This document shows, one piece after another, positions 1-64,000 of a stretch of 64,000 nucleotides of DNA. The notes beneath the pieces are model-generated. The model saw only the letters and a program-made list of their open reading frames with translations. It was not told where the DNA came from and did no database searches. The position numbers and the translations under genes are program-made. The DNA lies in the NCBI GenBank assembly GCA_900318445.1, contig ONKO01000014.1, positions 1 through 64,000 of the forward strand, read 5' to 3'. Numbering within the stretch: position 1 is the first letter of the stretch; each line of letters opens with the position of its first letter. The stretch is from an uncultured Bacteroidales bacterium. Its GTDB lineage: Bacteria > Bacteroidota > Bacteroidia > Bacteroidales > UBA932.

Positions 1-1476
1 ATTCTCAATACGCACTTCCACTCCTGGACGCGGTTTGTGTGCAGGGAGGGCGTGAATCACTTTGAGACGTTCGACTTCGAGAGCTTCCGCTGGGTACAGT
101 TTCTCATCCGGAATTTTGACCGGCCGGTCACGCTTTCGGGCATCGGCCTGCGCAGAAGGACGTATCCCTGGCCGGTGACGCCGGAGATCAGGGTGGCCGA
201 TGATACCCTGCAGCGGGTGCTGGACGCCACGGTGAACACCCTGAACAACTGCGCGCAGGAGACTATCGTGGACGGAATGGCCCGCGAACGCCAGCAGTAC
301 AGCGGTGACGGCGGGCACCAGATCCATGCGCTGTACCCGTTCTTCCGTCCCGAGCCGCTCCTGACCCGCTACATCAATACCTTCAGTCAGGGCAGTTCCC
401 TGGAGGGGTATTTCATGGACAGCTGGCCGGGATGGGACCGCATGGTGCGCATCTTCGAGCGGGAACTGCAGCTGACGGCCTGGGGGCCCATCCTGGACCA
501 CAGCATCGGCTTCTGCTTCGACGTGCAGAATTATTACCTTTATACGGGCAAAAAGGAGAATCTGACGGAGGTATTCCCGCGCCTGGAGAAATTCTACTAT
601 TATTTGAAATCCCTTACGGATCCTGCCGAGGGTCTGGTGCCTTCCGAGGGCCTGGGCATGTGCTCGGTGTACATGGACCAGAAGGCCTACCGCAACGACC
701 GTGAGAAGCAGCTGGCCCTGAACCTCTATATCGCCGCCATGTGCCGCGAAGCCCTGGCGCCCCTCTGCGATGTCTTCGAAGCCCCGGCGCTGAAAGAGGA
801 TGTCCTGGCTTACGGGGAAAGCGTCCGGGAGGCCTGTGTGCACAAGTTCTGGGACCCTAAGCAGCAGGTCTTCGTGCTCAATCTTCCCTGGCGGGAAGAG
901 GACGGGCAGGACCGTTACTGCGACCGCTCCCTGGCCACGGCTCTCCTCTACGACCTGTGCCCGGACGGAGCTTATGAAAAAAGCCTGGACATCCTGGTGA
1001 ACCGGCCTTTGAATCTGGGGATATCCTATCCGTGCAACCTGGTGTGGCCCATGTGGGCGCTGGCAAAGTACGGAAGGATGGATGTGGTGCTGAAGGATCT
1101 TCGCACGCGCTGGGGCGGCATGCGCTCCGTGTGGGAGAACAATACGCTGGAGGAGTTTTTTGACGCGCAGCCGGACAACACTTCCCAGTGGAGCCACTGC
1201 GCGGTGATGCCGCTCATCGCCCTGAGTCAGGGCATCGCGGGCATCGTCCCGCTCAAGGCCGATGGCAGCCTCATCCGGATTCGTCCGCAAACCGCCGGTC
1301 TCCCTTATGTGGAGATGGATGTGTGGACTCGGCGGGGCCCCGTCCATTTCAAAAGCGTCCGGAAGAAAGGCCGCTGCACCCTGTCCCTGGATATCCCGGA
1401 GGGGGTGGAGGCCGAATTGTGGCTGGATGGAAAGGTGACGCTGGTTAAAGGAAAAGTGCAAATCAAAACCAAGTGA
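1..1476 (+). CDS. GH78-like alpha-L-rhamnosidase family hydrolase, C-terminal part (5' end outside window)
   Basis: The frame is open to the left edge, so the start codon lies outside the window; about 491 residues are visible. The order of motifs fits the six-hairpin (alpha/alpha)6 barrel of family 78 hydrolases: a beta segment ending FESFRWVQF, an acidic segment DGMARERQQYSGDGG where such enzymes carry their catalytic carboxylates, WSHCAVMPL near the end of the barrel, and a short C-terminal beta domain. Family knowledge suggests exo-cleavage of rhamnosides or related sugars. The next two genes degrade hexuronates, so the substrate may be a rhamnose- and uronate-containing polymer such as a pectin side chain; that is inference. 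Subfamily and substrate cannot be settled without the N-terminus. Confidence 0.7.
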   Translation: MLNTHFHSWTRFVCREGVNHFETFDFESFRWVQFLIRNFDRPVTLSGIGLRRRTYPWPVTPEIRVADDTLQRVLDATVNTLNNCAQETIVDGMARERQQYSGDGGHQIHALYPFFRPEPLLTRYINTFSQGSSLEGYFMDSWPGWDRMVRIFERELQLTAWGPILDHSIGFCFDVQNYYLYTGKKENLTEVFPRLEKFYYYLKSLTDPAEGLVPSEGLGMCSVYMDQKAYRNDREKQLALNLYIAAMCREALAPLCDVFEAPALKEDVLAYGESVREACVHKFWDPKQQVFVLNLPWREEDGQDRYCDRSLATALLYDLCPDGAYEKSLDILVNRPLNLGISYPCNLVWPMWALAKYGRMDVVLKDLRTRWGGMRSVWENNTLEEFFDAQPDNTSQWSHCAVMPLIALSQGIAGIVPLKADGSLIRIRPQTAGLPYVEMDVWTRRGPVHFKSVRKKGRCTLSLDIPEGVEAELWLDGKVTLVKGKVQIKTK

Positions 1477-1478
1477 CG

Positions 1479-2297
1479 ATGAATGAACTGTTTGATGTGA
1501 ACGGAAAAGTCGTAGTCATCACCGGCGCCTGCGGGGTGCTGGGGTCCTGTGCGTCCCGCTATTTTGCCTCGCTGGGGGCCAGGGTGGTGCTCCTGAACCG
1601 GGAGCGTAGTGTCGAAAAGGGCCGTGCGCTGGCGCAGGAGATCTGTGCCGGAGGCGGCGACGCCAGCTTCTTCGTCTGCGACGTGCTGGAGGAAGCGTCG
1701 GCCCAGGAAGCTCTGCAGCAGGTCCTGGCGCGTTATGGACAAGTGGATGTCCTGCTGAACGCCGCCGGCGGCAACCTGTCTGCCGCGAACGTGGCGCCGG
1801 ACCAGAGCGTCTTCGACCTGGACATCGAGGCCATGAAGAAGGTGTGCGACCTCAATATCTTCGGCACGGTGATTCCCACCAAGGTCTTTGCCCGGGCCAT
1901 GGCCCGGCAGAAGAAGGGCTCCATCATCAACTTCTGCTCCATGTCTTCCTTCCGCCCGCTTTCCCGCGTGGCGGGGTACGGCATCGCCAAGGCGGGCATC
2001 GCCAACTGGACGCAGTGGCTGGCCGGGGAACTGGCCATGAAATACGGGGAGGGGCTCCGGGTGAACGCCGTGGCGCCGGGCTTCATCCTCACCGAGCAGA
2101 ATCGCACGCTGCTCACCAACCCGGACGGTTCGCCCACCGAGCGCACCCGCCAGATCCTCCAGCATACGCCCTTTGGCCGCCTGCTGCAGCCGGATGAGAT
2201 CCTGGGTGCCCTGCATTACCTGGCCTCAGATGCCTCCAAGGGTGTGACTGGCACCATCGTGACTATAGACGGCGGCTTTAACTCTTTCAGCATATGA
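1479..2297 (+). CDS. uxuB: SDR-type D-mannonate oxidoreductase (fructuronate reductase)
   Basis: Short-chain dehydrogenase of 272 residues. The NAD(P)-binding motif TGACGVLGS is near the N-terminus, NAAGG follows the fourth strand, and the catalytic Tyr-Lys pair is in YGIAKAG. The closest family match I recognise is the SDR form of D-mannonate oxidoreductase, which interconverts D-fructuronate and D-mannonate. The neighbour uxuA, which starts four bases before this stop codon, encodes the next enzyme and strongly supports the call. I chose ATG at 1479 rather than the in-frame GTG at 1473, which overlaps the upstream stop; the real difference is two residues. Cytoplasmic. Confidence 0.82.
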
Positions 2298-3472
2298 TGT
2301 ACACCATGCGGCAGTCTTGGCGGTGGTACGGCCCCTCCGATCCCGTTACCCTGGACAAAATCCGTCAGGCCGGCGTCACGGACATCGTGAGCGCCCTGCA
2401 CCATATTCCCAACGGGGAGGTGTGGCCGGTGGAGGTAATCCAGAAGCGAAAAGCGCAGTGTGCAGAGAAGGGACTGGTGTGGAGCGTGGTGGAGAGCGTT
2501 CCCGTACATGAGCACATCAAGACGCGGGAAGGGGAGTATCTCCGGTATATTGAGAATTACAAGCAGACCATCCGTAACCTGGCGGCCTGCGATATCCATG
2601 TCATTACCTATAACTTTATGCCGGTGCTGGACTGGACCCGCACCGACCTTGCCTTCGGAATGCCCGACGGGTCGCTGGCCCTGCGCTTTGAAAAGGCGGC
2701 TTTCGTGGCGTTTGACCTTTTTATTTTGCATCGGAGAGGTGCGCGCGAAGACTACTCGGCCGAGGAAATTGCCCGGGCCGAGGCCCGTTACCGGGAGATG
2801 TCCGAGGAAGAAGTCCATCGGCTCACCCGCAACATGATTGCCGGTCTTCCGGGCAGCGAGGAGAGCTTTACCCTGGAGCAGTTCCAGGCGGCGCTGGACC
2901 GGTATAAGGCCGTGGATGCGGAGACGCTGCGGGGGAACCTCGTGTTCTTCCTGCGTGAGGTGTGCCCGGTTTGCGACGAGGTGGGCTCCCGGATGGTCAT
3001 CCACCCCGACGATCCGCCCTATCCCATCCTGGGACTTCCGCGCATTCTGTCTACGGCCGATGACTTCCGCCGTCTCATCGAGGCGGTTCCGAATCCTTCC
3101 AACGGCCTCAATCTTTGCACTGGGTCCTTCGGCGTAAGGGCCGACAATGACCTTCCGGCCATGATGCGGGAGTTCGGGGACCGCATAGACTTTGTGCATC
3201 TGCGCGCTACCCGGCGGGATGCAGAGGGAAATTTCTATGAGGCGAACCTGCTGGAGGGGGACGTGCCGGTTTATGAGGTGATGAAGGCTATGCTGGAAGT
3301 GGAACAGAGGCGGGGGTACCGCATCTATCTGCGCCCCGACCACGGACACCAGATGTGCGACGACCTGGGCCGTCGCACCAATCCGGGGTATTCGTGTTAT
3401 GGGCGTCTGCGCTCGCTCGCCGAGCTCAGGGGCATCGAGTATGCCCTTATTTCATCACAAACAGAAGGGTAG
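2294..3472 (+). CDS. uxuA: mannonate dehydratase
   Basis: Protein of 392 residues that dehydrates D-mannonate to 2-keto-3-deoxy-D-gluconate in hexuronate breakdown. The N-terminus [12 protein letters not shown] and the phrase [13 protein letters not shown] are diagnostic of UxuA. The metal-site region [17 protein letters not shown] and the late HGHQMCDD are also present. It overlaps uxuB by four bases (ATGA), so the two are probably translated together. Its 3' end overlaps the convergent GH92 gene by 26 bp. An alternative start is the second ATG at 2297. KDG kinase and aldolase genes, needed to finish the pathway, are not in the window. Confidence 0.93.
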
Positions 3473-5609
3473 CTCCGTCCTTGATGTCTTCGTAGCGGAG
3501 GGTGGTTCCCTTGAGTTTTTTCCCGTTGAGGTAGACTGCCTTTACGCGGACGTGCTCGGGGGACCATCCTTTCGTTTCAACGTTGAGGATGCTGCCGCCG
3601 GAGAGGCGGACGCTTACGCCGGGGAGGCAGGGGGAGCCCAGTTCGTATTCGTTGGAGCCGGGGCAGAGGGGATAGAAACCCAGGCAGTTGAAGATGTACC
3701 AAGCACTCATCTGGCCGCAGTCGTCGTTGCCACTGAGGGCGTCGGGGGTGTTGCCGTAGAAGTGGTCGGCTACGTAGCGCACCCATTTCTGGCATTCTTC
3801 CGGTTTTCCCAGTTTGTTGTAGAGATAGAGTACGTGGTGGCAGGGTTCGTTGCCGTGCCAGTAGCCGCCGATGCGGCCCCAGATGTCGTGGGCGCCGGGG
3901 ATGTCGTCGCTCATTTCGAGTTTGAAAATGCCGTCCAGGCGGTCTCTCAGGAACTTTTTACCGGCAATGGCCATGTAGTCTTCGAAGGCGTGGGGCACCG
4001 TCCAGGTGTACTGGAGAGTGAAGCCTTCGGTGATGTCTCCCCAGCCGTTCACGCTGCCGGGGCCTTCGTAGGCGATGGGGGCGAAGGGCGTGCGCCAGTT
4101 GCCCTCAGAGTCGCGGCCGCGCATGTATTTGGTTTCGGGGTCGATGAGGTTTCGGTAGTTGAAGCTTCGCTTTAGGAAGAACTCGTAATCTTCTTCATGG
4201 CCGAGGAGTTTTGCGGCCTGGGCGATGCACCAGTCGTCGTAGGCGTACTCCAGCGTCTTGGAGACGGATTCCTTCTCTTTGTCAAAGGGGACGTAGCCGA
4301 GGGCTGTGTATTCGGGGAGGCAGTCGTAGTGGGGGTTGGTGGCGGTAGTTTTCATCGCCTGGAAAGCTCGCTCATAGTCGAAGCCCTTGACGCCCTTGAC
4401 CATCATGTCGGCGAGGACGGAGACGGCGTGGTAGCCAATCATACACCAGGTTTCTCCGCCGTAGAAGGACCAGATGGGGAGCATGTGCTCGGTGCTTTTG
4501 TCGTAGTGCTCCAGCATGGAGTTGGCAAGGTTGGCCTGCAGGGATTGGTTGGTGAGGTTCAGGAGCGGGTGGAAGGCCCTGTAGGTGTCCCAGAGGGAGA
4601 AGGTGGTGTAGTTGGTGAAGCCCCGGGCCTTATCGATGGTGCCGTCATGTGCGCGAAACTTGCCATCCACGTCCTGGAAGAGGAAGGGGTGCATGGCGGT
4701 GCGGTACACGCTGGTGTAGAAGGTCTCTTTCTGCTGGAGGGTGCAGGCGGGGTCCAGGGTGTATCGGCCCAGCTCCTGTTCCCAAAGGGCATCGGCCTCC
4801 TGTGCTGTGTCTTCGAAGGATTTGCCGTCCAGCTCCGTGAGGTTGCGGAGGGCGCCGTCGGTTCCGGTTCCGGAGACGGCTACCTTCACTTCTACCTTTT
4901 TGGCGGAGAAGCCGAGGGTGGCTTTGAGGTTGTCTCCCCAGGCTTCGAGGCTGCTGCGGAAGCGGTCGGTGTTGTAGATGACGGGCTCTCCGTCCTTGAA
5001 GATGGTAAGCTTTTCGATGGGCTGGGAGAAGCGGGCGGCGAAGTAGACATGGCGGTCCGGGTTCCAGCCGTTTACGATTTTGCTGCCCACGATGGTGTAG
5101 GGGTCGATTTGCCGGACAGAGGCCCAGATGCACTTCCAGCGGAGGGTGTGGTGAAGGTCTACCGTCAGGGTGGCTTCGCTGGGGAAGGTGAAACGGAGGA
5201 TGCCGCTCCTGAGGGCTGCCGTCATCTCTGCCTTGATGCCGTTGAAATGGGCGCAGTAGTAGCCAGGACGGGCACTTTCTTGGTCGTGATCCAGGGGTGC
5301 CTCGGCCTTGTCCCCGGGGACAAAGAGGAAGTCTCCGAGGTCCGGGATGCCTGTTCCGCTGAGGTGGGTGAGGCTGAAGCCCATGAGGGTGGGCTTGGTG
5401 TACTTGTACCCGGCGGCTACGTCGTAGTCGTAATCGTCTGTGTCGGGGCTGATCTGAATGCCGCCGTAGGGCAGCTGCGCTCCGGGGTAAACGTTTCCGA
5501 ACCCGGCCGTGCCCACAAAGGGATTGACGTAGCTGGTGAGCTTTTCTTCCTGGGCGTAGGCCGAGGTAAGGACGATAAGTGAGGTCAAGAGAGTGAATAG
5601 TTTTTTCAT
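3447..5609 (-). CDS. GH92 family alpha-mannosidase, secreted
   Basis: Protein of 720 residues with a classic signal peptide (about residues 1-19, ending SAYA). The mature start [18 protein letters not shown] and the phrase [11 protein letters not shown] are typical of GH92, a calcium-dependent family of exo-acting mannosidases that trim alpha-mannan and N-glycans. The late acidic motifs WGDITEGF and [12 protein letters not shown] carry the carboxylates expected in the (alpha/alpha)6 domain. Length is normal for the family. It lies 13 bases downstream of the NlpC/P60 gene on the same strand, so the two may be cotranscribed. The linkage specificity cannot be read from sequence alone. Confidence 0.93.
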
Positions 5610-5622
5610 TGGGTATTGGAGA

Positions 5623-6096
5623 TTAGTCTGGGAGGATGCGACGTGCGCCGATGTAGCGCATCATGAAGTAGGGGTGGGAGGAAGTTTGTTCCACGACGCC
5701 CTGGGAGACAGAGGCGTGAATGAAGGTGAAGCTGCCTTTTTCGCGGTCTACGGATACCACAATGCCTACATGGCCGATGGCGCGGACGCCGGCTCGTTTG
5801 CCAAAGAAAACCAGATCTCCTTTCTGGAGGTCCCTGTAGCTTTTGACAGGGCGGCCTTCCCGCAGCTGCACGGCGCTGTAGGCCGTGAGTTCATAGCCGA
5901 AGTGCTTATAGACGTATCGGGTATAGCTGGAACAGTCGAACTGCCGGGGACCGCTTGCCCCCAGCTTGTAGGGCGTGCCCAGAAAGGTTCGGGCATAAGC
6001 CACAACGTCATCTCCGGTAACGCGCTCCTGGGACGATGCCGTCCCGGAAAGCAGGATGGCTACGGCGATGAGGAGGTATGAGAGGAGTTTACGCAC
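5623..6096 (-). CDS. NlpC/P60 family cysteine peptidase (C40), exported
   Basis: About 158 residues: a hydrophobic signal segment (LLSYLLIAVAILLSG) then a C40 peptidase domain that would cut peptidoglycan stem peptides. The catalytic Cys is in FDCSSYTRYVY and the His in GHVGIVV, with the third polar residue probably in FIHAS. I chose the GTG at 6096 as start. A longer TTG start at 6105 would overlap the -7 promoter box at 6103-6110, so it would not be transcribed. With the GTG start the 5' leader is only a few bases. No SH3 or binding domain is present, so this is a minimal one-domain enzyme. Confidence 0.85.
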   Translation of the reverse strand: MRKLLSYLLIAVAILLSGTASSQERVTGDDVVAYARTFLGTPYKLGASGPRQFDCSSYTRYVYKHFGYELTAYSAVQLREGRPVKSYRDLQKGDLVFFGKRAGVRAIGHVGIVVSVDREKGSFTFIHASVSQGVVEQTSSHPYFMMRYIGARRILPD

Positions 6097-6102
6097 AATG
6101 AG

Positions 6103-6110
6103 CAAATTTA
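6103..6110 (-). promoter_or_regulatory. -7 box TAnnTTTG for the NlpC/P60 gene
   Basis: Reads TAAATTTG on the minus strand and ends six bases before the GTG start. It decides against the upstream TTG start. Confidence 0.55.
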
Positions 6111-6176
6111 CAAAGAATTAGCGAAATGAGGGTAGAGTGTGCGTGAAAATGAGCGTGATTACCAATTTAATTTTCG

Positions 6177-6184
6177 TATTTTTG
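6177..6184 (+). promoter_or_regulatory. -7 box TAnnTTTG for yccF
   Basis: Reads TATTTTTG, 25 bases before the yccF ATG, which leaves a short normal leader. Confidence 0.6.
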
Positions 6185-6209
6185 TAGAGCGGAATTAATA
6201 CTGCGTGGA

Positions 6210-6584
6210 ATGAAGTTTCTTGGAAATATACTCTGGCTTGTCTTTGGTGGCATTGTCATCGCCATCATTTACTACATCGTGGGTCTCATGATGTGCATCA
6301 CAATCATCGGCATTCCTTTTGGGGTGCAGCTGTTCAAACTGGGCACTTATGCGCTGTGGCCGTTTGGGCGTGACCTGGTGAACGGGCCCAACGAGCCCGG
6401 ATGTGTTTCGGTGCTGATGAATCTCATCTGGATCCTCTGCGGCTGGTGGGAGATTGCCATTTTGCACTTTACCTTTGGCCTTCTTTTCTGCTTAACGATT
6501 GTGGGAATTCCCTGGGGCCTGCAACACTTCAAGATGGCCATTGCGACTGTGTTTCCGTTTGGTAAGACAATCAGACGGGTGTGA
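6210..6584 (+). CDS. yccF: YccF domain membrane protein
   Basis: Inner-membrane protein of 124 residues with an internal duplication: CITIIGIPFGVQLFKL (about residues 29-44) and CLTIVGIPWGLQHFKM (about 93-108) are the two YccF halves, each following a long hydrophobic helix. The family is widespread and its function is not established. It has its own promoter and is followed by the 107-bp palindromic element rather than by another gene, so it is probably transcribed alone. Confidence 0.88.
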   Translation: MKFLGNILWLVFGGIVIAIIYYIVGLMMCITIIGIPFGVQLFKLGTYALWPFGRDLVNGPNEPGCVSVLMNLIWILCGWWEIAILHFTFGLLFCLTIVGIPWGLQHFKMAIATVFPFGKTIRRV

Positions 6585-6598
6585 GGTTGGCGGCTTTC

Positions 6599-6705
6599 GT
6601 GGCGCTTAAATAGTTGAATACTAAACGATTAGAGTAACTGACGGGTATGCTATTCATACCCGTCAGTTACTCTAACGCGCTGATTATAAGGTGTATAAGC
6701 GCCAC
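6599..6705. repeat. 107-bp palindromic intergenic element, copy 1
   Basis: Outer arms GTGGCGCTTA (6599-6608) and TAAGCGCCAC (6696-6705) are a perfect 10-bp inverted repeat. A central 47-nt hairpin (6629-6675) has a perfect 21-bp stem and a 5-nt loop, and contains the core AACTGACGGGT. Spacers of 20 nt separate arms and hairpin. Copies 2 (30722-30828) and 3 (44743-44849) have the same total length, spacing and core. It carries no reading frame of note. It could be a REP/MITE-like mobile repeat or a structured RNA or terminator. Confidence 0.85.
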
Positions 6706-6711
6706 GGCTAC

Positions 6712-6764
6712 CGATGTACGTACATCGAAACTGCACTGGAATGCCGTTTTTTTGTACGTACATC
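6712..6764. repeat. two copies of the palindromic motif TGTACGTACATC
   Basis: The first lies in a 16-bp perfect palindrome CGATGTACGTACATCG (6712-6727); the second is at 6753-6764. They lie about 55 to 100 bp upstream of the -7 box of the following lipoprotein gene, a position that suits a dimeric regulator. No regulator gene lies next to them. Confidence 0.55.
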
Positions 6765-6817
6765 CACATCAAGAGGGCTTTAAGCAGAAAGGTGTTTGAA
6801 GTGAACCAAAAGTTTGC

Positions 6818-6825
6818 TATATTTG
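6818..6825 (+). promoter_or_regulatory. -7 box TAnnTTTG for the lipoprotein gene
   Basis: Reads TATATTTG and ends four bases before the ATG at 6830; a possible -33 TTTG is at 6795-6798. The transcript would be leaderless or nearly so. Confidence 0.55.
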
Positions 6826-6829
6826 AGGT

Positions 6830-7819
6830 ATGAAGACCTTGAAACTCGTACCTTTAGCCCTGGTGGCTGCTCTTTTTGCCGGATGCGGCAAAGACTCAGT
6901 GAATGATAAGAATCCGGCCGAGGTGGAAACCCCCGCGGCGCCCTTCACGCTCACGGCTGTGGAGACGCGCGGCCTTGCCGGCAACTTTGACTGGACCATT
7001 TCGCGCTCCGGCGTGACAGACTCGGTGAATGAGGACATCGACGAGATGTATGTGACCGCCTTCAATTCCGTGGTGGTTACGGTGACACCGGAGGCTGGCA
7101 GCAGTGCCGTCTACGATGGATTCAACGTGCGTTCCTCCAACCCGGCTGCAGTGAAGGTGACGCCGCTGGACAAGCATTCGTTTGCGATGAAGCGGCCTTT
7201 CGGCGCTACGGTGAATGGGGAGGCCGATGTCGAGGTGTGGAACGGTAGCGGCTCTTCGCAGCAGAAGGTCTCGTTCAAAGTGAAGTCGGTGAAGGTGATT
7301 GAACCCACGCACATGGTGTTCCTGGTGGACGGGAAACGGGTGCTGGTTCCGGTCTCGGACTCCGAGGAGGAGGCACAGGCACACTATGACAACCATATGG
7401 CCGAGCACGTGATCCTGGTGATTCCGGAAAGCGAGAAGACGGAGAATTGGGATGTGGACCTGGATAAAAGTAACGACTGGGATGACATTGTCGTGCATGA
7501 GATCATCATCAAGGGTGTATATCCGGAGAATTCTTCTTATGATTATGTCGAAGAAAAGCGCCATAGTAAAGGCGGCATGTCGGCTTACTGGTTAAATCTT
7601 CTGAAAGGGCGTGGATTGGATTATACCTTCGACCAATTCAAAGGCTCTATCAAGGAGTTTCAAAACTATAATGCCTGTTATGTGGCGGCACACATAGAGT
7701 GTACAGGATTTGGTGGTGCTCTTGCTCCATGCCTGTTTGCGGTTTCTACTCAAGGCTCTCAGACCTATCGTAAATATTGTTTTTCGGCATACGATCGTGA
7801 AGAATATGTGACTTGGTAG
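6830..7819 (+). CDS. hypothetical lipoprotein
   Basis: Protein of 329 residues starting with a lipoprotein signal (MKTLKLVPLALVAALFAGC, lipid on Cys19). I do not recognise the mature part. Residues about 40-150 are rich in Thr, Val and Ser with short beta-like runs and may form an Ig-like domain; the C-terminal third is more charged and aromatic (YDYVEEKR, YWLNLLKGRG). The DNA of that last third is visibly richer in A and T than its surroundings, which may mark a fused or transferred segment. Upstream are two palindromic TGTACGTACATC sites. Expected location is the outer membrane or cell surface. Confidence 0.7.
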   Translation: MKTLKLVPLALVAALFAGCGKDSVNDKNPAEVETPAAPFTLTAVETRGLAGNFDWTISRSGVTDSVNEDIDEMYVTAFNSVVVTVTPEAGSSAVYDGFNVRSSNPAAVKVTPLDKHSFAMKRPFGATVNGEADVEVWNGSGSSQQKVSFKVKSVKVIEPTHMVFLVDGKRVLVPVSDSEEEAQAHYDNHMAEHVILVIPESEKTENWDVDLDKSNDWDDIVVHEIIIKGVYPENSSYDYVEEKRHSKGGMSAYWLNLLKGRGLDYTFDQFKGSIKEFQNYNACYVAAHIECTGFGGALAPCLFAVSTQGSQTYRKYCFSAYDREEYVTW

Positions 7820-7832
7820 CGTACAGAATAGC

Positions 7833-7876
7833 AAAAAAAAAGCAGCGGGCTACCCTAGTGGGGAGCTCGCTGCTTT
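7833..7876 (-). terminator. bidirectional rho-independent terminator
   Basis: The stem AAAGCAGCG / CGCTGCTTT (7839-7847 with 7868-7876) encloses a GC-rich loop. On the minus strand it is followed by a run of nine T, which ends the fimbrial operon. It also lies just after the convergent lipoprotein gene. Confidence 0.7.
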
Positions 7877-7888
7877 CGTAGTACTCTG

Positions 7889-10801
7889 TTACAAGATTCG
7901 GCCTTGAATCCACTGTGCGGTGTGCATGAAGTAATAACTACAGCCACTGGTGCCCTTGTAGGTGTGCGTCTCGCTTCCTTCAGGATGGATGAACATCAAA
8001 TCCGAATTGAAATACTTAAGAAGTCCATTGCGATAGCGATTATAGCTTTTGAATGTGTCATTCGGCGGCGCCGGCATAAACTCCATCCTGGCCCCGCCAT
8101 CCGTACCAGGTCCTGTAAAAAAGCATTCGTGCCACCCAGGCTCCCACTCGTGGTTGCTGTGCTGGTACCAGCAGTCGTCGTGGACCTTGAAAAGTAGGCC
8201 ACCGCGTTCCATGACTCTTTGCGCATTGGTATTATGTGCATCTTGAACCGTGCAGCTTCCGGAATGCAAAGCCATACCGTCCCACTCCCATGCCCATTCA
8301 ATGTCGTACTGGCGATTGGTGTGAGTGGTGCGGACGTCGGGCCAGGCGGCGCCAAGGCCGTCGGCGGTGTAGGCGGAGGCATCTCCCAGATAGTCGGTGT
8401 ACACTTCCATGGTCTGGGACACCATATCGGCTACGCCACGCGCCACCACGGCGCCGTGAAGGAAGAGACGGCCGCGGTAGAAGGGCACGGCCGAGTAGAG
8501 TCGCTCGTGCGAATAGCGGTTCTCCACGTACCCATACAGGGCGAACGTGCCGGCTTTCCGCTGCGTGCGGGCGAGCGTGACAGAGCTCCAGGAGACGGTG
8601 CTGCCGGAGCGCGAGAACAGGCCCGAGAGCTCGCTGTTCATGCCGGTATCCCCCTGCAGCATGGCCGCTATTCCGTAGTAACTGCTTCCGGCCTGGATGG
8701 TCGGGAGTGTAGTAGAGTAAGTATTGGTTGAATATCCTCCCAGCACCTGGCTCAGCACCGAGAAATCCTGAATATCCTTAGCCGTATTTAAAGTAACGCT
8801 GGAGGGAAAGGCGCTGAAGGGGTTTACGGAACGGACGGTGGCACGTGCGGGAGAGATACCGGCAGCAGCCGCCTTGGGCGCTACGGAGAGGTAGCCGATG
8901 GTAGTCCCCGCCGCATCGGGATAGGAATCGCCGCCCGCATGGAGTGCCTTGGCGTGCAGGGTAATGGTGCCGTAGCCGGACGGGCAGGAGGTCTCCAGAA
9001 GGGGAGACGTTACGCTGGGACGGAAGGCCAGGAGTTCGTCGTAGAGGTCGGCCGCCAGATACGAGCCGACAGCCGTGGCGGTAGCGGAGGTGATGCGCCG
9101 GCTGAGGGTCCCGGAAGCGCCGCTGTAACTGGCACTGATGCTGCTGCCGGAAAGGCCAGTGGCGCCGGTTTTGGCCTCGGCTCCGTCGGGATTGACGTAA
9201 CACGCCGTGGCGTTCAAACGAAGCTGGGGCGCCGCTACCCTGAACGTAATCTCTTCATCCTGACCGGTTTCCTCGCAGGTAGCAAGGACCGTAACCTCTC
9301 CGGCCCCGAGGACGTTCACCATCTGCGACTGCTGGTTGGCGGCCGCCGAGAGCCGTACGAGCTCGCTCCCGCCCGTTACCGTATACTCCACGGTGGCCGA
9401 CGGCTTGTCCAGCTGGGCGGCCACCAGCCGGCCGCGCTGCGCGACGTAGCCCGGCGCCCCCGCATCCCACTTGAGCCCAAGGGGCGCACTCACATCGAAT
9501 GTGACCACATTGGAGGCCACTTTTCCATCGGCCGATATTACCTGCAGGGTGTGCGTGGTGCGAAGGGCGGCCTTCTGCCCGGGCGTCACCGTGAGCCGGT
9601 CTCCCGAGGCGCTCCCGTCGTAGGACCAGCCGATGGCGCCCGCCGCCTGGCCCGCTGTCCCGGCGGCCTGCTTGACCCCGTCCACGTAGAAGTCCCAGCC
9701 GTAGGGCCAGTCGTCGATGTCCTTGGCACCGCGCACCCAGCTGGCCCCGCCGTCGCGCGAAAATGAAACGTACACACTTTTAGCGCTGCTTCTCTTGAGC
9801 TTTCCTAAACTGTTAATTTCCAAGTGACTGTCTTCGCTGGAGGAAAGCACCAGCCTGCGCCCGTCCGTAACGCCGCCCGCATCGATTGTCCAGCCGTCGG
9901 CCCTCCACAGAAGGCCGTCCCAGGTGAGGGACAGCTGCGCCGAGTAGCGCGTGTTGCGCTTCACGCTTCCGAGGTAGCCCCGGTACACCACCGTGCCGTC
10001 CACGCCGTCGGCCGAGCCGTCCTTGTTTCCCTGGTACTCGATGTACGTAGCCAGCTCCGGCTTGGTCTGGCTGTTCTCGGGTACGTACAGCCCTATCTTT
10101 ACGTGGCTGAGGTCGCTCTCGTCGGCTGTCGTGAAGATGTGGCTGTCAAAGGGCGCGTCAAACAGGTCGGACACTCTGGTAGCCATAGATGACGCGAAGG
10201 GCCGAAGCCGGCGGCTGGCCTGCCTCAGATACAGATGCTCTGAGAGCAGGACAGGGGTTGTGCCGCCGGTGAGCCCTTTTTTGTCTATGGTTACTTCCAC
10301 TTTGGCGAAGAGCCTTCGTAGTGGGATGGAAACGCTTCCTCCACTTCCGGAAAAATGGCCCGTCCCTGCCATGGGGAAACCCGTCCTCAGAAGGTCGGCG
10401 CTGGGGGAAAGGAGAAAAGAGAAACGCTCGAAGGCCAGCGGCTCTCCCGGCAAGGCGGGAAGGTTGACGTCGCCCATGTTGGCGAAGACATAGAAGTCGA
10501 CCGGAACGCCCGCCGGGAAGCGGAAGCTCCCGCTCACCGTGGCGCCGTCGGCCGAGCGCAGGAAGGCCTTTTTCCAGAATCCGGATTCGGTGACCCCGTA
10601 GATGGTGACGGAGACAAGGCGGGAAAGCGCGGCGTCGTCAAACAGCGCCGACTTGGTGCCCCCGTCGGGCTCGGCCGCCGTGGTGAACGCGACCGTCTGC
10701 TCTTCCGGGACAGCCGGCGCCTCGGGGAGGCGCGAGCAGCAGGCCAGGCAGGCCGATGCCACTGCGAGGCACAGGGCTTTTGTCGCAAAACTAGTACTCA
10801 T
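7889..10801 (-). CDS. large fimbrial tip-like lipoprotein (DUF4906-type)
   Basis: Protein of 970 residues, last gene of the fimbrial operon. It starts with a lipoprotein-type signal (MSTSFATKALCLAVASACLACC). A fimbrillin-like N-terminal region follows, with YGVTESGFWKKAFLRSADG and later FARKVEV-like strands around residues 40-230. The middle is a long array of Ser/Thr-rich beta segments, and the C-terminus is rich in Trp, His and Cys (CWYQHSNHEWEPGWHECFF). In Bacteroidales loci of this kind the large last gene usually encodes a tip or accessory subunit. The frame is open much further upstream, but only the ATG at 10801 gives a signal peptide; it overlaps the upstream stop by 11 bp. Surface exposed; ligand unknown. 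Confidence 0.72.
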   Translation of the reverse strand: MSTSFATKALCLAVASACLACCSRLPEAPAVPEEQTVAFTTAAEPDGGTKSALFDDAALSRLVSVTIYGVTESGFWKKAFLRSADGATVSGSFRFPAGVPVDFYVFANMGDVNLPALPGEPLAFERFSFLLSPSADLLRTGFPMAGTGHFSGSGGSVSIPLRRLFAKVEVTIDKKGLTGGTTPVLLSEHLYLRQASRRLRPFASSMATRVSDLFDAPFDSHIFTTADESDLSHVKIGLYVPENSQTKPELATYIEYQGNKDGSADGVDGTVVYRGYLGSVKRNTRYSAQLSLTWDGLLWRADGWTIDAGGVTDGRRLVLSSSEDSHLEINSLGKLKRSSAKSVYVSFSRDGGASWVRGAKDIDDWPYGWDFYVDGVKQAAGTAGQAAGAIGWSYDGSASGDRLTVTPGQKAALRTTHTLQVISADGKVASNVVTFDVSAPLGLKWDAGAPGYVAQRGRLVAAQLDKPSATVEYTVTGGSELVRLSAAANQQSQMVNVLGAGEVTVLATCEETGQDEEITFRVAAPQLRLNATACYVNPDGAEAKTGATGLSGSSISASYSGASGTLSRRITSATATAVGSYLAADLYDELLAFRPSVTSPLLETSCPSGYGTITLHAKALHAGGDSYPDAAGTTIGYLSVAPKAAAAGISPARATVRSVNPFSAFPSSVTLNTAKDIQDFSVLSQVLGGYSTNTYSTTLPTIQAGSSYYGIAAMLQGDTGMNSELSGLFSRSGSTVSWSSVTLARTQRKAGTFALYGYVENRYSHERLYSAVPFYRGRLFLHGAVVARGVADMVSQTMEVYTDYLGDASAYTADGLGAAWPDVRTTHTNRQYDIEWAWEWDGMALHSGSCTVQDAHNTNAQRVMERGGLLFKVHDDCWYQHSNHEWEPGWHECFFTGPGTDGGARMEFMPAPPNDTFKSYNRYRNGLLKYFNSDLMFIHPEGSETHTYKGTSGCSYYFMHTAQWIQGRIL

Positions 10802-11630
10802 AATCGATGTTCTCTTGTTCCCAGGGGATGATCTCCACCCGGAAGTCGGTGGTCTTGAAATTGATGCCGATGAGGATGTCGGGCAGGTTCTTCTCCTGCC
10901 ACGTGATGCCGCCCATCTCGCGCATGATGCCGCCCAGGTTGTAGCTGTGCGCCAGGCCCTCCACGGGGTACAGGCCGGGTTTTCCGTAGAGTTCGAGGAG
11001 CAGCTGGTCATCGGCCTGCCTGGGCAGGATGAGCCGGAATACGCCGGCCTCCGTTTCCTCGGCGGTGCAGGCGAAAGCCCCGGTGACGGGCGCCCCGGTG
11101 AGGGCGTCAATGCCGCAGGTGTTGGCGCGAATGACAATGTCAAAGGGAAAGGCCGCCTGCCCCTCCGGGCTCCAGTCTCCCGCATTGAGAAACTGGAGCG
11201 TGACGCAGCTGTGCTCCTTGACAAACTCCACGGGGACGGTGAATTCCTCGGGCTCCACGATGCTCAGGAAGGAAAACCGGAACAGCGGGTCGAATCCGCT
11301 CCCGGGCGGGATCGTCCACCGCACACCGTCCTCCAGGCGGCACCGGCGGAATCCCAGCACGCCGGCGCCGCTGACGGCATCGGCCTCGCGGATCCCCAGG
11401 GAGAAACTGCGGCCCTCCAGGGCCCGGATGGTGGTGGTGTCGCTGCCCAGGATGAGCCGGTCGGGGTAGCGGCAGGCGTTGACATGCACGCGGTCTACCG
11501 TTCCGAAGGCCCCCGCGTTGAAGATGTCGAAGTACAGGAGGCTGGGACAGGCTGTCCGGTCTTCCAGGACAGAGTGGCGGCAGGAGACAAGCGCCAGGGC
11601 CACCCCCAAAAGGGACAGAATCCGTTTCAT
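10791..11630 (-). CDS. FimB/Mfa2-family fimbrial anchor subunit
   Basis: Lipoprotein of 279 residues with signal MKRILSLLGVALALVSC. The mature start CPSLLYFDIFN and the strand phrase VDRVHVNACRYPDRL fit the FimB/Mfa2 family, which anchors and limits the length of type V fimbriae. It lies 16 bases after the fimbrillin gene and overlaps the next gene by 11 bp. The frame runs on upstream to 11771, but that extension lacks a signal peptide and would run into the fimbrillin gene, so ATG at 11630 is preferred. Confidence 0.8.
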   Translation of the reverse strand: MKRILSLLGVALALVSCRHSVLEDRTACPSLLYFDIFNAGAFGTVDRVHVNACRYPDRLILGSDTTTIRALEGRSFSLGIREADAVSGAGVLGFRRCRLEDGVRWTIPPGSGFDPLFRFSFLSIVEPEEFTVPVEFVKEHSCVTLQFLNAGDWSPEGQAAFPFDIVIRANTCGIDALTGAPVTGAFACTAEETEAGVFRLILPRQADDQLLLELYGKPGLYPVEGLAHSYNLGGIMREMGGITWQEKNLPDILIGINFKTTDFRVEIIPWEQENIDYEY

Positions 11631-11646
11631 GACCGGACAACCTTTA

Positions 11647-12777
11647 TTAATACTGATAGTTGAGCTCGATAGTCTGGTCCCAATCCAGCACGGTGATGGT
11701 GGGCTGGGCCAGGCCCGGACTGGTTTTGGAGTCGTCGTTGTCGTTTGTCTTTCCCAGCATGGAGATGACAACCCCTACCTTATATTTCTTATTGGCTTCC
11801 AGGACGGGAAGGTCGAAGGTGTAGTAGTAGTCCTTGTCCTTGAAAGGCTTGTCGTAGTGGTCGGCCGAGGTGGAAATGAGCGCGTGGATGACAAGGCGTG
11901 TGGGACGGGGGTCAAACTCGGAAGGGGTTCCTCCCTTTACGTCGGGGTCCTTCACCGTGGCATTGGGATAGACGTAGAGGGTGCGGTTGACGGCGAACGC
12001 CGTGCTGGTGACGGGCCCCAGGTTGCACAGGTCGTAGGTGACCGGGAGCGGTGTCTGGTCCAGCTTGGTCTTGTTGTACCAGTAGGCGGGCGTGCGGCGC
12101 TCATCATCCGTGAGCACCATGGGAAGACCGGTTGTGGTCTTACTGGAGGCATTTACCTCGGACTGGACGCCATAGGGCGCCTTCCCCACAACGTTCTTTA
12201 CGTAGATTTCCTTGATCGTGAACGTGCTGCCTTCCAGGGTGGACCCGGCAAAGCTGGTGGAAATGGTGGCCAGCTGGATGGCCGATGCCAGTTTCTTCAC
12301 GTAGACGGTGCACTGGGCGGGCGTGGTGGAGCCGGCCTTGTATTCATCTACGTGGACCGACGCCTTTCCGCTCATCACGAGGCTGCTCTGGACGCCCGTC
12401 GCCGCCACTTTGTTGTGGGAAAGGTCCGAAAGGTCTCCCTCCAGGCTGGAGATGCTGGTGTGCTTCAGACGGGGCGCATTGACGATGGCGTACACCACTT
12501 TGTCGCCGATGCCGGTGGTGAGGGAATACGACGTGCCCGAACCTGTTTTGTAAAGGTCGGTTTCCAGACTGCCGTTTTCTGTGAAAACGAAAAACTGGAC
12601 GGAGTTGATCTGATTCTCTTTCATGGCAGCGTCGGATACCTTGGTGGCCGGGTCTTCTCCCAGCCGGACAATCAGTTGCCCCTGCGGCCCGCTGACGGCT
12701 GTTTCTGTGGGGTTGGTTTTTTGACACGATACGGCTGCCAGAAGGGCCAGGGCCGCAAAGAAAAGGTTTTTTTTCAT
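11647..12777 (-). CDS. FimA/Mfa1-type major fimbrillin
   Basis: Lipoprotein precursor of 376 residues with signal MKKNLFFAALALLAAVSC. Strand patterns INSVQFFVFTENGSLE and DKVVYAIVNAP near the N-terminus match the N-terminal domain of Bacteroidales fimbrillins. The C-terminal strand ends ITVLDWDQTIELNYQY; in these fimbriae the last strand takes part in donor-strand polymerisation after protease cleavage of the N-terminus. It lies 10 bases after the OmpA-like gene. Start chosen at ATG 12777 for the signal peptide; the frame extends 14 codons upstream without one. Confidence 0.85.
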   Translation of the reverse strand: MKKNLFFAALALLAAVSCQKTNPTETAVSGPQGQLIVRLGEDPATKVSDAAMKENQINSVQFFVFTENGSLETDLYKTGSGTSYSLTTGIGDKVVYAIVNAPRLKHTSISSLEGDLSDLSHNKVAATGVQSSLVMSGKASVHVDEYKAGSTTPAQCTVYVKKLASAIQLATISTSFAGSTLEGSTFTIKEIYVKNVVGKAPYGVQSEVNASSKTTTGLPMVLTDDERRTPAYWYNKTKLDQTPLPVTYDLCNLGPVTSTAFAVNRTLYVYPNATVKDPDVKGGTPSEFDPRPTRLVIHALISTSADHYDKPFKDKDYYYTFDLPVLEANKKYKVGVVISMLGKTNDNDDSKTSPGLAQPTITVLDWDQTIELNYQY

Positions 12778-12787
12778 GATAATACTG

Positions 12788-14725
12788 TTAGAATGATTCG
12801 TTTTTGTTGTCCCGGTCAAGGCCGTAGCGCTCTACGAGGACATGGATTTCGGGGTCCAGGTTGCCCCGGAAAAAGAGGGACCGCTCTTCCCGGCAGGCAT
12901 CCATGAAGCACTGGACGGCCAGCGCATCTTCCTGCCGCCTGGCGTGGAGAAGGGCCATGAGATAGTTTACCTGCGGGGTGCGGGGCTGCTCCCGGAGAAT
13001 GTTTAGGGCCGACGCGTTGAGTTCCAGCGCCAGGCACGCAAGGGCGGTGTTCAGGTCCCGGTACGGGCGCAGAATTTCCAGGGCGGACGTGTAGTCGCGC
13101 TCCCGGAGCAGCTCCAGGCCCCGGCGGTACACCGTGTCTGGCTCGGTGGTGTGCACCGTGTCCTTGACCATGCCCCTCCGGCTGAGATAGAAGTCGAAGG
13201 TTACCCTTCTCAGGCGCGGGTACAGGTTCTGCCGCAGATGCGGGTAGTACGGCTGCTCTTTGAGGGCCTTCTCCCGCTTCCCGGCCGGGAGCGCCATCAC
13301 CGCCTGGAAAGCCGTCTTCTGGGCAGGCGTGAGGCAGGTATCGGCCTCCACAAGCCTTTCCAGGAGGGTCCAGTTCTCGCCGCGGCTGCGGGAGAGGAAG
13401 CGGAGTGCGGGCGCAGCCGCGGGAGCCGGGCCGATGGCTTCGCTGCCGTCCTCCCGCACGCTGACGCGGAATCCTGCGCTGCGGGCGGCGGAGTCCCGGT
13501 AGTGCGACACCACCTCGCGGAAGTGGCCGGCGACGGACGCTGCCCGCCGTTTTGTCAGAAGCGCGTTGGCCTGGAGACTCCCTTCCGGGGAAGCGAAGGC
13601 CTCGATGACGATGGAGTCGGTGAGGAAGGTCTCGCTGCCCTCCAGCTCGAGGATCTGCTTCCGGATGCGCGCCATCTCCGAACGGTTGCCGGAGAGGTCC
13701 TCGTCCAGCTCCCATCGGCCACTTCGGAACGCGAGTTCGCAGGACGTGTGACCGGTGACCCGGCGTTCCACCACCTTTTTCACATAGCGTTCGATGGGAC
13801 TGGCAAGGTCTGACAGCGAGCTGATGTAAAAGGCCAGCGGAGGCGTGTCCGGCATGGTGTACAGCTTTACGTCGTCCTCATAGATGGCACCGGAGAGCAC
13901 TACTTCCACCTTTTTCAGGCGGGGCCGGGTGCGGAGCGTCTGCACGTACTCGTACTGCAGGTCTTCGTCGGTGCTTTCGAGCACGGTGTCCAGCCGCACG
14001 CCCTCCGTGATGATGGGGGAGTGCACGTACTGGGAAAACACCTTGTCCCGCTCCTCCCACTTTCGCCGGTGATAGCGTTTGAGCATTTTCCGGGTGTAGT
14101 GAAGGAGGGCCGCCTGCTCGTCGGGGCCGAAGCTTTCCTTGTCCGTGAGGTTCCGCTCTATCCAGATGCGGAGGTTTCTCCAGTCCACAAAGCGCGTGGA
14201 GTCGGTGATGATGGAGCGGAGGTACCGCTCGTACATCCGGTAGCCCCTGAGTTGCTCTTTCCGGTAGTCGGCGCCCGTGACAATCACCTCGGGGAGCGTG
14301 AGGGTATCGGCCTGCACGTACAGCCTGGGGCTGAGCCTGAGCTGCCATCGGCTGTCCTGCATGGCGGCGGGGACGTGGATGTCGAAGCGGATGTCCACCG
14401 TGCCCAGGCGCTCGGCGATGTTGCGGAAGCGGGCCGTGATGACCGCCGCGTCAATGACCTCGTGGGCCACCATCTCGCCGGTATCCTCGTCCAGGACGGC
14501 CTTCATGAGAATGACTTCCCGGCCCTCCGGATCCCGGTAGGTGATGGTGTCGCGCGTTCCCGTGCGGACGATGCGCCGCTCTTCCTCGAGCTCGCCCCGG
14601 GACAGGCCCAGGCTGGCCTGCATTTCCTGCCTGCGCACCTGACGCAGTTTGGCGCTGCCGCCGCAGGCCCATGCCAGTGCGAGGACAAGGAGCATGATGC
14701 CGATGGTTCCTGTTTTCGCGCGCAT
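12788..14725 (-). CDS. OmpA-like lipoprotein of the fimbrial locus (DUF3868-type)
   Basis: Protein of 645 residues with lipobox LAWAC (Cys21). The long middle is charged and of mixed alpha/beta character. About residues 355-420 contain an OmpA/MotB-like segment (SIVIEAFASPEGS then LLTKRRAASVAGHFREV), which in this family binds peptidoglycan. The last 150 residues look like helical repeats (LELLRERDYTSALEILRPY), possibly TPR-like. Genes of this kind sit between the DUF3575 gene and the fimbrillin gene in Bacteroidales Mfa-type loci and probably tie the fimbrial base to the wall. It lies three bases after the DUF3575 stop. Confidence 0.72.
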   Translation of the reverse strand: MRAKTGTIGIMLLVLALAWACGGSAKLRQVRRQEMQASLGLSRGELEEERRIVRTGTRDTITYRDPEGREVILMKAVLDEDTGEMVAHEVIDAAVITARFRNIAERLGTVDIRFDIHVPAAMQDSRWQLRLSPRLYVQADTLTLPEVIVTGADYRKEQLRGYRMYERYLRSIITDSTRFVDWRNLRIWIERNLTDKESFGPDEQAALLHYTRKMLKRYHRRKWEERDKVFSQYVHSPIITEGVRLDTVLESTDEDLQYEYVQTLRTRPRLKKVEVVLSGAIYEDDVKLYTMPDTPPLAFYISSLSDLASPIERYVKKVVERRVTGHTSCELAFRSGRWELDEDLSGNRSEMARIRKQILELEGSETFLTDSIVIEAFASPEGSLQANALLTKRRAASVAGHFREVVSHYRDSAARSAGFRVSVREDGSEAIGPAPAAAPALRFLSRSRGENWTLLERLVEADTCLTPAQKTAFQAVMALPAGKREKALKEQPYYPHLRQNLYPRLRRVTFDFYLSRRGMVKDTVHTTEPDTVYRRGLELLRERDYTSALEILRPYRDLNTALACLALELNASALNILREQPRTPQVNYLMALLHARRQEDALAVQCFMDACREERSLFFRGNLDPEIHVLVERYGLDRDNKNESF

Positions 14726-14728
14726 GGC

Positions 14729-15286
14729 TCAGAAGATTAGCTGGATGGCAATGCGGGCGTCGGGGAACCAGAATAGCTTTTCGCCGCTTTCCAGGGTGAG
14801 TCCGCACACGGGGCAGGCATAGCGGGTGTATTTTTTCCATCCGCCCCAGGCGCCGAGGCCCAGGTCCAGGTTCCACAGGCTGCTGAGCATGACGGAATAG
14901 CCGCCCCAGAGCCCCATCCCAAAGGCGTCTCCTTCTTCCGATTCCCGGGAAAGCACTCCGCCACCGTTGTACACGGAATAGCGGAGGCTGGCGCCGGCCC
15001 ACCATCCGGAGTAGACGTGCCAGGGCCACCAGCGCAGCCCGCCCCAGTACGAGTTGTGGCGCATCTGCATCTGGCTCTCCGGCTTTCCGGCCCGGAAGGT
15101 CCATGGGTTGAGCGCGGCCCCCGCATGGAGGGATACTTTGGGGGAAACGGCAGCCGATGCCTCGGCGTTGAGGGTCCCGAGGGCCATCCAGTCCACGGCA
15201 TTGGTGCCGACGGAATAGCGCTGGGCCCCGGCGGGAAGGGTGAGGCCGGCCGACAGAAGAATCGTAAGAAGGAAACGCTTCATCAT
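14729..15286 (-). CDS. DUF3575 family outer-membrane protein
   Basis: Protein of 185 residues with a signal peptide ending LTLPAGA. The start of the mature part, RYSVGTNAVDWMALGTLNAE, and the aromatic strand patterns that follow match DUF3575, a small beta-barrel-like family found at the head of fimbrial operons. A Cys pair in CPVCG is unusual for an outer-membrane barrel. It lies 13 bases downstream of the ssb-like gene and directly upstream of the OmpA-like gene. A second ATG at 15283 is equally possible as start. Confidence 0.8.
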   Translation of the reverse strand: MMKRFLLTILLSAGLTLPAGAQRYSVGTNAVDWMALGTLNAEASAAVSPKVSLHAGAALNPWTFRAGKPESQMQMRHNSYWGGLRWWPWHVYSGWWAGASLRYSVYNGGGVLSRESEEGDAFGMGLWGGYSVMLSSLWNLDLGLGAWGGWKKYTRYACPVCGLTLESGEKLFWFPDARIAIQLIF

Positions 15287-15299
15287 GGGAGGACGGTGA

Positions 15300-15665
15300 T
15301 TAATAGTCGCGCTGGGGCTGCATCTGCTCGCGCTCTTCTTCGCGGGGAAGAAGCTCCACGATGCGGGCGGGGATCTCGACGGAAATGCGGTCGATGTTGT
15401 CCTGCGTCACGTACTTGCGTATGCGCAGGCGTCCTACTACCCGTACCCAGATTCCCTTGCGGATCTGGCTCAGGTCCTGGATGCCTTTGACGCCGGCCCA
15501 GGCCGATACGTTGAACCAGGTGGGCTCCACGGTGGAATTGCCCTCGCGGTCTACGGCCGATGCCTCGGTCACCACCGAGAAATTGCAGACGTGGTTCCCG
15601 TTGAAGGAGTTTACATCGGCCCGGCCGACGACTCCCTTTAATTCGATTCTGTTCAAAAATTCCAT
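15300..15665 (-). CDS. ssb: single-stranded DNA-binding protein, short form without acidic tail
   Basis: Protein of 121 residues consisting of one OB fold: MEFLNRIELKGVVGR at the N-terminus, then FSVVTEA and WFNVSAW, and RVVGRLR before the last strand. It ends in EREQMQPQRDY, so the acidic C-terminal tip (DDxPF type) that recruits repair and replication partners is missing and there is almost no linker. This suggests a paralogue rather than the main cellular SSB. The frame extends upstream to 15764, but that stretch has no SSB homology. It lies 13 bases ahead of the fimbrial genes on the same strand, so it is probably the first gene of that operon, an unusual partner. Confidence 0.82.
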   Translation of the reverse strand: MEFLNRIELKGVVGRADVNSFNGNHVCNFSVVTEASAVDREGNSTVEPTWFNVSAWAGVKGIQDLSQIRKGIWVRVVGRLRIRKYVTQDNIDRISVEIPARIVELLPREEEREQMQPQRDY

Positions 15666-15785
15666 TGTTGGGTGTTTAAGCGTTGAACTTTTGGCGGGGA
15701 TGTGGTGCGCGCTGCCGTTCCCGTCGGATGCAAAGGAAGCGTGTCTTTCCGGATTGTACGGCAAGCGGCGGGCGGGTGGAGTGCC

Positions 15786-15907
15786 GATTTTTCTGTTTTG
15801 ATGGGCAGATTGTGTGTTTTAGCCGGGTTTTCGGTCAAAAAAAACAGGCCCCGGTCTTTTTTTTGACCGATGCCTGTTCTGTGTGGAGTGGCTAAAACAG
15901 AAAAATC
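15786..15907. repeat. nested inverted repeats upstream of the ssb-fimbrial operon
   Basis: Outer pair: GATTTTTCTGTTTT (15786-15799) with AAAACAGAAAAATC (15894-15907), 14 bp, perfect. Middle pair: TGTTTTAGCC (15815-15824) with GGCTAAAACA (15890-15899), 10 bp. Inner pair: GGTCAAAAAAAA (15833-15844) with TTTTTTTTGACC (15857-15868), 12 bp. The right outer and middle arms overlap, so only one of those two pairings can form at a time. This is the main content of the 312-bp gap between ssb and the zinc-ribbon gene; I found no clear TAnnTTTG box facing ssb. Confidence 0.8.
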
Positions 15908-15977
15908 TTCACTGTTTTTCAGCCGATGCTTGTATTTGACGGATCCTTGGCCCATTTTTGCCAAAAACGGCACCGCT

Positions 15978-16406
15978 ATGCTTGTCATCGAAGAACAATT
16001 GGACCAGATTGCCCACTGCCCCATGTGCGGGAAGGTGGTGTCTTACGGAAGGGTGGACCGGCGTTTCTGCAGCGTGGCCTGCAAAAACCGGTACCATAAC
16101 CGTCTGCGCTACATTGAGAAGGAGAAACAGAAAGAGGTGCGGCATGTCATGCGCGTGCTGCATGAGAACAGGGAAGTGCTGGAGAAGCTCATCAAGCTGG
16201 GCATGACCAGCATAGACCGGCTCACGCTCCTGCACCTGGGCTTCAACATGTGCTACTTCACGTCCTTGCAGAAGATCCGGAACCGGTGGGTGTACAGCTG
16301 CCTGGACATCCAGTACGAACTGACCCCCACCCGGATCAAGAACCTGCGGTACCTGTGGGAGGGGGTCGGTGAAGAGACGGCGGCGGGAGAACTTCCTACC
16401 GGATAG
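15978..16406 (+). CDS. small zinc-ribbon protein
   Basis: Protein of 142 residues. A treble-clef-like zinc site with four Cys is near the N-terminus (CPMCGK, then FCSVACKNRYHN), followed by a basic helix (RYIEKEKQKEVRHVMRVL) and a C-terminal region with YFTSLQKIRNRWVYSC. The Cys spacing resembles short zinc-ribbon families that bind nucleic acid, but I cannot name one with certainty. I chose ATG 15978, just upstream of the zinc site; a longer open frame begins at 15870 but would cross the nested inverted repeat. It is divergent from the ssb-fimbrial operon, so it is a candidate regulator of it. Its 3' end overlaps the convergent transporter gene by 11 bp. Confidence 0.62.
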   Translation: MLVIEEQLDQIAHCPMCGKVVSYGRVDRRFCSVACKNRYHNRLRYIEKEKQKEVRHVMRVLHENREVLEKLIKLGMTSIDRLTLLHLGFNMCYFTSLQKIRNRWVYSCLDIQYELTPTRIKNLRYLWEGVGEETAAGELPTG

Positions 16407-17691
16407 CTTTCTTTTCGGGGTCCTTGAACAGGATCCAGAACAGGATGGCCACAACCAGGGCGTAACCGGCGAAGATGTACCATACGGTGGGCCAGTTCTG
16501 CACCTGCGGGTTCACGGCATCGGCCACGTGGTAGGCTTCCACCACTGCACCGGCGGCGAGGGTGCCGATGGTGGCGCCAAAGCCGTTGGTCATCATCATG
16601 AAGAGGCCCTGTGCGCTGGCACGGATATCGGCCTGGGCGTTCTGCTCCACGAAGAGGGAACCGGAGATGTTGAAGAAGTCGAAGGCGAAGCCGTAGACAA
16701 TGCAGCTGAGAACGAACAGAAGCACGCCCGGCATGGAGGGGTTACCCAGTCCGAAGAAGGCGAAGCGTCCTACCCAGGCGAACATGGCGATGAGGATGAC
16801 GTTCTTGATGCCGAACTTTCTCATGGCAAACGGGATGAACAGGATGCAGAGGGTTTCGGAGGCCTGGGAAATGGCGATGAGGGCGTTGGAGTTCTTGACG
16901 GCGAAGGTGTTCGCGAGGGCGGGATCGGCGGCGAAGCTGCCCAGGAAGGTGTTGGCGTAGCCGTTGGTGATCTGGAGGGATGCGCCCAGCAGGACGGAGA
17001 AAATGAAGAAGATGGCGAACTGGGGATCCTTGAAGAGCGTGAAGGCCTTGAGGCCGAAGGCATCGGCGAATGTCTCTCCCTTCTTGGTGCTGTCCACGGG
17101 GCAGGCCGGCATGGTGAGGGCGTAGGCGGCGAGGACGATGGAGAGGATGCCGGAAGAGAGCAGCTGCGTGTAGCTGTCCTGCATGGCTACTCCCTTGATG
17201 TGCAGGAAGTTGGTGAGAAGCATGCTGCAGATGAAGCCGATGGTGCCGAACACGCGAATGGGCGGGAATTCCTTCACGGGGTCCATGCCTTCTTTGGCAA
17301 ACGCGTTGTAGGAAACGGTGTTGGTGAGGGCGATGGTGGGCATGAAGAAGGCTACGGACAGGCTGTAGAGGATAAAGAGCGGGGCAAACTGCACCTGGGA
17401 ACCGGATATCATGCAGTAGATGCCGGCGCCGCCCATGAACAGGCCGGCGAGGCCGTGGCAGAGGGAAAGCACCTTCTGGGCCTCCATCTTCTTGTCGGCC
17501 AGAATGCCCATGAGGGTGGGCATGAAGATGGACACGATGCCCTGCATGGCGAAGAACCATTTGATCTGGTTACCCAGGCCGATGCTGAACAGGTAACGTC
17601 CGAGGGACGTGAGATAGGCACCCCAGACGGCAAACTCAAGGAACATCATGAGTATGAGCTTGAGGGTGATGGGCTTAACTTTGATTTGCAT
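16396..17691 (-). CDS. MFS nucleoside:H+ symporter (NupG/XapB type)
   Basis: Membrane protein of 431 residues with about 12 hydrophobic helices. The N-terminus LKLILMMFLEFAVWGAYLTSLGRYL and the half-way motif around residues 195-215 match the nucleoside:H+ symporter family of the major facilitator superfamily, which imports nucleosides. In Bacteroidales such genes often serve purine or pyrimidine salvage. The open frame extends far upstream but runs into tgt on the other strand; ATG 17691 is right because a -7 box (17725-17732) lies just ahead of it. Transcribed divergently from tgt. Confidence 0.86.
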   Translation of the reverse strand: MQIKVKPITLKLILMMFLEFAVWGAYLTSLGRYLFSIGLGNQIKWFFAMQGIVSIFMPTLMGILADKKMEAQKVLSLCHGLAGLFMGGAGIYCMISGSQVQFAPLFILYSLSVAFFMPTIALTNTVSYNAFAKEGMDPVKEFPPIRVFGTIGFICSMLLTNFLHIKGVAMQDSYTQLLSSGILSIVLAAYALTMPACPVDSTKKGETFADAFGLKAFTLFKDPQFAIFFIFSVLLGASLQITNGYANTFLGSFAADPALANTFAVKNSNALIAISQASETLCILFIPFAMRKFGIKNVILIAMFAWVGRFAFFGLGNPSMPGVLLFVLSCIVYGFAFDFFNISGSLFVEQNAQADIRASAQGLFMMMTNGFGATIGTLAAGAVVEAYHVADAVNPQVQNWPTVWYIFAGYALVVAILFWILFKDPEKKAIR

Positions 17692-17724
17692 GATATGTTT
17701 TGTGTTATTGTTTTTTCTATCATA

Positions 17725-17732
17725 CAAAAGTA
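17725..17732 (-). promoter_or_regulatory. -7 box for the nucleoside transporter gene
   Basis: Reads TACTTTTG on the minus strand, about 33 bases before the ATG. It is back-to-back with the tgt promoter, with 12 bp between the boxes. Confidence 0.6.
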
Positions 17733-17744
17733 ATAATTTTTCCG

Positions 17745-17752
17745 TATTTTTG
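17745..17752 (+). promoter_or_regulatory. -7 box for tgt
   Basis: Reads TATTTTTG, 17 bases before the tgt ATG. It drives the tgt-permease-dut-murF group, whose genes overlap or nearly abut. Confidence 0.6.
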
Positions 17753-17769
17753 TATGTTAAATTATATAG

Positions 17770-18912
17770 ATGTCTCGTTTCACACGCATAGCTACAGATC
17801 CCCAGTCGGCCGCCCGGGCGGGCGTGCTGGTGACGGACCACGGGGAAATCCAGACCCCCATCTTCATGCCCGTCGGGACGGTGGGCTCCGTCAAGGGAGT
17901 CTACCACAGGGATTTGCAGGCCGATGTCAAAGCCCAGATTATCCTGGGCAATACCTATCACCTGTACCTTCGCCCCGGCCTCGATACCCTTTACAAGGCC
18001 GGCGGTCTCCATAAGTTCGAACACTGGGACAAGCCCATCCTTACCGACAGCGGCGGCTTCCAGGTGTTCTCCCTCGCTCCCATCCGCAAGCTCACGGAGG
18101 AAGGATGCAGGTTTTCCTCGCACATCGACGGCAGCAAGCACATCTTCACGCCGGAGAACAACGTGGACACCCAGCGCATCATCGGGGCCGATATCGTGAT
18201 GGCCCTGGACGAGTGCTGTCCCGGGGATGCCGACTACCGCTATGCGGCCAGGTCCCTGAAACTCACGCAGGGATGGCTGGAGCGCTATGCCCGGCATTTT
18301 GACGAGACCGAGCCCCTGTACGGCTACAGCCAGACCATGTTCCCCATTATCCAGGGCTGCGTGTATCCGGAGCTCCGGAAGCAGGCCGTGGAGCATGCGC
18401 TCTCGCTGGACAACGACAACCGCGGCGGCTATGCCGTGGGAGGTCTGGCCGTAGGGGAGCCCACGGAGAAGATGTACGAGATGCTGGAAGTGACCTGTCC
18501 GCTGCTTCCGGAGGACAAACCGCGTTACCTCATGGGCGTGGGAACGCCTGCCAACATCCTGGAAGGCATTGCCCGCGGCATTGACATGTTCGACTGCGTC
18601 ATGCCCACCCGGAACGGGCGCAATGGCATGCTTTTTACATGGGACGGCATCATGAACATGAGAAACGCAAAGTGGACCGACGACTTTTCCCCGCTGGACC
18701 CGCTGGGAACTTCTTTTGTGGACAGCTATTACACCCGGGCCTATATCCACCACCTTTTCATCGCCAAGGAGATGTTTGCCGCCATGGTGGCGTCGGAGCA
18801 TAACCTGGCATTCTATCTGGACCTCGTGCGGGTGGCCCGCGAACACATTGTGGCCGGCGATTTCCTCTCCTGGAAAAATGCCGTGGCCGTGAGACTCATG
18901 CAGCGCCTATGA
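17770..18912 (+). CDS. tgt: tRNA-guanine transglycosylase (queuosine biosynthesis)
   Basis: Protein of 380 residues that exchanges guanine 34 for preQ1 in tRNAs with GUN anticodons. DSGGFQVFSL holds the active-site Asp, and MPTRNGRNG holds the loop next to the nucleophile (Asp in FDCVMPT). Oddly, the C-terminal zinc ligands are not conserved: where E. coli Tgt has DPECDCYTC this protein has DPLGTSFVD, so three Cys are replaced, while the His of the following EHNLAFY remains. The rest of the fold aligns well. First gene of a four-gene group; queA lies elsewhere in this window (61112-62326). Confidence 0.95.
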   Translation: MSRFTRIATDPQSAARAGVLVTDHGEIQTPIFMPVGTVGSVKGVYHRDLQADVKAQIILGNTYHLYLRPGLDTLYKAGGLHKFEHWDKPILTDSGGFQVFSLAPIRKLTEEGCRFSSHIDGSKHIFTPENNVDTQRIIGADIVMALDECCPGDADYRYAARSLKLTQGWLERYARHFDETEPLYGYSQTMFPIIQGCVYPELRKQAVEHALSLDNDNRGGYAVGGLAVGEPTEKMYEMLEVTCPLLPEDKPRYLMGVGTPANILEGIARGIDMFDCVMPTRNGRNGMLFTWDGIMNMRNAKWTDDFSPLDPLGTSFVDSYYTRAYIHHLFIAKEMFAAMVASEHNLAFYLDLVRVAREHIVAGDFLSWKNAVAVRLMQRL

Positions 18913-19991
18913 TCAAACGGCTGGACTGGTACATCATCCGCAAGTTCATGGTGACATTCTTCATGTCGCTGCTGTTTCTTGCCGTCCTCATCATCATCTT
19001 CGACATCAGTGAGAAGATCGACGATTTCGTGCGCAGGAGCGTTCCCCTCAAGGAAATTGCCTTTGACTACTACATGAACTTCGTGCCGTACTTCTTGAAC
19101 CAGTACTCCCCGATGTTCGTGTTCCTCACGGTCATTTTCTTCACGTCCAAGATGACCCAGGACTCGGAAGTGGTGGCTATGCTCTCTTCCGGTATCAGTT
19201 ACCACCGCATCGTGCGCCCCTACATCCTGTCGGCCGCTGTGGTCGCCGTCATCTCGCTGGTAGCCGGCATGTGGATCCTGCCGCGGGCCAATGCCACGCG
19301 CGTGGAGTTCGAGCAGAAATACAACCCCTACCGCAAGGTGAAGATGGGGCACGACATGCACTACAAGCTGGAGAACGACGTCTTTGTGTACTTCGAGAGC
19401 TTCAGCGGCTACAACAATACCGCCTACAACTTTACCATGGAGGATTTGCACGGCGGACGCATGCATTCCAAGCTCTCGGCCGAGAGCGCCCAGTACGACA
19501 CCGTTTCTGGCGTGTGGAAGCTGCGCAACTACTTTATCCGGGACTTTGACGAGGGCCTCCAGGACCACATCCGTTCCGGACGCCAGCTGGATACGGTTTT
19601 CAGCATGACCCGGGACGACTTTTTCCGCAACCGCTACACCATCCAGCAGCTCAACCAGCGGGAACTCAACCAGCTCATCCGCACTCAAATCTCACGTGGA
19701 GATGCGTCCGTTAACATGAGTCTTATCGAGAAGCACAACCGTTTCTCGCTGCCCATATCGGCCTTCATCCTTACCATCATCGGCCTGTCGCTGTGTACCA
19801 AAAAGAAGCGGGGAGGCATGGGCATGAACCTGGCGGCCGGTACGGCGCTGGGCTTCTCCTACATTCTGTTCATGCAGTTCAGCGAGATGTTCGTGATTAC
19901 GGACACCCTGCCGGCGCAGGTGGCCGTGTGGCTGCCGAATGCGCTCTATGCCATTATTGCAGTTGTACTGTATATAAAAGCTCCCAAATGA
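18909..19991 (+). CDS. LptF/LptG (YjgP/YjgQ) family permease
   Basis: Inner-membrane protein of 360 residues: helices near residues 12-30, 55-75 and 95-118, a large periplasmic beta domain (about 120-265), then three C-terminal helices. The start [20 protein letters not shown] and the phrase [19 protein letters not shown] are typical. The family forms the membrane part of the LPS export ABC transporter. Whether this copy acts as LptF or LptG cannot be told. The start overlaps the tgt stop (ATGA). Confidence 0.9.
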
Positions 19992-20422
19992 TTAAAGTTA
20001 AGATTGTTAACCATTCTCCGTATCCGTGCCCGGCGTATGCTACTCCGCTGTCGGCCGGAGTGGATCTCAAAGCGAATCTGGAGCAGCCCGTGGTGCTGCA
20101 GCCGCTGGGCCGTGCGCTCATCCCCACTGGTCTTTTCATTGCTCTTCCTGCCGGTTATGAGGCGCAGGTGCGTCCCCGCAGCGGACTGGCCCTGAAGCAT
20201 GGCATCACCGTCCTCAATTCGCCCGGTACCGTGGATGCCGATTACCGGGGAGAGCTCAAGTGCCTCCTCATAAACCTGTCGGATGAGCCGTTTACCATTG
20301 AGCCGGGGGAGCGTATCGCCCAGATGGTGGTTGCCCGTCATGAGCAGGTAGAATGGGAGCCGGTGGAAGAGCTGGACGACACCCAGCGCGGAGCCGGCGG
20401 TTTTGGAAGTACCGGTAAATAG
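19988..20422 (+). CDS. dut: dUTP diphosphatase
   Basis: Trimeric-type dUTPase of 144 residues that hydrolyses dUTP to dUMP and keeps uracil out of DNA. All five family motifs are visible: [32 protein letters not shown] and the C-terminal [10 protein letters not shown] that closes over the substrate. The start at 19988 overlaps the permease stop (ATGA). Confidence 0.96.
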
Positions 20423-20423
20423 T

Positions 20424-21692
20424 ATGGAAATCAAAGACTTATACAAGATATACCTGAAGTGCGCCGGTCTTAATACCGACACCCGCACCATTCAGGAGGG
20501 CCAGCTTTTCGTGGCCCTGAAGGGAGAGAACTTTGACGGCAATGCGTTTGCGCTCCAGGCCCTGGAAGCCGGCGCCGCCTATGCCGTGGTGAACGATACG
20601 GTGGAGGCCTCCGATCCCCGGCTCATCAAGGTGCCGGATACGCTGAAGGCGCTGCAGGAGCTGGCTGCATACCATCGGCAGCAGTTCGATATCCCCGTCA
20701 TCGGCCTTACCGGCACCAACGGGAAAACCACTACCAAGGAGATGATCCGGACGGTTCTGGGTGCCCGTTACCATGTGACGGCGACCGAAGGGAACCTGAA
20801 CAATGACATCGGCGTGCCGCTTTCTGTCCTGAAGATAGGGGAAGACACCGAGATTGCCATCATCGAGATGGGTGCCAGTCATCCCGATGACCTGAAGCCG
20901 CTTCTGGCTGTGGCCCAGCCTACGCACGGTCTCATCACCAATGTGGGAAAGGCGCATCTTCTGGGCTTTGGCAGTTTCGAGGGCGTAAAGTATGCCAAGG
21001 GGCAGCTTTACGACTATCTCAAGGCGCATGATGGCGTGGCTTTCGCCAATGCCGACGACGAAACCCTGCAGGAAATGCTCTGGGAGCGGGATCTGGCCAT
21101 GATTCCGTACGGTCTTGAGGGGGTGACGGTTCTGCCGGCATCGGCCGATGAACCTTTCCTGCGCATGCAGCTGCCCGGCGGCGCGGTCCTGAAGACACAC
21201 CTCGTGGGTGCCTACAATGCCTACAATATCCTGGCGGCCCTGAAGATTGGCTGGTTCTTCCAGGTGCCCGAGCCCGATGCCATGGCGGCCATCGCTTCAT
21301 ACACTCCTTCCAATAACCGCTCTCAACTGCTTAAGACAGAAAAGAATACGGTTATTGTGGATGCGTATAACGCCAATCCTTCTTCCATGGCGGTGGCGCT
21401 CGATAACCTGGCGCTGGCGAAGGGGAAAAAGGTGGCGCTTCTCGGAGACATGCGTGAACTGGGGGCCGATGCCGCCGCAGAGCATGCCCGCGTTGTTGCG
21501 CGTCTTAGCGGTACAGACGCTTTCCTTGTTGGAGAGGAATTTACAAAAGCGGCCGAGGGAACCGGCATCCGCTGCTTTGCCACCTCCGACGAGCTGGCGG
21601 CCTATCTCTGTGAGAATCCGCTGGAGGGCTATACCGTTCTGGTGAAAGGATCCCGCGGAACCCGGATGGAAAAAGTCATAGCTTCTCTGTAA
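20424..21692 (+). CDS. murF: UDP-N-acetylmuramoyl-tripeptide:D-alanyl-D-alanine ligase
   Basis: Protein of 422 residues that adds D-Ala-D-Ala to the peptidoglycan precursor in the cytoplasm. The ATP-binding loop is GTNGKTTTKEM (about residues 94-104), EMGASHPDDL follows in the central domain, and NPSSMAVALDNL lies in the C-terminal domain. I chose ATG 20424, one base after the dut stop; an in-frame upstream start at 20403 lies inside dut and adds nothing conserved. The 3' end overlaps the convergent PAP2 gene by 17 bp. Confidence 0.93.
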   Translation: MEIKDLYKIYLKCAGLNTDTRTIQEGQLFVALKGENFDGNAFALQALEAGAAYAVVNDTVEASDPRLIKVPDTLKALQELAAYHRQQFDIPVIGLTGTNGKTTTKEMIRTVLGARYHVTATEGNLNNDIGVPLSVLKIGEDTEIAIIEMGASHPDDLKPLLAVAQPTHGLITNVGKAHLLGFGSFEGVKYAKGQLYDYLKAHDGVAFANADDETLQEMLWERDLAMIPYGLEGVTVLPASADEPFLRMQLPGGAVLKTHLVGAYNAYNILAALKIGWFFQVPEPDAMAAIASYTPSNNRSQLLKTEKNTVIVDAYNANPSSMAVALDNLALAKGKKVALLGDMRELGADAAAEHARVVARLSGTDAFLVGEEFTKAAEGTGIRCFATSDELAAYLCENPLEGYTVLVKGSRGTRMEKVIASL

Positions 21693-22257
21693 CCTTCCGG
21701 CACAGCCAGGCACAGGCGTAGCCTATTCCAAGTCCTACGAGGAAGCCTACGGTGATGTCTCCCAGGAAATGGGCGCCCATCATGATGCGGCTCACGCTCA
21801 TCAAGAAAGCCCAGATAAAGATAAACCAGCCCCAGATGCGGAAATCGCTCTGGGGTTTGTTCCATTTGAGCCCCAGGTAGGAAACCGTGGCAAAGCCTGC
21901 GCTGTTTCCGGCATGGGCGCTGAAGAACCCGTATTTGTAGAAATCCTGCATGCCGTAGGGGAGTCGGAGGCCGTTACTGTTCATCCAGACGTCGTAGCAG
22001 GGGCGGTAACGGCTTACGCCGGCTTTCACCAGGTTGGCAAACTGGTCTATGAATACAACCGTGAGGATGATGGAGACAATGACGGCAAGGCCTTTCTTCC
22101 AGCCCAGTTTCCAGAGGGCGTATACCATGAAGAGGCCATAGAAGGGAAACCAGAATTCCACGTGAGACATCATGGCCCAGAAAGAGTCCATCCACACGGG
22201 AGATAAGTTGTTGAGCCAAAGTGTAATAACCTTGTCTATCTGTTCAATGCCTTCCAT
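21676..22257 (-). CDS. PAP2 superfamily membrane phosphatase
   Basis: Membrane protein of 193 residues with five to six helices and the three-part PAP2 active site: [19 protein letters not shown], and [16 protein letters not shown]. Members dephosphorylate lipid phosphates such as undecaprenyl diphosphate, phosphatidic acid or phosphatidylglycerophosphate; the substrate here is not known. Its start overlaps the 3' end of obgE by 22 bp, so it is cotranscribed with it. Confidence 0.88.
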
Positions 22258-23228
22258 AGTTCTTCCTTGAGTTCGTTAAGGCCTGTCTGGGCTACCGAGG
22301 AGATAAAGACGTGGGGGAGATCTGCCGGGAGCTTTTTCTCAATCTTGGCAATCTGCTTGTTGTCCACAAGGTCGGTCTTGGTGATGGCCAGCACGCGGTC
22401 TTTCACCAGGAGTTCGGGATTGTATTCCTCCAGCTCGTTCAGGAGTACCTTGTAGCCCTTGGTGACGTCCGGTTCATCGGCCGCTACCATGAACAGGAGC
22501 ACGGAGTTGCGCTCGATGTGCCTGAGAAAGCGCATGCCGATGCCCTTGCCCTCGTGCGCGCCCTCGATGATGCCGGGGATATCGGCCATCACGAAGGAAC
22601 GGTCGTCGTAGTAGCGCACGATGCCCAGATTGGGCTCCAGCGTGGTGAAGGCGTAATTGGCAATCTTGGGTTTGGCCGACGTGATGGCGGCGAGGAGGGT
22701 GCTCTTTCCGGCGTTGGGGAAGCCTACGAGGCCCACATCGGCCAGCACTTTCAGCTCCAGGATGAACCAGCCTTCCACGCCTTCCTCTCCGGGCTGGGCG
22801 TAGCGGGGTGTCTGGTTGGTGGGGGACTTGAAGTGGTCGTTGCCCCAGCCGCCGCGGCCGCCCTGGCACAGGATGTACTCCTGCCCGGGTTCCACGAGCT
22901 CGGTGATGATTTCTTCGGTTTCGGCATCTTTGACCACTACGCCCTGGGGCACTTCCAGCACGATGTCGGTGCCGTTTTTGCCCCGTTTGAGGGCTTCGGC
23001 GCCGTTTCCGCCGTTCTCGGCCCGCACCACTTTGCGGTAGCGCAGGTGGATGAGGGTCCAAAGCTGCGGGTTTACGCGCAGGATGATGTGGCCGCCCCGT
23101 CCGCCGTCACCACCGTCGGGACCGCCCTTAGGGACGTATTTGGCCCTGTGCAGGTGGGCACTGCCGGCGCCGCCGTGACCGCTGGCGCAGAAGATACGTA
23201 CGTAGTCTATGAAGTTACTTTCTGCCAT
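22236..23228 (-). CDS. obgE: Obg family GTPase
   Basis: GTPase of 330 residues involved in late 50S ribosome assembly and growth control. The N-terminal glycine-rich Obg fold (about 1-158) contains [13 protein letters not shown]. The G domain follows: GFPNAGKST (P loop), DIPGIIEGA (switch II), TKTD (guanine specificity), SSVAQTG. It ends right after the G domain, so the C-terminal OCT domain found in some Obg proteins is absent. The -7 box is at 23248-23255. Confidence 0.95.
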
Positions 23229-23247
23229 AATCTTTTCAGTTGAGATG

Positions 23248-23255
23248 CAAAGTTA
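23248..23255 (-). promoter_or_regulatory. -7 box for obgE
   Basis: Reads TAACTTTG on the minus strand, 19 bases before the obgE ATG. Confidence 0.55.
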
Positions 23256-23331
23256 ACGATTTTCTTCGATTTGCCGAAAGGCCTCTTTCGCGAACTTGCC
23301 GTAAACGGCTGATTACCAGCATTGTAAAAAA

Positions 23332-23361
23332 TTCTCTTTAGGCTGTTCGGCCTAAAGAGAA
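23332..23361 (-). terminator. rho-independent terminator after gcvPB
   Basis: A perfect 12-bp stem (23332-23343 with 23350-23361) with a 6-nt loop. On the minus strand it is followed by six T, ending the glycine cleavage operon; A-runs on both sides would let it work in either direction. Confidence 0.8.
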
Positions 23362-23406
23362 AAAATTAGAACGCTGATAGACAGCGGATTAGGTGTGGTT
23401 CGCCGA

Positions 23407-24813
23407 TTAGAGCGTATCCCAGTACTTGAGAATGGGGTTACGGGCGGCGGTGGTTTCGTCGGGGCGCGAGATTACGGTATTGTGCGGGGCGCTCTGGAGG
23501 AGGGTGGGATCCTCGGCGGCCTCGGCGGCAATCTTTCGCATCACCTCAATGAAGGCGTCGATGGTTTCCTTGCTCTCGGTTTCCGTGGGCTCGATCATGA
23601 GAGACTGGTGGAACAGGAGCGGGAAGTAAATGGTGGGAGCGTGGAAGCCGTAGTCCAGGAGGCGCTTGGCTACATCCAGGGTGGTGGCGCCATGCACGTC
23701 GTCGTGGCCGCCGTCATTGACGAGGCCGTCAAACACGAATTCGTGCTTGCATACACCTTCGATGGGGAGCTTGTACACATCCTTCAGGCATTCCTTGATA
23801 TAGTTTGCGCTAAGTACCGAGTACTGACCCACTTCCTTCAGATGTTCCTTGCCGATGGAAAGGATATAGGCATAGGCACGGAGGATGACTCCGAAGTTGC
23901 CGTGGAAACCGGACACCTTTATCTGAGAAAGACCCTTGGCCACTTCCTCGGTCATGCCCACGGGGCCACTGCCGGGACCGCCTCCGCCGTGCGGCGTAGA
24001 GAAGGTCTTGTGCAGGTTCAGGTGCATGATGTCGAAGCCCATGTCTCCAGGGCGCACGACACCCAGCATGGGGTTCATGTTGGCGCCGTCGTAGTACAGA
24101 AGGCCGCCCGCGCCGTGGACCAGCTTGGCAATCTCCAGAATCTGGGTTTCAAAGAGGCCCAGGGTGTTGGGATTGGTCATCATGATACCGGCTACTTCGT
24201 CTGTGAGCAGCGGTTTCAGGGCCTCTACGTCAATGCGGCCGTTCTCCAGGGACTTCACTTCCACCACCTCGAGGCCGCAGACGGCAGCCGATGCCGGGTT
24301 GGTGCCATGGGCGCTGTCCGGAACAATGACCTTGGTGCGTTTGAGGTCTCCACGCATCATGTGATAGGTACGCATGAGCATGAGGCCCGTGAGTTCGCCA
24401 TGGGCGCCGGCGCAGGGCTCGAAAGTGAAAGTATGCATTCCGGTAATCTCTGCAAGTGCTGCATTCATAGCCTCATACACCTTGCAGGCGCCTTGCGTGA
24501 GGCGGGCAGGCATGAGGGGATGCAGACCGGCAAAACCGGGCAGGGCGCACACCTCTTCGTTGATCTTGGGGTTGTACTTCATGGTGCAGGAGCCCAGCGG
24601 ATAGAAGCCGGTATCCACGCCGAAGTTCATCTGGGAGAGGTTGTTGTAGTGGCGGACCACCTCCGGTTCGCTCACCTGGGGGAGACGGGGAGCGGAGGCG
24701 CGCTGCAACTGAACCGGAAGTTCCGGTGACTGAGGGAACTTGTTCACAGGCAGGGAATAACCTTTGCGTCCTTCCTGGGAAAGTTCAAATATAAGCTTGT
24801 CGTAGTACTTCAT
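23407..24813 (-). CDS. gcvPB: glycine dehydrogenase (decarboxylating) subunit 2
   Basis: C-terminal half of the P protein as a separate polypeptide of 468 residues. It carries the pyridoxal phosphate lysine in HLNLHKTFSTPHGGGG, with the glycine-rich loop after it, and the typical start of the half, NFGVDTGFYPLGSCTMKYNP. Together with subunit 1 it decarboxylates glycine and passes the aminomethyl group to the lipoyl arm of GcvH. It starts three bases after the gcvPA stop. Split P proteins are usual in Firmicutes and thermophiles, while many Bacteroides, as I recall, have a fused one. Confidence 0.93.
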   Translation of the reverse strand: MKYYDKLIFELSQEGRKGYSLPVNKFPQSPELPVQLQRASAPRLPQVSEPEVVRHYNNLSQMNFGVDTGFYPLGSCTMKYNPKINEEVCALPGFAGLHPLMPARLTQGACKVYEAMNAALAEITGMHTFTFEPCAGAHGELTGLMLMRTYHMMRGDLKRTKVIVPDSAHGTNPASAAVCGLEVVEVKSLENGRIDVEALKPLLTDEVAGIMMTNPNTLGLFETQILEIAKLVHGAGGLLYYDGANMNPMLGVVRPGDMGFDIMHLNLHKTFSTPHGGGGPGSGPVGMTEEVAKGLSQIKVSGFHGNFGVILRAYAYILSIGKEHLKEVGQYSVLSANYIKECLKDVYKLPIEGVCKHEFVFDGLVNDGGHDDVHGATTLDVAKRLLDYGFHAPTIYFPLLFHQSLMIEPTETESKETIDAFIEVMRKIAAEAAEDPTLLQSAPHNTVISRPDETTAARNPILKYWDTL

Positions 24814-24816
24814 GGC

Positions 24817-26142
24817 TTATCCCTCCTTCACGGCTGCGACCAGGGCGTCGACATCGGCCTTGGAACGCTTTTCGGTTACACAGAAACTCACATAGCCTTC
24901 CTCGGTGGGAAGAGCGGCAAAGAAGCCGGCTTTCTCCAGGCGCTGCTGCAGCTGAGCGGCATCTTCCTTGGATTTGAGCACAAACTCCTTGAGGAACGGC
25001 TTGCCGGGGAATACTTCCTCGAACTTGCCGGTGGCGAGCAGCTCATTATAGAGGTAATGGGCGCCGTCGGAGGAGATCCGGTTCACCTCCTTGAGGCCTT
25101 CGGGGCCCATCAGCGACAGGTAGATGGTGACCCAGAGCGCCATAAGGCTTTCATTTGAACAAATGTTGGAAGTGGCTTTCTCGCGCTTGATGTGCTGCTC
25201 GCGGGCCTGCAGGGTGAGTACGAAAGCGCGCTTTCCCTGTTTGTCCAGCGTCTGGCCCACAATGCGGCCGGGCATCTTGCGCATATGTTCCTTCTTCACG
25301 GCCATGAAGCCCACGTACGGGCCGCCGTAGCTCATGGGAAGGCCCAGGGGCTGCCCGTCTCCTACGGCAATATCGGCCCCCCACTCGCCGGGCGTCTTCA
25401 CCACAGCGAGGGCCGACGGGTCGCAGTATTCCACGAGGAGTGCCTTGTGCGCATGGATGGCATCGGCAAAACCGGTGAGGTCTTCCACAATGCCGTAGCG
25501 GTTGACGGAAGGGACCATCACACCGGCGACGCCGCCCTTTTCGAGCTCGGCCTCAATGGCACCAAGCGGGGTGACACCGCCATCGGCCGGAATAATCGTG
25601 AGCTCCACGCCGTGGAACTTGGCGTAGGTCTTGACCACCGCCAGCACATGCGGAAGGAGGGTGGCCGATACCAGCACGCGCGGGCATTTGCGCACACTGG
25701 CCGTGCACATCATGGCAGCCTCGGCGGCGGCGGTGGGGCCGTCGTACATGGAGGCGTTGGCCACATCGAGACCGGTGAGTTCCGCGATCATGCTCTGATA
25801 CTCAAAGATGTAGCGGAGCGTGCCCTGCGAAATCTCACACTGATAGGGCGTGTAGGCGGTAATGAATTCACTGCGCTGGGTGAGGTAGGGGATGACCGCC
25901 GGTGTATAGTGGTCATACGAGCCCTGGCCCACGAACACCTTCAGGCGGGCGTTCATGGCCTCCAGCGCCGCAAAGCAGTCGCGGATCTCCTGCTCGGAGA
26001 GCGCCTCCGGCAGGGCATAGGCGCCTTTGCGGAGGCAGCCTTCCGGGACATCGGCATAGAGGTCGTCGAGCGATTTTACGCCGATTTTCTCCAGCATGGC
26101 CCGGATATCCGCCTGAGTATGGGGAAGATACGGATGGGCCAT
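24817..26142 (-). CDS. gcvPA: glycine dehydrogenase (decarboxylating) subunit 1
   Basis: N-terminal half of the P protein, 441 residues. The start PHTQADIRAMLEKIG, the phrase AYTPYQCEISQGTLRYIFEYQ, and YDGPTAAAEAAMMC are characteristic. This half has the fold of the PLP domain without the lysine and forms the heterotetramer with GcvPB. It starts three bases after the gcvH stop, inside the glycine cleavage operon. Confidence 0.94.
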   Translation of the reverse strand: MAHPYLPHTQADIRAMLEKIGVKSLDDLYADVPEGCLRKGAYALPEALSEQEIRDCFAALEAMNARLKVFVGQGSYDHYTPAVIPYLTQRSEFITAYTPYQCEISQGTLRYIFEYQSMIAELTGLDVANASMYDGPTAAAEAAMMCTASVRKCPRVLVSATLLPHVLAVVKTYAKFHGVELTIIPADGGVTPLGAIEAELEKGGVAGVMVPSVNRYGIVEDLTGFADAIHAHKALLVEYCDPSALAVVKTPGEWGADIAVGDGQPLGLPMSYGGPYVGFMAVKKEHMRKMPGRIVGQTLDKQGKRAFVLTLQAREQHIKREKATSNICSNESLMALWVTIYLSLMGPEGLKEVNRISSDGAHYLYNELLATGKFEEVFPGKPFLKEFVLKSKEDAAQLQQRLEKAGFFAALPTEEGYVSFCVTEKRSKADVDALVAAVKEG

Positions 26143-26145
26143 CTC

Positions 26146-26526
26146 CTACTCGCCGATAAAGGATTGATAGGCGGCGGCGTCCATGAGGGCGTCTACCTCA
26201 GAAGGATTGGACATTTCCACCTTGATGATCCAGGCGGCGTAGGCATCCTCGTTCACTTTCTCGGGGGTGTCTTCCAGCTCACCGTTCACGGCTACTACCA
26301 CGCCCGAAACCGGGCTGAAGAGGTCGGAGGCGGCCTTTACGCTCTCGAGGGCGCCGAATTCCTCACCGGCCACCACATCATCACCTTCTGCGGGGAGATC
26401 CACGTAGGTGATGTCACCCATTTCCTTCTGGGCAAAATCGGATACGCCGATATAGGCCACATTGCCTTCTACCTTTACCCATTCGTGCGACTCGGAATAC
26501 TTGAGTCCTTCCAAAATCTTAGACAT
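26146..26526 (-). CDS. gcvH: glycine cleavage system H protein
   Basis: Lipoyl carrier of 126 residues that shuttles the aminomethyl group between P and T proteins. The lipoylated lysine is in ESVKAASD, preceded by the usual EFGAL. The start HEWVKVEGNVAYIGVSDFAQ is standard. The frame is open upstream to 26661, but that extension overlaps gcvT and has no homology; ATG 26526 is the real start. Confidence 0.96.
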   Translation of the reverse strand: MSKILEGLKYSESHEWVKVEGNVAYIGVSDFAQKEMGDITYVDLPAEGDDVVAGEEFGALESVKAASDLFSPVSGVVVAVNGELEDTPEKVNEDAYAAWIIKVEMSNPSEVDALMDAAAYQSFIGE

Positions 26527-26539
26527 AGCGTTTTGTGTT

Positions 26540-27634
26540 TTATTTTTTGTAATTGGTTTGATAAAATCTTTTCTTGACAACCTTGCCGGGGAACACCTTC
26601 TTGCGGATGTGGACCCAGAGAGGCGTATCCAGTGCGGCATAGGCCTTGTCCACGAGGGCAAAGCAGATGCTCTTGTCCAGCGAAATGGAGTGGTACCCGG
26701 TGGTGACGACGCCTACCTCGGTGCCGTCTTCGAGCTCCACGGGATAGCCGGCGCGGGGGATGGCGTTGTCTTCAATCTCGATGCCCACGAGCTTACGGGC
26801 CAGGTTTCCGGCCTTCTGCTCCAGGAGGGCCTCCTTGCCGATGAAATCTTTCTCGAACTTGCAGAACATGGAAAGTCCTGCCATCACGGGACTGATCTCC
26901 GGGCTTAGCTCGTCTCCGTACAGCGGCAGTCCGGCCTCGAAGCGGAGCGTGTCGCGGCAGCCCAGGCCGCAGGGCTCTACGCCGGCCTTGAGAAGGACAT
27001 CCCACAGTTCCACGGTGTTTTCCAGCGTGGTATAGAGTTCAAAGCCGTCCTCTCCGGTGTAACCGGTGCGGCTCAGGATAAGGCGCTGCCCTTTGTACTC
27101 CACGTCGCAGAACGTGTAGAAGGAGAGGGCCTGGGCCTCTTTGTAGCCCAGTACCTCTACCATGATTTTCTCGGCCTCGGGGCCCTGGACGGCAATCTGG
27201 CCCCAGCGGGGAGATGCGTCTTCCACTTTGCAGGCAAAGCCGGTCGCCTGCTCCTGAATCCAGGCAAAGTCTTTGTCGATGTTGGCGGCGTTCACCACCA
27301 GGAGGAAGTGGTCCGGCTCAAACTCGCGGTATACGAGGAGGTCGTCCACCGTACCGCCGTCCGGATAGCACATCATGCCGTAGAGCACCTTGCCGGGCTC
27401 AAAGCCGCGGATCTCATTGGTAAAGATGTGGTTGATGAAAGACTCGGCCTCGGGGCCTTCCACAAAGATTTCGCCCATATGGGATACGTCGAACATACCC
27501 ACGTGCTGGCGTACGGCCAGGTGCTCCTGGGTAATGCTGCTGTACTGGATGGGCATAATGAAGCCTGCAAAGGGGCTCATCTTGGCCTGCAGTGCTACAT
27601 GCGCGTCATAAAGACATGTTTTTTTCTCTGACAT
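26540..27634 (-). CDS. gcvT: glycine cleavage system T protein (aminomethyltransferase)
   Basis: Protein of 364 residues that transfers the methylene group to tetrahydrofolate and releases ammonia. FDVSHMGEI near the N-terminus, the folate-site region around residues 100-115, and LSRTGYTGEDGFELY are characteristic. It lies 13 bases upstream of gcvH and 17 bases downstream of the arginase-fold gene, so all five genes are likely one transcript. No glycine riboswitch is apparent ahead of it. Confidence 0.95.
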   Translation of the reverse strand: MSEKKTCLYDAHVALQAKMSPFAGFIMPIQYSSITQEHLAVRQHVGMFDVSHMGEIFVEGPEAESFINHIFTNEIRGFEPGKVLYGMMCYPDGGTVDDLLVYREFEPDHFLLVVNAANIDKDFAWIQEQATGFACKVEDASPRWGQIAVQGPEAEKIMVEVLGYKEAQALSFYTFCDVEYKGQRLILSRTGYTGEDGFELYTTLENTVELWDVLLKAGVEPCGLGCRDTLRFEAGLPLYGDELSPEISPVMAGLSMFCKFEKDFIGKEALLEQKAGNLARKLVGIEIEDNAIPRAGYPVELEDGTEVGVVTTGYHSISLDKSICFALVDKAYAALDTPLWVHIRKKVFPGKVVKKRFYQTNYKK

Positions 27635-27651
27635 AGGAAGTGTTATGTGTT

Positions 27652-28347
27652 TTATTTTAAGTGTTTCTTTAAATACGCGTATAGTTCCCGGCTGGTTTCC
27701 CCGTTAATGCGGAGGTCTTCCGGCGAAGCGCCTTTCTCCACGGAAAGTGCCCCGCATACATCTACCGCCACCACCTGCACCACGCCGCTGAGCAGTTTTC
27801 CCAGCATGCGCATCACATCCTCCAGCGAATGCTCTCCCTGGCTCCAGTCCGTGCGGGCCCATTCCCGGCCCATCACATCCCTGTCCAGCGAGACATAGAC
27901 CCTTTCTCCGCGCCGCTCCTCCAGCCATCCCTCAGGGATGTCATCCGGACAGTCTTCCGGGCCGATGGTAAGGACGTCCCTCAGAAGCGGACAGGACTCC
28001 CGGAGGGTCTTCACCCAGCCTCCGCAGCTGAGCACTCCGCCAAACGCCGGCTCCTGGTTGTCGGGATGGTGGTCCATGAGGACCAGGTGAAAGGGCTCCT
28101 TTTCCTCTCCGGCCATGAGGCAGCTCATGTAGTGGTAGTCTCCACTGTCTGTCCAGCGCAGCCGGGGGAGCGGCTCCGGAAGATGGGCCAGGATTTTCTC
28201 CTGGGATTCCGGGTCGCAGTAGCAGCACACACCTTCCCATTCCTTCCAGTCCCGATACTCCACGGAGGCTCCGCTGGCCCTTAGCCAGGGCAGGAATCCT
28301 TCGGCCTCTGCGGTACCGGAAAAGTCTGTTACCAGGATGTCTTTCAT
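27652..28347 (-). CDS. arginase-fold hydrolase family protein
   Basis: Protein of 231 residues, shorter than ureohydrolases (about 300). Likely metal-site motifs are MDHHPDNQ (in place of DAHxD) and SLDRDV (in place of SxDxDxxDP), with an early acidic segment RWTDSGDYHYMS. This points to the arginase/deacetylase fold but not to a known enzyme; the substrate is unknown. It is the first gene of the glycine cleavage transcription unit, which may hint at amino-acid or amine metabolism, but that is inference. The -7 box TACCTTTG ends four bases before its ATG. Confidence 0.65.
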   Translation of the reverse strand: MKDILVTDFSGTAEAEGFLPWLRASGASVEYRDWKEWEGVCCYCDPESQEKILAHLPEPLPRLRWTDSGDYHYMSCLMAGEEKEPFHLVLMDHHPDNQEPAFGGVLSCGGWVKTLRESCPLLRDVLTIGPEDCPDDIPEGWLEERRGERVYVSLDRDVMGREWARTDWSQGEHSLEDVMRMLGKLLSGVVQVVAVDVCGALSVEKGASPEDLRINGETSRELYAYLKKHLK

Positions 28348-28351
28348 CTTT

Positions 28352-28359
28352 CAAAGGTA
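28352..28359 (-). promoter_or_regulatory. -7 box for the arginase-fold/glycine cleavage operon
   Basis: Reads TACCTTTG on the minus strand and ends four bases before the start codon, which predicts a leaderless or nearly leaderless mRNA. The next 200 bp (28360-28559) are AT-rich with no gene. Confidence 0.6.
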
Positions 28360-28559
28360 GTCATTTTTGGCATACTATACAACAGTATATGCTTCTTTAC
28401 GCTTTTTTACACGGTTCTTTAGAAGAAGTTTGTAATATGTTGTATATTCGTTTCTGAAACATTAGAGTTATCGCGTATAACATTTTTGTTATTATCAAGT
28501 CTCGATAATCAATATGCGTCCTGCCCCTCCCTTATAATATATGTTTAGGAGAATTTTCT

Positions 28560-28567
28560 TACCTTTG
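28560..28567 (+). promoter_or_regulatory. -7 box for the RCK/RyR-like membrane protein gene
   Basis: Reads TACCTTTG, 26 bases before the ATG at 28594. Confidence 0.6.
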
Positions 28568-28593
28568 TATTATTTAGTTTAGACCGTACAAAG

Positions 28594-30681
28594 ATGCACA
28601 GTGTACCCACCCCCGACTTCCCCGTGTCCACGCCGTTAATGATTGCATGGGCCTTCCTTCTTCTGGCCGCCACGGCAGGCTTTATCCTGTCGCTCATCCA
28701 CCTGAACCGGAAGGGGCACCGCTGGGCCATCGTCGCCATCTTCGGGCTGCTCCTTGTGGCCGGAACCGCCATGCACGTCGTCCTTCTGGCCGACTCTTCC
28801 CATACGGTTACAGAAGGCAACTGGATCCAGCTCGTGATGGTTTCCCTGGTGGCTGCCCTCGAGATGTTCATCGGCCATACCGTGGTGTTCGACGACATCA
28901 TTGCGGCGGTCATCTTCCACGAGCCCGGCTTCATGGTGGCCTACCTCACCATCTTCGTACTCGTCATCGCTTTCACCCTGAGCATGGTGCTCCTCATCAT
29001 GCCGCGCCGCCTCCGGGACCGTACCTGGCTCATCAGCCACGCCAGGATGGCAGCCCGCAGCAAGCGCAAGAACCATATTTTCCTGGGTCTTGACAGCCAT
29101 TCCAAGGCGTTTGCCCGTTCTATCCTGACGGAATGGGAGGCTGCCGGGGCCAAAGACCGCCAGGGAGACCTCATCTTCATCGAGTTCCCCCACGATGAGC
29201 AGCATCACTCCGAGCTTTCCATCGGTGAGCTCATTTCCAATATCTTTGGCCACCAGCGGGAGCTCTCGCTGGAAAACCAGCTGGGCAGCAGCCGCTTCGT
29301 CCTTCTGAAGGGCCGCATGCCCGAGTCGGGCGGCAGTGCGCAGTCCCTGAGCGAAGCCATCGGCCTGGCTAAGCTGGCTCCCTGGTTCAACAGCCCCGAC
29401 ACCAACATCTACCTGCTTTCTCCCGACGAGGAAGACAACGTCCTGCTCCTGAAGTACCTCGCGACAGACGCCAGCGTCAAGGCCAAAATCCTGTGCTACA
29501 GCTACCGGGTCAACAGCTACACGTCCCTCCTTGCCTCCATGGGAGACCGCGTCCGCGTGCTCAACCTGCCGGAAATGTCGTTCAACGAGCTCCGGCAAAA
29601 CCAGCCGCAGCTGCATCCCATCCACTTTGCGAACATCGCCCGTAATGCCAAGGGAGAATCGCTGGGCTATATTGAGAAACCCAGTACGTCCCTTCTCATC
29701 GGCTTTGGAGAAGCCGGCCAGGAGGCTCTTCGCTATCTCTATGAATTTGGCTCGTTCATCGACAAGGACATGCAGCCTGTCAACAATACATTCAAGGTGT
29801 TCGACCCTCAGATTGAGTCGCTCAAGGGAGAATTCCTGAACCGGACGCCCGCCCTTCGCTACAACGCCAACATCGAGTGGCTTACGGCATCCATCGGCTC
29901 GTCGCAGTTCTGGTTGGACTTTGCCATGTCGCTGCCGTCACTCACCTACGTGGTGGTCACGGTGGACAAGGGCCCGCGCAACGTGGAAATCGCCGTTCAG
30001 CTGCTGCAGGAGGCCGCCCGCTACGGGAAAGACCTCTCGCGCATGTGCATCCTCGTGAGGGCCACCCAGGCCGATGCCGAAATGATCAAGCTCATCGACT
30101 TCTACAACGGGAGCTACTGCCCTGCCGGCATCCGGGTCATCCACCCCTTCGGCCTGCCCGAGAGGATCTGGAACCTGGATATCGCTACGGGCAAAAGCCT
30201 CAAGCAGCGCGCCCTGGCCTGCATGCCGGTTCCTGCCGGAAAAGATGCCCAGGCGGTGTGGGAAGAGCGCAGCCGCAGCATCCGCGGCCGCAGTGGAAAC
30301 GAGCTCCTGAACCGCCAGGAACTGCTCCGCAAGCAGGCCGGCGATATCGGCCGGGGTCTCTTCGCCCCCACCCTGGTCACCCTGTGCCCGGAAAGTCTCC
30401 GGGACGCAGCCAACCTCATTCCTGACGAACTGGATCCCCAGAATCCCGTGCACTTCACCGGCACCAAGGCACAGTATAAGGTAATGGAATACCTGGCTGC
30501 CGGCGAACACCTGCACTGGATGACCGCCCTGGAAGCCGCCGGTTACATTGATGGGGCCGGCGAGCAGGACGAGCTCAACAAAAAGATCAAGAACCTGGTT
30601 CCTTACAGCCTCATTCCCGACGAAGAAGCCAAGCACCTGTGCTGGCTGGCTCTCAAGCGGGCGCTTCTTAGCATGAAATAG
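28594..30681 (+). CDS. four-helix membrane protein with two RCK-like domains and a RyR-like C-terminus
   Basis: Protein of 695 residues. Four hydrophobic helices lie near residues 16-37, 45-66, 79-100 and 113-136. Two cytoplasmic alpha/beta regions follow (about 155-325 and 355-500). The second has LLIGFGEAGQEAL, a Rossmann-type nucleotide-binding turn as in TrkA-N/RCK domains. The last 75 residues end in KKIKNLVPYSLIPDEEAKHLCW, which resembles the second half of the RyR domain (LVPYxxLPxEE). No selectivity filter such as TVGYG is visible, so a classical potassium channel is doubtful. It is a single gene with its own promoter, followed by a 107-bp element. I read it as a ligand-gated membrane protein of unknown role. 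Confidence 0.6.
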   Translation: MHSVPTPDFPVSTPLMIAWAFLLLAATAGFILSLIHLNRKGHRWAIVAIFGLLLVAGTAMHVVLLADSSHTVTEGNWIQLVMVSLVAALEMFIGHTVVFDDIIAAVIFHEPGFMVAYLTIFVLVIAFTLSMVLLIMPRRLRDRTWLISHARMAARSKRKNHIFLGLDSHSKAFARSILTEWEAAGAKDRQGDLIFIEFPHDEQHHSELSIGELISNIFGHQRELSLENQLGSSRFVLLKGRMPESGGSAQSLSEAIGLAKLAPWFNSPDTNIYLLSPDEEDNVLLLKYLATDASVKAKILCYSYRVNSYTSLLASMGDRVRVLNLPEMSFNELRQNQPQLHPIHFANIARNAKGESLGYIEKPSTSLLIGFGEAGQEALRYLYEFGSFIDKDMQPVNNTFKVFDPQIESLKGEFLNRTPALRYNANIEWLTASIGSSQFWLDFAMSLPSLTYVVVTVDKGPRNVEIAVQLLQEAARYGKDLSRMCILVRATQADAEMIKLIDFYNGSYCPAGIRVIHPFGLPERIWNLDIATGKSLKQRALACMPVPAGKDAQAVWEERSRSIRGRSGNELLNRQELLRKQAGDIGRGLFAPTLVTLCPESLRDAANLIPDELDPQNPVHFTGTKAQYKVMEYLAAGEHLHWMTALEAAGYIDGAGEQDELNKKIKNLVPYSLIPDEEAKHLCWLALKRALLSMK

Positions 30682-30721
30682 CGTTCCGGATTGCGTGGCG
30701 CCTTATCCACGGCTCGCAGGC

Positions 30722-30828
30722 GTGGCGCTTAAGTCATTAATAATTAGTAAGTTAGCACAACTGACGGGTTGTGTTTGAATACCCGTCAGTTGTGCTAATC
30801 GATTGGCAGTCAATGAGATAAGTGCCAC
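30722..30828. repeat. 107-bp palindromic intergenic element, copy 2
   Basis: Outer arms GTGGCGCTTA (30722-30731) and TAAGTGCCAC (30819-30828), one mismatch that still allows G-U pairing. The central 47-nt hairpin (30752-30798) has a perfect 18-bp stem, an 11-nt loop and the core AACTGACGGGT. Same length and spacing as copies 1 and 3. A partial extra arm GTGGCGCCTTA lies just upstream, near 30694. Confidence 0.85.
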
Positions 30829-30887
30829 ACTATTTTCTGCCGATTACTCCTGCGGCCAAAGCCCCTGACTTTTCGTCGTGAAATCGA

Positions 30888-30958
30888 GCAAAAACGGCAA
30901 AAATGCCAAGTTTCGCGGCCGGGCTCGGGTAAAACTTGGCAAAAACGGCAAAAATGCC
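30888..30958. repeat. 20-bp direct repeat flanking a short hairpin
   Basis: GCAAAAACGGCAAAAATGCC occurs at 30888-30907 and 30939-30958. Between them GCCAAGTTT (30905-30913) and AAACTTGGC (30932-30940) form a 9-bp inverted repeat. The second copy ends 29 bp before the -7 box of the SEC-C gene, so the pair may be an operator. A shorter relative (CCAAAAACGGCA) lies upstream of the zinc-ribbon gene near 15960. Confidence 0.75.
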
Positions 30959-30986
30959 GTGTTTTGGGCGGTTAAAGAAAAACTCG

Positions 30987-30994
30987 TATCTTTG
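30987..30994 (+). promoter_or_regulatory. -7 box for the SEC-C protein gene
   Basis: Reads TATCTTTG and ends seven bases before the ATG at 31002. Confidence 0.6.
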
Positions 30995-31001
30995 CAGTTC
31001 C

Positions 31002-32249
31002 ATGAAAGAACGTACGCTGCATACTATATTGGACGGCTTTGGAAAACCGGAGCTGGAGGACCTTGCGACGCTGCTGGGACGGGATGTGAACCCGAAGACC
31101 CGGAAGTCGCAGCTGGTGGAGGAGATGGACGACTACCTTAAGGCCGAGCCGCGCCGGTGGATGTCACATCTGCTGGAGAGGGATGTACGGCTCCTCAAGA
31201 ACCTGGTGCATGCCGGGCCCGAGAAGATCCAGTACATGGATTTTGCCGATTACCCGTCCCTGCTGGAAGTGACCGGCATTGTGGAGAGCGACGACTCCGA
31301 CGAAAACTACCACAAGGTCTGGATCAGCCGTGAGGTGTACGACATTGTGTCGGCGGATATTGACAAGGTCATCCGGAGCGGAGAGAAAAGCGGCCAGTAT
31401 GAGCTGGAACGCGTATGCCTCGGGTATCTCAACCTTTACGGCATCCTGCCCACGGAGCGTTTCCTGGACGTAGTGATGGAGTGGTACGAGCAGACGCAGG
31501 AGAGCCCGGACTATGACCGTCTGTCCCGGATGCTGGCCCAGAGCCCGCTGGTGAAGATGTACCGCTACAACGACCGCTGGGGAGATTACGTGTGCAGTCC
31601 CTGCGTGGAGAATATCGACGAAATCTTTTCCAGAAGGGAAGAACTCAAGCAGCGTGGCTTTGAGAAATTCACGGCCGCGCAGGCGCGGGAAGCCGGTTCC
31701 GGAGCCCCGTACTTTACCGTGGGCATGAAAACCCAGGCCGGCATGCAGCTGGAGCAGATGTACCGCCGTGTGGGCTACGAAGGCTTCGAGCTGGTAAAGG
31801 CCCAGCACGACACCTGGGTAGAAGCCCAGTACACCGAAGGCATCAACGACGCCCTCTTCCAGCCGCTCATCGACAGCCCCCTCTATCCGGAACTGGACGA
31901 CGACAGCTGGCTGGCCTGCTGCGAAATTGTGGCCCAGTACGCCGACAGCATCCCCAAGTGGGTGCTCTGCGGACGCACGGCGGCCGATACCGGTCTTCTC
32001 AAGGCCGATTGGAGCATCTGGAAAACCCGTATGCGGGAAGAGAAAAAGGCCGCCGAGGCGGCATCGGCCAGCGAAGATTATCCGCACTGGACCATGCCCG
32101 AGCCCACCATCACCGACGGCTTTGCCACCGACCTCAATTCCGACTTCCTGCCTATGGGATTCGCCATCCCGCACGTGGCGCCCAACGATCCCTGCCCCTG
32201 CGGCAGCGGTCTCCGCTACTGCCGGTGCCACGGTAAATACCTGTCCTGA
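31002..32249 (+). CDS. SEC-C motif protein
   Basis: Protein of 415 residues. It ends with a SEC-C zinc motif, PCPCGSGLRYCRCHG, as found at the end of SecA and in many uncharacterised proteins. The N-terminal 45 residues (LEDLATLLGRDVNPKTRKSQ) resemble the short helix-loop-helix of SAP or Rho-N domains, which bind nucleic acid; this is a weak resemblance. The middle is helical with no recognised domain. It begins a three-gene operon with trmO and a small exported protein, joined by 1- and 4-base overlaps. Function unknown; a link to RNA or translation is possible from the neighbours. Confidence 0.68.
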   Translation: MKERTLHTILDGFGKPELEDLATLLGRDVNPKTRKSQLVEEMDDYLKAEPRRWMSHLLERDVRLLKNLVHAGPEKIQYMDFADYPSLLEVTGIVESDDSDENYHKVWISREVYDIVSADIDKVIRSGEKSGQYELERVCLGYLNLYGILPTERFLDVVMEWYEQTQESPDYDRLSRMLAQSPLVKMYRYNDRWGDYVCSPCVENIDEIFSRREELKQRGFEKFTAAQAREAGSGAPYFTVGMKTQAGMQLEQMYRRVGYEGFELVKAQHDTWVEAQYTEGINDALFQPLIDSPLYPELDDDSWLACCEIVAQYADSIPKWVLCGRTAADTGLLKADWSIWKTRMREEKKAAEAASASEDYPHWTMPEPTITDGFATDLNSDFLPMGFAIPHVAPNDPCPCGSGLRYCRCHGKYLS

Positions 32250-32908
32250 TGGAGATTACCCCTGTCGCTTACTACCACGGCCCCTTCGGCGAGAAGTTCG
32301 GCATTCCCCGCCAGAGCTCCCTTGCCGGGGTGGAAGGCCGCATTGTCTTTACAGAAGCCTACTCCGTGCGGGAAGCCCTTCGCGGCCTCGAAGGCTTTGA
32401 AAGGCTTTGGCTCATCTGGGGCTTCAGCGCCAACAGACCGGCAAAAGGGGAGTGGCAGCCCACCGTGCGCCCGCCCCGTCTTGGCGGTAACGCCGCCATG
32501 GGCGTCTGGGCCACCCGTTCTCCCTTCAGGCCCAATCCGCTGGGCCTCTCCTGCGTGGAACTGGTGAAAGTGGACGGCCTGGAACTGGTGGTCAAGGGAG
32601 CCGATCTCATGGATGGCACCCCCATCTACGACATCAAGCCCTACATCCCCTATGCCGATGCCTACCCGGAGGCCCGCTCGGGCTTCGTAAGCGGCGCACC
32701 CGAGGCCCGGCTGCAGGTGGTGATCCCCGAAGAACTGCCGCTGACCCAGGCCCAGAGAGAGGCGCTCACCGAGGTCCTGTCCCTGGATCCCCGCCCCGCC
32801 TACCAGGACACGCCCGGCCGGGAATATGGCATGATTTTCGATAAAAGGAACATCCGGTTCTCCGTAGAGGACGGAGTTGTAACGGTACTAAAAGCAGACA
32901 AGATATGA
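32249..32908 (+). CDS. trmO: tRNA (N6-threonylcarbamoyladenosine-37-N6) methyltransferase TrmO
   Basis: Protein of 219 residues of the TsaA/TrmO family, which methylates t6A37 in threonine tRNAs with S-adenosylmethionine. The eight-stranded beta-barrel domain covers about residues 1-140, with the signatures FGIPRQS, ATRSPFRPNPLGLS and YDIKPYIPYAD. The small C-terminal domain (about 155-210) includes DPRPAYQ, also typical. The ATG shares one base with the stop of the SEC-C gene, and the stop overlaps the next gene by four bases. Confidence 0.93.
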   Translation: MEITPVAYYHGPFGEKFGIPRQSSLAGVEGRIVFTEAYSVREALRGLEGFERLWLIWGFSANRPAKGEWQPTVRPPRLGGNAAMGVWATRSPFRPNPLGLSCVELVKVDGLELVVKGADLMDGTPIYDIKPYIPYADAYPEARSGFVSGAPEARLQVVIPEELPLTQAQREALTEVLSLDPRPAYQDTPGREYGMIFDKRNIRFSVEDGVVTVLKADKI

Positions 32909-33312
32909 AAAAATGGATTTTGATGGCGGCCCTGGGGCTTTTCCTTCCCCTTGCGGGCCAGGCGCAGGACAACCAGCTGGACAAGAAGAACCTGGTAATC
33001 AAAGAGTGGAATACAGACCCCCGTGGCGGCCATAAGGTGCTGGACCACGTAACCACCTACAGCCCCTCGGGCCAGAAAATAGAGGAGATCGAGTACGACA
33101 GCGCCGGCCAAAAGTGGCGCAAGCGCTTCGAGCGGGATGCCGCCGGCAAAGTGACCACCGAATACGTCTACGACAACCGCAACCGCCTCCAGACCTACAA
33201 GAAATTCGAATACAACGAGTTTGGCCGCAAGAAGGTGCAGTACACCTACAATCCCAAGGGAAAACTCCTTGGAATCAAGAACTACGAATACATAGCCGAG
33301 AAAACCCGCTAA
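32905..33312 (+). CDS. small exported protein with YD/MORN-like repeats
   Basis: Protein of 135 residues with a signal peptide (MKKWILMAALGLFLPLAGQA). The mature part is a run of short strands such as YDSAGQKWRKRFERD, YVYDNRNRLQTYKKFEY and YTYNPKGKLLGIKNY, which resemble YD or MORN-type beta repeats. No enzyme motif. Last gene of the SEC-C/trmO operon; its stop overlaps the convergent AraC gene by four bases. Periplasmic or surface location; function unknown. Confidence 0.62.
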   Translation: MKKWILMAALGLFLPLAGQAQDNQLDKKNLVIKEWNTDPRGGHKVLDHVTTYSPSGQKIEEIEYDSAGQKWRKRFERDAAGKVTTEYVYDNRNRLQTYKKFEYNEFGRKKVQYTYNPKGKLLGIKNYEYIAEKTR

Positions 33313-34067
33313 AGGCTGTTCCGGTACTCCGAGGGAGTGATTCCCATCTTCTTCTTGAAGAAACGTGAAAAGTAAGACTGGTCCACAAGGCCGGTCTTTT
33401 CTGCTATCTCGGCGATGGAGAGGGAACGGTTGCGCAGCAGCTGCTTGGCCATGTTCAGGCGTGCAATTTCAATCCAGTCGATGGCCGTGCGGTGCGTATG
33501 ATTCTTGACGGTCTTGTTAAGGTAATTTGGTGTAACCTTAAGAATACCAGCATAATCGGATACATTGAGCGGGGCCTTTCCGCGCTCGAACACCAGCTGC
33601 AGGAACTTCTCCGGAATGACAGCCACATGGCCTCCGCTGCGAAGCTGTCCCAGCACAAGGTCGATGCCGCTCTGCAGGAAAGCCTTGTCTTTGTCTGCGC
33701 AGGCAGTGACCATGCGATTGAAAAGTGCCCCCATGAAGACGGCGTCGTCGAACCAGAAGCTCTGGAGCAGCGGCTTGTCCATGCGAAGCGCAGAGTGCGT
33801 GGCGTCTTTCAGTGCATCCAGGGTGAATCGGCCGTCAAATCCCGTGCAATCCTTGAAATGCCGGATGAGGATGCTGCGGTTCTCGGGAACGAGCAGCAGC
33901 TGGCCGGGGCCGATAAGGATGTTGTGGCCGTCCACCTCTACCAGGATTTCTCCTTCCATGAGATAGGTGAATGTGTAGAAGGGAAAGCAATACGGTGCGC
34001 TCGTGGAAAGAGGGTCGGCTCCTCCTTCATTGCTGATGGCATGAACGTAAATTCCTGTATTTCTCAT
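33309..34067 (-). CDS. AraC family transcriptional regulator
   Basis: Protein of 252 residues: an N-terminal cupin-like sensing domain (about 25-100, with GEILVEVDGHNILIGPGQLLLVP) and a C-terminal pair of helix-turn-helix motifs (about 155-252, with SIAEIAEKTGLVDQSYFSRFFKK as the second). Ligand unknown. It starts five bases after the stop of the DUF5686 gene on the same strand, so the two are probably one transcript. Ends by overlapping the convergent small gene by four bases. Confidence 0.88.
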   Translation of the reverse strand: MRNTGIYVHAISNEGGADPLSTSAPYCFPFYTFTYLMEGEILVEVDGHNILIGPGQLLLVPENRSILIRHFKDCTGFDGRFTLDALKDATHSALRMDKPLLQSFWFDDAVFMGALFNRMVTACADKDKAFLQSGIDLVLGQLRSGGHVAVIPEKFLQLVFERGKAPLNVSDYAGILKVTPNYLNKTVKNHTHRTAIDWIEIARLNMAKQLLRNRSLSIAEIAEKTGLVDQSYFSRFFKKKMGITPSEYRNSL

Positions 34068-34072
34068 AGGCT

Positions 34073-36304
34073 TTAAAATGATAGTTCCAGTCCGACATTG
34101 ACGCTGAAGTTCTTACTGCGCTGCTCCTGGCGCTGCGTCAGGCGCCAGAAGAAGTCTACCCGCAGTATCTGCAGGATATTGGAGATGCCGATACCGGCCT
34201 CCACATAAGGAATATTGAGGTTTTTGGTTTCCTGAAGCGTGTTGAGCCTGTTTTGCTCGGTGAGGTCTCCCCACGCAAAACGCACGGAAGCAACCTCCCG
34301 CAGGTCCAGCTGCTTGATGAGGGGAATCTTTCCCAGGAAGAAGCCTCCGAAATTGTGCTCGTAATAGCCCTCCAGCCAGCGGTCCGACGCAAACTCGTAC
34401 GCGTCCATGCAGGAGAAGGCCGTCTTGTCCCTATAGTAGGTGGTATTTCCCTTGTGCAGCTTGAGCAGGGTGTGCGGAACGCTGCCCCAGATGATGCCGC
34501 CGTTGATATTGAGGTCTCCGTAGCCGATGGCCGTAGACGGGAAGCGCCAGCGGAGGGCGGCGTAGGTGCGGACATAGCTGATGTCTCCCTCCGTAATGCC
34601 CTTGAAGGCCCCGGAAACACCCAGAAGCAGCACCGGATACTGGGAGTACAGGTAGGTTTTCTTGAAATAGCCGCGGCCCACCCGCTCGTCGATGGAAAGG
34701 CGCAGGGCGGCGCTGAGCTGGTGCACGGCCATGCTCTCCATCACCGCGTGCGTGCCGTCTACCGAGTAGATGGGAACGGTGGGATTGCTCCACATGCGCT
34801 GGCTGGTCCACTGGAGCTCTGCGTTGAACGACGGGTTGAACTCGTGCTGATACAGGATGTCGGCGGTACGGACGAAAGTCTGGCGGTTGCCGTCCGAGCG
34901 CATGAGAATGGAAGAGAACATGTTGGGCGCCGAGAAAACGCCGCTTCCGCTGCCCAGCCACTCGTAGTCTGCCTTGTAAGTGACCGTGAGCTTTCGGGTG
35001 AGCTCCCGGCCGATCATCCACTCCACCTGGGCCTGTCCCTTGGGCTTCTTGTCCTTGAAGCCATAGGCCAGATAGCCTCCCAGGCGCACCTTGGGCGAGA
35101 ACGTATGCCGTGTACGCCCGCCCAGCGACACGCGGAAGCCCTCCATCTCGTTGCTGGAGAACGTGCGGGCCCAGCGTCCCAGTTCCACCTTGCCGCCCGG
35201 CAGCTGCACATAACCGCTGATGAGCGTATACAGGATGCCGTAGGTCCATTTGTAGAAGCGCCCGTTCTGGATGCGGTCTACCATGTCGTAGATGCCCTGC
35301 TCGCGAAGGGACAGGGGATAGGGCCGCACGGAGCGCCAGTAGCGTTCGTCTCCCTGGATGGTCTTGCTGCGGATGACCTCACCCCCGGCCGCCAGCCGCT
35401 CCTTGTCCGGGAGCGTCCCGAACTCCGGCAGGCTGTAATGCATGCTGCGGCGCACGAGAAACGCGATGAGCCGGGAGTCGTTGGCGTGCGTGACGGAAAG
35501 GTCAATGTCCAGGTTCTCAGAGGCATAGAACCATTTTCCTCCCACGCGCCGGTATTTGGCGTCAATGTCAAAGCGGCGGATCCAGTTGACTTCGGACTTG
35601 GCCGACAGGCTGGCGCGCACGCTGCGGATGCCGAAGTCCTCCGCGTCTATCCACATTTCTCCGTCCAGAACGGGCGAAGTGACCAGCTTCTTGGGGTGAA
35701 AACGCAGCACATAGGTCTTGTGCCCTTCCACCTGCAGGCTGTCTACCAGGAAGTAGTTATAAAGAACCTGCGAGGACGCAACGGCCGGATTGGGCAGGGA
35801 CAGGTTGTAAATGCTGATGGAAGGCTTGTAAAAGCTGGTCTTGAGGATGTAGGAGCCGGTAAACTGTTGCAGTGCGTTCCCGGCGTCTATCCCCGAGATG
35901 CGGCTGGCCTGCATCTCTTCCCGGTTGAAGGAAGGGCTCTGGCTGTGGTAAAGCTCGCTGATGCTTTCCGAGAACAGGGCAGGGACATAGGTGTTGCCGG
36001 AAGAGGTATCGGCATATTCCATCACAAATCCCAGCGGCCCGTGGAGGATGCCGTCTTCCAGCATGCGTTCCATGTTGTCCACGTCCAGCTCGATTTTGGT
36101 GTACACGCGGGAGCGCCAGTCCTCGGCATTGTCGGGGTCGTTGGCGGCAAGGCTCCGGTCCAGTTTTTTCAGGAAAGCGCGGATGTAGCTGTCATCGGCC
36201 CGGACGACGGCAGCGTCCAGCGTGTCGGGCTCAAAAACCTGCGCCCCCGCCGGAAGCAGCGTGGCCAAAAACAGGAAAACGATGAGCCCCCACCTTTTGA
36301 ACAT
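34073..36304 (-). CDS. DUF5686 family outer-membrane protein
   Basis: Protein of 743 residues with a signal peptide (WGLIVFLFLATLLPAGA). An N-terminal soluble region has helices around DDSYIRAFLKKLDRS and strands around NYFLVDSLQVEGHKTYVLRF. The second half is a beta-barrel with many alternating aromatic strands and ends in a Phe (SVNVGLELSF), the usual outer-membrane insertion signal. This matches DUF5686, a family of large Bacteroidota outer-membrane proteins of unknown job. A usual N-terminal carboxypeptidase-like domain is not evident, so this is a shorter form. Confidence 0.82.
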   Translation of the reverse strand: MFKRWGLIVFLFLATLLPAGAQVFEPDTLDAAVVRADDSYIRAFLKKLDRSLAANDPDNAEDWRSRVYTKIELDVDNMERMLEDGILHGPLGFVMEYADTSSGNTYVPALFSESISELYHSQSPSFNREEMQASRISGIDAGNALQQFTGSYILKTSFYKPSISIYNLSLPNPAVASSQVLYNYFLVDSLQVEGHKTYVLRFHPKKLVTSPVLDGEMWIDAEDFGIRSVRASLSAKSEVNWIRRFDIDAKYRRVGGKWFYASENLDIDLSVTHANDSRLIAFLVRRSMHYSLPEFGTLPDKERLAAGGEVIRSKTIQGDERYWRSVRPYPLSLREQGIYDMVDRIQNGRFYKWTYGILYTLISGYVQLPGGKVELGRWARTFSSNEMEGFRVSLGGRTRHTFSPKVRLGGYLAYGFKDKKPKGQAQVEWMIGRELTRKLTVTYKADYEWLGSGSGVFSAPNMFSSILMRSDGNRQTFVRTADILYQHEFNPSFNAELQWTSQRMWSNPTVPIYSVDGTHAVMESMAVHQLSAALRLSIDERVGRGYFKKTYLYSQYPVLLLGVSGAFKGITEGDISYVRTYAALRWRFPSTAIGYGDLNINGGIIWGSVPHTLLKLHKGNTTYYRDKTAFSCMDAYEFASDRWLEGYYEHNFGGFFLGKIPLIKQLDLREVASVRFAWGDLTEQNRLNTLQETKNLNIPYVEAGIGISNILQILRVDFFWRLTQRQEQRSKNFSVNVGLELSF

Positions 36305-36309
36305 AGGAC

Positions 36310-36317
36310 CAAAGGTA
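36310..36317 (-). promoter_or_regulatory. -7 box for the DUF5686/AraC operon
   Basis: Reads TACCTTTG on the minus strand and ends five bases before the ATG. Confidence 0.55.
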
Positions 36318-36328
36318 GGGTAAATTTG

Positions 36329-37141
36329 TTAATTATACAAGAGGTTTACCAGCTTGAGGCGCCATTTCACAGGACAAATGCGGACAACGAATCCGATGAG
36401 CCCGTAATCGATGCGCGGAATGACCCTTGCGCGCATGTGCCGCCGCTGAAGCTGGCCCAGGATGCTGCGGCCGATGACGGCAGGCGACATTCCTCCCAGC
36501 TCGTCCTTCTCGATCTTGGCGAGGTTTTTCTTCATGCGGGAAGCATAGGGGGAACCGGGGACCTTAGCCGCCTCGTTGAGTTTACGGGCCGATGTGAAGC
36601 CCGTGGCAACGTCTCCCGGAAGGACGCAGCAGCACTCGATCCCGCTGCCGTCCAGTTCCATGGCGAGACCCTCGGTGAGGAACAGGAGCGCCGCCTTGGC
36701 GCTGGAGTAGAACACCTGGTAGGGCAGGGGCAGGATGCCCATGACGGACGACACCGTGACGATGCGCCCGAAGCCCTGCCGGCGGAAGGCGGGCAGGCAG
36801 GCCTCTATGGTTCTAAGCGAGCCGTAGAACGTGGTTTCGAACTGGTTACGGGCTTCCTCCTCAAGCGTTCCTTCAACCGGACCGTAGATGCCGTTGCCGG
36901 CATTGCAGATGACGGCGTCCAGGCGGCCTTCGCGGGAAAGGATATCGGCTACGACGGCCTCGATGACGGCGGCGTCGTTCACGTCCAGCTTCACGGGGAC
37001 GATGCCCTCCTGCGGCTCGTCAATGGTTCCGCGGCGGCTGCCGGCATACACTTTCATGCCGGCCGATGCCAGCAGATGGGCGGTGGCGGCTCCAATGCCG
37101 CTGCTGCCTCCGGTGAGGAGGACCACTTTTACTTTTTCCAT
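36329..37141 (-). CDS. SDR family NAD(P)-dependent oxidoreductase
   Basis: Short-chain dehydrogenase of 270 residues with cofactor motif TGGSSGIGAA, NAGNG, the Ser of VSSVMG and the catalytic YSSAKAALL. The C-terminal 50 residues contain a hydrophobic and basic segment that could contact the membrane (YGLIGFVVRICPVKWRL). Substrate unknown. It overlaps the acyltransferase gene by 13 bp at the end of a lipid gene cluster, so a lipid-modifying reduction is a reasonable guess. Confidence 0.8.
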   Translation of the reverse strand: MEKVKVVLLTGGSSGIGAATAHLLASAGMKVYAGSRRGTIDEPQEGIVPVKLDVNDAAVIEAVVADILSREGRLDAVICNAGNGIYGPVEGTLEEEARNQFETTFYGSLRTIEACLPAFRRQGFGRIVTVSSVMGILPLPYQVFYSSAKAALLFLTEGLAMELDGSGIECCCVLPGDVATGFTSARKLNEAAKVPGSPYASRMKKNLAKIEKDELGGMSPAVIGRSILGQLQRRHMRARVIPRIDYGLIGFVVRICPVKWRLKLVNLLYN

Positions 37142-37992
37142 AACTCAGAACGTAAGGTGAAGGATTCGGGCAGGGGCATGTCGTAGACGCTGGAGCGGAG
37201 AAACGTCTTGAAGTCTGCGTCGGAAACGGCATCCTGCTGTGCTGTACTGATGGTTTCGCCGATGCCTACGCGCGGATGCGTGCCCTTCTTGTTGAACAGT
37301 TCGTGGAACAGCCGCACAAAGCGGATGCGGTAATCGATGAGGCCCAGCGCGTAGTAGAAGCGGGAGTTGCGGTCGAAAAAGCGGACGGGCACGATGGGAA
37401 CGTGCGCCTTGCGGATGAGCCGGATGGCGGCGTCCTGCCAGTCCCGCTCGCTGAGGGACCAGCCTTCCCGCGGTTTGACATCGGCCACGGCTCCCGAAGG
37501 GAAAATGGCGAGGGGCTCCCCGCTGCGCAGCTGCAGGAGGGCGTTCTTGACGCCGTTGATGCTGGTAGCCGTTGTGCCGCTGCTGGCATTGGTGACGGGG
37601 TTCACGGAGATGAAATTGGGCGCGAGGCCCCAGATCCACATGAGCATCTCGTTCACCATGACCTTGGTGCCCGGGCGCTGATGGCCCAGGAGGTCTACGA
37701 GACAGATGCCGTCCAGGTGTCCGTAAATATGGTTTGCGATGACGATGAAGGGGCCCTCGGGGAGGGCCTCCAGGCGTTCGGGATGGCCGATGCGGAAATC
37801 CACGCCAAGCCCCTCAAGCAGGGTGGTGGCAAAGGCCGGACCGGGGGCGATGCCCTGGTCTTCCACCCACTGGTGGATCTCGTTGACGTGGTCTATCCCG
37901 GTAATCTTGAGCCCCAGTTTCAATAAAAACTTCCCCCGTTTTCCTTTGAAAATAGGGGAAAGCTGAACTGCGTTTTCAGGAGTGATGACCAT
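37129..37992 (-). CDS. glsA: lysophospholipid acyltransferase family protein, probable glycine-lipid O-acyltransferase
   Basis: Protein of 287 residues. The acyltransferase motif is NHIYGHLDG, the Bacteroidota variant with one extra residue between His and Asp. FPSGAVADVKP is the second family block, and VPIVPVRFFDRNSRFYY the substrate-site block. It lies in the same strand cluster as a GNAT-type N-acyltransferase (38727-39707). In Bacteroides the pair GlsB/GlsA makes glycine lipids by N- then O-acylation, and this pair looks equivalent. The CDP-alcohol transferase in between separates them by about 0.7 kb. A plain 1-acylglycerol-3-phosphate acyltransferase is the alternative. Confidence 0.68.
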   Translation of the reverse strand: MVITPENAVQLSPIFKGKRGKFLLKLGLKITGIDHVNEIHQWVEDQGIAPGPAFATTLLEGLGVDFRIGHPERLEALPEGPFIVIANHIYGHLDGICLVDLLGHQRPGTKVMVNEMLMWIWGLAPNFISVNPVTNASSGTTATSINGVKNALLQLRSGEPLAIFPSGAVADVKPREGWSLSERDWQDAAIRLIRKAHVPIVPVRFFDRNSRFYYALGLIDYRIRFVRLFHELFNKKGTHPRVGIGETISTAQQDAVSDADFKTFLRSSVYDMPLPESFTLRSELWKK

Positions 37993-37993
37993 A

Positions 37994-38701
37994 TTATTCC
38001 TGATGCTTGGGAGGGTCTATCTTCGCAAAGTATTTGACATCCTGGAAGAAGCCGCGCAGCCAGAAGAAGATGATGAGGAGGGCGGCGGCTACGGCGATGT
38101 AGTCGAAGATGCCGATCATGAAGTTGTTGTGGAACAGCGTCATGGGCTTTTTCCACTCGGAGAGCCAGGGGATGTAGATGAAGCAGATGTTGGTGATTAC
38201 CAGCAGGAGCCGGAATTCCGTGGGGCCCAGGCCGCTGTAGGTGAGCCGCATCTCTCCCTTGAGGTGACAGTCAATATATACGTACACGCTGAGCATGAGG
38301 TAGGCCACCAGGGCGAACATGGCAAAACTCATGTTCACGAGAGGGCTCACACCCACGCTGATGAACATGATGGTCTCGTTGATGACGTCTACGTTATGGT
38401 CGATGAAAAAGCCGTAAATCTTGCGCTGGGTGCCTCTCACGCGGGCCAGCGAACCATCCATGGAATCTCCGAACCAGTTGATGAAAAGACCCAGGCAGGA
38501 GAGCCACAGCCAATGCATGTTGAGATTGGACAGCGAATAGCCGGTTGCCATGACCAGGGCGCCCAGAAAGCCCACGAAGGTGAGCATGTCGGAGGTGACC
38601 CAGGCGGGCATGCGTTCTGCCATGTAGGTAAGGATTTTCTTTTCGTAGGGATTCAGGATGGATGTCTGTATCCTTTGTGCTTGTTTTTTTTCTTCGTTCA
38701 T
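37994..38701 (-). CDS. CDP-alcohol phosphatidyltransferase family membrane protein
   Basis: Membrane protein of 235 residues with about six helices. The family signature is complete: D-G-S-L-A-R, then nine residues, G, three, D, three, D (within DGSLARVRGTQ and GFFIDHNVD). The enzymes join a CDP-linked lipid to an alcohol such as glycerol phosphate, serine or inositol. The acceptor is not known. It lies one base upstream of the O-acyltransferase gene and 25 bases downstream of the N-acyltransferase gene, so it is cotranscribed with both. Confidence 0.85.
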   Translation of the reverse strand: MNEEKKQAQRIQTSILNPYEKKILTYMAERMPAWVTSDMLTFVGFLGALVMATGYSLSNLNMHWLWLSCLGLFINWFGDSMDGSLARVRGTQRKIYGFFIDHNVDVINETIMFISVGVSPLVNMSFAMFALVAYLMLSVYVYIDCHLKGEMRLTYSGLGPTEFRLLLVITNICFIYIPWLSEWKKPMTLFHNNFMIGIFDYIAVAAALLIIFFWLRGFFQDVKYFAKIDPPKHQE

Positions 38702-38726
38702 AGTAAGATAGGGTTATAGAAAGCTT

Positions 38727-39707
38727 TTATTTTCTTTGCAGCCTTTTCAGGAGCTTTCGGATGTTCTGCCAGCCCTGCTGCAGGAAGGAATCTGAGTGAC
38801 GTTTGCGTTTTTCGGGGTACATATCCATGAAGGTGACGAGGAGGCCGGAGTCGTAGACGTCTCCGAACTCGTCATTGATGCCCGTCCCGAAGAAAATCAT
38901 GGTGGGGGACAGGTTCATGTACGTGTTCACGAGCGGGGGAATGGATACGCCGCGTCTCTGGACTTCGGCCTTGAGCACGCGGTAGCCTTCCTTGAAATCC
39001 AGCCCTTTGAACAGGCGGTAGTAGCGCCGGCGGGTTTTTCTTTCCACTTTTACCTCCTTGCGGATTTTCAGGAGCCGGTGTCCTTTGCCAAAGTACTTTT
39101 TGAGGAAGCACATGATGAGCTCGCGGGCTTCGTCGGGGTATTCGGTATAGATGGTAGCTTTTCCGAAGAAGTATTTGATGCGTTTTTTATAGAGAATGCC
39201 GATGGCGGCGATTCCGTCGAAGAGGTTGTCGAGGGCGTAGAGGCTCTTGGCGCCGGCCTTGGAACTCTGGTATTCCACCGAGACGAAGCTGCGGCCCAGT
39301 TCCAGGGTGTAGGGCAGGTACTGCCGGATGAACTTCTTGGTGAACTGGAACATGTGCGACGAGGTGAGGATGGGCTGGCCATCGCGGTTGAAAACAGCCT
39401 TGTCGCAGATGCAGAAGCGGTATCCGCCGATGATTTCCTGCGCCTCCGGGTCCCACAGGACCAGCTGCTTGTAGCCGTAGGCGGGGTCTGTGTCAAACTC
39501 GTCTATGTCAAGGGGTTTGCCGGTGCCGCCGCCGTCGGCCCGGAAGGCGATTTCCCTGAGCCGGCCGATTTCACGGATGACGTTGACGGACTCCGGTCCC
39601 ACGACGTAGAGCTCGTTGCCGGCTCGGTTGGTTGTTCTGAGAAGGGTGTCGGCGTTCAGTTCTTCAAGGAGCGCCTCTCTCGGGACAGGTTCTATAATGG
39701 GTTCCAT
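38727..39707 (-). CDS. glsB: GNAT-type N-acyltransferase, probable glycine-lipid synthase GlsB
   Basis: Protein of 326 residues of the OlsB/hemolysin-like acyltransferase family: REIGRLREIAFRADGGGTGK early on, then QLVLWDPEAQEIIGGYRF, LELGRSFVSVEYQ, and a basic C-terminus. In Bacteroides the matching protein N-acylates glycine with a 3-hydroxy fatty acid, the first step of glycine lipid synthesis. The C-terminal half (about 200-326) is longer than in short OlsB proteins. I chose ATG 39707; an upstream in-frame start at 39758 adds 17 residues without homology. First gene of the lipid cluster. Confidence 0.75.
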   Translation of the reverse strand: MEPIIEPVPREALLEELNADTLLRTTNRAGNELYVVGPESVNVIREIGRLREIAFRADGGGTGKPLDIDEFDTDPAYGYKQLVLWDPEAQEIIGGYRFCICDKAVFNRDGQPILTSSHMFQFTKKFIRQYLPYTLELGRSFVSVEYQSSKAGAKSLYALDNLFDGIAAIGILYKKRIKYFFGKATIYTEYPDEARELIMCFLKKYFGKGHRLLKIRKEVKVERKTRRRYYRLFKGLDFKEGYRVLKAEVQRRGVSIPPLVNTYMNLSPTMIFFGTGINDEFGDVYDSGLLVTFMDMYPEKRKRHSDSFLQQGWQNIRKLLKRLQRK

Positions 39708-39765
39708 AAAATACACGTTTGGAAAGGCTAAATTAGTCTTATTTTGTGACAAAAGCAAAAATTTG

Positions 39766-39773
39766 TATCTTTG
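39766..39773 (+). promoter_or_regulatory. -7 box for gtrA
   Basis: Reads TATCTTTG, 18 bases before the gtrA ATG. Confidence 0.6.
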
Positions 39774-39791
39774 TAAACTTTAAGAAAAGGT

Positions 39792-40280
39792 ATGAGCAGA
39801 AGTTGGAAAGAGCTTTTGAGTAAATTCGTGATGTTTGCCCTGACGAGCAGCGTGGGTACCGTCGTAGACCTCGGCCTGCACTGGGCGCTCAGTACCTATG
39901 CGTTCCGCGGTAACTACTGGGGCTCTTTCTGGATTGCTCCTACCATCTCGTTCGAGGTGGCTGCCATCGCCAATTTCTGCATCGCGTATTTCTTTGTCTG
40001 GACGGAGCGCATCAGTCAGCACACCGTGCGTTCCTTCTTCCGCCATCTGGCCGCCTACAATGCGGCCTGCGTGGGCGCCTATCTTCTGAAGTTTGTGGCC
40101 ATGCAGGGCATCCATTTCCTGTTCGTGAGCCTGGACTGGATGCAGGACTGGACGCTGGAACCCGTTATCTGTAACCTCCTGGGGCTTTTCTTCAGCGGCG
40201 GGTTCAACTTCTTCATGAGCGAGTTCGTCATCTTCAACAAGACCAAGAAAAACAACAATAATATAACACACAACATTTAA
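39792..40280 (+). CDS. GtrA family membrane protein
   Basis: Membrane protein of 162 residues with four helices and the GtrA pattern: KFVMFALTSSVGTVVDLGL first, NFCIAYFFVWTER in the middle and GLFFSGGFNFFMSEFVIF last. GtrA-like proteins are thought to help move lipid-linked sugars across the membrane or to partner a glycosyltransferase. The tail is rich in Asn and Lys. It lies eight bases before the phosphofructokinase gene; no glycosyltransferase is adjacent. Confidence 0.82.
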   Translation: MSRSWKELLSKFVMFALTSSVGTVVDLGLHWALSTYAFRGNYWGSFWIAPTISFEVAAIANFCIAYFFVWTERISQHTVRSFFRHLAAYNAACVGAYLLKFVAMQGIHFLFVSLDWMQDWTLEPVICNLLGLFFSGGFNFFMSEFVIFNKTKKNNNNITHNI

Positions 40281-40288
40281 TTTTCATT

Positions 40289-41518
40289 ATGAAAGATTCC
40301 ATCATCATCCTCTGTGGCGGCGGTCCGGCTCCGGGCATGAACACCGTCGTTATGTCCGTTGCCAAGACGTTCCTGTCAAACGGTTACCGTGTCATCGGCC
40401 TGCATGGCGGTTACAGCGGTCTTTTCTCCAAGACTCCCCGTACGGAGGACATCGACTTCTTCAAGGCCGACGCTTATTTCAACCGTGGCGGTTCCTACCT
40501 TCAGATGAGCCGTTTCAAGCCCACCGACAAGGATTTTGAGGAGAACTTCAATCTGGGCCTGTTCCAGGAGAACAACATCAAGCTGCTGGTGACCGTGGGC
40601 GGTGATGATACCGCTTCTACCGCCAACCGTATTGCCAAGTTCCTGGAAGCCAAGCACTATCCCATCCACAACATTCACGTGCCCAAGACCATCGACAACG
40701 ACCTTCCGCTGCCGAACAACACGCCTACCTTCGGCTTCAACAGCGCCAAGGACGAAGGCGCCCACCTGGCCCGCACCGTGTATGAGGATGCCCGTACCAG
40801 CGGCAACTGGCTCATCATCAGCGCTATGGGCCGCAGCGCCGGTCACCTGGCCCTCGGTATCGGCGAGGCTACGCACTGCCCCATGACCATCATCCCCGAG
40901 ATGTTCAACAAGACGGAGATCACCCTGGACAAGATTGTGAACCTGGCCCTTTCCGCCATTCTCAAGCGCAACATCCTGGGCATTCCTTACGGCACCGTGG
41001 TGGTGGCCGAGGGTGTGTTCCACGACCTCGATCCTCAGGAGATCAAGAACGCCGGCGTGTCCCTCACCTACGATGAGCACGGTCATCCGGAGCTGGGCAA
41101 GGTCTCCAAGGCTGTCCTTTTCAACGACATCCTGGAGAAGAAGTTCAAGGAAATCGGCCTCAAGGTGAAGACCCGTCCCGTGGAAATCGGCTACGATGTC
41201 CGCTGCCAGGATCCCATCGCCTTCGACCTCACGTACTGCACCGAGCTTGCCATGGGCGCTTATGAGCTCTTCTCCAAAGGCGAGACCGGCTGCATGGTGT
41301 ATGTGGATGCTTTCGGCACGGCTCATCCGCTGTACCTGAAGGATCTGCAGAATGAGGAAGGCAAGATTCCTCCGCGCCGCGTGGACATCTGCGGTGGTAC
41401 TTCCCAGAACTACTACAACCACATCTGCCACTTCATCGGCGAGTCCGACTATGAAGCCGCCAAGAAGTACGTGGCCAATCCTGAGGCCTACGACTTCAAG
41501 AAGATTCTGAACTGGTAA
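40289..41518 (+). CDS. 6-phosphofructokinase, pyrophosphate-dependent type
   Basis: Protein of 409 residues that phosphorylates fructose 6-phosphate. The residues that set the phosphoryl donor are those of PPi enzymes: GGDDTAS (Asp where ATP enzymes have Gly) and PKTIDNDLPLP (Lys in place of Gly). The fructose-phosphate site includes MGRSAGHLALG. Codon use is strongly biased, as in highly expressed genes. A reversible PPi enzyme would suit an anaerobe. It sits two bases before the CotH kinase gene, an odd partner. Confidence 0.9.
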   Translation: MKDSIIILCGGGPAPGMNTVVMSVAKTFLSNGYRVIGLHGGYSGLFSKTPRTEDIDFFKADAYFNRGGSYLQMSRFKPTDKDFEENFNLGLFQENNIKLLVTVGGDDTASTANRIAKFLEAKHYPIHNIHVPKTIDNDLPLPNNTPTFGFNSAKDEGAHLARTVYEDARTSGNWLIISAMGRSAGHLALGIGEATHCPMTIIPEMFNKTEITLDKIVNLALSAILKRNILGIPYGTVVVAEGVFHDLDPQEIKNAGVSLTYDEHGHPELGKVSKAVLFNDILEKKFKEIGLKVKTRPVEIGYDVRCQDPIAFDLTYCTELAMGAYELFSKGETGCMVYVDAFGTAHPLYLKDLQNEEGKIPPRRVDICGGTSQNYYNHICHFIGESDYEAAKKYVANPEAYDFKKILNW

Positions 41519-41519
41519 G

Positions 41520-42842
41520 ATGTTCCTCCGGGTTCATCCCAAAGCGATATTCCTGCTGACAAGCCTTTTCCTTGTGGCCTGTCAGCGGGAATTTATCGTT
41601 TCTCCGGACTCTGAAATTATACCCGAAAAGCCGTCGGTCATCCCTGCCGGCATTGAAACGCTGCCGCGTATGTACATCACTACGCCATCGGCCATCGTCA
41701 GTAAGGATAACTGGATGGACGGGGCGACGCTGCGTCTCGAGGTACGGGTGGCGGGCCGTGACTCCGTGGTGTACGAAGGGGATACCCAGATCCGCGGACG
41801 CGGAAACAGTACCTGGGGGTCTTATCCCAAGAAGCCGTATGCGCTCAAGCTGGATACCAAGGCCAATTTCATCGGCACGGGAAAGACGCGGCACTGGGTG
41901 CTGCTTGCCAACTGGGGAGACCGCACGCTGCTGCGAAACCAGGTGGCCTTCGAGGCGGCCCGGCGCACGTCGCTGGAATGGACGCCTTCGGGCACGTTTG
42001 TAGACCTGTATATGAACGACCCTGACACTGGCGAACAGGATGTCTATCAGGGCATTTACTGGCTGGGAGAAAAGGTACGCGTGGAAGGCTCGCACTTCGA
42101 GGCCGACTACCTTTACAGCTTTGATACATCGGACCGGGGGAAGGAAGATTACTCGGCCTGGTGCCATTATTATAAAGGGGGAGAGTGGCAGGAGGGAGAA
42201 GTTCCCGTGACCCTCAAGTACCCCGACAAGGACGATTATCCGCTCTATTACTGGATTTCCTACCTGAAGGATGCCAGCCTCATGGCCCTTCAGGAGAAGG
42301 AAGACGCCATTTATCATCTGGCAACAGGGGAGTGGAAAAGGCAGCTGGACCTCAATTCTTTCTGCGACTGGTATCTGGTCAATGAGCTTTGTGTGAACGC
42401 GGAAGGCCGTCATCCCAAGAGCTGCTTCTATTATATCAGGGACGGCATCATGTATGCGGGACCGGTATGGGACTTTGACTTTGGGACGTTCCGCAAGTCC
42501 TCGGAGGTTCCCAGGCTGCGTCTTCGCAGTTCCCTTTACTATTTCCAGCTGTTTCCGCTTCCGGAGTTCAGGAGCCACCTGATTGCCCGCTGGAAGTATC
42601 TGAGACCTCGTTTTGTGAGCCTTGTGGACTATGTGGACGAGCAGGCCGACTGGATACGTTCCCGCGAGGAGGCCAATCACGATATGTGGCCCTGCTATCC
42701 CAATCCGCTGGCTTCTCCGGAGGCCGGGGGCTATGTGAACGGTGACGAGGACCTCTCCTTCCAGGAGGCGGTGGACAGGATGAAAGAGGCTATCCTGTGG
42801 CGCATCGAGGTGCTGGACGAACAACTTGCCATGCTGCAATGA
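41520..42842 (+). CDS. CotH-type protein kinase-like lipoprotein
   Basis: Protein of 440 residues with lipobox FLVAC (Cys21). Signatures of the CotH family are QIRGRGNSTWGSYPKKPYALKL split across about residues 90-112, then GDRTLLRNQVAFE and GPVWDFDFGTF with the metal-binding Asp residues. CotH proteins of spores are atypical secretory kinases; many gut Bacteroidota carry CotH lipoproteins of unknown target at the surface. It lies between the PFK gene (1-base gap) and the GH13 gene (4-base overlap), so all three are probably one transcript. Confidence 0.85.
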   Translation: MFLRVHPKAIFLLTSLFLVACQREFIVSPDSEIIPEKPSVIPAGIETLPRMYITTPSAIVSKDNWMDGATLRLEVRVAGRDSVVYEGDTQIRGRGNSTWGSYPKKPYALKLDTKANFIGTGKTRHWVLLANWGDRTLLRNQVAFEAARRTSLEWTPSGTFVDLYMNDPDTGEQDVYQGIYWLGEKVRVEGSHFEADYLYSFDTSDRGKEDYSAWCHYYKGGEWQEGEVPVTLKYPDKDDYPLYYWISYLKDASLMALQEKEDAIYHLATGEWKRQLDLNSFCDWYLVNELCVNAEGRHPKSCFYYIRDGIMYAGPVWDFDFGTFRKSSEVPRLRLRSSLYYFQLFPLPEFRSHLIARWKYLRPRFVSLVDYVDEQADWIRSREEANHDMWPCYPNPLASPEAGGYVNGDEDLSFQEAVDRMKEAILWRIEVLDEQLAMLQ

Positions 42843-44275
42843 AACAACTGATCTATCAGCTGTTGCCCCGTCTCTGGGGGAACGGCCGCTTTTCCGGCAT
42901 AGACCGTGATTCTCTCCGTTATATGAGGTCTACGCTGGGCATGGACATGCTCTGGCTGACGGGTATAATCCGGCATGCTACCTCCACGGAGAACAAGGTG
43001 GTCAAGGGAGACGCCGGTTCTCCGTATGCCATAACAGATTACTATGACGTGAATCCGTACCTGGCCGATGACCCTTCGTGCCGGCTGGATGAGTTTCGCT
43101 CGCTGGTGGAGCGCGTGCATGCCGCCGGGCTCAGGCTCATCATTGACTTTGTGCCCAACCATGTGGCGCGGGAGAACGTGAACTTTGGCCGGGAAGATGA
43201 TACTTCCGTGCACTGGAAGCCGGAAAACGATTTCTACTATTATCCCGGAGAGGCGCTGCGGCTGCCTGTGGATGCGCATGGGTACGAGGAGTTTCCGGCG
43301 CGGGCTTCGGGCAATGCGTTTACATCGGCCCCGTCCGTGAATGACTGGTACGAGACCGTGAAACTCAATTACTGTGACACGCACACTGGCACCTGGGACA
43401 AGATGCTGGACATTGTGCAGTACTGGGCCGGGATGGGCGTGGACGGGTTCCGCTGCGACATGGTGGAGCTGGTTCCGGTGCCGTTCATGGCCTGGCTGAT
43501 TGCTCAGGTGAAGAAGGTGTATCCTTCGGTCCTGTTTATTGCCGAGGTCTACGAGAAGGAGAAGTACCGCATGTATGTGGAGGAAGTGGGATTTGACTTC
43601 CTGTACGACAAATCGGGGCTCTACGATACGCTGCGGGCGGTTACGTGCAGCGGGGCATCGGCACGGGGCATTACCTGGAACTGGCAGTTCCTTGGAGACC
43701 TGCAGCCGCACATGCTCAACTTCCTGGAGAATCACGACGAGCAGCGCCTGGCCTCCGACTTCTTCTGCGGCAAGCCCGAGAAAGGCTACGCTGCCCTGGC
43801 GGTGTCGCTTCTGCTCAACGATGCTCCGTTCATGCTCTACTTTGGGCAGGAAATGGGGGAGCGCGGCATGCAGAAAGAAGGTTTCAGCGGCCTGGACGGC
43901 CGTACATCCATCTTTGACTGGTGCAAGGTGCCGGCACTTTCGAAGCCGGATCCCCATGTACTGTCCCGCTATTCGGACATCCTCTTCTGGTCCAAGAACC
44001 CGGTCTTTTCGCGTGGCGCCACGTACGATCTGTGCTATGCGCAAGGGGGGCCGGCGGGTGCTAGCGTGGGTTTCAACCCGGACCGGCATTTCGCTTTCCT
44101 CCGTGCTCTGGGACACGAGTGCTACCTTGTGGTGGCCAACTTCGGCCCTGCCGCCACCATCCAGGTCTCCATCCCCGACGAAGCGCTATCCTTTCTCGGC
44201 GGCATCCACGCCCAGCGCACAGTCTTCAGCGTCTCGGTCCCGGCATTCGACTACGTTCTGGTGAGGGTGAGTTAA
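42839..44275 (+). CDS. GH13 alpha-amylase family enzyme
   Basis: Protein of 478 residues without a signal peptide. Catalytic residues of the family are visible: nucleophile Asp in GVDGFRCDMVE, acid/base Glu in FIAEVYE, and the third Asp in NFLENHDEQ. DFVPNHVARE is the first conserved region. The cytoplasmic location and adjacency to phosphofructokinase suggest use of internal alpha-glucans or imported oligosaccharides. The start overlaps the CotH stop (ATGA). Subfamily and product are not readable. Confidence 0.88.
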   Translation: MKQLIYQLLPRLWGNGRFSGIDRDSLRYMRSTLGMDMLWLTGIIRHATSTENKVVKGDAGSPYAITDYYDVNPYLADDPSCRLDEFRSLVERVHAAGLRLIIDFVPNHVARENVNFGREDDTSVHWKPENDFYYYPGEALRLPVDAHGYEEFPARASGNAFTSAPSVNDWYETVKLNYCDTHTGTWDKMLDIVQYWAGMGVDGFRCDMVELVPVPFMAWLIAQVKKVYPSVLFIAEVYEKEKYRMYVEEVGFDFLYDKSGLYDTLRAVTCSGASARGITWNWQFLGDLQPHMLNFLENHDEQRLASDFFCGKPEKGYAALAVSLLLNDAPFMLYFGQEMGERGMQKEGFSGLDGRTSIFDWCKVPALSKPDPHVLSRYSDILFWSKNPVFSRGATYDLCYAQGGPAGASVGFNPDRHFAFLRALGHECYLVVANFGPAATIQVSIPDEALSFLGGIHAQRTVFSVSVPAFDYVLVRVS

Positions 44276-44282
44276 CACCTTG

Positions 44283-44415
44283 GCCGCGTTGACAGGAAAA
44301 TAGCATTCTGTGCATTTTGCGTGTCAACGCGGCAAGCATTTTGGCGAAAACGGCGCAAAACCCTGCCGCGTTGACAGGAAAATAGCATCCTGTGCGTTCT
44401 GCGTGTCGACGCGGC
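44283..44415. repeat. tandem pair of 51-bp hairpin repeats
   Basis: Copy A is 44283-44333, copy B 44365-44415, 82 bp apart and nearly identical. Each starts GCCGCGTTGACA and ends with its inverse (TGTCAACGCGGC in A, TGTCGACGCGGC in B), around an inner segment starting GGAAAATAGCAT. A decayed third copy with GCGTTGAC and TTCTGTGTGTCAA is near 44871-44892. Confidence 0.82.
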
Positions 44416-44742
44416 AATGGCGCCTGTGGTCTGTTGGCTGGCTTCAGCAGCGGTACTGCGGAGGGAGGAAGACCCGCCCGGGGGACTCCGTTCGCATGGG
44501 ACGCCAGGTCGCTTCGCTCCCGTCGTCCCATTGCTCCCTCCGGCCCCTCCCACCGTTTCCTGCGTCCCCGCTTCGCGGGAACTTGTCTCCGGCGGGCCCC
44601 TCCCCCTGCCCTCGTCCGGGGGTGGACAAGCCACCCCCTCCCTCCGCAGTGCCGCTGCCGCTGCCTTATGTTATGAATACAGAGTGTTTCCAGCCAGTTT
44701 ACCGTTGCAGGTGGAAAGGCTCATGGCAATGACAAAACGGCC

Positions 44743-44849
44743 GTGGCGCTTATGTTGCTGATTACTAATGTGTTAGCACAACTGACGGGTGCGTTTTGAA
44801 TACCCGTCAGTTGTGCTAACACATTGATTTCGAATTATTTAACTGCCAC
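44743..44849. repeat. 107-bp palindromic intergenic element, copy 3
   Basis: Outer arms GTGGCGCTTA (44743-44752) and TAACTGCCAC (44840-44849) are imperfect. The hairpin is extended to a perfect 24-bp stem (44767-44790 with 44802-44825), within which the 47-nt core (44773-44819) matches copies 1 and 2 in size and place. Core motif AACTGACGGGT. Confidence 0.85.
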
Positions 44850-44946
44850 GGTACATGCGGTGTCCAGACTGCGTTGACTAAAAACGGACATTCTGTGTGT
44901 CAAAGGGAAGCCGTCCCGCCAGCCGGAAGCCCTGCCAGAGCCACCC

Positions 44947-45669
44947 TTACGCCTGTCGGCGGAACTCGGCGACGGTGATGGCGGTGGCGACGGCGGCGTT
45001 AAGGGATTCGGAGCCGGGGTCGTCGGGGGGGAAGGGAGGGATGTAGAGGCGGTCGGTTACGTGGGCGGCGGTGGGGGCGGAGATGCCGTTTGCCTCGTTG
45101 CCGATGACAATGACGGCGGGGGAGGAGGCTCCGTTGTCCAGCGGTATTCCGTACATGTTGTCGCCGTCGAGGAAGGTGCCGTAGACCTTGCCGCCGGCGG
45201 TGAGGGCCTGGCGGCAGAGGGCAGGGATGTCGGTGTAGTGGAACCTGACCCGGAAAATGGCGCCCATGGTAGCCTGGACCACCTTGGGGTTGAAGACGTC
45301 CACGGTGTCGGGAGAGGCGTAGACGGCGTCCAGGCCAAACCAGTCGGCAATGCGGAGGATGGTGCCTAGGTTGCCCGGGTCCCGGATGCCGTCGAGGGCC
45401 AGGAAGAGGCCGCGGGCGGGGAGGGCCGAGGATTCCAGATCTACGGGCCGATGGACCAGTGCCAGGGCCGGAGAAGGAGACGACAGGGCCGAGATACGGG
45501 CCATGGCGGCCTCACCGACATCGGCCTTCCGGTAGACTTTCTCTACCTTGAAGCGAGAGGCGAGGGCCTCTGCCACCAGTTTTTCCCCTTCCACTACAAA
45601 AAGGCCGCTCTGGTCCCGGAACTTCTTCTGGGACAGAGACTTGATGTATTTTATTTCATTCGTTGTCAT
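44947..45669 (-). CDS. TrmH/SpoU family RNA 2'-O-methyltransferase
   Basis: Protein of 240 residues: an N-terminal substrate-binding part (KKFRDQSGLFVVEGEKLVAEA) and a knotted SPOUT methyltransferase domain with LDGIRDPGNLGTILRIADW, VIVIGNEANGI and the last motif PGSESLNAAVATAI. It methylates a ribose in rRNA or tRNA; the target cannot be given. It lies downstream of tamL on the same strand, an arrangement I recall from other Bacteroidota, but separated here by about 100 bp with a hairpin repeat. Confidence 0.88.
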   Translation of the reverse strand: MTTNEIKYIKSLSQKKFRDQSGLFVVEGEKLVAEALASRFKVEKVYRKADVGEAAMARISALSSPSPALALVHRPVDLESSALPARGLFLALDGIRDPGNLGTILRIADWFGLDAVYASPDTVDVFNPKVVQATMGAIFRVRFHYTDIPALCRQALTAGGKVYGTFLDGDNMYGIPLDNGASSPAVIVIGNEANGISAPTAAHVTDRLYIPPFPPDDPGSESLNAAVATAITVAEFRRQA

Positions 45670-45704
45670 TGACTCGAAGGTTTAAAAGCGCCCGGAGGGC
45701 GCCG

Positions 45705-45735
45705 GGGGTGTATTTAAAGGGGGCAGAGCCCCCTT
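45705..45735 (-). repeat. post-stop hairpin element, copy at the tamL 3' end
   Basis: Read on the minus strand after the tamL stop: AAGGGGGCTCTGCCCCC, a tight hairpin, followed by TTTAAATACACCCC. A second copy follows the stop codon at 49403 in the same orientation to its gene. The 20-mer GGGGTGTATTTAAAGGGGGC (45705-45724) is an exact inverse of 49414-49433. It may serve as a terminator or 3'-end stabiliser. Confidence 0.8.
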
Positions 45736-45740
45736 GAGTA

Positions 45741-45759
45741 TATCTTTGATATATCTTTG
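45741..45759 (+). promoter_or_regulatory. two TAnnTTTG boxes with no gene in front of them
   Basis: TATCTTTG occurs at 45741-45748 and 45752-45759, facing the 3' end of the opposite-strand tamL. If used they would make an antisense transcript into tamL. It may be chance. Confidence 0.3.
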
Positions 45760-45768
45760 TTCCGTTCG

Positions 45769-47937
45769 CTAGAACGGATAGCCTACGCCAAAGTGGATGG
45801 CTGCATTATTCCCGTCAAACCAGTAGGCCGGAGCTACCCAGCGGTTGCCGGCGGGGCGGCCGGGGTCGTGGATGCGGATACCGGCGTCCAGGCGCAGGAG
45901 GATGAAGTCCAGGTTCAGGCGCAGTCCCAGGCCCCAGTTCATGGCAATGGTTTTCAGGGAGAAGGCATCGTCCTGGCCTCTGTCGGCAAAATCCCAGATG
46001 TTGCCGGCGTCCACGAAGAGGGCGCCCTCGAATTTCCACACCAGCGGAATGCGGTATTCCACGTTGGCCTCCAGCTTGATGTCTCCGAGCTGTGTGGGAA
46101 TGATAAAGTACTCTGCAAGGCGGGTGTCGCTGCCGGGGCCCAGCGTACGGGCCTGCCAGCCGCGCATGGACGTGGAACCGCCGCAGTAAAAGAGCTTCTC
46201 CATGGGCACCGATACGGAGTTCCCGTACCCGTAGCCTACGCCGCCCATCACGCGCAGCGCCAGTGCCTGCGGCAGCTGGTTGCCAAAATGGAACGTCTTT
46301 CCCAGGGTGAGTTCTGCCCTCACATACTGCGCATAGGGCGTATTCCAAATGAGATGGTCTCCCAGCTCGTCCTGCGGCATGAGCTTGTTGAACAGGCTGA
46401 TCACGTTACCCGAAAGGTCCAGGCTGAACCTGGCGTAGTGATAGGTATGCGTGGGAATAGCCGATGCATCCGTGGTGTAGTACAGCATGCTGCTCACGCC
46501 CATGTCAAAGTTGTCGGAGTAAACCTTCATCAGGTACAGGTTGTCTCCCATGGACTCGTAAAAGGAGTCGTCCACATTGAAAATACGGGAAATATTGGCC
46601 CTGACAGGCGTAAACTGATAGAAAAGGCGCTCGCTGAAGCGACCGCTGTAGGTATAGCCGGCCGATATGACCGTGCGGCGGAACTCCGGCCGGTTCTGGT
46701 AATTGAACGACAGGGAAACCTCCGTCCGGGGAATGTACGGCCCCTTGAACAGGCGGTTGGGAAGGCCGATGAACTTGGGAAAGCGCAGGCTGGTGGAGAC
46801 GCTCACTTCCGTGGAGGACGCCGTGTCCCGGGGCTTGAACTGGAAATTCCCCTTGAGGCCCAGGTTGAGCATCTCGCCGCCCTTGAACAGGTTCTTGTGG
46901 AAGTAGCTCAGCTGCGGCGATATGCCGATGAGCCCCGTCGAGTTCACCGATGCCTCCAGGTTGGTCTTGAAGCCCTGCAGGCCCGCATTACGCAGGCTGA
47001 TGTTGGCATTCACCTTATCCTGCGACACAGGCTCCATATTGATGTTCACGCCCGCGAACATGTTGACGCTGGTAAGGCGCGTATACGTATTGCCAATGGC
47101 CTTCTCGCTGTAAGGCTGCCCGGGGCGCAGCATATTGAGCCCTTCCAGCACGCTGCGGCGAATCTTGAGATCTTCCGGGTAGGAGAGGGTCACTTCTCCG
47201 ATGGAGAATTTCCGGTGCGGCTGGGCCGATGCGGGATCGTCCCCCAGGGCATAGTCCCGGATAGCCATCCTGAGCCGCGTCTTGCCTTCCTGGCCCACCG
47301 TATCGGCCTCGAAAGAGTAGAAACTCTTGGTGAAGCCGTAGTACCCCTGGTCGCGGAAGAACCGGGCCGACCGGTCCGCTTCCTCCTCCAGCAGCCGCTC
47401 CGACAGGAACTGCCCGGGCCGGATGGTCACGTTGGGAAGGTCCTTCTCGAAATCCTCCCGGAAAGTTCCGTAAGAGGGAATCTCGTAGTCGACGGCGCTG
47501 ATTTCATAGCGCTTCCCGAGCGTAACATAGTAGTTTACATATACTTTTCTGCCGCTTACACGTACATCGCTTTCGATGACGGAACCGTAGTACCCCAGGT
47601 AGCGCAGGTGATTCTGCATGCTTGAGATGCTCTCGTCCACCTTGGCAGGGTCGTAGATCACGGGAGCCGTGCCGATACGGCGCAGGAAACGCTGGAAACC
47701 GCTGTTCCCGGTCCCGGCCCAGTTGTACACGGAGAGAAGGGGATTCACCCCCAGGAGATAGTTGTTGGGCTTTTGGACGATATAGGAAGATAATTCGCTG
47801 GAATTAAACGAGTTATCGTTAATCTTAACGCTAGCCTTCTTCAGGAGGAATTCTTCCTGTCTGAGTGCACGGGTGGTACTGCAGGCCCCTGCGGCCATGA
47901 GCGCCAGCACAAATAATATGTGTTTTCCCCGATTCAT
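45769..47937 (-). CDS. tamL: TamL-type Omp85 outer-membrane lipoprotein
   Basis: Protein of 722 residues with lipobox AAGAC (Cys19). It has POTRA-like periplasmic domains (about residues 30-290, with SGRKVYVNYYVTLGKRYEI as one strand pair) and a C-terminal 16-strand barrel with the Omp85 motif CGGSTSMRGW and an aromatic last strand ending VGYPF. TamL is the lipidated TamA relative of Bacteroidota and is thought to insert outer-membrane proteins or to help lipid transport, together with a TamB partner that is not in this window. Confidence 0.86.
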   Translation of the reverse strand: MNRGKHILFVLALMAAGACSTTRALRQEEFLLKKASVKINDNSFNSSELSSYIVQKPNNYLLGVNPLLSVYNWAGTGNSGFQRFLRRIGTAPVIYDPAKVDESISSMQNHLRYLGYYGSVIESDVRVSGRKVYVNYYVTLGKRYEISAVDYEIPSYGTFREDFEKDLPNVTIRPGQFLSERLLEEEADRSARFFRDQGYYGFTKSFYSFEADTVGQEGKTRLRMAIRDYALGDDPASAQPHRKFSIGEVTLSYPEDLKIRRSVLEGLNMLRPGQPYSEKAIGNTYTRLTSVNMFAGVNINMEPVSQDKVNANISLRNAGLQGFKTNLEASVNSTGLIGISPQLSYFHKNLFKGGEMLNLGLKGNFQFKPRDTASSTEVSVSTSLRFPKFIGLPNRLFKGPYIPRTEVSLSFNYQNRPEFRRTVISAGYTYSGRFSERLFYQFTPVRANISRIFNVDDSFYESMGDNLYLMKVYSDNFDMGVSSMLYYTTDASAIPTHTYHYARFSLDLSGNVISLFNKLMPQDELGDHLIWNTPYAQYVRAELTLGKTFHFGNQLPQALALRVMGGVGYGYGNSVSVPMEKLFYCGGSTSMRGWQARTLGPGSDTRLAEYFIIPTQLGDIKLEANVEYRIPLVWKFEGALFVDAGNIWDFADRGQDDAFSLKTIAMNWGLGLRLNLDFILLRLDAGIRIHDPGRPAGNRWVAPAYWFDGNNAAIHFGVGYPF

Positions 47938-47942
47938 TCTTA

Positions 47943-47950
47943 CAAAAGTA
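47943..47950 (-). promoter_or_regulatory. -7 box for tamL
   Basis: Reads TACTTTTG on the minus strand and ends five bases before the tamL ATG. Confidence 0.55.
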
Positions 47951-47962
47951 ATACTTTTTCCT

Positions 47963-47970
47963 TATATTTG
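47963..47970 (+). promoter_or_regulatory. -7 box for the arginine decarboxylase-like gene
   Basis: Reads TATATTTG, 29 bases before the ATG at 48000 and back-to-back with the tamL promoter. Confidence 0.6.
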
Positions 47971-47999
47971 CACGATTTTTAAAACCCTTACTCAGTGGA

Positions 48000-49403
48000 A
48001 TGAAAAACAAGTACATCGACCTGATTGACCAAACCTTCGACTTCCCGCAGGACGAATTCATGGTAGCAGACGGCAACCTGCTGTTCAACGACATCGACCT
48101 CATGGAAATCATTGAGAAATACGGCACCCCTCTCAAGCTTACCTACCTTCCCAAGATTTCCTCCCAGATCCAGCGGGCCAAACGTCTTTTCAAGGTGGCC
48201 ATGGCCAAGGCCGATTACCAGGGCGAGTACCACTACAGCTACTGCACCAAGAGTTCCCAATTCGCCTTCGTGGTGCATGAGGCCCTCAAGAACGACATCC
48301 ACCTGGAAACGTCATCGGCCTACGACCTGGACCTCATCCAGGCCCTTGAGCGCGACGGCTCCGTGAACAAGGAGGAACTCTACATCATCTGCAACGGCTT
48401 CAAGCGCCCCCAGTACGTCCAGAACATCGCCCGCCTGCGCAAGGACGGCTGGAAGAACATCATTCCCGTCCTGGACAACAAGAACGAGTTCGAAGACCTG
48501 GCCAGCCTCATCGAGGAAGATACCATGATGGGTATCCGTATCGCCTCCGAGGAAGAGCCCAACTTCGATTTCTATACCTCCCGCCTGGGTATCCGCTACT
48601 CGGATATCGTCAAGTTCTACAAGGACACCGTGGCCAAGTACCCCAACTTCCACCTCAAGATGCTCCACTTCTTCATCAACACGGGCATCCGGGATACGGC
48701 GTACTACTGGAACGAACTTTCCAAGTGCGTGCGCGTGTACTGCGAGCTCAAGGCCATCTGCCCGGAGCTGGACAGCCTGAACATCGGCGGCGGCCTTCCC
48801 AACAAGACCTCCCTTGCCCAGGACTTCGACTACGAGTACATGGTGGAGGAAATCATCAACCAGATCAAGGTTACCTGCAACTCCATGGGCGTCCAGGAAC
48901 CCGACATCTTTACCGAATTCGGCTCCTTCACAGTGGGCGAGAGCGGTGCCACCATCTTCAAGATCCTCGACATCAAGCAGCAGAACGACCGCGAGAAGTG
49001 GTACATGATTGACAACTCCTTCATGACCTGCCTGCCGGACACCTGGGGCCTCAATCAGCGCTTCATCCTGCTTCCCATCAACAAGTGGAACGACGAGTAC
49101 CAGCGCGTGTTCCTGGGCGGTCTCACCTGCGACAGCCAGGACTTCTACAATGCCGACTACCACGCCAACGCCATCTTCCTTCCCACCATCCGCAGCCGCC
49201 GGGAAAACCTCTATATCGGCTTTTTCCACACCGGCGCGTACCAGGAAGCCCTCTCCGGCTTCGGCGGCATCAAGCACTGCCTCATGCCTTCCCCGAGGCA
49301 CATCCTCATAGACCGCGACAAGGACGGCAACCTCATCACCTCCGTTTTCTCGGAGGAGCAGACGTCGGAATCGATGCTCAGAACCCTTGGTTACGTGCTG
49401 TAA
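48000..49403 (+). CDS. fold-III PLP decarboxylase, arginine decarboxylase-like
   Basis: Protein of 467 residues with the alanine-racemase-like barrel. The pyridoxal phosphate lysine is in YHYSYCTKSSQFAFV, and the phosphate-binding glycines in LNIGGGLPNK. ETSSAYDL, GIRIASEEEPNFDFYTSRLG and FTEFGSFTVGESG match the short Bacteroidota group annotated as arginine decarboxylase. These are far shorter than E. coli SpeA (about 660). The product would be agmatine, a spermidine precursor; carboxynorspermidine decarboxylase is a less likely alternative. The gene uses strongly biased codons. Confidence 0.78.
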   Translation: MKNKYIDLIDQTFDFPQDEFMVADGNLLFNDIDLMEIIEKYGTPLKLTYLPKISSQIQRAKRLFKVAMAKADYQGEYHYSYCTKSSQFAFVVHEALKNDIHLETSSAYDLDLIQALERDGSVNKEELYIICNGFKRPQYVQNIARLRKDGWKNIIPVLDNKNEFEDLASLIEEDTMMGIRIASEEEPNFDFYTSRLGIRYSDIVKFYKDTVAKYPNFHLKMLHFFINTGIRDTAYYWNELSKCVRVYCELKAICPELDSLNIGGGLPNKTSLAQDFDYEYMVEEIINQIKVTCNSMGVQEPDIFTEFGSFTVGESGATIFKILDIKQQNDREKWYMIDNSFMTCLPDTWGLNQRFILLPINKWNDEYQRVFLGGLTCDSQDFYNADYHANAIFLPTIRSRRENLYIGFFHTGAYQEALSGFGGIKHCLMPSPRHILIDRDKDGNLITSVFSEEQTSESMLRTLGYVL

Positions 49404-49433
49404 GGGGGCTCCCGCCCCCTTTAAATACACCCC
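49402..49433 (+). repeat. post-stop hairpin element, copy after the arginine decarboxylase-like gene
   Basis: Starts within the stop codon TAA (49401-49403): AAGGGGGCTCCCGCCCCC forms a tight hairpin and TTTAAATACACCCC follows. Same orientation relative to its gene as the copy after tamL. It fills most of the 44-bp gap to the convergent rarA gene. Confidence 0.82.
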
Positions 49434-49447
49434 TGGGGTCCCTTCGA

Positions 49448-50749
49448 TCAACCTTTAGGATAATACTTAGGCCAACAGGCCTCCAGATAGGCACGAAGCA
49501 CGTCTTCGTGCTTGTTTTTTGCCGGCTCGTAGAAGACGGTGCCCCGGAGGCTGTCCGGCAGGAACTCCATGTCCACAAAGTGGCCGGGGTAGTCGTGGGC
49601 ATACTTGTAGCCGTCGCTGTAGCCCAGCTCTTCCATGAGCTGCGTGGGCGCGTTGCGGATGGGCAGCGGAACAGGCTGGTTGCCGGTTTCCTTCACAAGG
49701 GCCAGGGCTTTGTCAATAGCCAGGTACGAGGCATTGCTCTTGGGCGACGACGCCAGATAGACGGTAGCCTCGGCCAGCGGAATGCGTCCTTCGGGCATGC
49801 CGATCTTGGAGACAATCTCAAAGCAGGCATTGGCCAGGAGCAGGGCGTTGGGATTGGCCAGGCCCACGTCCTCGGACGCGCTGATGCACAGGCGGCGGGC
49901 AATGAACAGGGGGTCTTCGCCGCCGTCAATCATGCGGGCCAGCCAGTAGAGGGCGGCGTTGGGGTCGCTTCCGCGGATGCTCTTGATAAAGGCCGATATG
50001 ATGTCGTAGTGCATCTCTCCGCCCTTGTCGTAGATAGCCATGTTCTCCTGGATGGAAGCCGTTACGGTTTCGTTGTCAATGATGACGGGACTGCGGCCCG
50101 CCTGTGCGTCAATCACCAGCTCCAGCACGTTGAGAAGCTTGCGGGCATCTCCTCCGCTGTAGCGCATGAGCGCCTCGCTTTCCCGGACTTCTATCGGCTT
50201 TTCCCGAAGGAGAACGTCTTCTTTAAGCGCTCTTTCAAGCAGCGTCTGTAAATCTTTCTTTTCCAGCGACTTGAGTACAAATACCTGGCAGCGGGAGAGA
50301 AGGGGGGTGATGACCTCGAAGGAGGGGTTTTCGGTGGTGGCGCCAATGAGGACGATGGTGCCGTTCTCCACGGCTCCGAGGAGGGCGTCCTGCTGGGCCT
50401 TGTTGAAGCGGTGGATTTCATCGATGAAAAGGATGGGCGCCCCTTTCTGGTTGAAAAGGGAAGTGCCGCGGGCCTTTTCAAAGACATCACGGACATCTTT
50501 TACCCCGGCCGTGACGGCGCTCAGGGTAAAGAAATCGCGGTCCAGGGTTTGGGCGATGATGTGGGCGAGGGTGGTTTTTCCTACGCCCGGAGGGCCCCAA
50601 AGGATGAAAGAGGACAGATTCCCGCTTTCGATCATCTTCCTCAGGATGCAGCCTTCGCCCACCAGATGGCGCTGGCCTACATATTCGTCCAGCGTCCTTG
50701 GTCGCATGCGCTCGGGGAGCGGCGGCAGCATGGCGGAAGATGCACTCAT
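49448..50749 (-). CDS. rarA: replication-associated recombination protein A (MgsA family ATPase)
   Basis: AAA+ ATPase of 433 residues that acts at stalled replication forks. Walker A GPPGVGKTTLA (about residues 51-61), Walker B FIDEIHRF, sensor 1 GATTENPSFE and the arginine-rich YSGGDARKLLN are present, followed by the C-terminal tetramerisation domain (about 270-425). The start overlaps the GNAT gene by four bases. Confidence 0.95.
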   Translation of the reverse strand: MSASSAMLPPLPERMRPRTLDEYVGQRHLVGEGCILRKMIESGNLSSFILWGPPGVGKTTLAHIIAQTLDRDFFTLSAVTAGVKDVRDVFEKARGTSLFNQKGAPILFIDEIHRFNKAQQDALLGAVENGTIVLIGATTENPSFEVITPLLSRCQVFVLKSLEKKDLQTLLERALKEDVLLREKPIEVRESEALMRYSGGDARKLLNVLELVIDAQAGRSPVIIDNETVTASIQENMAIYDKGGEMHYDIISAFIKSIRGSDPNAALYWLARMIDGGEDPLFIARRLCISASEDVGLANPNALLLANACFEIVSKIGMPEGRIPLAEATVYLASSPKSNASYLAIDKALALVKETGNQPVPLPIRNAPTQLMEELGYSDGYKYAHDYPGHFVDMEFLPDSLRGTVFYEPAKNKHEDVLRAYLEACWPKYYPKG

Positions 50750-51876
50750 ATCTGTTTGGAGAAGACGCGGCGGCGGCGCTTGAATTCCTTCTCGTAGTCT
50801 CCCCAGAGGTTCTGGACCTTGTTGTTGGTCTCCATCTCTCCGTTGGATTCTCCGTATCGGAAGCCGCCCTTGATGATGTTTCCAATCATCTCCTTGAACA
50901 GGATGGCGTGGACACCGCGGTTCTGGTATTCAGGGTCTACGGCAATCAGAAGCATCTCTACGCCCTCTTCATGCTTGAAATACATGGATTTTACAAGGTG
51001 CCACCAGCCCAGGGGCAGGAGGTATCCGTTTCCTTTCTGGACGGCATGGGCCAGGGAAGGCATGCAGATGGCAAGGCCTACCAGCTTGCCTTCGTTGTTC
51101 TCTACCAGGGTAACGTATTTGAGGTCCAGGAGGCCCAGGAAAGTGTTTACGTAGTGGTCGATGACATCGGCCGGCATTACCGTAAAGTCGAAGAGGGCGT
51201 TGTAGGTGCGGTTGATGAGGTCGAAGATCTTCTGGCCGTATTTCTCCTTTTTCACCTCTTTCTTGGTGATCTTCCTTACGTGCAGCTGGTAGCGGGTGGC
51301 TACGAGACCGGCGGCGCGGGTTACCTTTTCCGGGAGCTGCTCCGGCACAAAAATACGGTATTCCAGCCAGTCATTGACCTTGGCCATGCCCAGCGCCTCG
51401 AAGTGCTCGCCGTAATAGGAGTAGTTGTATTTGAGGAAGAAGGAGGAGATGTCGTCGAAACCTTCCACCACGCAGCCTTCGTTGTCAAAGTCCGTGAAGC
51501 CCAGCGGGCCGGAGATCTGGGTCATGCCATACTCCTTGCCAAAGGCGATGACGGCCTCGATGAGAGCCTTGGAAACCGCTTTGTCGTCAATGAAGTCTAT
51601 CCAGCCAAAGCGTACTTCCTGGTGGTTCCAGTCCCGGTTGGCAATCTCGTTGATGATGGCGGCGACGCGGCCGGCTACCTTTCCGTCTTTGTAGGCCAGG
51701 AACAGAGCCGTTTTAGCGTACTTGCTCATGGGATTCTTGGACGGGTCCAGGGTGCTCATCTCATCTATGTAAATGTTGGGAACATAGTAGGGGCAGCCCT
51801 TGTACAGCTCCAGGGGAAACTTGACGAAAGTCTTCAGATCTTTCTTTGACTCTACCTTTTTAATGGTAACGGACAT
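50746..51876 (-). CDS. GNAT-like acyltransferase family protein
   Basis: Protein of 376 residues with two GNAT-like halves. The first has FLAYKDGKVAGRVAAIIN (about 60-78); the second has VTLVENNEGKLVGLAICMPS and EMLLIAVDPEYQNRGVHAILF, the latter a clear acetyl-CoA pyrophosphate loop. This matches a Bacteroidota family of about 375 residues related to YghO, substrate unknown. First gene of a two-gene unit with rarA. Confidence 0.75.
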   Translation of the reverse strand: MSVTIKKVESKKDLKTFVKFPLELYKGCPYYVPNIYIDEMSTLDPSKNPMSKYAKTALFLAYKDGKVAGRVAAIINEIANRDWNHQEVRFGWIDFIDDKAVSKALIEAVIAFGKEYGMTQISGPLGFTDFDNEGCVVEGFDDISSFFLKYNYSYYGEHFEALGMAKVNDWLEYRIFVPEQLPEKVTRAAGLVATRYQLHVRKITKKEVKKEKYGQKIFDLINRTYNALFDFTVMPADVIDHYVNTFLGLLDLKYVTLVENNEGKLVGLAICMPSLAHAVQKGNGYLLPLGWWHLVKSMYFKHEEGVEMLLIAVDPEYQNRGVHAILFKEMIGNIIKGGFRYGESNGEMETNNKVQNLWGDYEKEFKRRRRVFSKQI

Positions 51877-51902
51877 GGGTTTTCGGTTTAGTTACAATTT
51901 CA

Positions 51903-51910
51903 CAAAGATA
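51903..51910 (-). promoter_or_regulatory. -7 box for the GNAT/rarA unit
   Basis: Reads TATCTTTG on the minus strand, 26 bases before the ATG. Confidence 0.6.
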
Positions 51911-51922
51911 GTACTTTTTTAC

Positions 51923-51959
51923 GAAAAAATAAGCGCTCCGCCTTTGAGGGCGAAGCGCT
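51923..51959 (-). terminator. rho-independent terminator after the 51981 lipoprotein gene
   Basis: On the minus strand AGCGCTTCGCC and GGCGGAGCGCT pair (one G-U) around the loop CTCAAA, followed by TTATTTTTT. It lies just upstream of the GNAT promoter and separates the two units. Confidence 0.8.
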
Positions 51960-51980
51960 GTATCAGGTGCCGGAAGGGGA

Positions 51981-52850
51981 TTAAGCCTTGTTGGCGGTGA
52001 TGGAAATCTTGCCGTTCATGTCGTTGGACTTCACGTTCAGGGTGATGGTGACCGTTTTGTAGTCGCTGCTGAAGGCGAAAGAACCGGAAGCCTCGGCGGT
52101 GAACAGCTGGCCGTCCAGCTGCGCATCCAGCTTGTAGGTGAAGCTCTGCTGGGTAAGGTTCAGGCCCGACCAGATGCCCACGATGGGTTCCACTTTCGGA
52201 TCTGCGAAGCTCACCTTGATGGTTTTCTCAGGAGCCTGGGACAGGCTGATGGTGCTGATGACATACTGGTTGAACAGATCCAGGTCCAGTTTTACCTCGC
52301 TCTGGTTGTCGTTGATGTACTTGGCGATGGCGCCCAGGTTGTAGGCGTCAGAACCGGTGAATTTGTGCTTGACGTAAGGCTTGTCAATGATTACTTCCAG
52401 CATGGAAATCTTCCAGTTCACGAACAGGGCCTGCTCTGTGGGGTTCGTGGGAGGAGGGGTCTGGGTGAAGCCGCCGTCGGTGGTGGTGGGCTCTTCGCCG
52501 GTCAGGGAGAAGGTAATCTGGTTGCCATTTACGTTGATCTTGCCGCTGAAGTCTCCGCCCAGCTGGAAATCGTCACCCACCTTGGTGAAGGTGCCGGAGA
52601 AGTAGTGGGTGTCGCCGGTAGCCTTGGCTACTTCCACGCCCAGTCCCACATATTCGCCTTCTCTCATGAATTCGATTTTCTGAATCTGGATTTTGACGCC
52701 GCTCTTGAGGCTGGCTTCTACCGGCTTGCCGGTAATCTTGATGACGCCGGCGTTGTTTTCCTGCCGGGCCGGTGCAATTTCTACGCCGCCTTTGTTGCCG
52801 CAGGAAATCACGGCAAGGGCTGCGGCAGCTGCCAAAAGAATTTTCTTCAT
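51981..52850 (-). CDS. hypothetical lipoprotein
   Basis: Protein of 289 residues with lipobox AVISC (Cys17). The mature part alternates beta strands and short loops in two similar-looking halves: an early FSGTFTKVGDDFQLGGDFSG and a late FTYKLDAQLDGQLFTAEASG, joined by a Pro/Thr-rich linker (FTQTPPPTNPTEQ). Both look like eight-strand-type beta sandwiches or barrels. I do not recognise the family. It lies 24 bases downstream of a small barrel gene and ends at a clear terminator, so the two form one unit. Confidence 0.68.
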   Translation of the reverse strand: MKKILLAAAAALAVISCGNKGGVEIAPARQENNAGVIKITGKPVEASLKSGVKIQIQKIEFMREGEYVGLGVEVAKATGDTHYFSGTFTKVGDDFQLGGDFSGKINVNGNQITFSLTGEEPTTTDGGFTQTPPPTNPTEQALFVNWKISMLEVIIDKPYVKHKFTGSDAYNLGAIAKYINDNQSEVKLDLDLFNQYVISTISLSQAPEKTIKVSFADPKVEPIVGIWSGLNLTQQSFTYKLDAQLDGQLFTAEASGSFAFSSDYKTVTITLNVKSNDMNGKISITANKA

Positions 52851-52874
52851 GGTATTGATTGTTTTAGTTTAAGC

Positions 52875-53768
52875 TTAGAAGAGTCTGACGGCCAGGGTGA
52901 AGCGCATGTAGGGCTGCACGGGGAAACCGTTGACCATGTTCAGGTATTTGACGGTGTTGTCGTAATTCTCCTTGAGGTTGTCCTTGATGTCGGGGTTGGC
53001 GTCTATCCAGGCCTGGTTGAGTTCTACGTTGACGGGCTTCTGAGGGTCTTCGTAGTAGCTCCTGGACACGAGGTGGAAGCCGCCGATGTAGGTGACGCCC
53101 AGGTCGAAGTTGAAGCTGACGCGGCTCTTCAGGGAGACGGCGCGGCCAAAGCCGATGCCGAGGTACGGCTGTACCACATTGAGACCGGACTGGACGCCCA
53201 GGTGAACCTTTCCTTCAGGGTCTGTGGTGATGCCGAAGAACTCGGTGTTGGCGTAGTTGGAAGGGTCTACGGCCGGCTCCGAGGAACTCTTGTTGACGAG
53301 GGTGGCGGTAAGGCTCACAAGTTGCGGGTGAATGTTGAACATGACACCGCCCGTAATGTGGAAGGAGCTCTTTTTGGAAGGGAAAAAGTCTGCCAGGAGC
53401 GCCAGGCTTCTGTCGTGGATGTTACCGTTTACGTTTACTTCATCCACGTCGATGCGGGGGCTGGTCTGATGGACGCCCACCTGGAAAGTGGCCTGGACGG
53501 GGTTGATACTGTATTCGGGCGCGAATTTGGCTACGATGGGATTGGCAATGGCGACAATCGGCGAGAGCGTGTTGTAGACGATACGGCCCTGCAGGTTAGG
53601 AAGGATGGTGGTTCCGGCGGTTATCTGGACGCCTTCGGAGAATCCGAAGCCCACGCCGATGGACCAATGGTTGAACAGGACGTTTTCCTGGTCCGCGATC
53701 TGTGCCTGAGCGTTAAAACTTGCTAACGTAAGGGCTACGGCACTTGCAATGGCTAGTACTTTTTTCAT
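52875..53768 (-). CDS. hypothetical outer-membrane beta-barrel protein
   Basis: Protein of 297 residues with a signal peptide (LAIASAVALTLASFNAQA). The mature part begins with FNHWSIGVGFGFSEGVQI and continues as amphipathic strands rich in aromatic residues, ending YMRFTLAVRLF with a terminal Phe. This pattern fits an 8-12 strand barrel. The family cannot be named. First gene of a two-gene unit with the lipoprotein at 51981-52850, and the pair may form a surface complex. Confidence 0.7.
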   Translation of the reverse strand: MKKVLAIASAVALTLASFNAQAQIADQENVLFNHWSIGVGFGFSEGVQITAGTTILPNLQGRIVYNTLSPIVAIANPIVAKFAPEYSINPVQATFQVGVHQTSPRIDVDEVNVNGNIHDRSLALLADFFPSKKSSFHITGGVMFNIHPQLVSLTATLVNKSSSEPAVDPSNYANTEFFGITTDPEGKVHLGVQSGLNVVQPYLGIGFGRAVSLKSRVSFNFDLGVTYIGGFHLVSRSYYEDPQKPVNVELNQAWIDANPDIKDNLKENYDNTVKYLNMVNGFPVQPYMRFTLAVRLF

Positions 53769-53790
53769 AGGTTGATTAGTTTAATTCGAA

Positions 53791-53798
53791 CAAATATA
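53791..53798 (-). promoter_or_regulatory. -7 box for the outer-membrane protein gene
   Basis: Reads TATATTTG on the minus strand, 22 bases before the ATG. Confidence 0.6.
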
Positions 53799-53828
53799 GC
53801 AATTATTTCCTAAATGCGTCAAAACAGG

Positions 53829-54752
53829 TCAATTTTGTTTGACGTGGATGTCCATCTGCGGGAACGGGAATTCGATGCCGTAGCTGGCCGGAAGCTCCGT
53901 GTAGATGGCTTCCTGCAGCTGGAAGCGGGCATCCCAGTAGTCTTTCCCGTTCACCCACGCGCGTACCACGAAGTTGACGCTGCTGTCGGCCAGTTCCGAA
54001 AGGCCCACGAAGGGGTCCTGCGCGCCGTGCGTACTGCTGTCCAGGAAAAGCGGATTGGCCTTCACCAGTTCCAGGAGGGCGCTTTTGACGGCATCGGCCC
54101 CGGCCCCATAGGCTACGCTCACGGGAATGTCCACCCGGCGGAGGTTCTGGCCGGTGACATTGTTGATGTTGCCGTTGGAGAGGGTGCCGTTGGGGAGGAT
54201 GATGACACGGTTGTCGGTGGTGAGGAGCTTGGTGTTCACGATGGTGACTTCCGTCACTTTGCCCGCAAATCCCTGTGTCTCAATGAAGTCGCCCACCTTG
54301 AAGGGGCGGAAAACGAGCAGCATGATGCCGCCGGCGAAATTCTGCACCGTTCCGCTGAGGGCCATGCCGATGGCCATGCCGCCGGCGGCCAGGAGGGCAG
54401 CCAGGGACGTGGTGTTCACGCCCAGCGTTCCCACTACGGCAATGATGAGGAGAATCCACAGGGCAATGGTGACGAGGCTTTCGGAGAAAGTGGCCACGGT
54501 CGCCTCCGTCTTCTTTTTGGCGAAGCTTTTCTTGAGGGCTTTCTTGACAAGGCCGATGACCCAGCCGCCCACGATGTACAGGGCGATGGCCGCCAGGACC
54601 TTGAGCCCGAAGTGGAGCGCCTGCTCCCCGAACAGGGCCAGCAGGTCCTGGGGAGGCGTAGTGCGGATGAGTTCTTCAAACTGCTCTTTCTTGGCTGCCA
54701 GGGAGTCGGGGGAGACTTCCGGAATGGGGATGCTCTGGAGAAAATGGAACAT
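53829..54752 (-). CDS. mscS: MscS family mechanosensitive channel
   Basis: Protein of 307 residues with three helices. The third, pore-lining helix is AAGGMAIGMALSGTVQNFAGG with the alternating Ala/Gly pattern of MscS, followed by FRPFKVGDFIE and the beta domain (VTIVNTKLLTTDNRVIILPNG). It releases solutes on hypo-osmotic shock. It starts three bases after the antiporter stop, so the two are cotranscribed. Confidence 0.93.
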   Translation of the reverse strand: MFHFLQSIPIPEVSPDSLAAKKEQFEELIRTTPPQDLLALFGEQALHFGLKVLAAIALYIVGGWVIGLVKKALKKSFAKKKTEATVATFSESLVTIALWILLIIAVVGTLGVNTTSLAALLAAGGMAIGMALSGTVQNFAGGIMLLVFRPFKVGDFIETQGFAGKVTEVTIVNTKLLTTDNRVIILPNGTLSNGNINNVTGQNLRRVDIPVSVAYGAGADAVKSALLELVKANPLFLDSSTHGAQDPFVGLSELADSSVNFVVRAWVNGKDYWDARFQLQEAIYTELPASYGIEFPFPQMDIHVKQN

Positions 54753-54755
54753 GGA

Positions 54756-55709
54756 TTACAGGTTTATGATAAGGTAGCTCATATAGCCGGCGAAAAGAAG
54801 GAGGAACAGGGCTCCGTCCACTTTGTCCAGCATGTTCTTTTTCCCAACATAGCTTGAGGTAAGAAGTACTAATGCGCTAACTATGAGCGCACCAAGGTCT
54901 ACATAAGTAATCCCTTCGAAGGAGAGGGGATGGATGATGGCCGCACCTCCCAGGATGAGGAGGATGTTGAAGATGTTGGAGCCGATGATGTTTCCGAGCG
55001 CCAGCTGCCCCTTTTTCTTGACGGCGGCGGCTACGCAGGTGGCCAGCTCCGGCATGGACGTGCCGCCGGCCAGGATGGTGATGGCGATGAACTTGTCGCT
55101 CACCCCGAGTGCCTTGGCAATATGGGTGGCCGAATCTACGAACCAGTTGCCGCCGAGGATGAGGGCGGTAAGGCCGAGGACAATCCAGAGAGCAGCCTTC
55201 CACAGGGGCATTTTCTCCGCTTCTGGAGTCTCCTCCTGGCCGGCTCCCTGGCGGAAACTCCGGCCTATGTAGAGCGCGAAGACGGCGACCAGGAGGAGGC
55301 CGTCCCAGCGGGACAGTCCGTCGGTTCCAAAGCCGAAGAGCGTGTGCTCCAGGCCCAGGCCGATGAGAAGAAGCGTGATGACAATGTTCATGGGGATGTC
55401 CTTCTTCCGGTTCTCCGGGGTGACGGGCATGGGAAGGAGGAGGGCGGTGATGCCCAGGATGAGCAGCGTGTTGAACACGTTGGAGCCCACCACGTTGCCC
55501 AGGGAGATATCGGCATTCCCCTCGGCGGCGCCGATGAAGCTCACCACCATCTCGGGGGCCGATGTGCCCATGCCCACGATGGTGAGGCCGATGATGAACT
55601 CGCTGAGCCCGAAGCGGCGGGCGACGGCCGATGCTCCGTCTACGAGGGCGTCGGCGCCCCAGACGACAAGGGCGAGGCCTGCGACGAGTATGAGAATCTG
55701 AACAATCAT
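54756..55709 (-). CDS. calcium/sodium antiporter (CaCA family)
   Basis: Membrane protein of 317 residues with two inverted five-helix halves. The ion-binding repeats are GMGTSAPEMVVS (about residues 46-57) and AGGTSMPELATC (second half), each followed by GNVVGSN or GNIIGSN. This is the YrbG-type exchanger. I chose ATG 55709, which begins directly with the first helix; an in-frame codon at 55733 would place the start on the promoter box. Confidence 0.9.
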   Translation of the reverse strand: MIVQILILVAGLALVVWGADALVDGASAVARRFGLSEFIIGLTIVGMGTSAPEMVVSFIGAAEGNADISLGNVVGSNVFNTLLILGITALLLPMPVTPENRKKDIPMNIVITLLLIGLGLEHTLFGFGTDGLSRWDGLLLVAVFALYIGRSFRQGAGQEETPEAEKMPLWKAALWIVLGLTALILGGNWFVDSATHIAKALGVSDKFIAITILAGGTSMPELATCVAAAVKKKGQLALGNIIGSNIFNILLILGGAAIIHPLSFEGITYVDLGALIVSALVLLTSSYVGKKNMLDKVDGALFLLLFAGYMSYLIINL

Positions 55710-55730
55710 TTCATGTACTAAAAAAACGCA

Positions 55731-55738
55731 CAAAAATA
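55731..55738 (-). promoter_or_regulatory. -7 box for the antiporter/mscS unit
   Basis: Reads TATTTTTG on the minus strand, 21 bases before the ATG at 55709. It rules out the longer start at 55733. Confidence 0.6.
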
Positions 55739-55801
55739 GTAATTATTTCCGGATAATGCCTACATTTGTAAGTACGCAACGTGTGACCCGAACCTAATCC
55801 T

Positions 55802-55809
55802 TACCTTTG
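55802..55809 (+). promoter_or_regulatory. -7 box for the 55812 lipoprotein and M6 protease unit
   Basis: Reads TACCTTTG and ends only two bases before the ATG at 55812. Transcription would start at or inside the start codon region. Confidence 0.55.
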
Positions 55810-55811
55810 CC

Positions 55812-56255
55812 ATGAAAGGCATCTCCCCGCATCGGCTGTTTACCCTTGTGGTTTCAGCTTTTTTTCTTGCCGGATGTGACCATCCGGCGGTTCCCGTTCC
55901 CCCTGAGCCTCCCGTTCCCGAAGACCCTGTCACGCAGGTTTTCATCCCGGGCGCCTATGGCGTCAAAGGGGGAGACCAGGTGGTGGATCCTTCGCGTCAG
56001 GCAGGGGTCTATATAAGTGGCAATACATTGTCTTACAGGATATTGGACCCTGCTTCGCTCACGGTTGTCTCCCTGTCGGGGCTGCCGGTTCCGCTCCAGG
56101 AGGGAAGTTCTGTTTCGGTCCATTACCGGCTGGCGAGGGGCGGACGTACGCTCGAGAGCGAAGTGTATGAGAACGTCCGGATTTTACGGATAAACGACAA
56201 AATGGCCTGGCTCAAGAAATCGGACCAGATTTTCTTTGTTATCCAGCTGTTGTAG
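55812..56255 (+). CDS. small hypothetical lipoprotein
   Basis: Protein of 147 residues with lipobox FLAGC (Cys22). A Pro-rich linker (PAVPVPPEPPVPEDP) follows the lipid site, then about 100 residues of beta-rich sequence (VYISGNTLSYRILDPASL, VSVHYRLARGGRTLESEVY). Not recognised. It lies 11 bases before the M6 protease gene, so it could be a surface partner or inhibitor of it; that is inference from position only. If the promoter box is used, the ATG is the only plausible start and the mRNA is leaderless. Confidence 0.65.
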   Translation: MKGISPHRLFTLVVSAFFLAGCDHPAVPVPPEPPVPEDPVTQVFIPGAYGVKGGDQVVDPSRQAGVYISGNTLSYRILDPASLTVVSLSGLPVPLQEGSSVSVHYRLARGGRTLESEVYENVRILRINDKMAWLKKSDQIFFVIQLL

Positions 56256-56266
56256 AGGGAGTTAAC

Positions 56267-58477
56267 ATGAAAAAATGGTTTATATCGGCGATGCTCCTTC
56301 TATGCTGCCAGGGGGTGTTTTCCCGGGGTATTCCGCCGCGGTATCCGGTGGTGCTGGTCGAGTTCAAGGACGTCCGCTTCCAGCTGGAAGACCCGGCTTC
56401 GCTGGTGAAGGATCTCCTGACGAAGCCCGGCTTCGATTATGATGGTGCAAATGGCTCTGTAATAGATTATTACAGAGATAATCTGGGAGACTTCTTCGCT
56501 CCTTCCTTCGATGTCTACGGCCCGGTGACCCTGGAAGGGCGCTTGCAGGACTATGGCCGCGATGTCTTCGAGCACGGTGAGCGGGTGGGGGATAAAGCTC
56601 CCGAGGAAGCGCTCCTCAAGGCCCTGCAGGCCCTTTCCCTGGATCCCACGGCCTATGACGCCGACGGAGACGGGGCGCCGGATCTGGCCATCATGGTGTA
56701 TGCCGGTTACGACCAGGCGGCCGGGGCCTCTGCCGATGCCATCTGGGCGCATCAGGGGAGTGTGGCGTCCATGAATTACATCGCCGTGCCGGAGCTTTCG
56801 GGCGCGTCCGGAAGCCATCTGGGCGGCATCGGCCTGGTCTGTCACGAACTGGGCCACTACCTGGGCCTGCCGGATTTCTACGACACCGACTTCGCCATGG
56901 GCGGGAATGCCGGAGGCGTCTATGGCTTTTCCCTCATGGGAAAGGGCCTTTACAACAACGACGGTCACACGCCGCCGTCCCTGAATGCGCTGGAAAAGAG
57001 CCTGATAGGCCTCCAGACAGACATTCCGCCGCTACCGGAGGGTGTGGTCCGCCTGGGGCCGGGTGAGATGTACCGGAGCGAGACCGCTACGGAAGGGGAG
57101 TACTTCCTCTACGAATACCGGGACGGAAAGGGCTGGGATGCTCCGCTGCCCCGGGGACTGGTGATTTACCATGTAGACCGCTCTGGGAGGAAGGTAGGGG
57201 ATTATACCGCAGAAGAACTTTGGATAAACTGGCGTAACTTTAACGGAGTCAATGCATTTGCTTCGCATCCTTGTTACCGTCTGGTGCCTTCTTTCAACCC
57301 CTGGCTGCTGGAGTTTGACGCGGCCCTTGCACAGGGTCGCATGGTATTTCCCGGGCTGGACGAGGTCCTCTTTTACGAGCCCGTAGACTGGGAAGGGAAC
57401 TATACCGGAGTGCAGATTACGGGCATCGGCCTCGGTGAAGACGGTGTCTCGTTCCGCGTGCTCCGGGATGCCGGCGCCAATCTGAACGGCACGGTGCGCG
57501 ATGCCGACGGGCATCCGCTGGAGGGCGTGACGGTGCGTGCCGGGGATGTATCGGCCTGCACCGGGGCGGACGGCTTTTTCTGTCTGGAACTGCCCGAAGG
57601 AGCACTTTCCAACGTGTCGCTGGCAGCGTCCCTGGAAGGGTATCAGCCTTATTATGAGGAGGTTTCCATGGGAAAATACCGCATGAAGAGCCTCTCGGTC
57701 ACCCTCCGGCGGGCCGATGCTCCGCGCGAGTCGACGCTCTCTCCGTACGATACAGAGGCGTCCATGGGCTATTTTGCGAATATGCGCATCCTCGGCGGCG
57801 TGCATCTTTCGCCGGAGGAACTCTATCCGTATGTGGGGCAGGAGCTGGGAGAAGTAGTGTTCTACCCTTATATGACTTCTGCTTTCGATGGGGAGGTCTA
57901 TCTGGTTGTAGATGTGGAAGGTAGGCGCGTCCTCACCCGCAAGCTGGAGAATCTGGTGAAGGGCCCTTACTGCAAACAGGTGGTGGATCTTTCGGGTGAG
58001 CATATCGTCATTCCGGAGGGGATGTCCCTCTACATCGGCTATGGAAGCCCTGCGGCAGACTCCGACCTCAATTTCCGCGTAGGAACCGTCTATCCGGCGG
58101 CGAAGGGGCGCAGCTGCTACAGCCCGTTTTCCCTCCTGCAGTCTTCGTGGCAGGACATGTTCGTTAAGAGCGCCGGCATTTACATGGATGTGGCGCTTAC
58201 GGTGACGGCCGTGGAGAATACGCAGGCGAAGGACCTTGTGGAACTGGGCTACTCCTACATTGAGCGGCCGCAGGGAAAGATCAAGGCAGGGGAGCGCATT
58301 CCCCTGAAACTGCATGCGCCGGACAACGTCATTTCTGTAAACTGGACGCTGGACACGGAGCGTGTCAACGGTGAATTCACCCCGGCCCTCAAGGCGGGGA
58401 CACACAGGCTACAGGCCCGCATCACGCACAGGGAGGGGATAGAGGAAGTACTTGAAGTGTTACTTAAAGTAGACTAG
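56267..58477 (+). CDS. M6-family zinc metalloprotease, secreted
   Basis: Protein of 736 residues with a signal peptide (MKKWFISAMLLLCCQGVFS). The zinc motif is CHELGHYLGLPDFYD (HExxH with a downstream Asp, about residue 200), as in immune inhibitor A-like M6 proteases. A carboxypeptidase-regulatory-like beta domain follows (about 405-470, GTVRDADGHPLEGVTVRAG). The rest, up to a C-terminal Ig-like segment (NVISVNWTLDTERVNG), is of beta character. It probably acts at the surface on proteins. The 3' end overlaps the convergent rlmD gene by four bases. Confidence 0.87.
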   Translation: MKKWFISAMLLLCCQGVFSRGIPPRYPVVLVEFKDVRFQLEDPASLVKDLLTKPGFDYDGANGSVIDYYRDNLGDFFAPSFDVYGPVTLEGRLQDYGRDVFEHGERVGDKAPEEALLKALQALSLDPTAYDADGDGAPDLAIMVYAGYDQAAGASADAIWAHQGSVASMNYIAVPELSGASGSHLGGIGLVCHELGHYLGLPDFYDTDFAMGGNAGGVYGFSLMGKGLYNNDGHTPPSLNALEKSLIGLQTDIPPLPEGVVRLGPGEMYRSETATEGEYFLYEYRDGKGWDAPLPRGLVIYHVDRSGRKVGDYTAEELWINWRNFNGVNAFASHPCYRLVPSFNPWLLEFDAALAQGRMVFPGLDEVLFYEPVDWEGNYTGVQITGIGLGEDGVSFRVLRDAGANLNGTVRDADGHPLEGVTVRAGDVSACTGADGFFCLELPEGALSNVSLAASLEGYQPYYEEVSMGKYRMKSLSVTLRRADAPRESTLSPYDTEASMGYFANMRILGGVHLSPEELYPYVGQELGEVVFYPYMTSAFDGEVYLVVDVEGRRVLTRKLENLVKGPYCKQVVDLSGEHIVIPEGMSLYIGYGSPAADSDLNFRVGTVYPAAKGRSCYSPFSLLQSSWQDMFVKSAGIYMDVALTVTAVENTQAKDLVELGYSYIERPQGKIKAGERIPLKLHAPDNVISVNWTLDTERVNGEFTPALKAGTHRLQARITHREGIEEVLEVLLKVD

Positions 58478-59874
58478 GCTTTTCTTGTAAGCGCCACTAC
58501 GTTCTCTACATGCATGGTATGCGGGAACATGTCTACGGGCTGCACGGCTGTAATCTTGTAATCCTTGCAAAGGATGGCTAAATCGCGGGCCTGCGAAGCC
58601 GGGTTACAACTTACATACACCATTCTCTCCGGAGCGGCGGAAAGGATCACTTTGGCAACGTCCGGGTGGATGCCGGCGCGGGGAGGATCCAGGATGATGA
58701 CGTCGGGGCGGCCGTGCTCCTTGATGAAGCTTTCGCTGAGGACGTCCTTCATGTCTCCGGCAAAGAACTCGCAGTTTTCTATGTGGTTGCGGCGGGCGTT
58801 GTCCTTGGCGTCTTCAATGGCCTCGGGGACGTATTCGATGCCCACCACCTTGGTAGCCTTGCGGCTCACGAACTGGGCGATGGTGCCGGTGCCGGTGTAG
58901 AGGTCATAGACTACCTCATGGCCCTCCAGGGCAGCGAACTCGCGGGCGACGCTGTACAGGCGGTAGGCCTGGCGGGAGTTGGTCTGGTAGAAGGACTTGG
59001 GGCCAATCTTGAAGGAAAGGTCTTCCATTTTCTCGTAGATGGCGTCCTGCCCGTAGTAGAGGACGGGGGACTGGTCTGCGATGGAGTCGTTGAGCTTCTC
59101 GTTGATGACGTAGTAGAGGCAGGTAATCTGCGGAAATTCCTTGATGAGGGCATCCAGGAGGGCTTTCCGGGGTGCTTCATCCGGCTGGGCCAGGCAGAGG
59201 ATGAGCATGACCTGGCCGTCCTCGGTGGTGCGGATGAACATGTTGCGGAAAAAGCCGTGGTTTTCCCGGATGTTGTAGAATTCCAGGCCGTTTTCAAGGC
59301 AGAACTTCTTGATAAAGAGGCGGATAGCGTTGGAAGGCTCTGCCTGCAGGTGGCACTTCCGGATGTCCAGCACTTTGTCGAAGAACTTGCCCACGTGGAA
59401 GCCAAGACCGGGCTCCACCAGGTCCTGGGGCTCATCGCGGAGGAGCCATCGCTTGTTGGAAGCGCTGAATTCCAGCTTGTTACGATAGTAACGGGTGAGC
59501 TCGGAGGGGAGTGTGGGCCTGATTTCGGGCACTTCCAGGTGTCCGATTCTAACCAGTTGGTCTTCTACCTGCTGCCGTTTGGCCTCTAGCTGCATTTCGT
59601 AGGGCAGCGGCTGCCAGCGGCAGCCTCCACAGACGCCGAAATGCTCGCAGAAGGGCTCCAGGCGGTGGGCGGAGGGCTTCACTATGCGTTTGATGAAGCC
59701 TTCCATATAGTTTTTCTTTTTCTTGTATACCTGGATGTCCACGACGTCTCCGGGAACGGCGAAGTCTACGAACACAACCATGCCGTCTACGTGCGTGAGC
59801 GCTTTGCCCTCGGCTGCAACGGCTTCAATCTCAACGTTCTCCAGGAGGAGGTCGATTTTCTTTTTTCTGGTCAT
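58474..59874 (-). CDS. rlmD: 23S rRNA (uracil-5-)-methyltransferase, RlmD/TrmA family
   Basis: Protein of 466 residues: an N-terminal TRAM domain (about 1-60), an iron-sulfur cluster site CEHFGVCGGCRW with a further Cys downstream, and a Rossmann methyltransferase domain with LYTGTGTIAQF, LDPPRAG and the catalytic Cys in VYVSCNPASQARDL. It forms m5U in 23S rRNA (position 1939 for RlmD); the exact site for this copy is inferred. Separate unit, just upstream of which lies a short AT-rich gap. Confidence 0.88.
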   Translation of the reverse strand: MTRKKKIDLLLENVEIEAVAAEGKALTHVDGMVVFVDFAVPGDVVDIQVYKKKKNYMEGFIKRIVKPSAHRLEPFCEHFGVCGGCRWQPLPYEMQLEAKRQQVEDQLVRIGHLEVPEIRPTLPSELTRYYRNKLEFSASNKRWLLRDEPQDLVEPGLGFHVGKFFDKVLDIRKCHLQAEPSNAIRLFIKKFCLENGLEFYNIRENHGFFRNMFIRTTEDGQVMLILCLAQPDEAPRKALLDALIKEFPQITCLYYVINEKLNDSIADQSPVLYYGQDAIYEKMEDLSFKIGPKSFYQTNSRQAYRLYSVAREFAALEGHEVVYDLYTGTGTIAQFVSRKATKVVGIEYVPEAIEDAKDNARRNHIENCEFFAGDMKDVLSESFIKEHGRPDVIILDPPRAGIHPDVAKVILSAAPERMVYVSCNPASQARDLAILCKDYKITAVQPVDMFPHTMHVENVVALTRKA

Positions 59875-59924
59875 AGGGGATGTTAACCTATAAGCAAGTT
59901 AACATAATATAAATTGTGTAACAA

Positions 59925-61067
59925 TTACAGATTTTCCTTGGAGGAGACCGGATTGCTGTAAATCTTGAGCAGTTCTTCCATGAGCTCGCCGCGGTCCAGC
60001 GTAGATTCTACAAGGATAATCTGCTGTGCCAGGTAGCCTTCGAACTTTTCCAGGTCTTCCATGGTGTACTCGCTGGCGTACTTGTTGGTCTTGTTCAGGA
60101 GGTCGTAGGCCATGTAGTTGGTCTTCCAGAGTTTGTAACCCTTAATGACGCGGCGGTCCACAGCGTGGCGGATGCTCTGGTAGCGGTCGTTCTTGTCACA
60201 GAACGAAGCCTCGCGGATTTCTTCCTCGGTGAGCGGGTCTCCCACCTGCAGGTGCACGTGGCCCTTGGGCTGCTTGATGCCGATCATGATGCTCTGGAGA
60301 TCCTCGTCTTCGCCTTTTACGTAGGAACCGGTATTGCGCTTGATGAGGGTTTCGCGGGCCTTCATGACGTCGCAGGGCTCGTATTCGTAGGAAATGGACA
60401 TGGGAACGATGTGCACCTCCATGAAATTCTGGACAAAATCCTTGGTGCCGCTCATGTCCACCATCTTGAGGAGGCCCTGCTCGGTGATGTCAATGCCGTC
60501 CTTGGTGCGTCCCTGGCGCTGGGCAATCCAGACGGAGCCGGTGCCCGACGTGATGGTTTCGCGGATATACTTGGACAGCACCTGCGACGACAGGTACAGT
60601 TCGCGGGCCGATATACCGCGGATGACCTTGATCATGCGGTTGGAGCGGATGAGGAGCTCCACCGTCTTCTGCTTGAGGAGGTTGTCTCCCACGCAGATCT
60701 GGGTCTCGGGCAGGCCGTTCCACATGAGGACCATCTGCGTGAGCGCGGGATCCAGGATGATGTCGCGGTGGTTGGACATGGCCAGGTACGTGGTGCCCAG
60801 CTTCTTGATATTGTCTACGCCGTCGTAGGTGAATTCGGTGATGGTGTTGTCAATCACCCACTGGATGGCCTTGGACATGACAATTTCCTGGAACTCGTCT
60901 ACCGTGTGGATATTACGGAGGACATCTCCCAGGAACGTGTTGGGCTTGTCCGGGAACAGGAATTTGGAAATCCAGGGTACGTTGGGGTGAATGGATACGC
61001 GGGCCAGTGCGGCAGCCGCTTCTTCGTCGTTAAAGGGAGCAATATCGCTGAAATCGGTATAGTCCAT
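59925..61067 (-). CDS. 1-acyl-sn-glycerol-3-phosphate acyltransferase family protein
   Basis: Protein of 380 residues, longer than PlsC (about 245). The acyltransferase motif is NHRDIILDPAL (His-x4-Asp). IAQRQGRTKDG corresponds to the second block, where the usual FPEGTRS is replaced, and IVPMSISYEYEPCD to the later block. The match is to a Bacteroidota family of about 380 residues. I chose ATG 61067; the frame opens 12 codons earlier without homology. It lies 44 bases downstream of queA on the same strand. Confidence 0.8.
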   Translation of the reverse strand: MDYTDFSDIAPFNDEEAAAALARVSIHPNVPWISKFLFPDKPNTFLGDVLRNIHTVDEFQEIVMSKAIQWVIDNTITEFTYDGVDNIKKLGTTYLAMSNHRDIILDPALTQMVLMWNGLPETQICVGDNLLKQKTVELLIRSNRMIKVIRGISARELYLSSQVLSKYIRETITSGTGSVWIAQRQGRTKDGIDITEQGLLKMVDMSGTKDFVQNFMEVHIVPMSISYEYEPCDVMKARETLIKRNTGSYVKGEDEDLQSIMIGIKQPKGHVHLQVGDPLTEEEIREASFCDKNDRYQSIRHAVDRRVIKGYKLWKTNYMAYDLLNKTNKYASEYTMEDLEKFEGYLAQQIILVESTLDRGELMEELLKIYSNPVSSKENL

Positions 61068-61111
61068 ATTCTTAAGGTTCAAATTAAAGGTTGGAACTTG
61101 CAAAAAACATG

Positions 61112-62326
61112 CTAAAGGCTACGCCTTTCGAGGAGAGAACTGTCTCCGTAGCTGAGGAAGCGGAACCCGTGGGACAGCGCGTAGTTGTAAATGGTGCGCC
61201 AGTCTCCGTCCACAAAGGCCGATACCAAGAGGATGAGCGTGCTCTCCGGCTGATGGAAGTTGGTGACGAGCATGTCCACCAGGCGGAAGGTAAAGCCCGG
61301 AACGATGATGATGCGCGTACCGGCGACGAGTTCCTCAAGGCCTTCGCGGTCCAGGTAATCGACGATGGCCTGAAGGGCTTCCGCCGTGCTGTAGGGATAC
61401 TCACGCTCATACGGTGCCCACTGGGCGACATCGGCCGGCCTCCCCGTCTCGATGCAGCTGACGCCTACGTAGTAAAGCGACTCCAGCGTGCGAACGGAAG
61501 TAGTTCCTACTGCAATTAATTTTCGGTCTTTATGTGCAAGCTCTTGAAGTAAAGCTTTAGATACGGTAAAAGGTTCCCTGTGCATCGGGTGCTCGGAGAC
61601 CAGCGAGCTTTTCACGGGCAGGAAGGTGCCGGCGCCCACGTGCAGGCACACGGTTTCGGTCTCTATCCCCTTTTCCCGGATGCGGTCCAGGACGTCCTGG
61701 GTAAAATGCAGGCCGGCCGTCGGGGCCGCCACCGATCCGCGGATATGGGCGTAGAGCGTCTGGTACCGCTCCGTGTCAATGGCCTCGGACTCGCGGTTCA
61801 GATACGGCGGAATGGGAACGGTGCCGGCTATCTCCAGGATGCGGGAGAACGGGAGGCCGCCCTCCCAGGAAAAACGCACGGTGCCGGTCTGGCCGTTCCG
61901 CATCTCAAGTACTGCTTTAAGTGCGATGGCGCTGATCTCTCCGTTATCTTCCGGATTGTACAGGCTGAGGGTATCCTCCTTCCACTTCTTGGCATTGCCG
62001 ATGACGCATTTCCAGCTGCAGGTTTCCGTAGCGGCGAACGCGGTGTTGTACTCTACGGGCTCCACGGGCTCCAGGCAGAATACTTCGATGATGGCGCCGG
62101 TTTCCCGCTGGAAGTGCAGGCGGGCCGGGACTACCTTGGTATCATTGAATACCATGAGCGCGCCTTCGGGGAGAAGGCCGGGCAGCTCACGGAAAATTTT
62201 CTCTTCCACTGCTCCGTCTTTGTAATGGAGCAGTTTGGATGCATCCCTTTCCGGGAGCGGGTATTTCGCGATCCTGGAGTCCTCCAGGCCGTAATTGTAA
62301 TCCTCTATATGGATTTCAGGAATCAT
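61112..62326 (-). CDS. queA: S-adenosylmethionine:tRNA ribosyltransferase-isomerase
   Basis: Protein of 404 residues that makes epoxyqueuosine in tRNA, the step after Tgt. Motifs are FNDTKVVPARL, VAAPTAGLHFT, VCLHVGAGTF, and GTTSVRTLES. About 50 residues longer than E. coli QueA (356); the extra sequence lies around residues 75-165, which contains VIGNAKKWKE in the beta-barrel insertion. Such a long form is known to me from Bacteroidota. Confidence 0.92.
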   Translation of the reverse strand: MIPEIHIEDYNYGLEDSRIAKYPLPERDASKLLHYKDGAVEEKIFRELPGLLPEGALMVFNDTKVVPARLHFQRETGAIIEVFCLEPVEPVEYNTAFAATETCSWKCVIGNAKKWKEDTLSLYNPEDNGEISAIALKAVLEMRNGQTGTVRFSWEGGLPFSRILEIAGTVPIPPYLNRESEAIDTERYQTLYAHIRGSVAAPTAGLHFTQDVLDRIREKGIETETVCLHVGAGTFLPVKSSLVSEHPMHREPFTVSKALLQELAHKDRKLIAVGTTSVRTLESLYYVGVSCIETGRPADVAQWAPYEREYPYSTAEALQAIVDYLDREGLEELVAGTRIIIVPGFTFRLVDMLVTNFHQPESTLILLVSAFVDGDWRTIYNYALSHGFRFLSYGDSSLLERRSL

Positions 62327-62344
62327 GAGATTTTAAAATTTGTG

Positions 62345-62352
62345 CAAAGGTA
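62345..62352 (-). promoter_or_regulatory. -7 box for queA
   Basis: Reads TACCTTTG on the minus strand, 18 bases before the queA ATG. Confidence 0.6.
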
Positions 62353-62397
62353 ACACTATTTATCGGAAATCGGGAATTCTCGGGCCGGTTGTACAAC

Positions 62398-62426
62398 TGT
62401 TTACAAATGTGTTTACAAATGTAAAC
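62398..62426. repeat. tandem TGTTTACAAATGT repeat with palindrome
   Basis: TGTTTACAAATGT occurs at 62398-62410 and, sharing one base, at 62410-62422. The second runs into GTTTACAAATGTAAAC (62411-62426), a palindrome with a 4-base centre. It looks like a two-site operator; the adjacent XRE regulator is a candidate ligand. Confidence 0.7.
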
Positions 62427-62493
62427 ACAACGGAAGGGGTGAAAGGTTCGGAAATGTGAAGTTCCGGGCGCATTCTTGTATATTCCACTAAAT

Positions 62494-62548
62494 ATTTGCT
62501 AAAACACTATAAATATTTCTTATGGCTATTTTAGTGATTTTAGCAAAT
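62494..62548. repeat. long imperfect hairpin in AT-rich spacer
   Basis: ATTTGCTAAAACACTA (62494-62509) pairs with TAGTGATTTTAGCAAAT (62532-62548) with one bulged base and a 22-nt loop. Confidence 0.7.
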
Positions 62549-62790
62549 GCCATTTAATCAGTTAGTTACATATCTTTATATAAAGTATAGATACGTGTAT
62601 TGCCGCCTGGAAGGGCCTCCAGGGCCCGAATGGGGTTTAAATCGGTGAATTATATATAACTAATAGTTAGATAATCAGCTATAAAAGCGCACTTACTTAT
62701 CATAAAACTACAAGCGTATTTTGCCGTTTTCTACCCTCCCCTGTTCAGACTTGTAACTTGTTGATATTTGGATATCTCGAATTTTTTGTG

Positions 62791-62798
62791 TATATTTG
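62791..62798 (+). promoter_or_regulatory. -7 box for the XRE regulator gene
   Basis: Reads TATATTTG, 20 bases before the ATG at 62819. Confidence 0.6.
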
Positions 62799-62818
62799 TA
62801 AAGTTAAAGTTGTAAATT

Positions 62819-63199
62819 ATGAATCGACGGCTTTTACAATTTTTACAGGCCGAAAACATTACGCAGGCCCAGTTTGCCGACACCCTTTCCGTTGCGCGCG
62901 GAAGCGTTTCGCATATCCTGGCCGGCCGCAACAAACCCGGCTACGATTTCCTGGAGAGTCTCCTTCTTCACTATCCCCGCCTCAATCTGGACTGGCTCAT
63001 GACCGGAAAAGGCAAAATGTACCGCGAAGATATGGCTCCCGAGGCTCCTGAGACCCCTGCCGGCGAGCTTTTCCCCGTCATCCAGGCTCCTTCTGCCCCT
63101 GTTGTGGCCGCCGTTCAGGCCGCTCCTGCCCGAAAAATCGAGCACATTACTGTTTTCTACTCCGATAATACCTTCGAGGAGTTCGTTTCCAAGGAATAA
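62819..63199 (+). CDS. XRE-like helix-turn-helix transcriptional regulator
   Basis: Protein of 126 residues. An N-terminal HTH domain (about 1-65) has ITQAQFADTLSVARGSVSHI as the turn and LLHYPRLNLDWLMTGKGKMY at its end, a pattern common in Bacteroidota XRE proteins. An Ala/Pro-rich linker (about 75-105) leads to a short C-terminal segment (IEHITVFYSDNTFEEFVSKE) that may mediate interaction. The upstream repeats at 62398-62426 could be its own operator. Target genes unknown. Confidence 0.82.
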   Translation: MNRRLLQFLQAENITQAQFADTLSVARGSVSHILAGRNKPGYDFLESLLLHYPRLNLDWLMTGKGKMYREDMAPEAPETPAGELFPVIQAPSAPVVAAVQAAPARKIEHITVFYSDNTFEEFVSKE

Positions 63200-63204
63200 A
63201 TTGC

Positions 63205-63212
63205 TATCTTTG
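63205..63212 (+). promoter_or_regulatory. -7 box for the DHOD-like gene
   Basis: Reads TATCTTTG, 20 bases before the ATG at 63233. Confidence 0.6.
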
Positions 63213-63232
63213 TTTTCCTATAGAAAGCTCAG

Positions 63233-63907
63233 ATGATGTTCCGTAAAAACAACGTTCAGCATTTGCAGACAGAGGTAGCCGGCCTGGTTTTCCCGAATCC
63301 GGCAGGAGTCCCCTTCGTTATCCATAAAACTCGCTTTTCCTGGCTCCACAGGGCCCCTGAAGCCGGTTTTCTGGTGCTGACGCCCCCTTCCCACGAGGAA
63401 GTACTCCCCTGGATCAAAGGGCTTTCCGGAGAGCGCGAGAGCTCCATTCTGGCGGTAGACATCAAAACCGACATTGTGCGGTCTTTCTCCCTGGTCTATG
63501 ACTTCGCAGATTTCATCATCATAGACCCCGACTCCGACATGGGCATAGATGCCGTAGATATTTCGGATACACAATCACTTCTGGATGAATTAGTTAGCCT
63601 GCGTCTTTGCTACGAACGCTACACCCCCGTCTTCCTTCGCCTGGCCCATGGGACCAGCCCCGACGAGCTCAAGTTCCTCCTGGGCGCCTGCCGGCTCAAC
63701 GGTCTGGACGGCGTGGTGGTTTCCCACTTGTCCATGCTGGGGACCGTCCGGGAACTGACGCAGGGCCGCGTCCCTGTCATCTGCAGGGTCAATACCCCCG
63801 AAGAAGGCCTCCAGGCCCTTGAGGGCGGTGCTTCCCTATTGGAACTCCCGGATGCAAAACCGCTGGGGAAGCTTCTCAAAGCACTTGAAAACAAGCAAGA
63901 AATATGA
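63233..63907 (+). CDS. short dihydroorotate dehydrogenase-like TIM-barrel protein
   Basis: Protein of 224 residues. The start LQTEVAGLVFPNPAGVPF resembles the first strand and loop of class 1/2 dihydroorotate dehydrogenases. The order of later strands (FIIIDPDSD, PVFLRLAHGTSPDELKFLLGA, GLDGVVVSHLS) fits the second half of the barrel. It is about 100 residues shorter than PyrD, and the catalytic Ser or Cys loop and the FMN-binding glycine region are not visible, so it is probably not a working dehydrogenase. It overlaps cinA by four bases (ATGA). A degenerate or repurposed barrel is my best reading. Confidence 0.55.
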   Translation: MMFRKNNVQHLQTEVAGLVFPNPAGVPFVIHKTRFSWLHRAPEAGFLVLTPPSHEEVLPWIKGLSGERESSILAVDIKTDIVRSFSLVYDFADFIIIDPDSDMGIDAVDISDTQSLLDELVSLRLCYERYTPVFLRLAHGTSPDELKFLLGACRLNGLDGVVVSHLSMLGTVRELTQGRVPVICRVNTPEEGLQALEGGASLLELPDAKPLGKLLKALENKQEI

Positions 63908-64000
63908 TTGAAGCATCGATCGTCACCATTGGTGACGAAATTCTTATCGGCCAGGTTCTGGATACCAATTCCCAGCAGCTGGCCCGCGCCCTCGAAGAAG
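63904..64000 (+). CDS. cinA: CinA family protein, N-terminal part (3' end outside window)
   Basis: The first 32 residues are visible: MIEASIVTIGDEILIGQVLD then TNSQQLARALEE. This is the start of the molybdopterin-binding-like domain of CinA (competence/damage-inducible protein, with pyridine-nucleotide or NMN deamidase activity in the full protein). ATG 63904 overlaps the stop of the DHOD-like gene. Confidence 0.85.
   Translation, partial: MIEASIVTIGDEILIGQVLDTNSQQLARALEE

Follow-up and report, generated by a model that had tools for sequence, protein, structure and literature searches.

Within the window, the 64,000-nucleotide stretch of an uncultured Bacteroidales genome analysed here, a palindromic element of 107 bp occurs at three places (6599-6705, 30722-30828 and 44743-44849), which raises the question of what kind of element this is and by which means it has been multiplied at a constant length. 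In the preliminary description of this DNA, selection on a folded RNA or on a cruciform was put beside a mobile REPIN/MITE-like family moved by an absent transposase. The length, arms, core and hairpin given there for the three copies were all found again.

Copies, hairpin and spacers of the 107-bp element

In copy 1 (6599-6705), identified both by blastn and by a covariance model, the outer arm GTGGCGCTTA occupies 6599-6608 on the plus strand and its partner arm 6696-6705. The central 47-nt hairpin (columns 31-77 of the element) lies at 6629-6675 and is flanked by a left dyad unit resembling the IHF consensus, TAAn4YTGAnnATCARn4TTA (columns 9-33, 6607-6631), and by a right dyad unit that is its mirror image (columns 75-99, 6673-6697). 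The hairpins of copies 2 and 3, also of 107 bp, are found at 30752-30798 and 44773-44819. Apart from the outer arm, these features are given without a strand.

As the preliminary description had called for, the search was extended to the draft genome of the window (2,308,810 bases, or 2.31 Mb; 32 contigs; 88% complete). A covariance model built from 39 copies gave 98 matches, each 107 bp long and covering model positions 1-107. Palindromic as the element is, it is found on both strands, so that the matches stand for 49 places. Thirty-nine of the 49 copies belong to the model, and the other 10, outside it, were recovered by it. The 49 places of this family, hereafter family A, are a lower bound (150 of 603 first-look candidates were scored), and the genome thus holds at least 49 full-length copies, each of 107 bp. 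With copy 1 as the sole query, blastn gave 76 matches in the same genome (best E 9.8e-51).

According to a rough gene caller, 44 of the 45 family A copies that could be classified are intergenic and one lies inside a predicted ORF; four more copies, at contig edges, fall outside these 45. By the same gene calling, the 44 oriented sites comprise 24 tandem, 14 convergent and 6 divergent ones. Abutting direct repeats of at least 5 bp (5-10 bp) were seen in none of the 49 copies, and hence no target-site duplication of that size; repeats of 2, 3 and 4 bp were seen in 4, 2 and 1 copies, respectively. With a loose flank filter, 17 of the 49 copies adjoin a second, mosaic repeat with GATGTACGTACATC palindromes, and a repeat of this type runs from 6706 to about 6766 in the window, beside copy 1. 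Around some copies there are arrays of a short CACCTGCAACGTTTTGGCC-type repeat (L023:60-660; L024:900-1100 and 1800-1960).

When both halves of 39 copies were pooled, the half-element read C-GTGGCGCTTAA-n4-YTGAnnATCAR-n4-TTAG(AGT or CAC)AACTGACGGGT-apex, followed by its mirror image. The central hairpin has a reliably paired stem of 18 bp and an apex of 11 nt; with the last three pairs formed as well, these become 21 pairs and a loop of 5 nt. The stem-flank difference that had been read as offset on the opposite arm was borne out on this larger set, the inner-stem exchange of AGT/ACT for CAC/GTG being matched on the opposite side in nearly every one of 39 copies. At columns 35, 36 and 37, 15, 16 and 14 of these copies are changed on both sides and 2, 1 and 3 are unpaired; the three columns switch together as a block and therefore count as few events. 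Two-sided changes amounted to 59 cells vs 31.0 in shuffles, and none of 500 shuffles reached 59. The number of pairs with a two-sided change was not in excess in the 39 copies (6 vs 6.9 in shuffles), because few columns carry the covariation signal. Outer arms and hairpin are present as first described, and the compensated changes hold for the inner stem. In the outer arms, no covariation was seen at columns 6-8, where 4, 9 and 6 of the 39 copies are unpaired. The core variants ACCGGACGGGT and ACCAGACGGGT occur in three copies (two on L208, one on L209), of which two are fully compensated and one is not.

The spacers had been called poorly conserved. For family A this is not the whole account, as the spacers contain a conserved dyad motif: columns 21-33 read WATCARNNNNTTR and columns 9-21 read WATCARNNNNTTR on the other strand, so that each spacer is a symmetric unit. 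Among the 98 half-sites of family A, 28 carry the motif exactly and 64 with at most one mismatch, compared with background frequencies of 4.6e-5 and 4.7e-4, respectively, in 197,124 windows. In two further repeat families of the same genome, B and C (see below), the corresponding counts with at most one mismatch, taken as the best of five registers, were 13 of 20 half-sites (10 copies) and 2 of 12 (6 copies, a weak fit), for about 0.2% of random positions. A strict form of the dyad pattern matched none of the 49 family A copies, and its sole match in this genome was a family B copy.

The WATCARNNNNTTR dyad contains the consensus of E. coli IHF in its R form. The conventional consensus is WATCAAnnnnTTR (PMC10380432). 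No pair covariation was observed across the spacer dyads of family A, the pairs 12-30 to 20-22 being near or below independence. Local hairpins inside the spacers were rejected on this ground, and duplex binding of the dyads is preferred. The dyad that recurs between families on each side of the hairpin, with its IHF consensus and its lack of pair covariation, has the look of a double-stranded target for a DNA-bending protein. Genes of the DNABII (HU/IHF) class are represented in the draft genome by one clear match, on contig C15, and one weak match. A homodimeric DNABII protein would favour a symmetric site.

RAYT genes and their repeats in the genome and the genus

Of the two branches of the preliminary description, the mobile one proved the better; its statement that the transposase is absent had to be given up. 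The gene of a divergent REP-associated tyrosine transposase (RAYT; HUH/Y1) lies on contig C8, where its ORF (L012:1236-2354, minus strand) stands between family A copies at L012:1001-1107 and L012:2369-2475. In the draft genome, the profile PF01797 (Y1_Tnp) marks four places, three of which are RAYT-like genes. The fourth, on C31, has the appearance of a cytidylate kinase and was dropped as a RAYT.

Each of the three RAYT-like genes is located between two palindromes of one type, family A on C8, family B on C21 and family C on C15, so that the repeat type matches the RAYT. Family A is present at at least 49 places, family B at about 36 and family C at 8, the last two figures being tallies of distinct places; many of the family B matches cover the hairpin only. 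One family B copy, with the hairpin TTCTCTTTAGGC and of the type flanking the RAYT on C21, lies inside the window at 23291-23402 (ends set by eye, no strand assigned).

The C8 protein scored 27.5 bits against NF047646 (REP_Tyr_transpos), for a cut-off of 80, and against PF01797 21.7 bits as a trimmed protein and 23.6 bits as the genomic frame, for a cut-off of 23. Its family matches stop near residue 145, and the remainder gave no Pfam family at E<=1. Across 25 RAYT sequences, H58 and H60 (the HUH motif), Y118 and N122 are invariant. In an alignment of proteins from named records (A5), all 39 relatives matched NF047646 at E<=0.01, the best at 1.6e-12. For the relative L216, which is 50% identical to the C8 RAYT, the predicted structure had a mean pLDDT of 92.7, and the only PDB match at E<=0.001 was 4er8 (E 2.4e-5; 140 aligned columns of 309 residues), a RAYT bound to a REP hairpin. 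The RAYTs of this group are long, mostly about 290-370 aa (around 310), with mostly [ND]HxH and YxxNN motifs.

The association was then followed across the genus. Seventy-three loci around PF01797 hits were collected; a filter on protein motifs recognised a RAYT ORF in 53 of them, and the other 20, in which it found none, were dropped. With a matched flank defined as a local score of 15 or more between the two 500-bp flanks, a repeat common to both was found at 33 of the 53 RAYT loci vs 6 of 636 mismatched controls from different genomes. In a second set, made from named records (80 kept of 235 confirmed relatives, 78 with enough flank), the figures were 36 of 78 vs 18 of 936, with controls that could share a genome. 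The two sets partly overlap and so are not independent, and 20 of the 53 and 42 of the 78 loci have no matched flank at this threshold. All 80 kept relatives belong to Bacteroidales or Bacteroidia, many of them from ruminant stomachs.

Furthermore, similar RAYTs tend to have similar hairpins. With 69 of 131 loci usable and 15 pairs dropped, RAYT identity and hairpin similarity were correlated with r = 0.23, a value reached in none of 500 permutations. The mean hairpin score was 12.8 for the 26 pairs at 60-90% RAYT identity vs 5.5-5.9 for the 2305 pairs below. A score of 12 or more was obtained for 8 of these 26 pairs, 18 falling short of it, and for 8 of the 2305 pairs below 60%. The link between the element and RAYT is strongly supported.

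In related genomes, model R1 matched 13 of 24 others of the same genus and none of 16 from other families. By eye, the hairpins and arms of the congeners have other sequences in the same layout, and among the matches listed and their loci the element measures 97-112 bp, mostly 105-107. Further copies thus exist in the genome, and the relatives, instead of varying freely in length without covariation, keep a similar length with other, mostly still paired hairpins; neither outcome refutes the first description.

A dyad-only pattern, silent on inner pairing, was found in 30 of 121 genomes of the genus (own genome included), with no control hits. Taking one hit per genome, at least 10 of the 16 inner positions are paired in 22 of the 30, for a chance of 0.2% each, and the outer arms reach at least 7 paired positions out of 10 in 10 of the 30 vs 2.2% of mismatched controls. 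Over the whole order, 27 of 198 genomes matched (own included) and a reversed control pattern matched in 7; none of the 10 order-wide hits fetched reached 10 of 16 paired positions. In two genomes from other families of the order (G033 and G182), 9 and 6 dyad hits are repeat copies without a strong hairpin; by eye, these are possibly other RAYT repeats.

The presence of a PF01797 match goes with that of the elements, both for R1 (13 of 14 genomes with elements vs 5 of 11 without; Fisher p about 0.02) and for the dyad pattern (27 of 30 vs 62 of 91; Fisher p about 0.02). One genome (G001) has seven model matches, yet no PF01797 hit. In addition, the neighbours of copies 1 and 2 were searched in 61 genomes for empty sites. 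The gene before copy 2 has orthologues in three congeners, the gene downstream of copy 2 is missing in all five related loci compared, and the gene downstream of copy 1 had no match in 60 other genomes at E<=1e-20, so that these comparisons yielded no empty site.

Proposed mechanism and competing explanations

With a probability of about 80%, we consider the element to be a non-autonomous REPIN-like mobile repeat that is copied by its cognate RAYT and carries a DNA-bending chassis. In the proposed mechanism, the RAYT would act as a Y1/HUH single-strand transposase, and the one whose gene lies between two copies on C8 would copy the element. The hairpin tip and the outer arms would form the family-specific part, which the RAYT would recognise in its folded, single-stranded state, bind and cleave. 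The shared part would be the pair of mirror-image ATCARn4TTA dyads, to which a host protein of the DNABII class (HU/IHF) would bind in double-stranded form. Such a protein may introduce a bend to the left and right of the hairpin, which would bring the outer arms closer to its base and favour hairpin extrusion; it could also fix the spacing, whence a length of exactly 107 bp. Several observations speak against this account: the RAYT loci with no matched flank, the low profile scores of the C8 protein, the dissimilar hairpins of 18 of the 26 closer RAYT pairs and the similar ones of 8 of the 2305 distant pairs, the lack of an empty site and of the canonical REP layout, the strict dyad pattern that misses family A, the weak fit of family C, the outer arms paired in 10 of 30 congener hits, and the genome G001.

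As a tentative extension, less probable than not, we propose a bipartite mobile repeat. Its shared chassis would consist of two symmetric sites for HU/IHF-type homodimers at a fixed helical spacing, and its exchangeable hairpin address would be read by one long-type RAYT only. From one species to another the chassis would stay, whereas RAYT and hairpin would be replaced jointly, and transposition by the RAYT would require that the host protein bend the DNA.

Instead of a mobile repeat, the element could be mainly a chromosomal site used by the host, namely a cruciform between two sites of DNABII bending, which would serve to organise or insulate the nucleoid and whose link with RAYT would be historical. 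Such a role has been proposed for the IHF-binding repeats of E. coli, and it would agree with the dyads conserved in families A and B, with the fixed 107-bp length in family A, with the intergenic position of 44 of the 45 classified copies (four more being at contig edges) and with the presence of a DNABII gene. We nevertheless regard it as unlikely, if worth serious attention, as the repeat type follows the RAYT, each of the three RAYT-like genes of this genome having a type of its own, and model R1 is found in none of the 16 genomes of other families. An action on transcripts, as a bidirectional terminator or an mRNA-stabilising hairpin under RNA selection and spread by any mechanism, appears improbable. 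The absence of a T-run after the family A hairpin (by eye), the 24 tandem and 6 divergent sites among 44 oriented ones and the spacer dyads without covariation all speak against it, as does Rfam, which gave no match in the window at gathering score; the folded-RNA branch of the preliminary description has thus received no positive support. On the other side stand the compensated changes of the hairpin, the 53 3' vs 39 5' ends among neighbouring genes, the 14 of 44 oriented sites that are convergent vs 8 of 53 gaps in the window, and terminator-like A- and T-tracts seen by eye on the stem in some congeners.

Compensated changes could also arise without selection, if the arms of a passive repeat were homogenised by template switching (quasi-palindrome correction). 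The distant outer arms do not covary at columns 6-8 and the close arms do, and columns 35-37 change as one block, in keeping with this process. As an account of the whole family we give it little credence, since it leaves unexplained the RAYT flanked by copies, the constant 107-bp length and the different hairpins that go with different RAYTs. Template switching may account for part of the covariation, selection and switching being inseparable with the present data. Finally, terminal inverted arms (GTGGCGCTTA ends) and a dispersed spread would suit a classical MITE of a DDE transposase; this is very improbable, given that abutting direct repeats of at least 5 bp were seen at none of the 49 copies and that the gene lying between two copies encodes a Y1 transposase. 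The preferred reading therefore remains that of a mobile repeat copied by its RAYT.

Relation to known repeat systems

In several respects, the element resembles the REPIN/RAYT systems (REPtrons), in which symmetric, hairpin-forming repeats are dispersed, the RAYT gene is flanked by its own repeat and several RAYT-repeat pairs can occur per genome (PMC8049555, PMC3733652, PMC3116915). Here too, a cognate Y1/HUH RAYT is flanked by repeat copies (on C8, and at 33 of 53 loci in the genus), copies are many, dispersed and extragenic (at least 49, with 44 of 45 classified as intergenic), and the protein shows an HUH motif, a catalytic Tyr and, in the model of its 50% identical relative, a RAYT-like fold, although the C8 protein scores far below the NF047646 cut-off. 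However, two inverted REPs with a GT[AG]G foot 0-2 nt 5' of each hairpin were not found. No GTRG foot adjoins the hairpin; GTGG is present at both ends of family A, yet 20 nt or more from it. A single central hairpin of 47 nt replaces the two REP hairpins, and two IHF-like dyads are present. Since the foot-plus-hairpin unit is missing, the element is not a canonical REPIN. The RAYTs also differ in length, being here mostly about 290-370 aa, for published subclass medians of 148-238 aa except in subclass 2.3 (PMC6006769).

The nearest group by phylum is TnpAY1 subclass 2.6, whose Bacteroidetes RAYTs have already been described as flanked by 'atypical secondary structures' (PMC6006769). As in the present case, RAYT-like genes there have non-canonical structures on their flanks, and these are found again elsewhere in the genome. 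That survey gives for this subclass a median of 179 aa, NH[LIV]H, YIH[QN]NP and weaker structures without GT[AG]G, whereas the proteins studied here have about 310 aa, mostly [ND]HxH and YxxNN, and a strong hairpin; the length and motifs of the subclass are not theirs. By their features, they can be likened to subclass 2.3, which has long proteins (median 325 aa) with NHYH; that subclass is, however, mostly proteobacterial, with YVDLNP, and no REP-like sequences were found for it in the survey (PMC6006769). The 'double foot' REPs of subclass 2.4, with GTGG at one end and CCAC at the other (PMC6006769), resemble family A but not families B and C, which have other ends.

The hairpin apex itself can hold an insertion sequence. 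Six of the 64 contig ends (two of the 64, on C1, read N) break off 95-99 bases into a sequence starting with GGCTCACCGGATAATTTCCGTG; they belong to C4, C5, C11, C12, C31 and C32 (L313, L322, L323, L321, L040 and L031), and in each of the six the junction with a family A element falls after its column 57 or 58, which is in the apex. Beyond the shared 22 bases, the sequence continues in two different ways, as would be the case with the two ends of one insertion sequence. Among 330 records searched, in which one of the six junctions is present in two overlapping loci, there was one other occurrence of GGCTCACCGGATAATTTCCGTG, at L266:3715-3813 in another species, by eye inside the element downstream of its RAYT. 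The exact end of the insertion sequence was not found in viral contigs, nor one end in plasmids, nor the other end in phages. Insertion sequences that target REPs are known, among them IS621, ISPpu9 and ISRm22 (PMC1525189), and they likewise insert at one structural place of the repeat. The present one has the 22-bp end GGCTCACCGGATAATTTCCGTG and its six junctions in the apex.

An IHF consensus inside the repeat, found here by sequence in 64 of 98 half-sites with at most one mismatch to WATCARNNNNTTR, recalls the RIB/RIP repeats (BIME-1) of E. coli. These are palindromic intergenic repeats with an IHF site between two REPs. Our element is likewise a palindromic intergenic repeat with an IHF-type site, but with two mirror-image sites around one hairpin.

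Within the open-licence literature, no paper was recognised as describing these repeats, and the initial statement that no description was known thus stands for the exact family; it does not stand for the kind, REPIN/RAYT systems having already been described (PMC6006769). The published RAYT experiments consulted (PMC8266576) concern proteobacterial proteins. The uncultured Bacteroidales genus offers many genomes with one or more RAYT-repeat pairs, in which the hairpin address changes and the putative bending chassis recurs, and these many natural RAYT-substrate pairs provide a route to the rules by which RAYTs recognise their repeats. Two further matters become directly testable, namely whether RAYT transposition involves a host factor and what lies behind the long-noted association of IHF with palindromic repeats. 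With a central hairpin in place of two REPs and a long RAYT encoded between its copies, the 107-bp element is akin to the bacterial REPIN repeats already known, but of an unusual kind.
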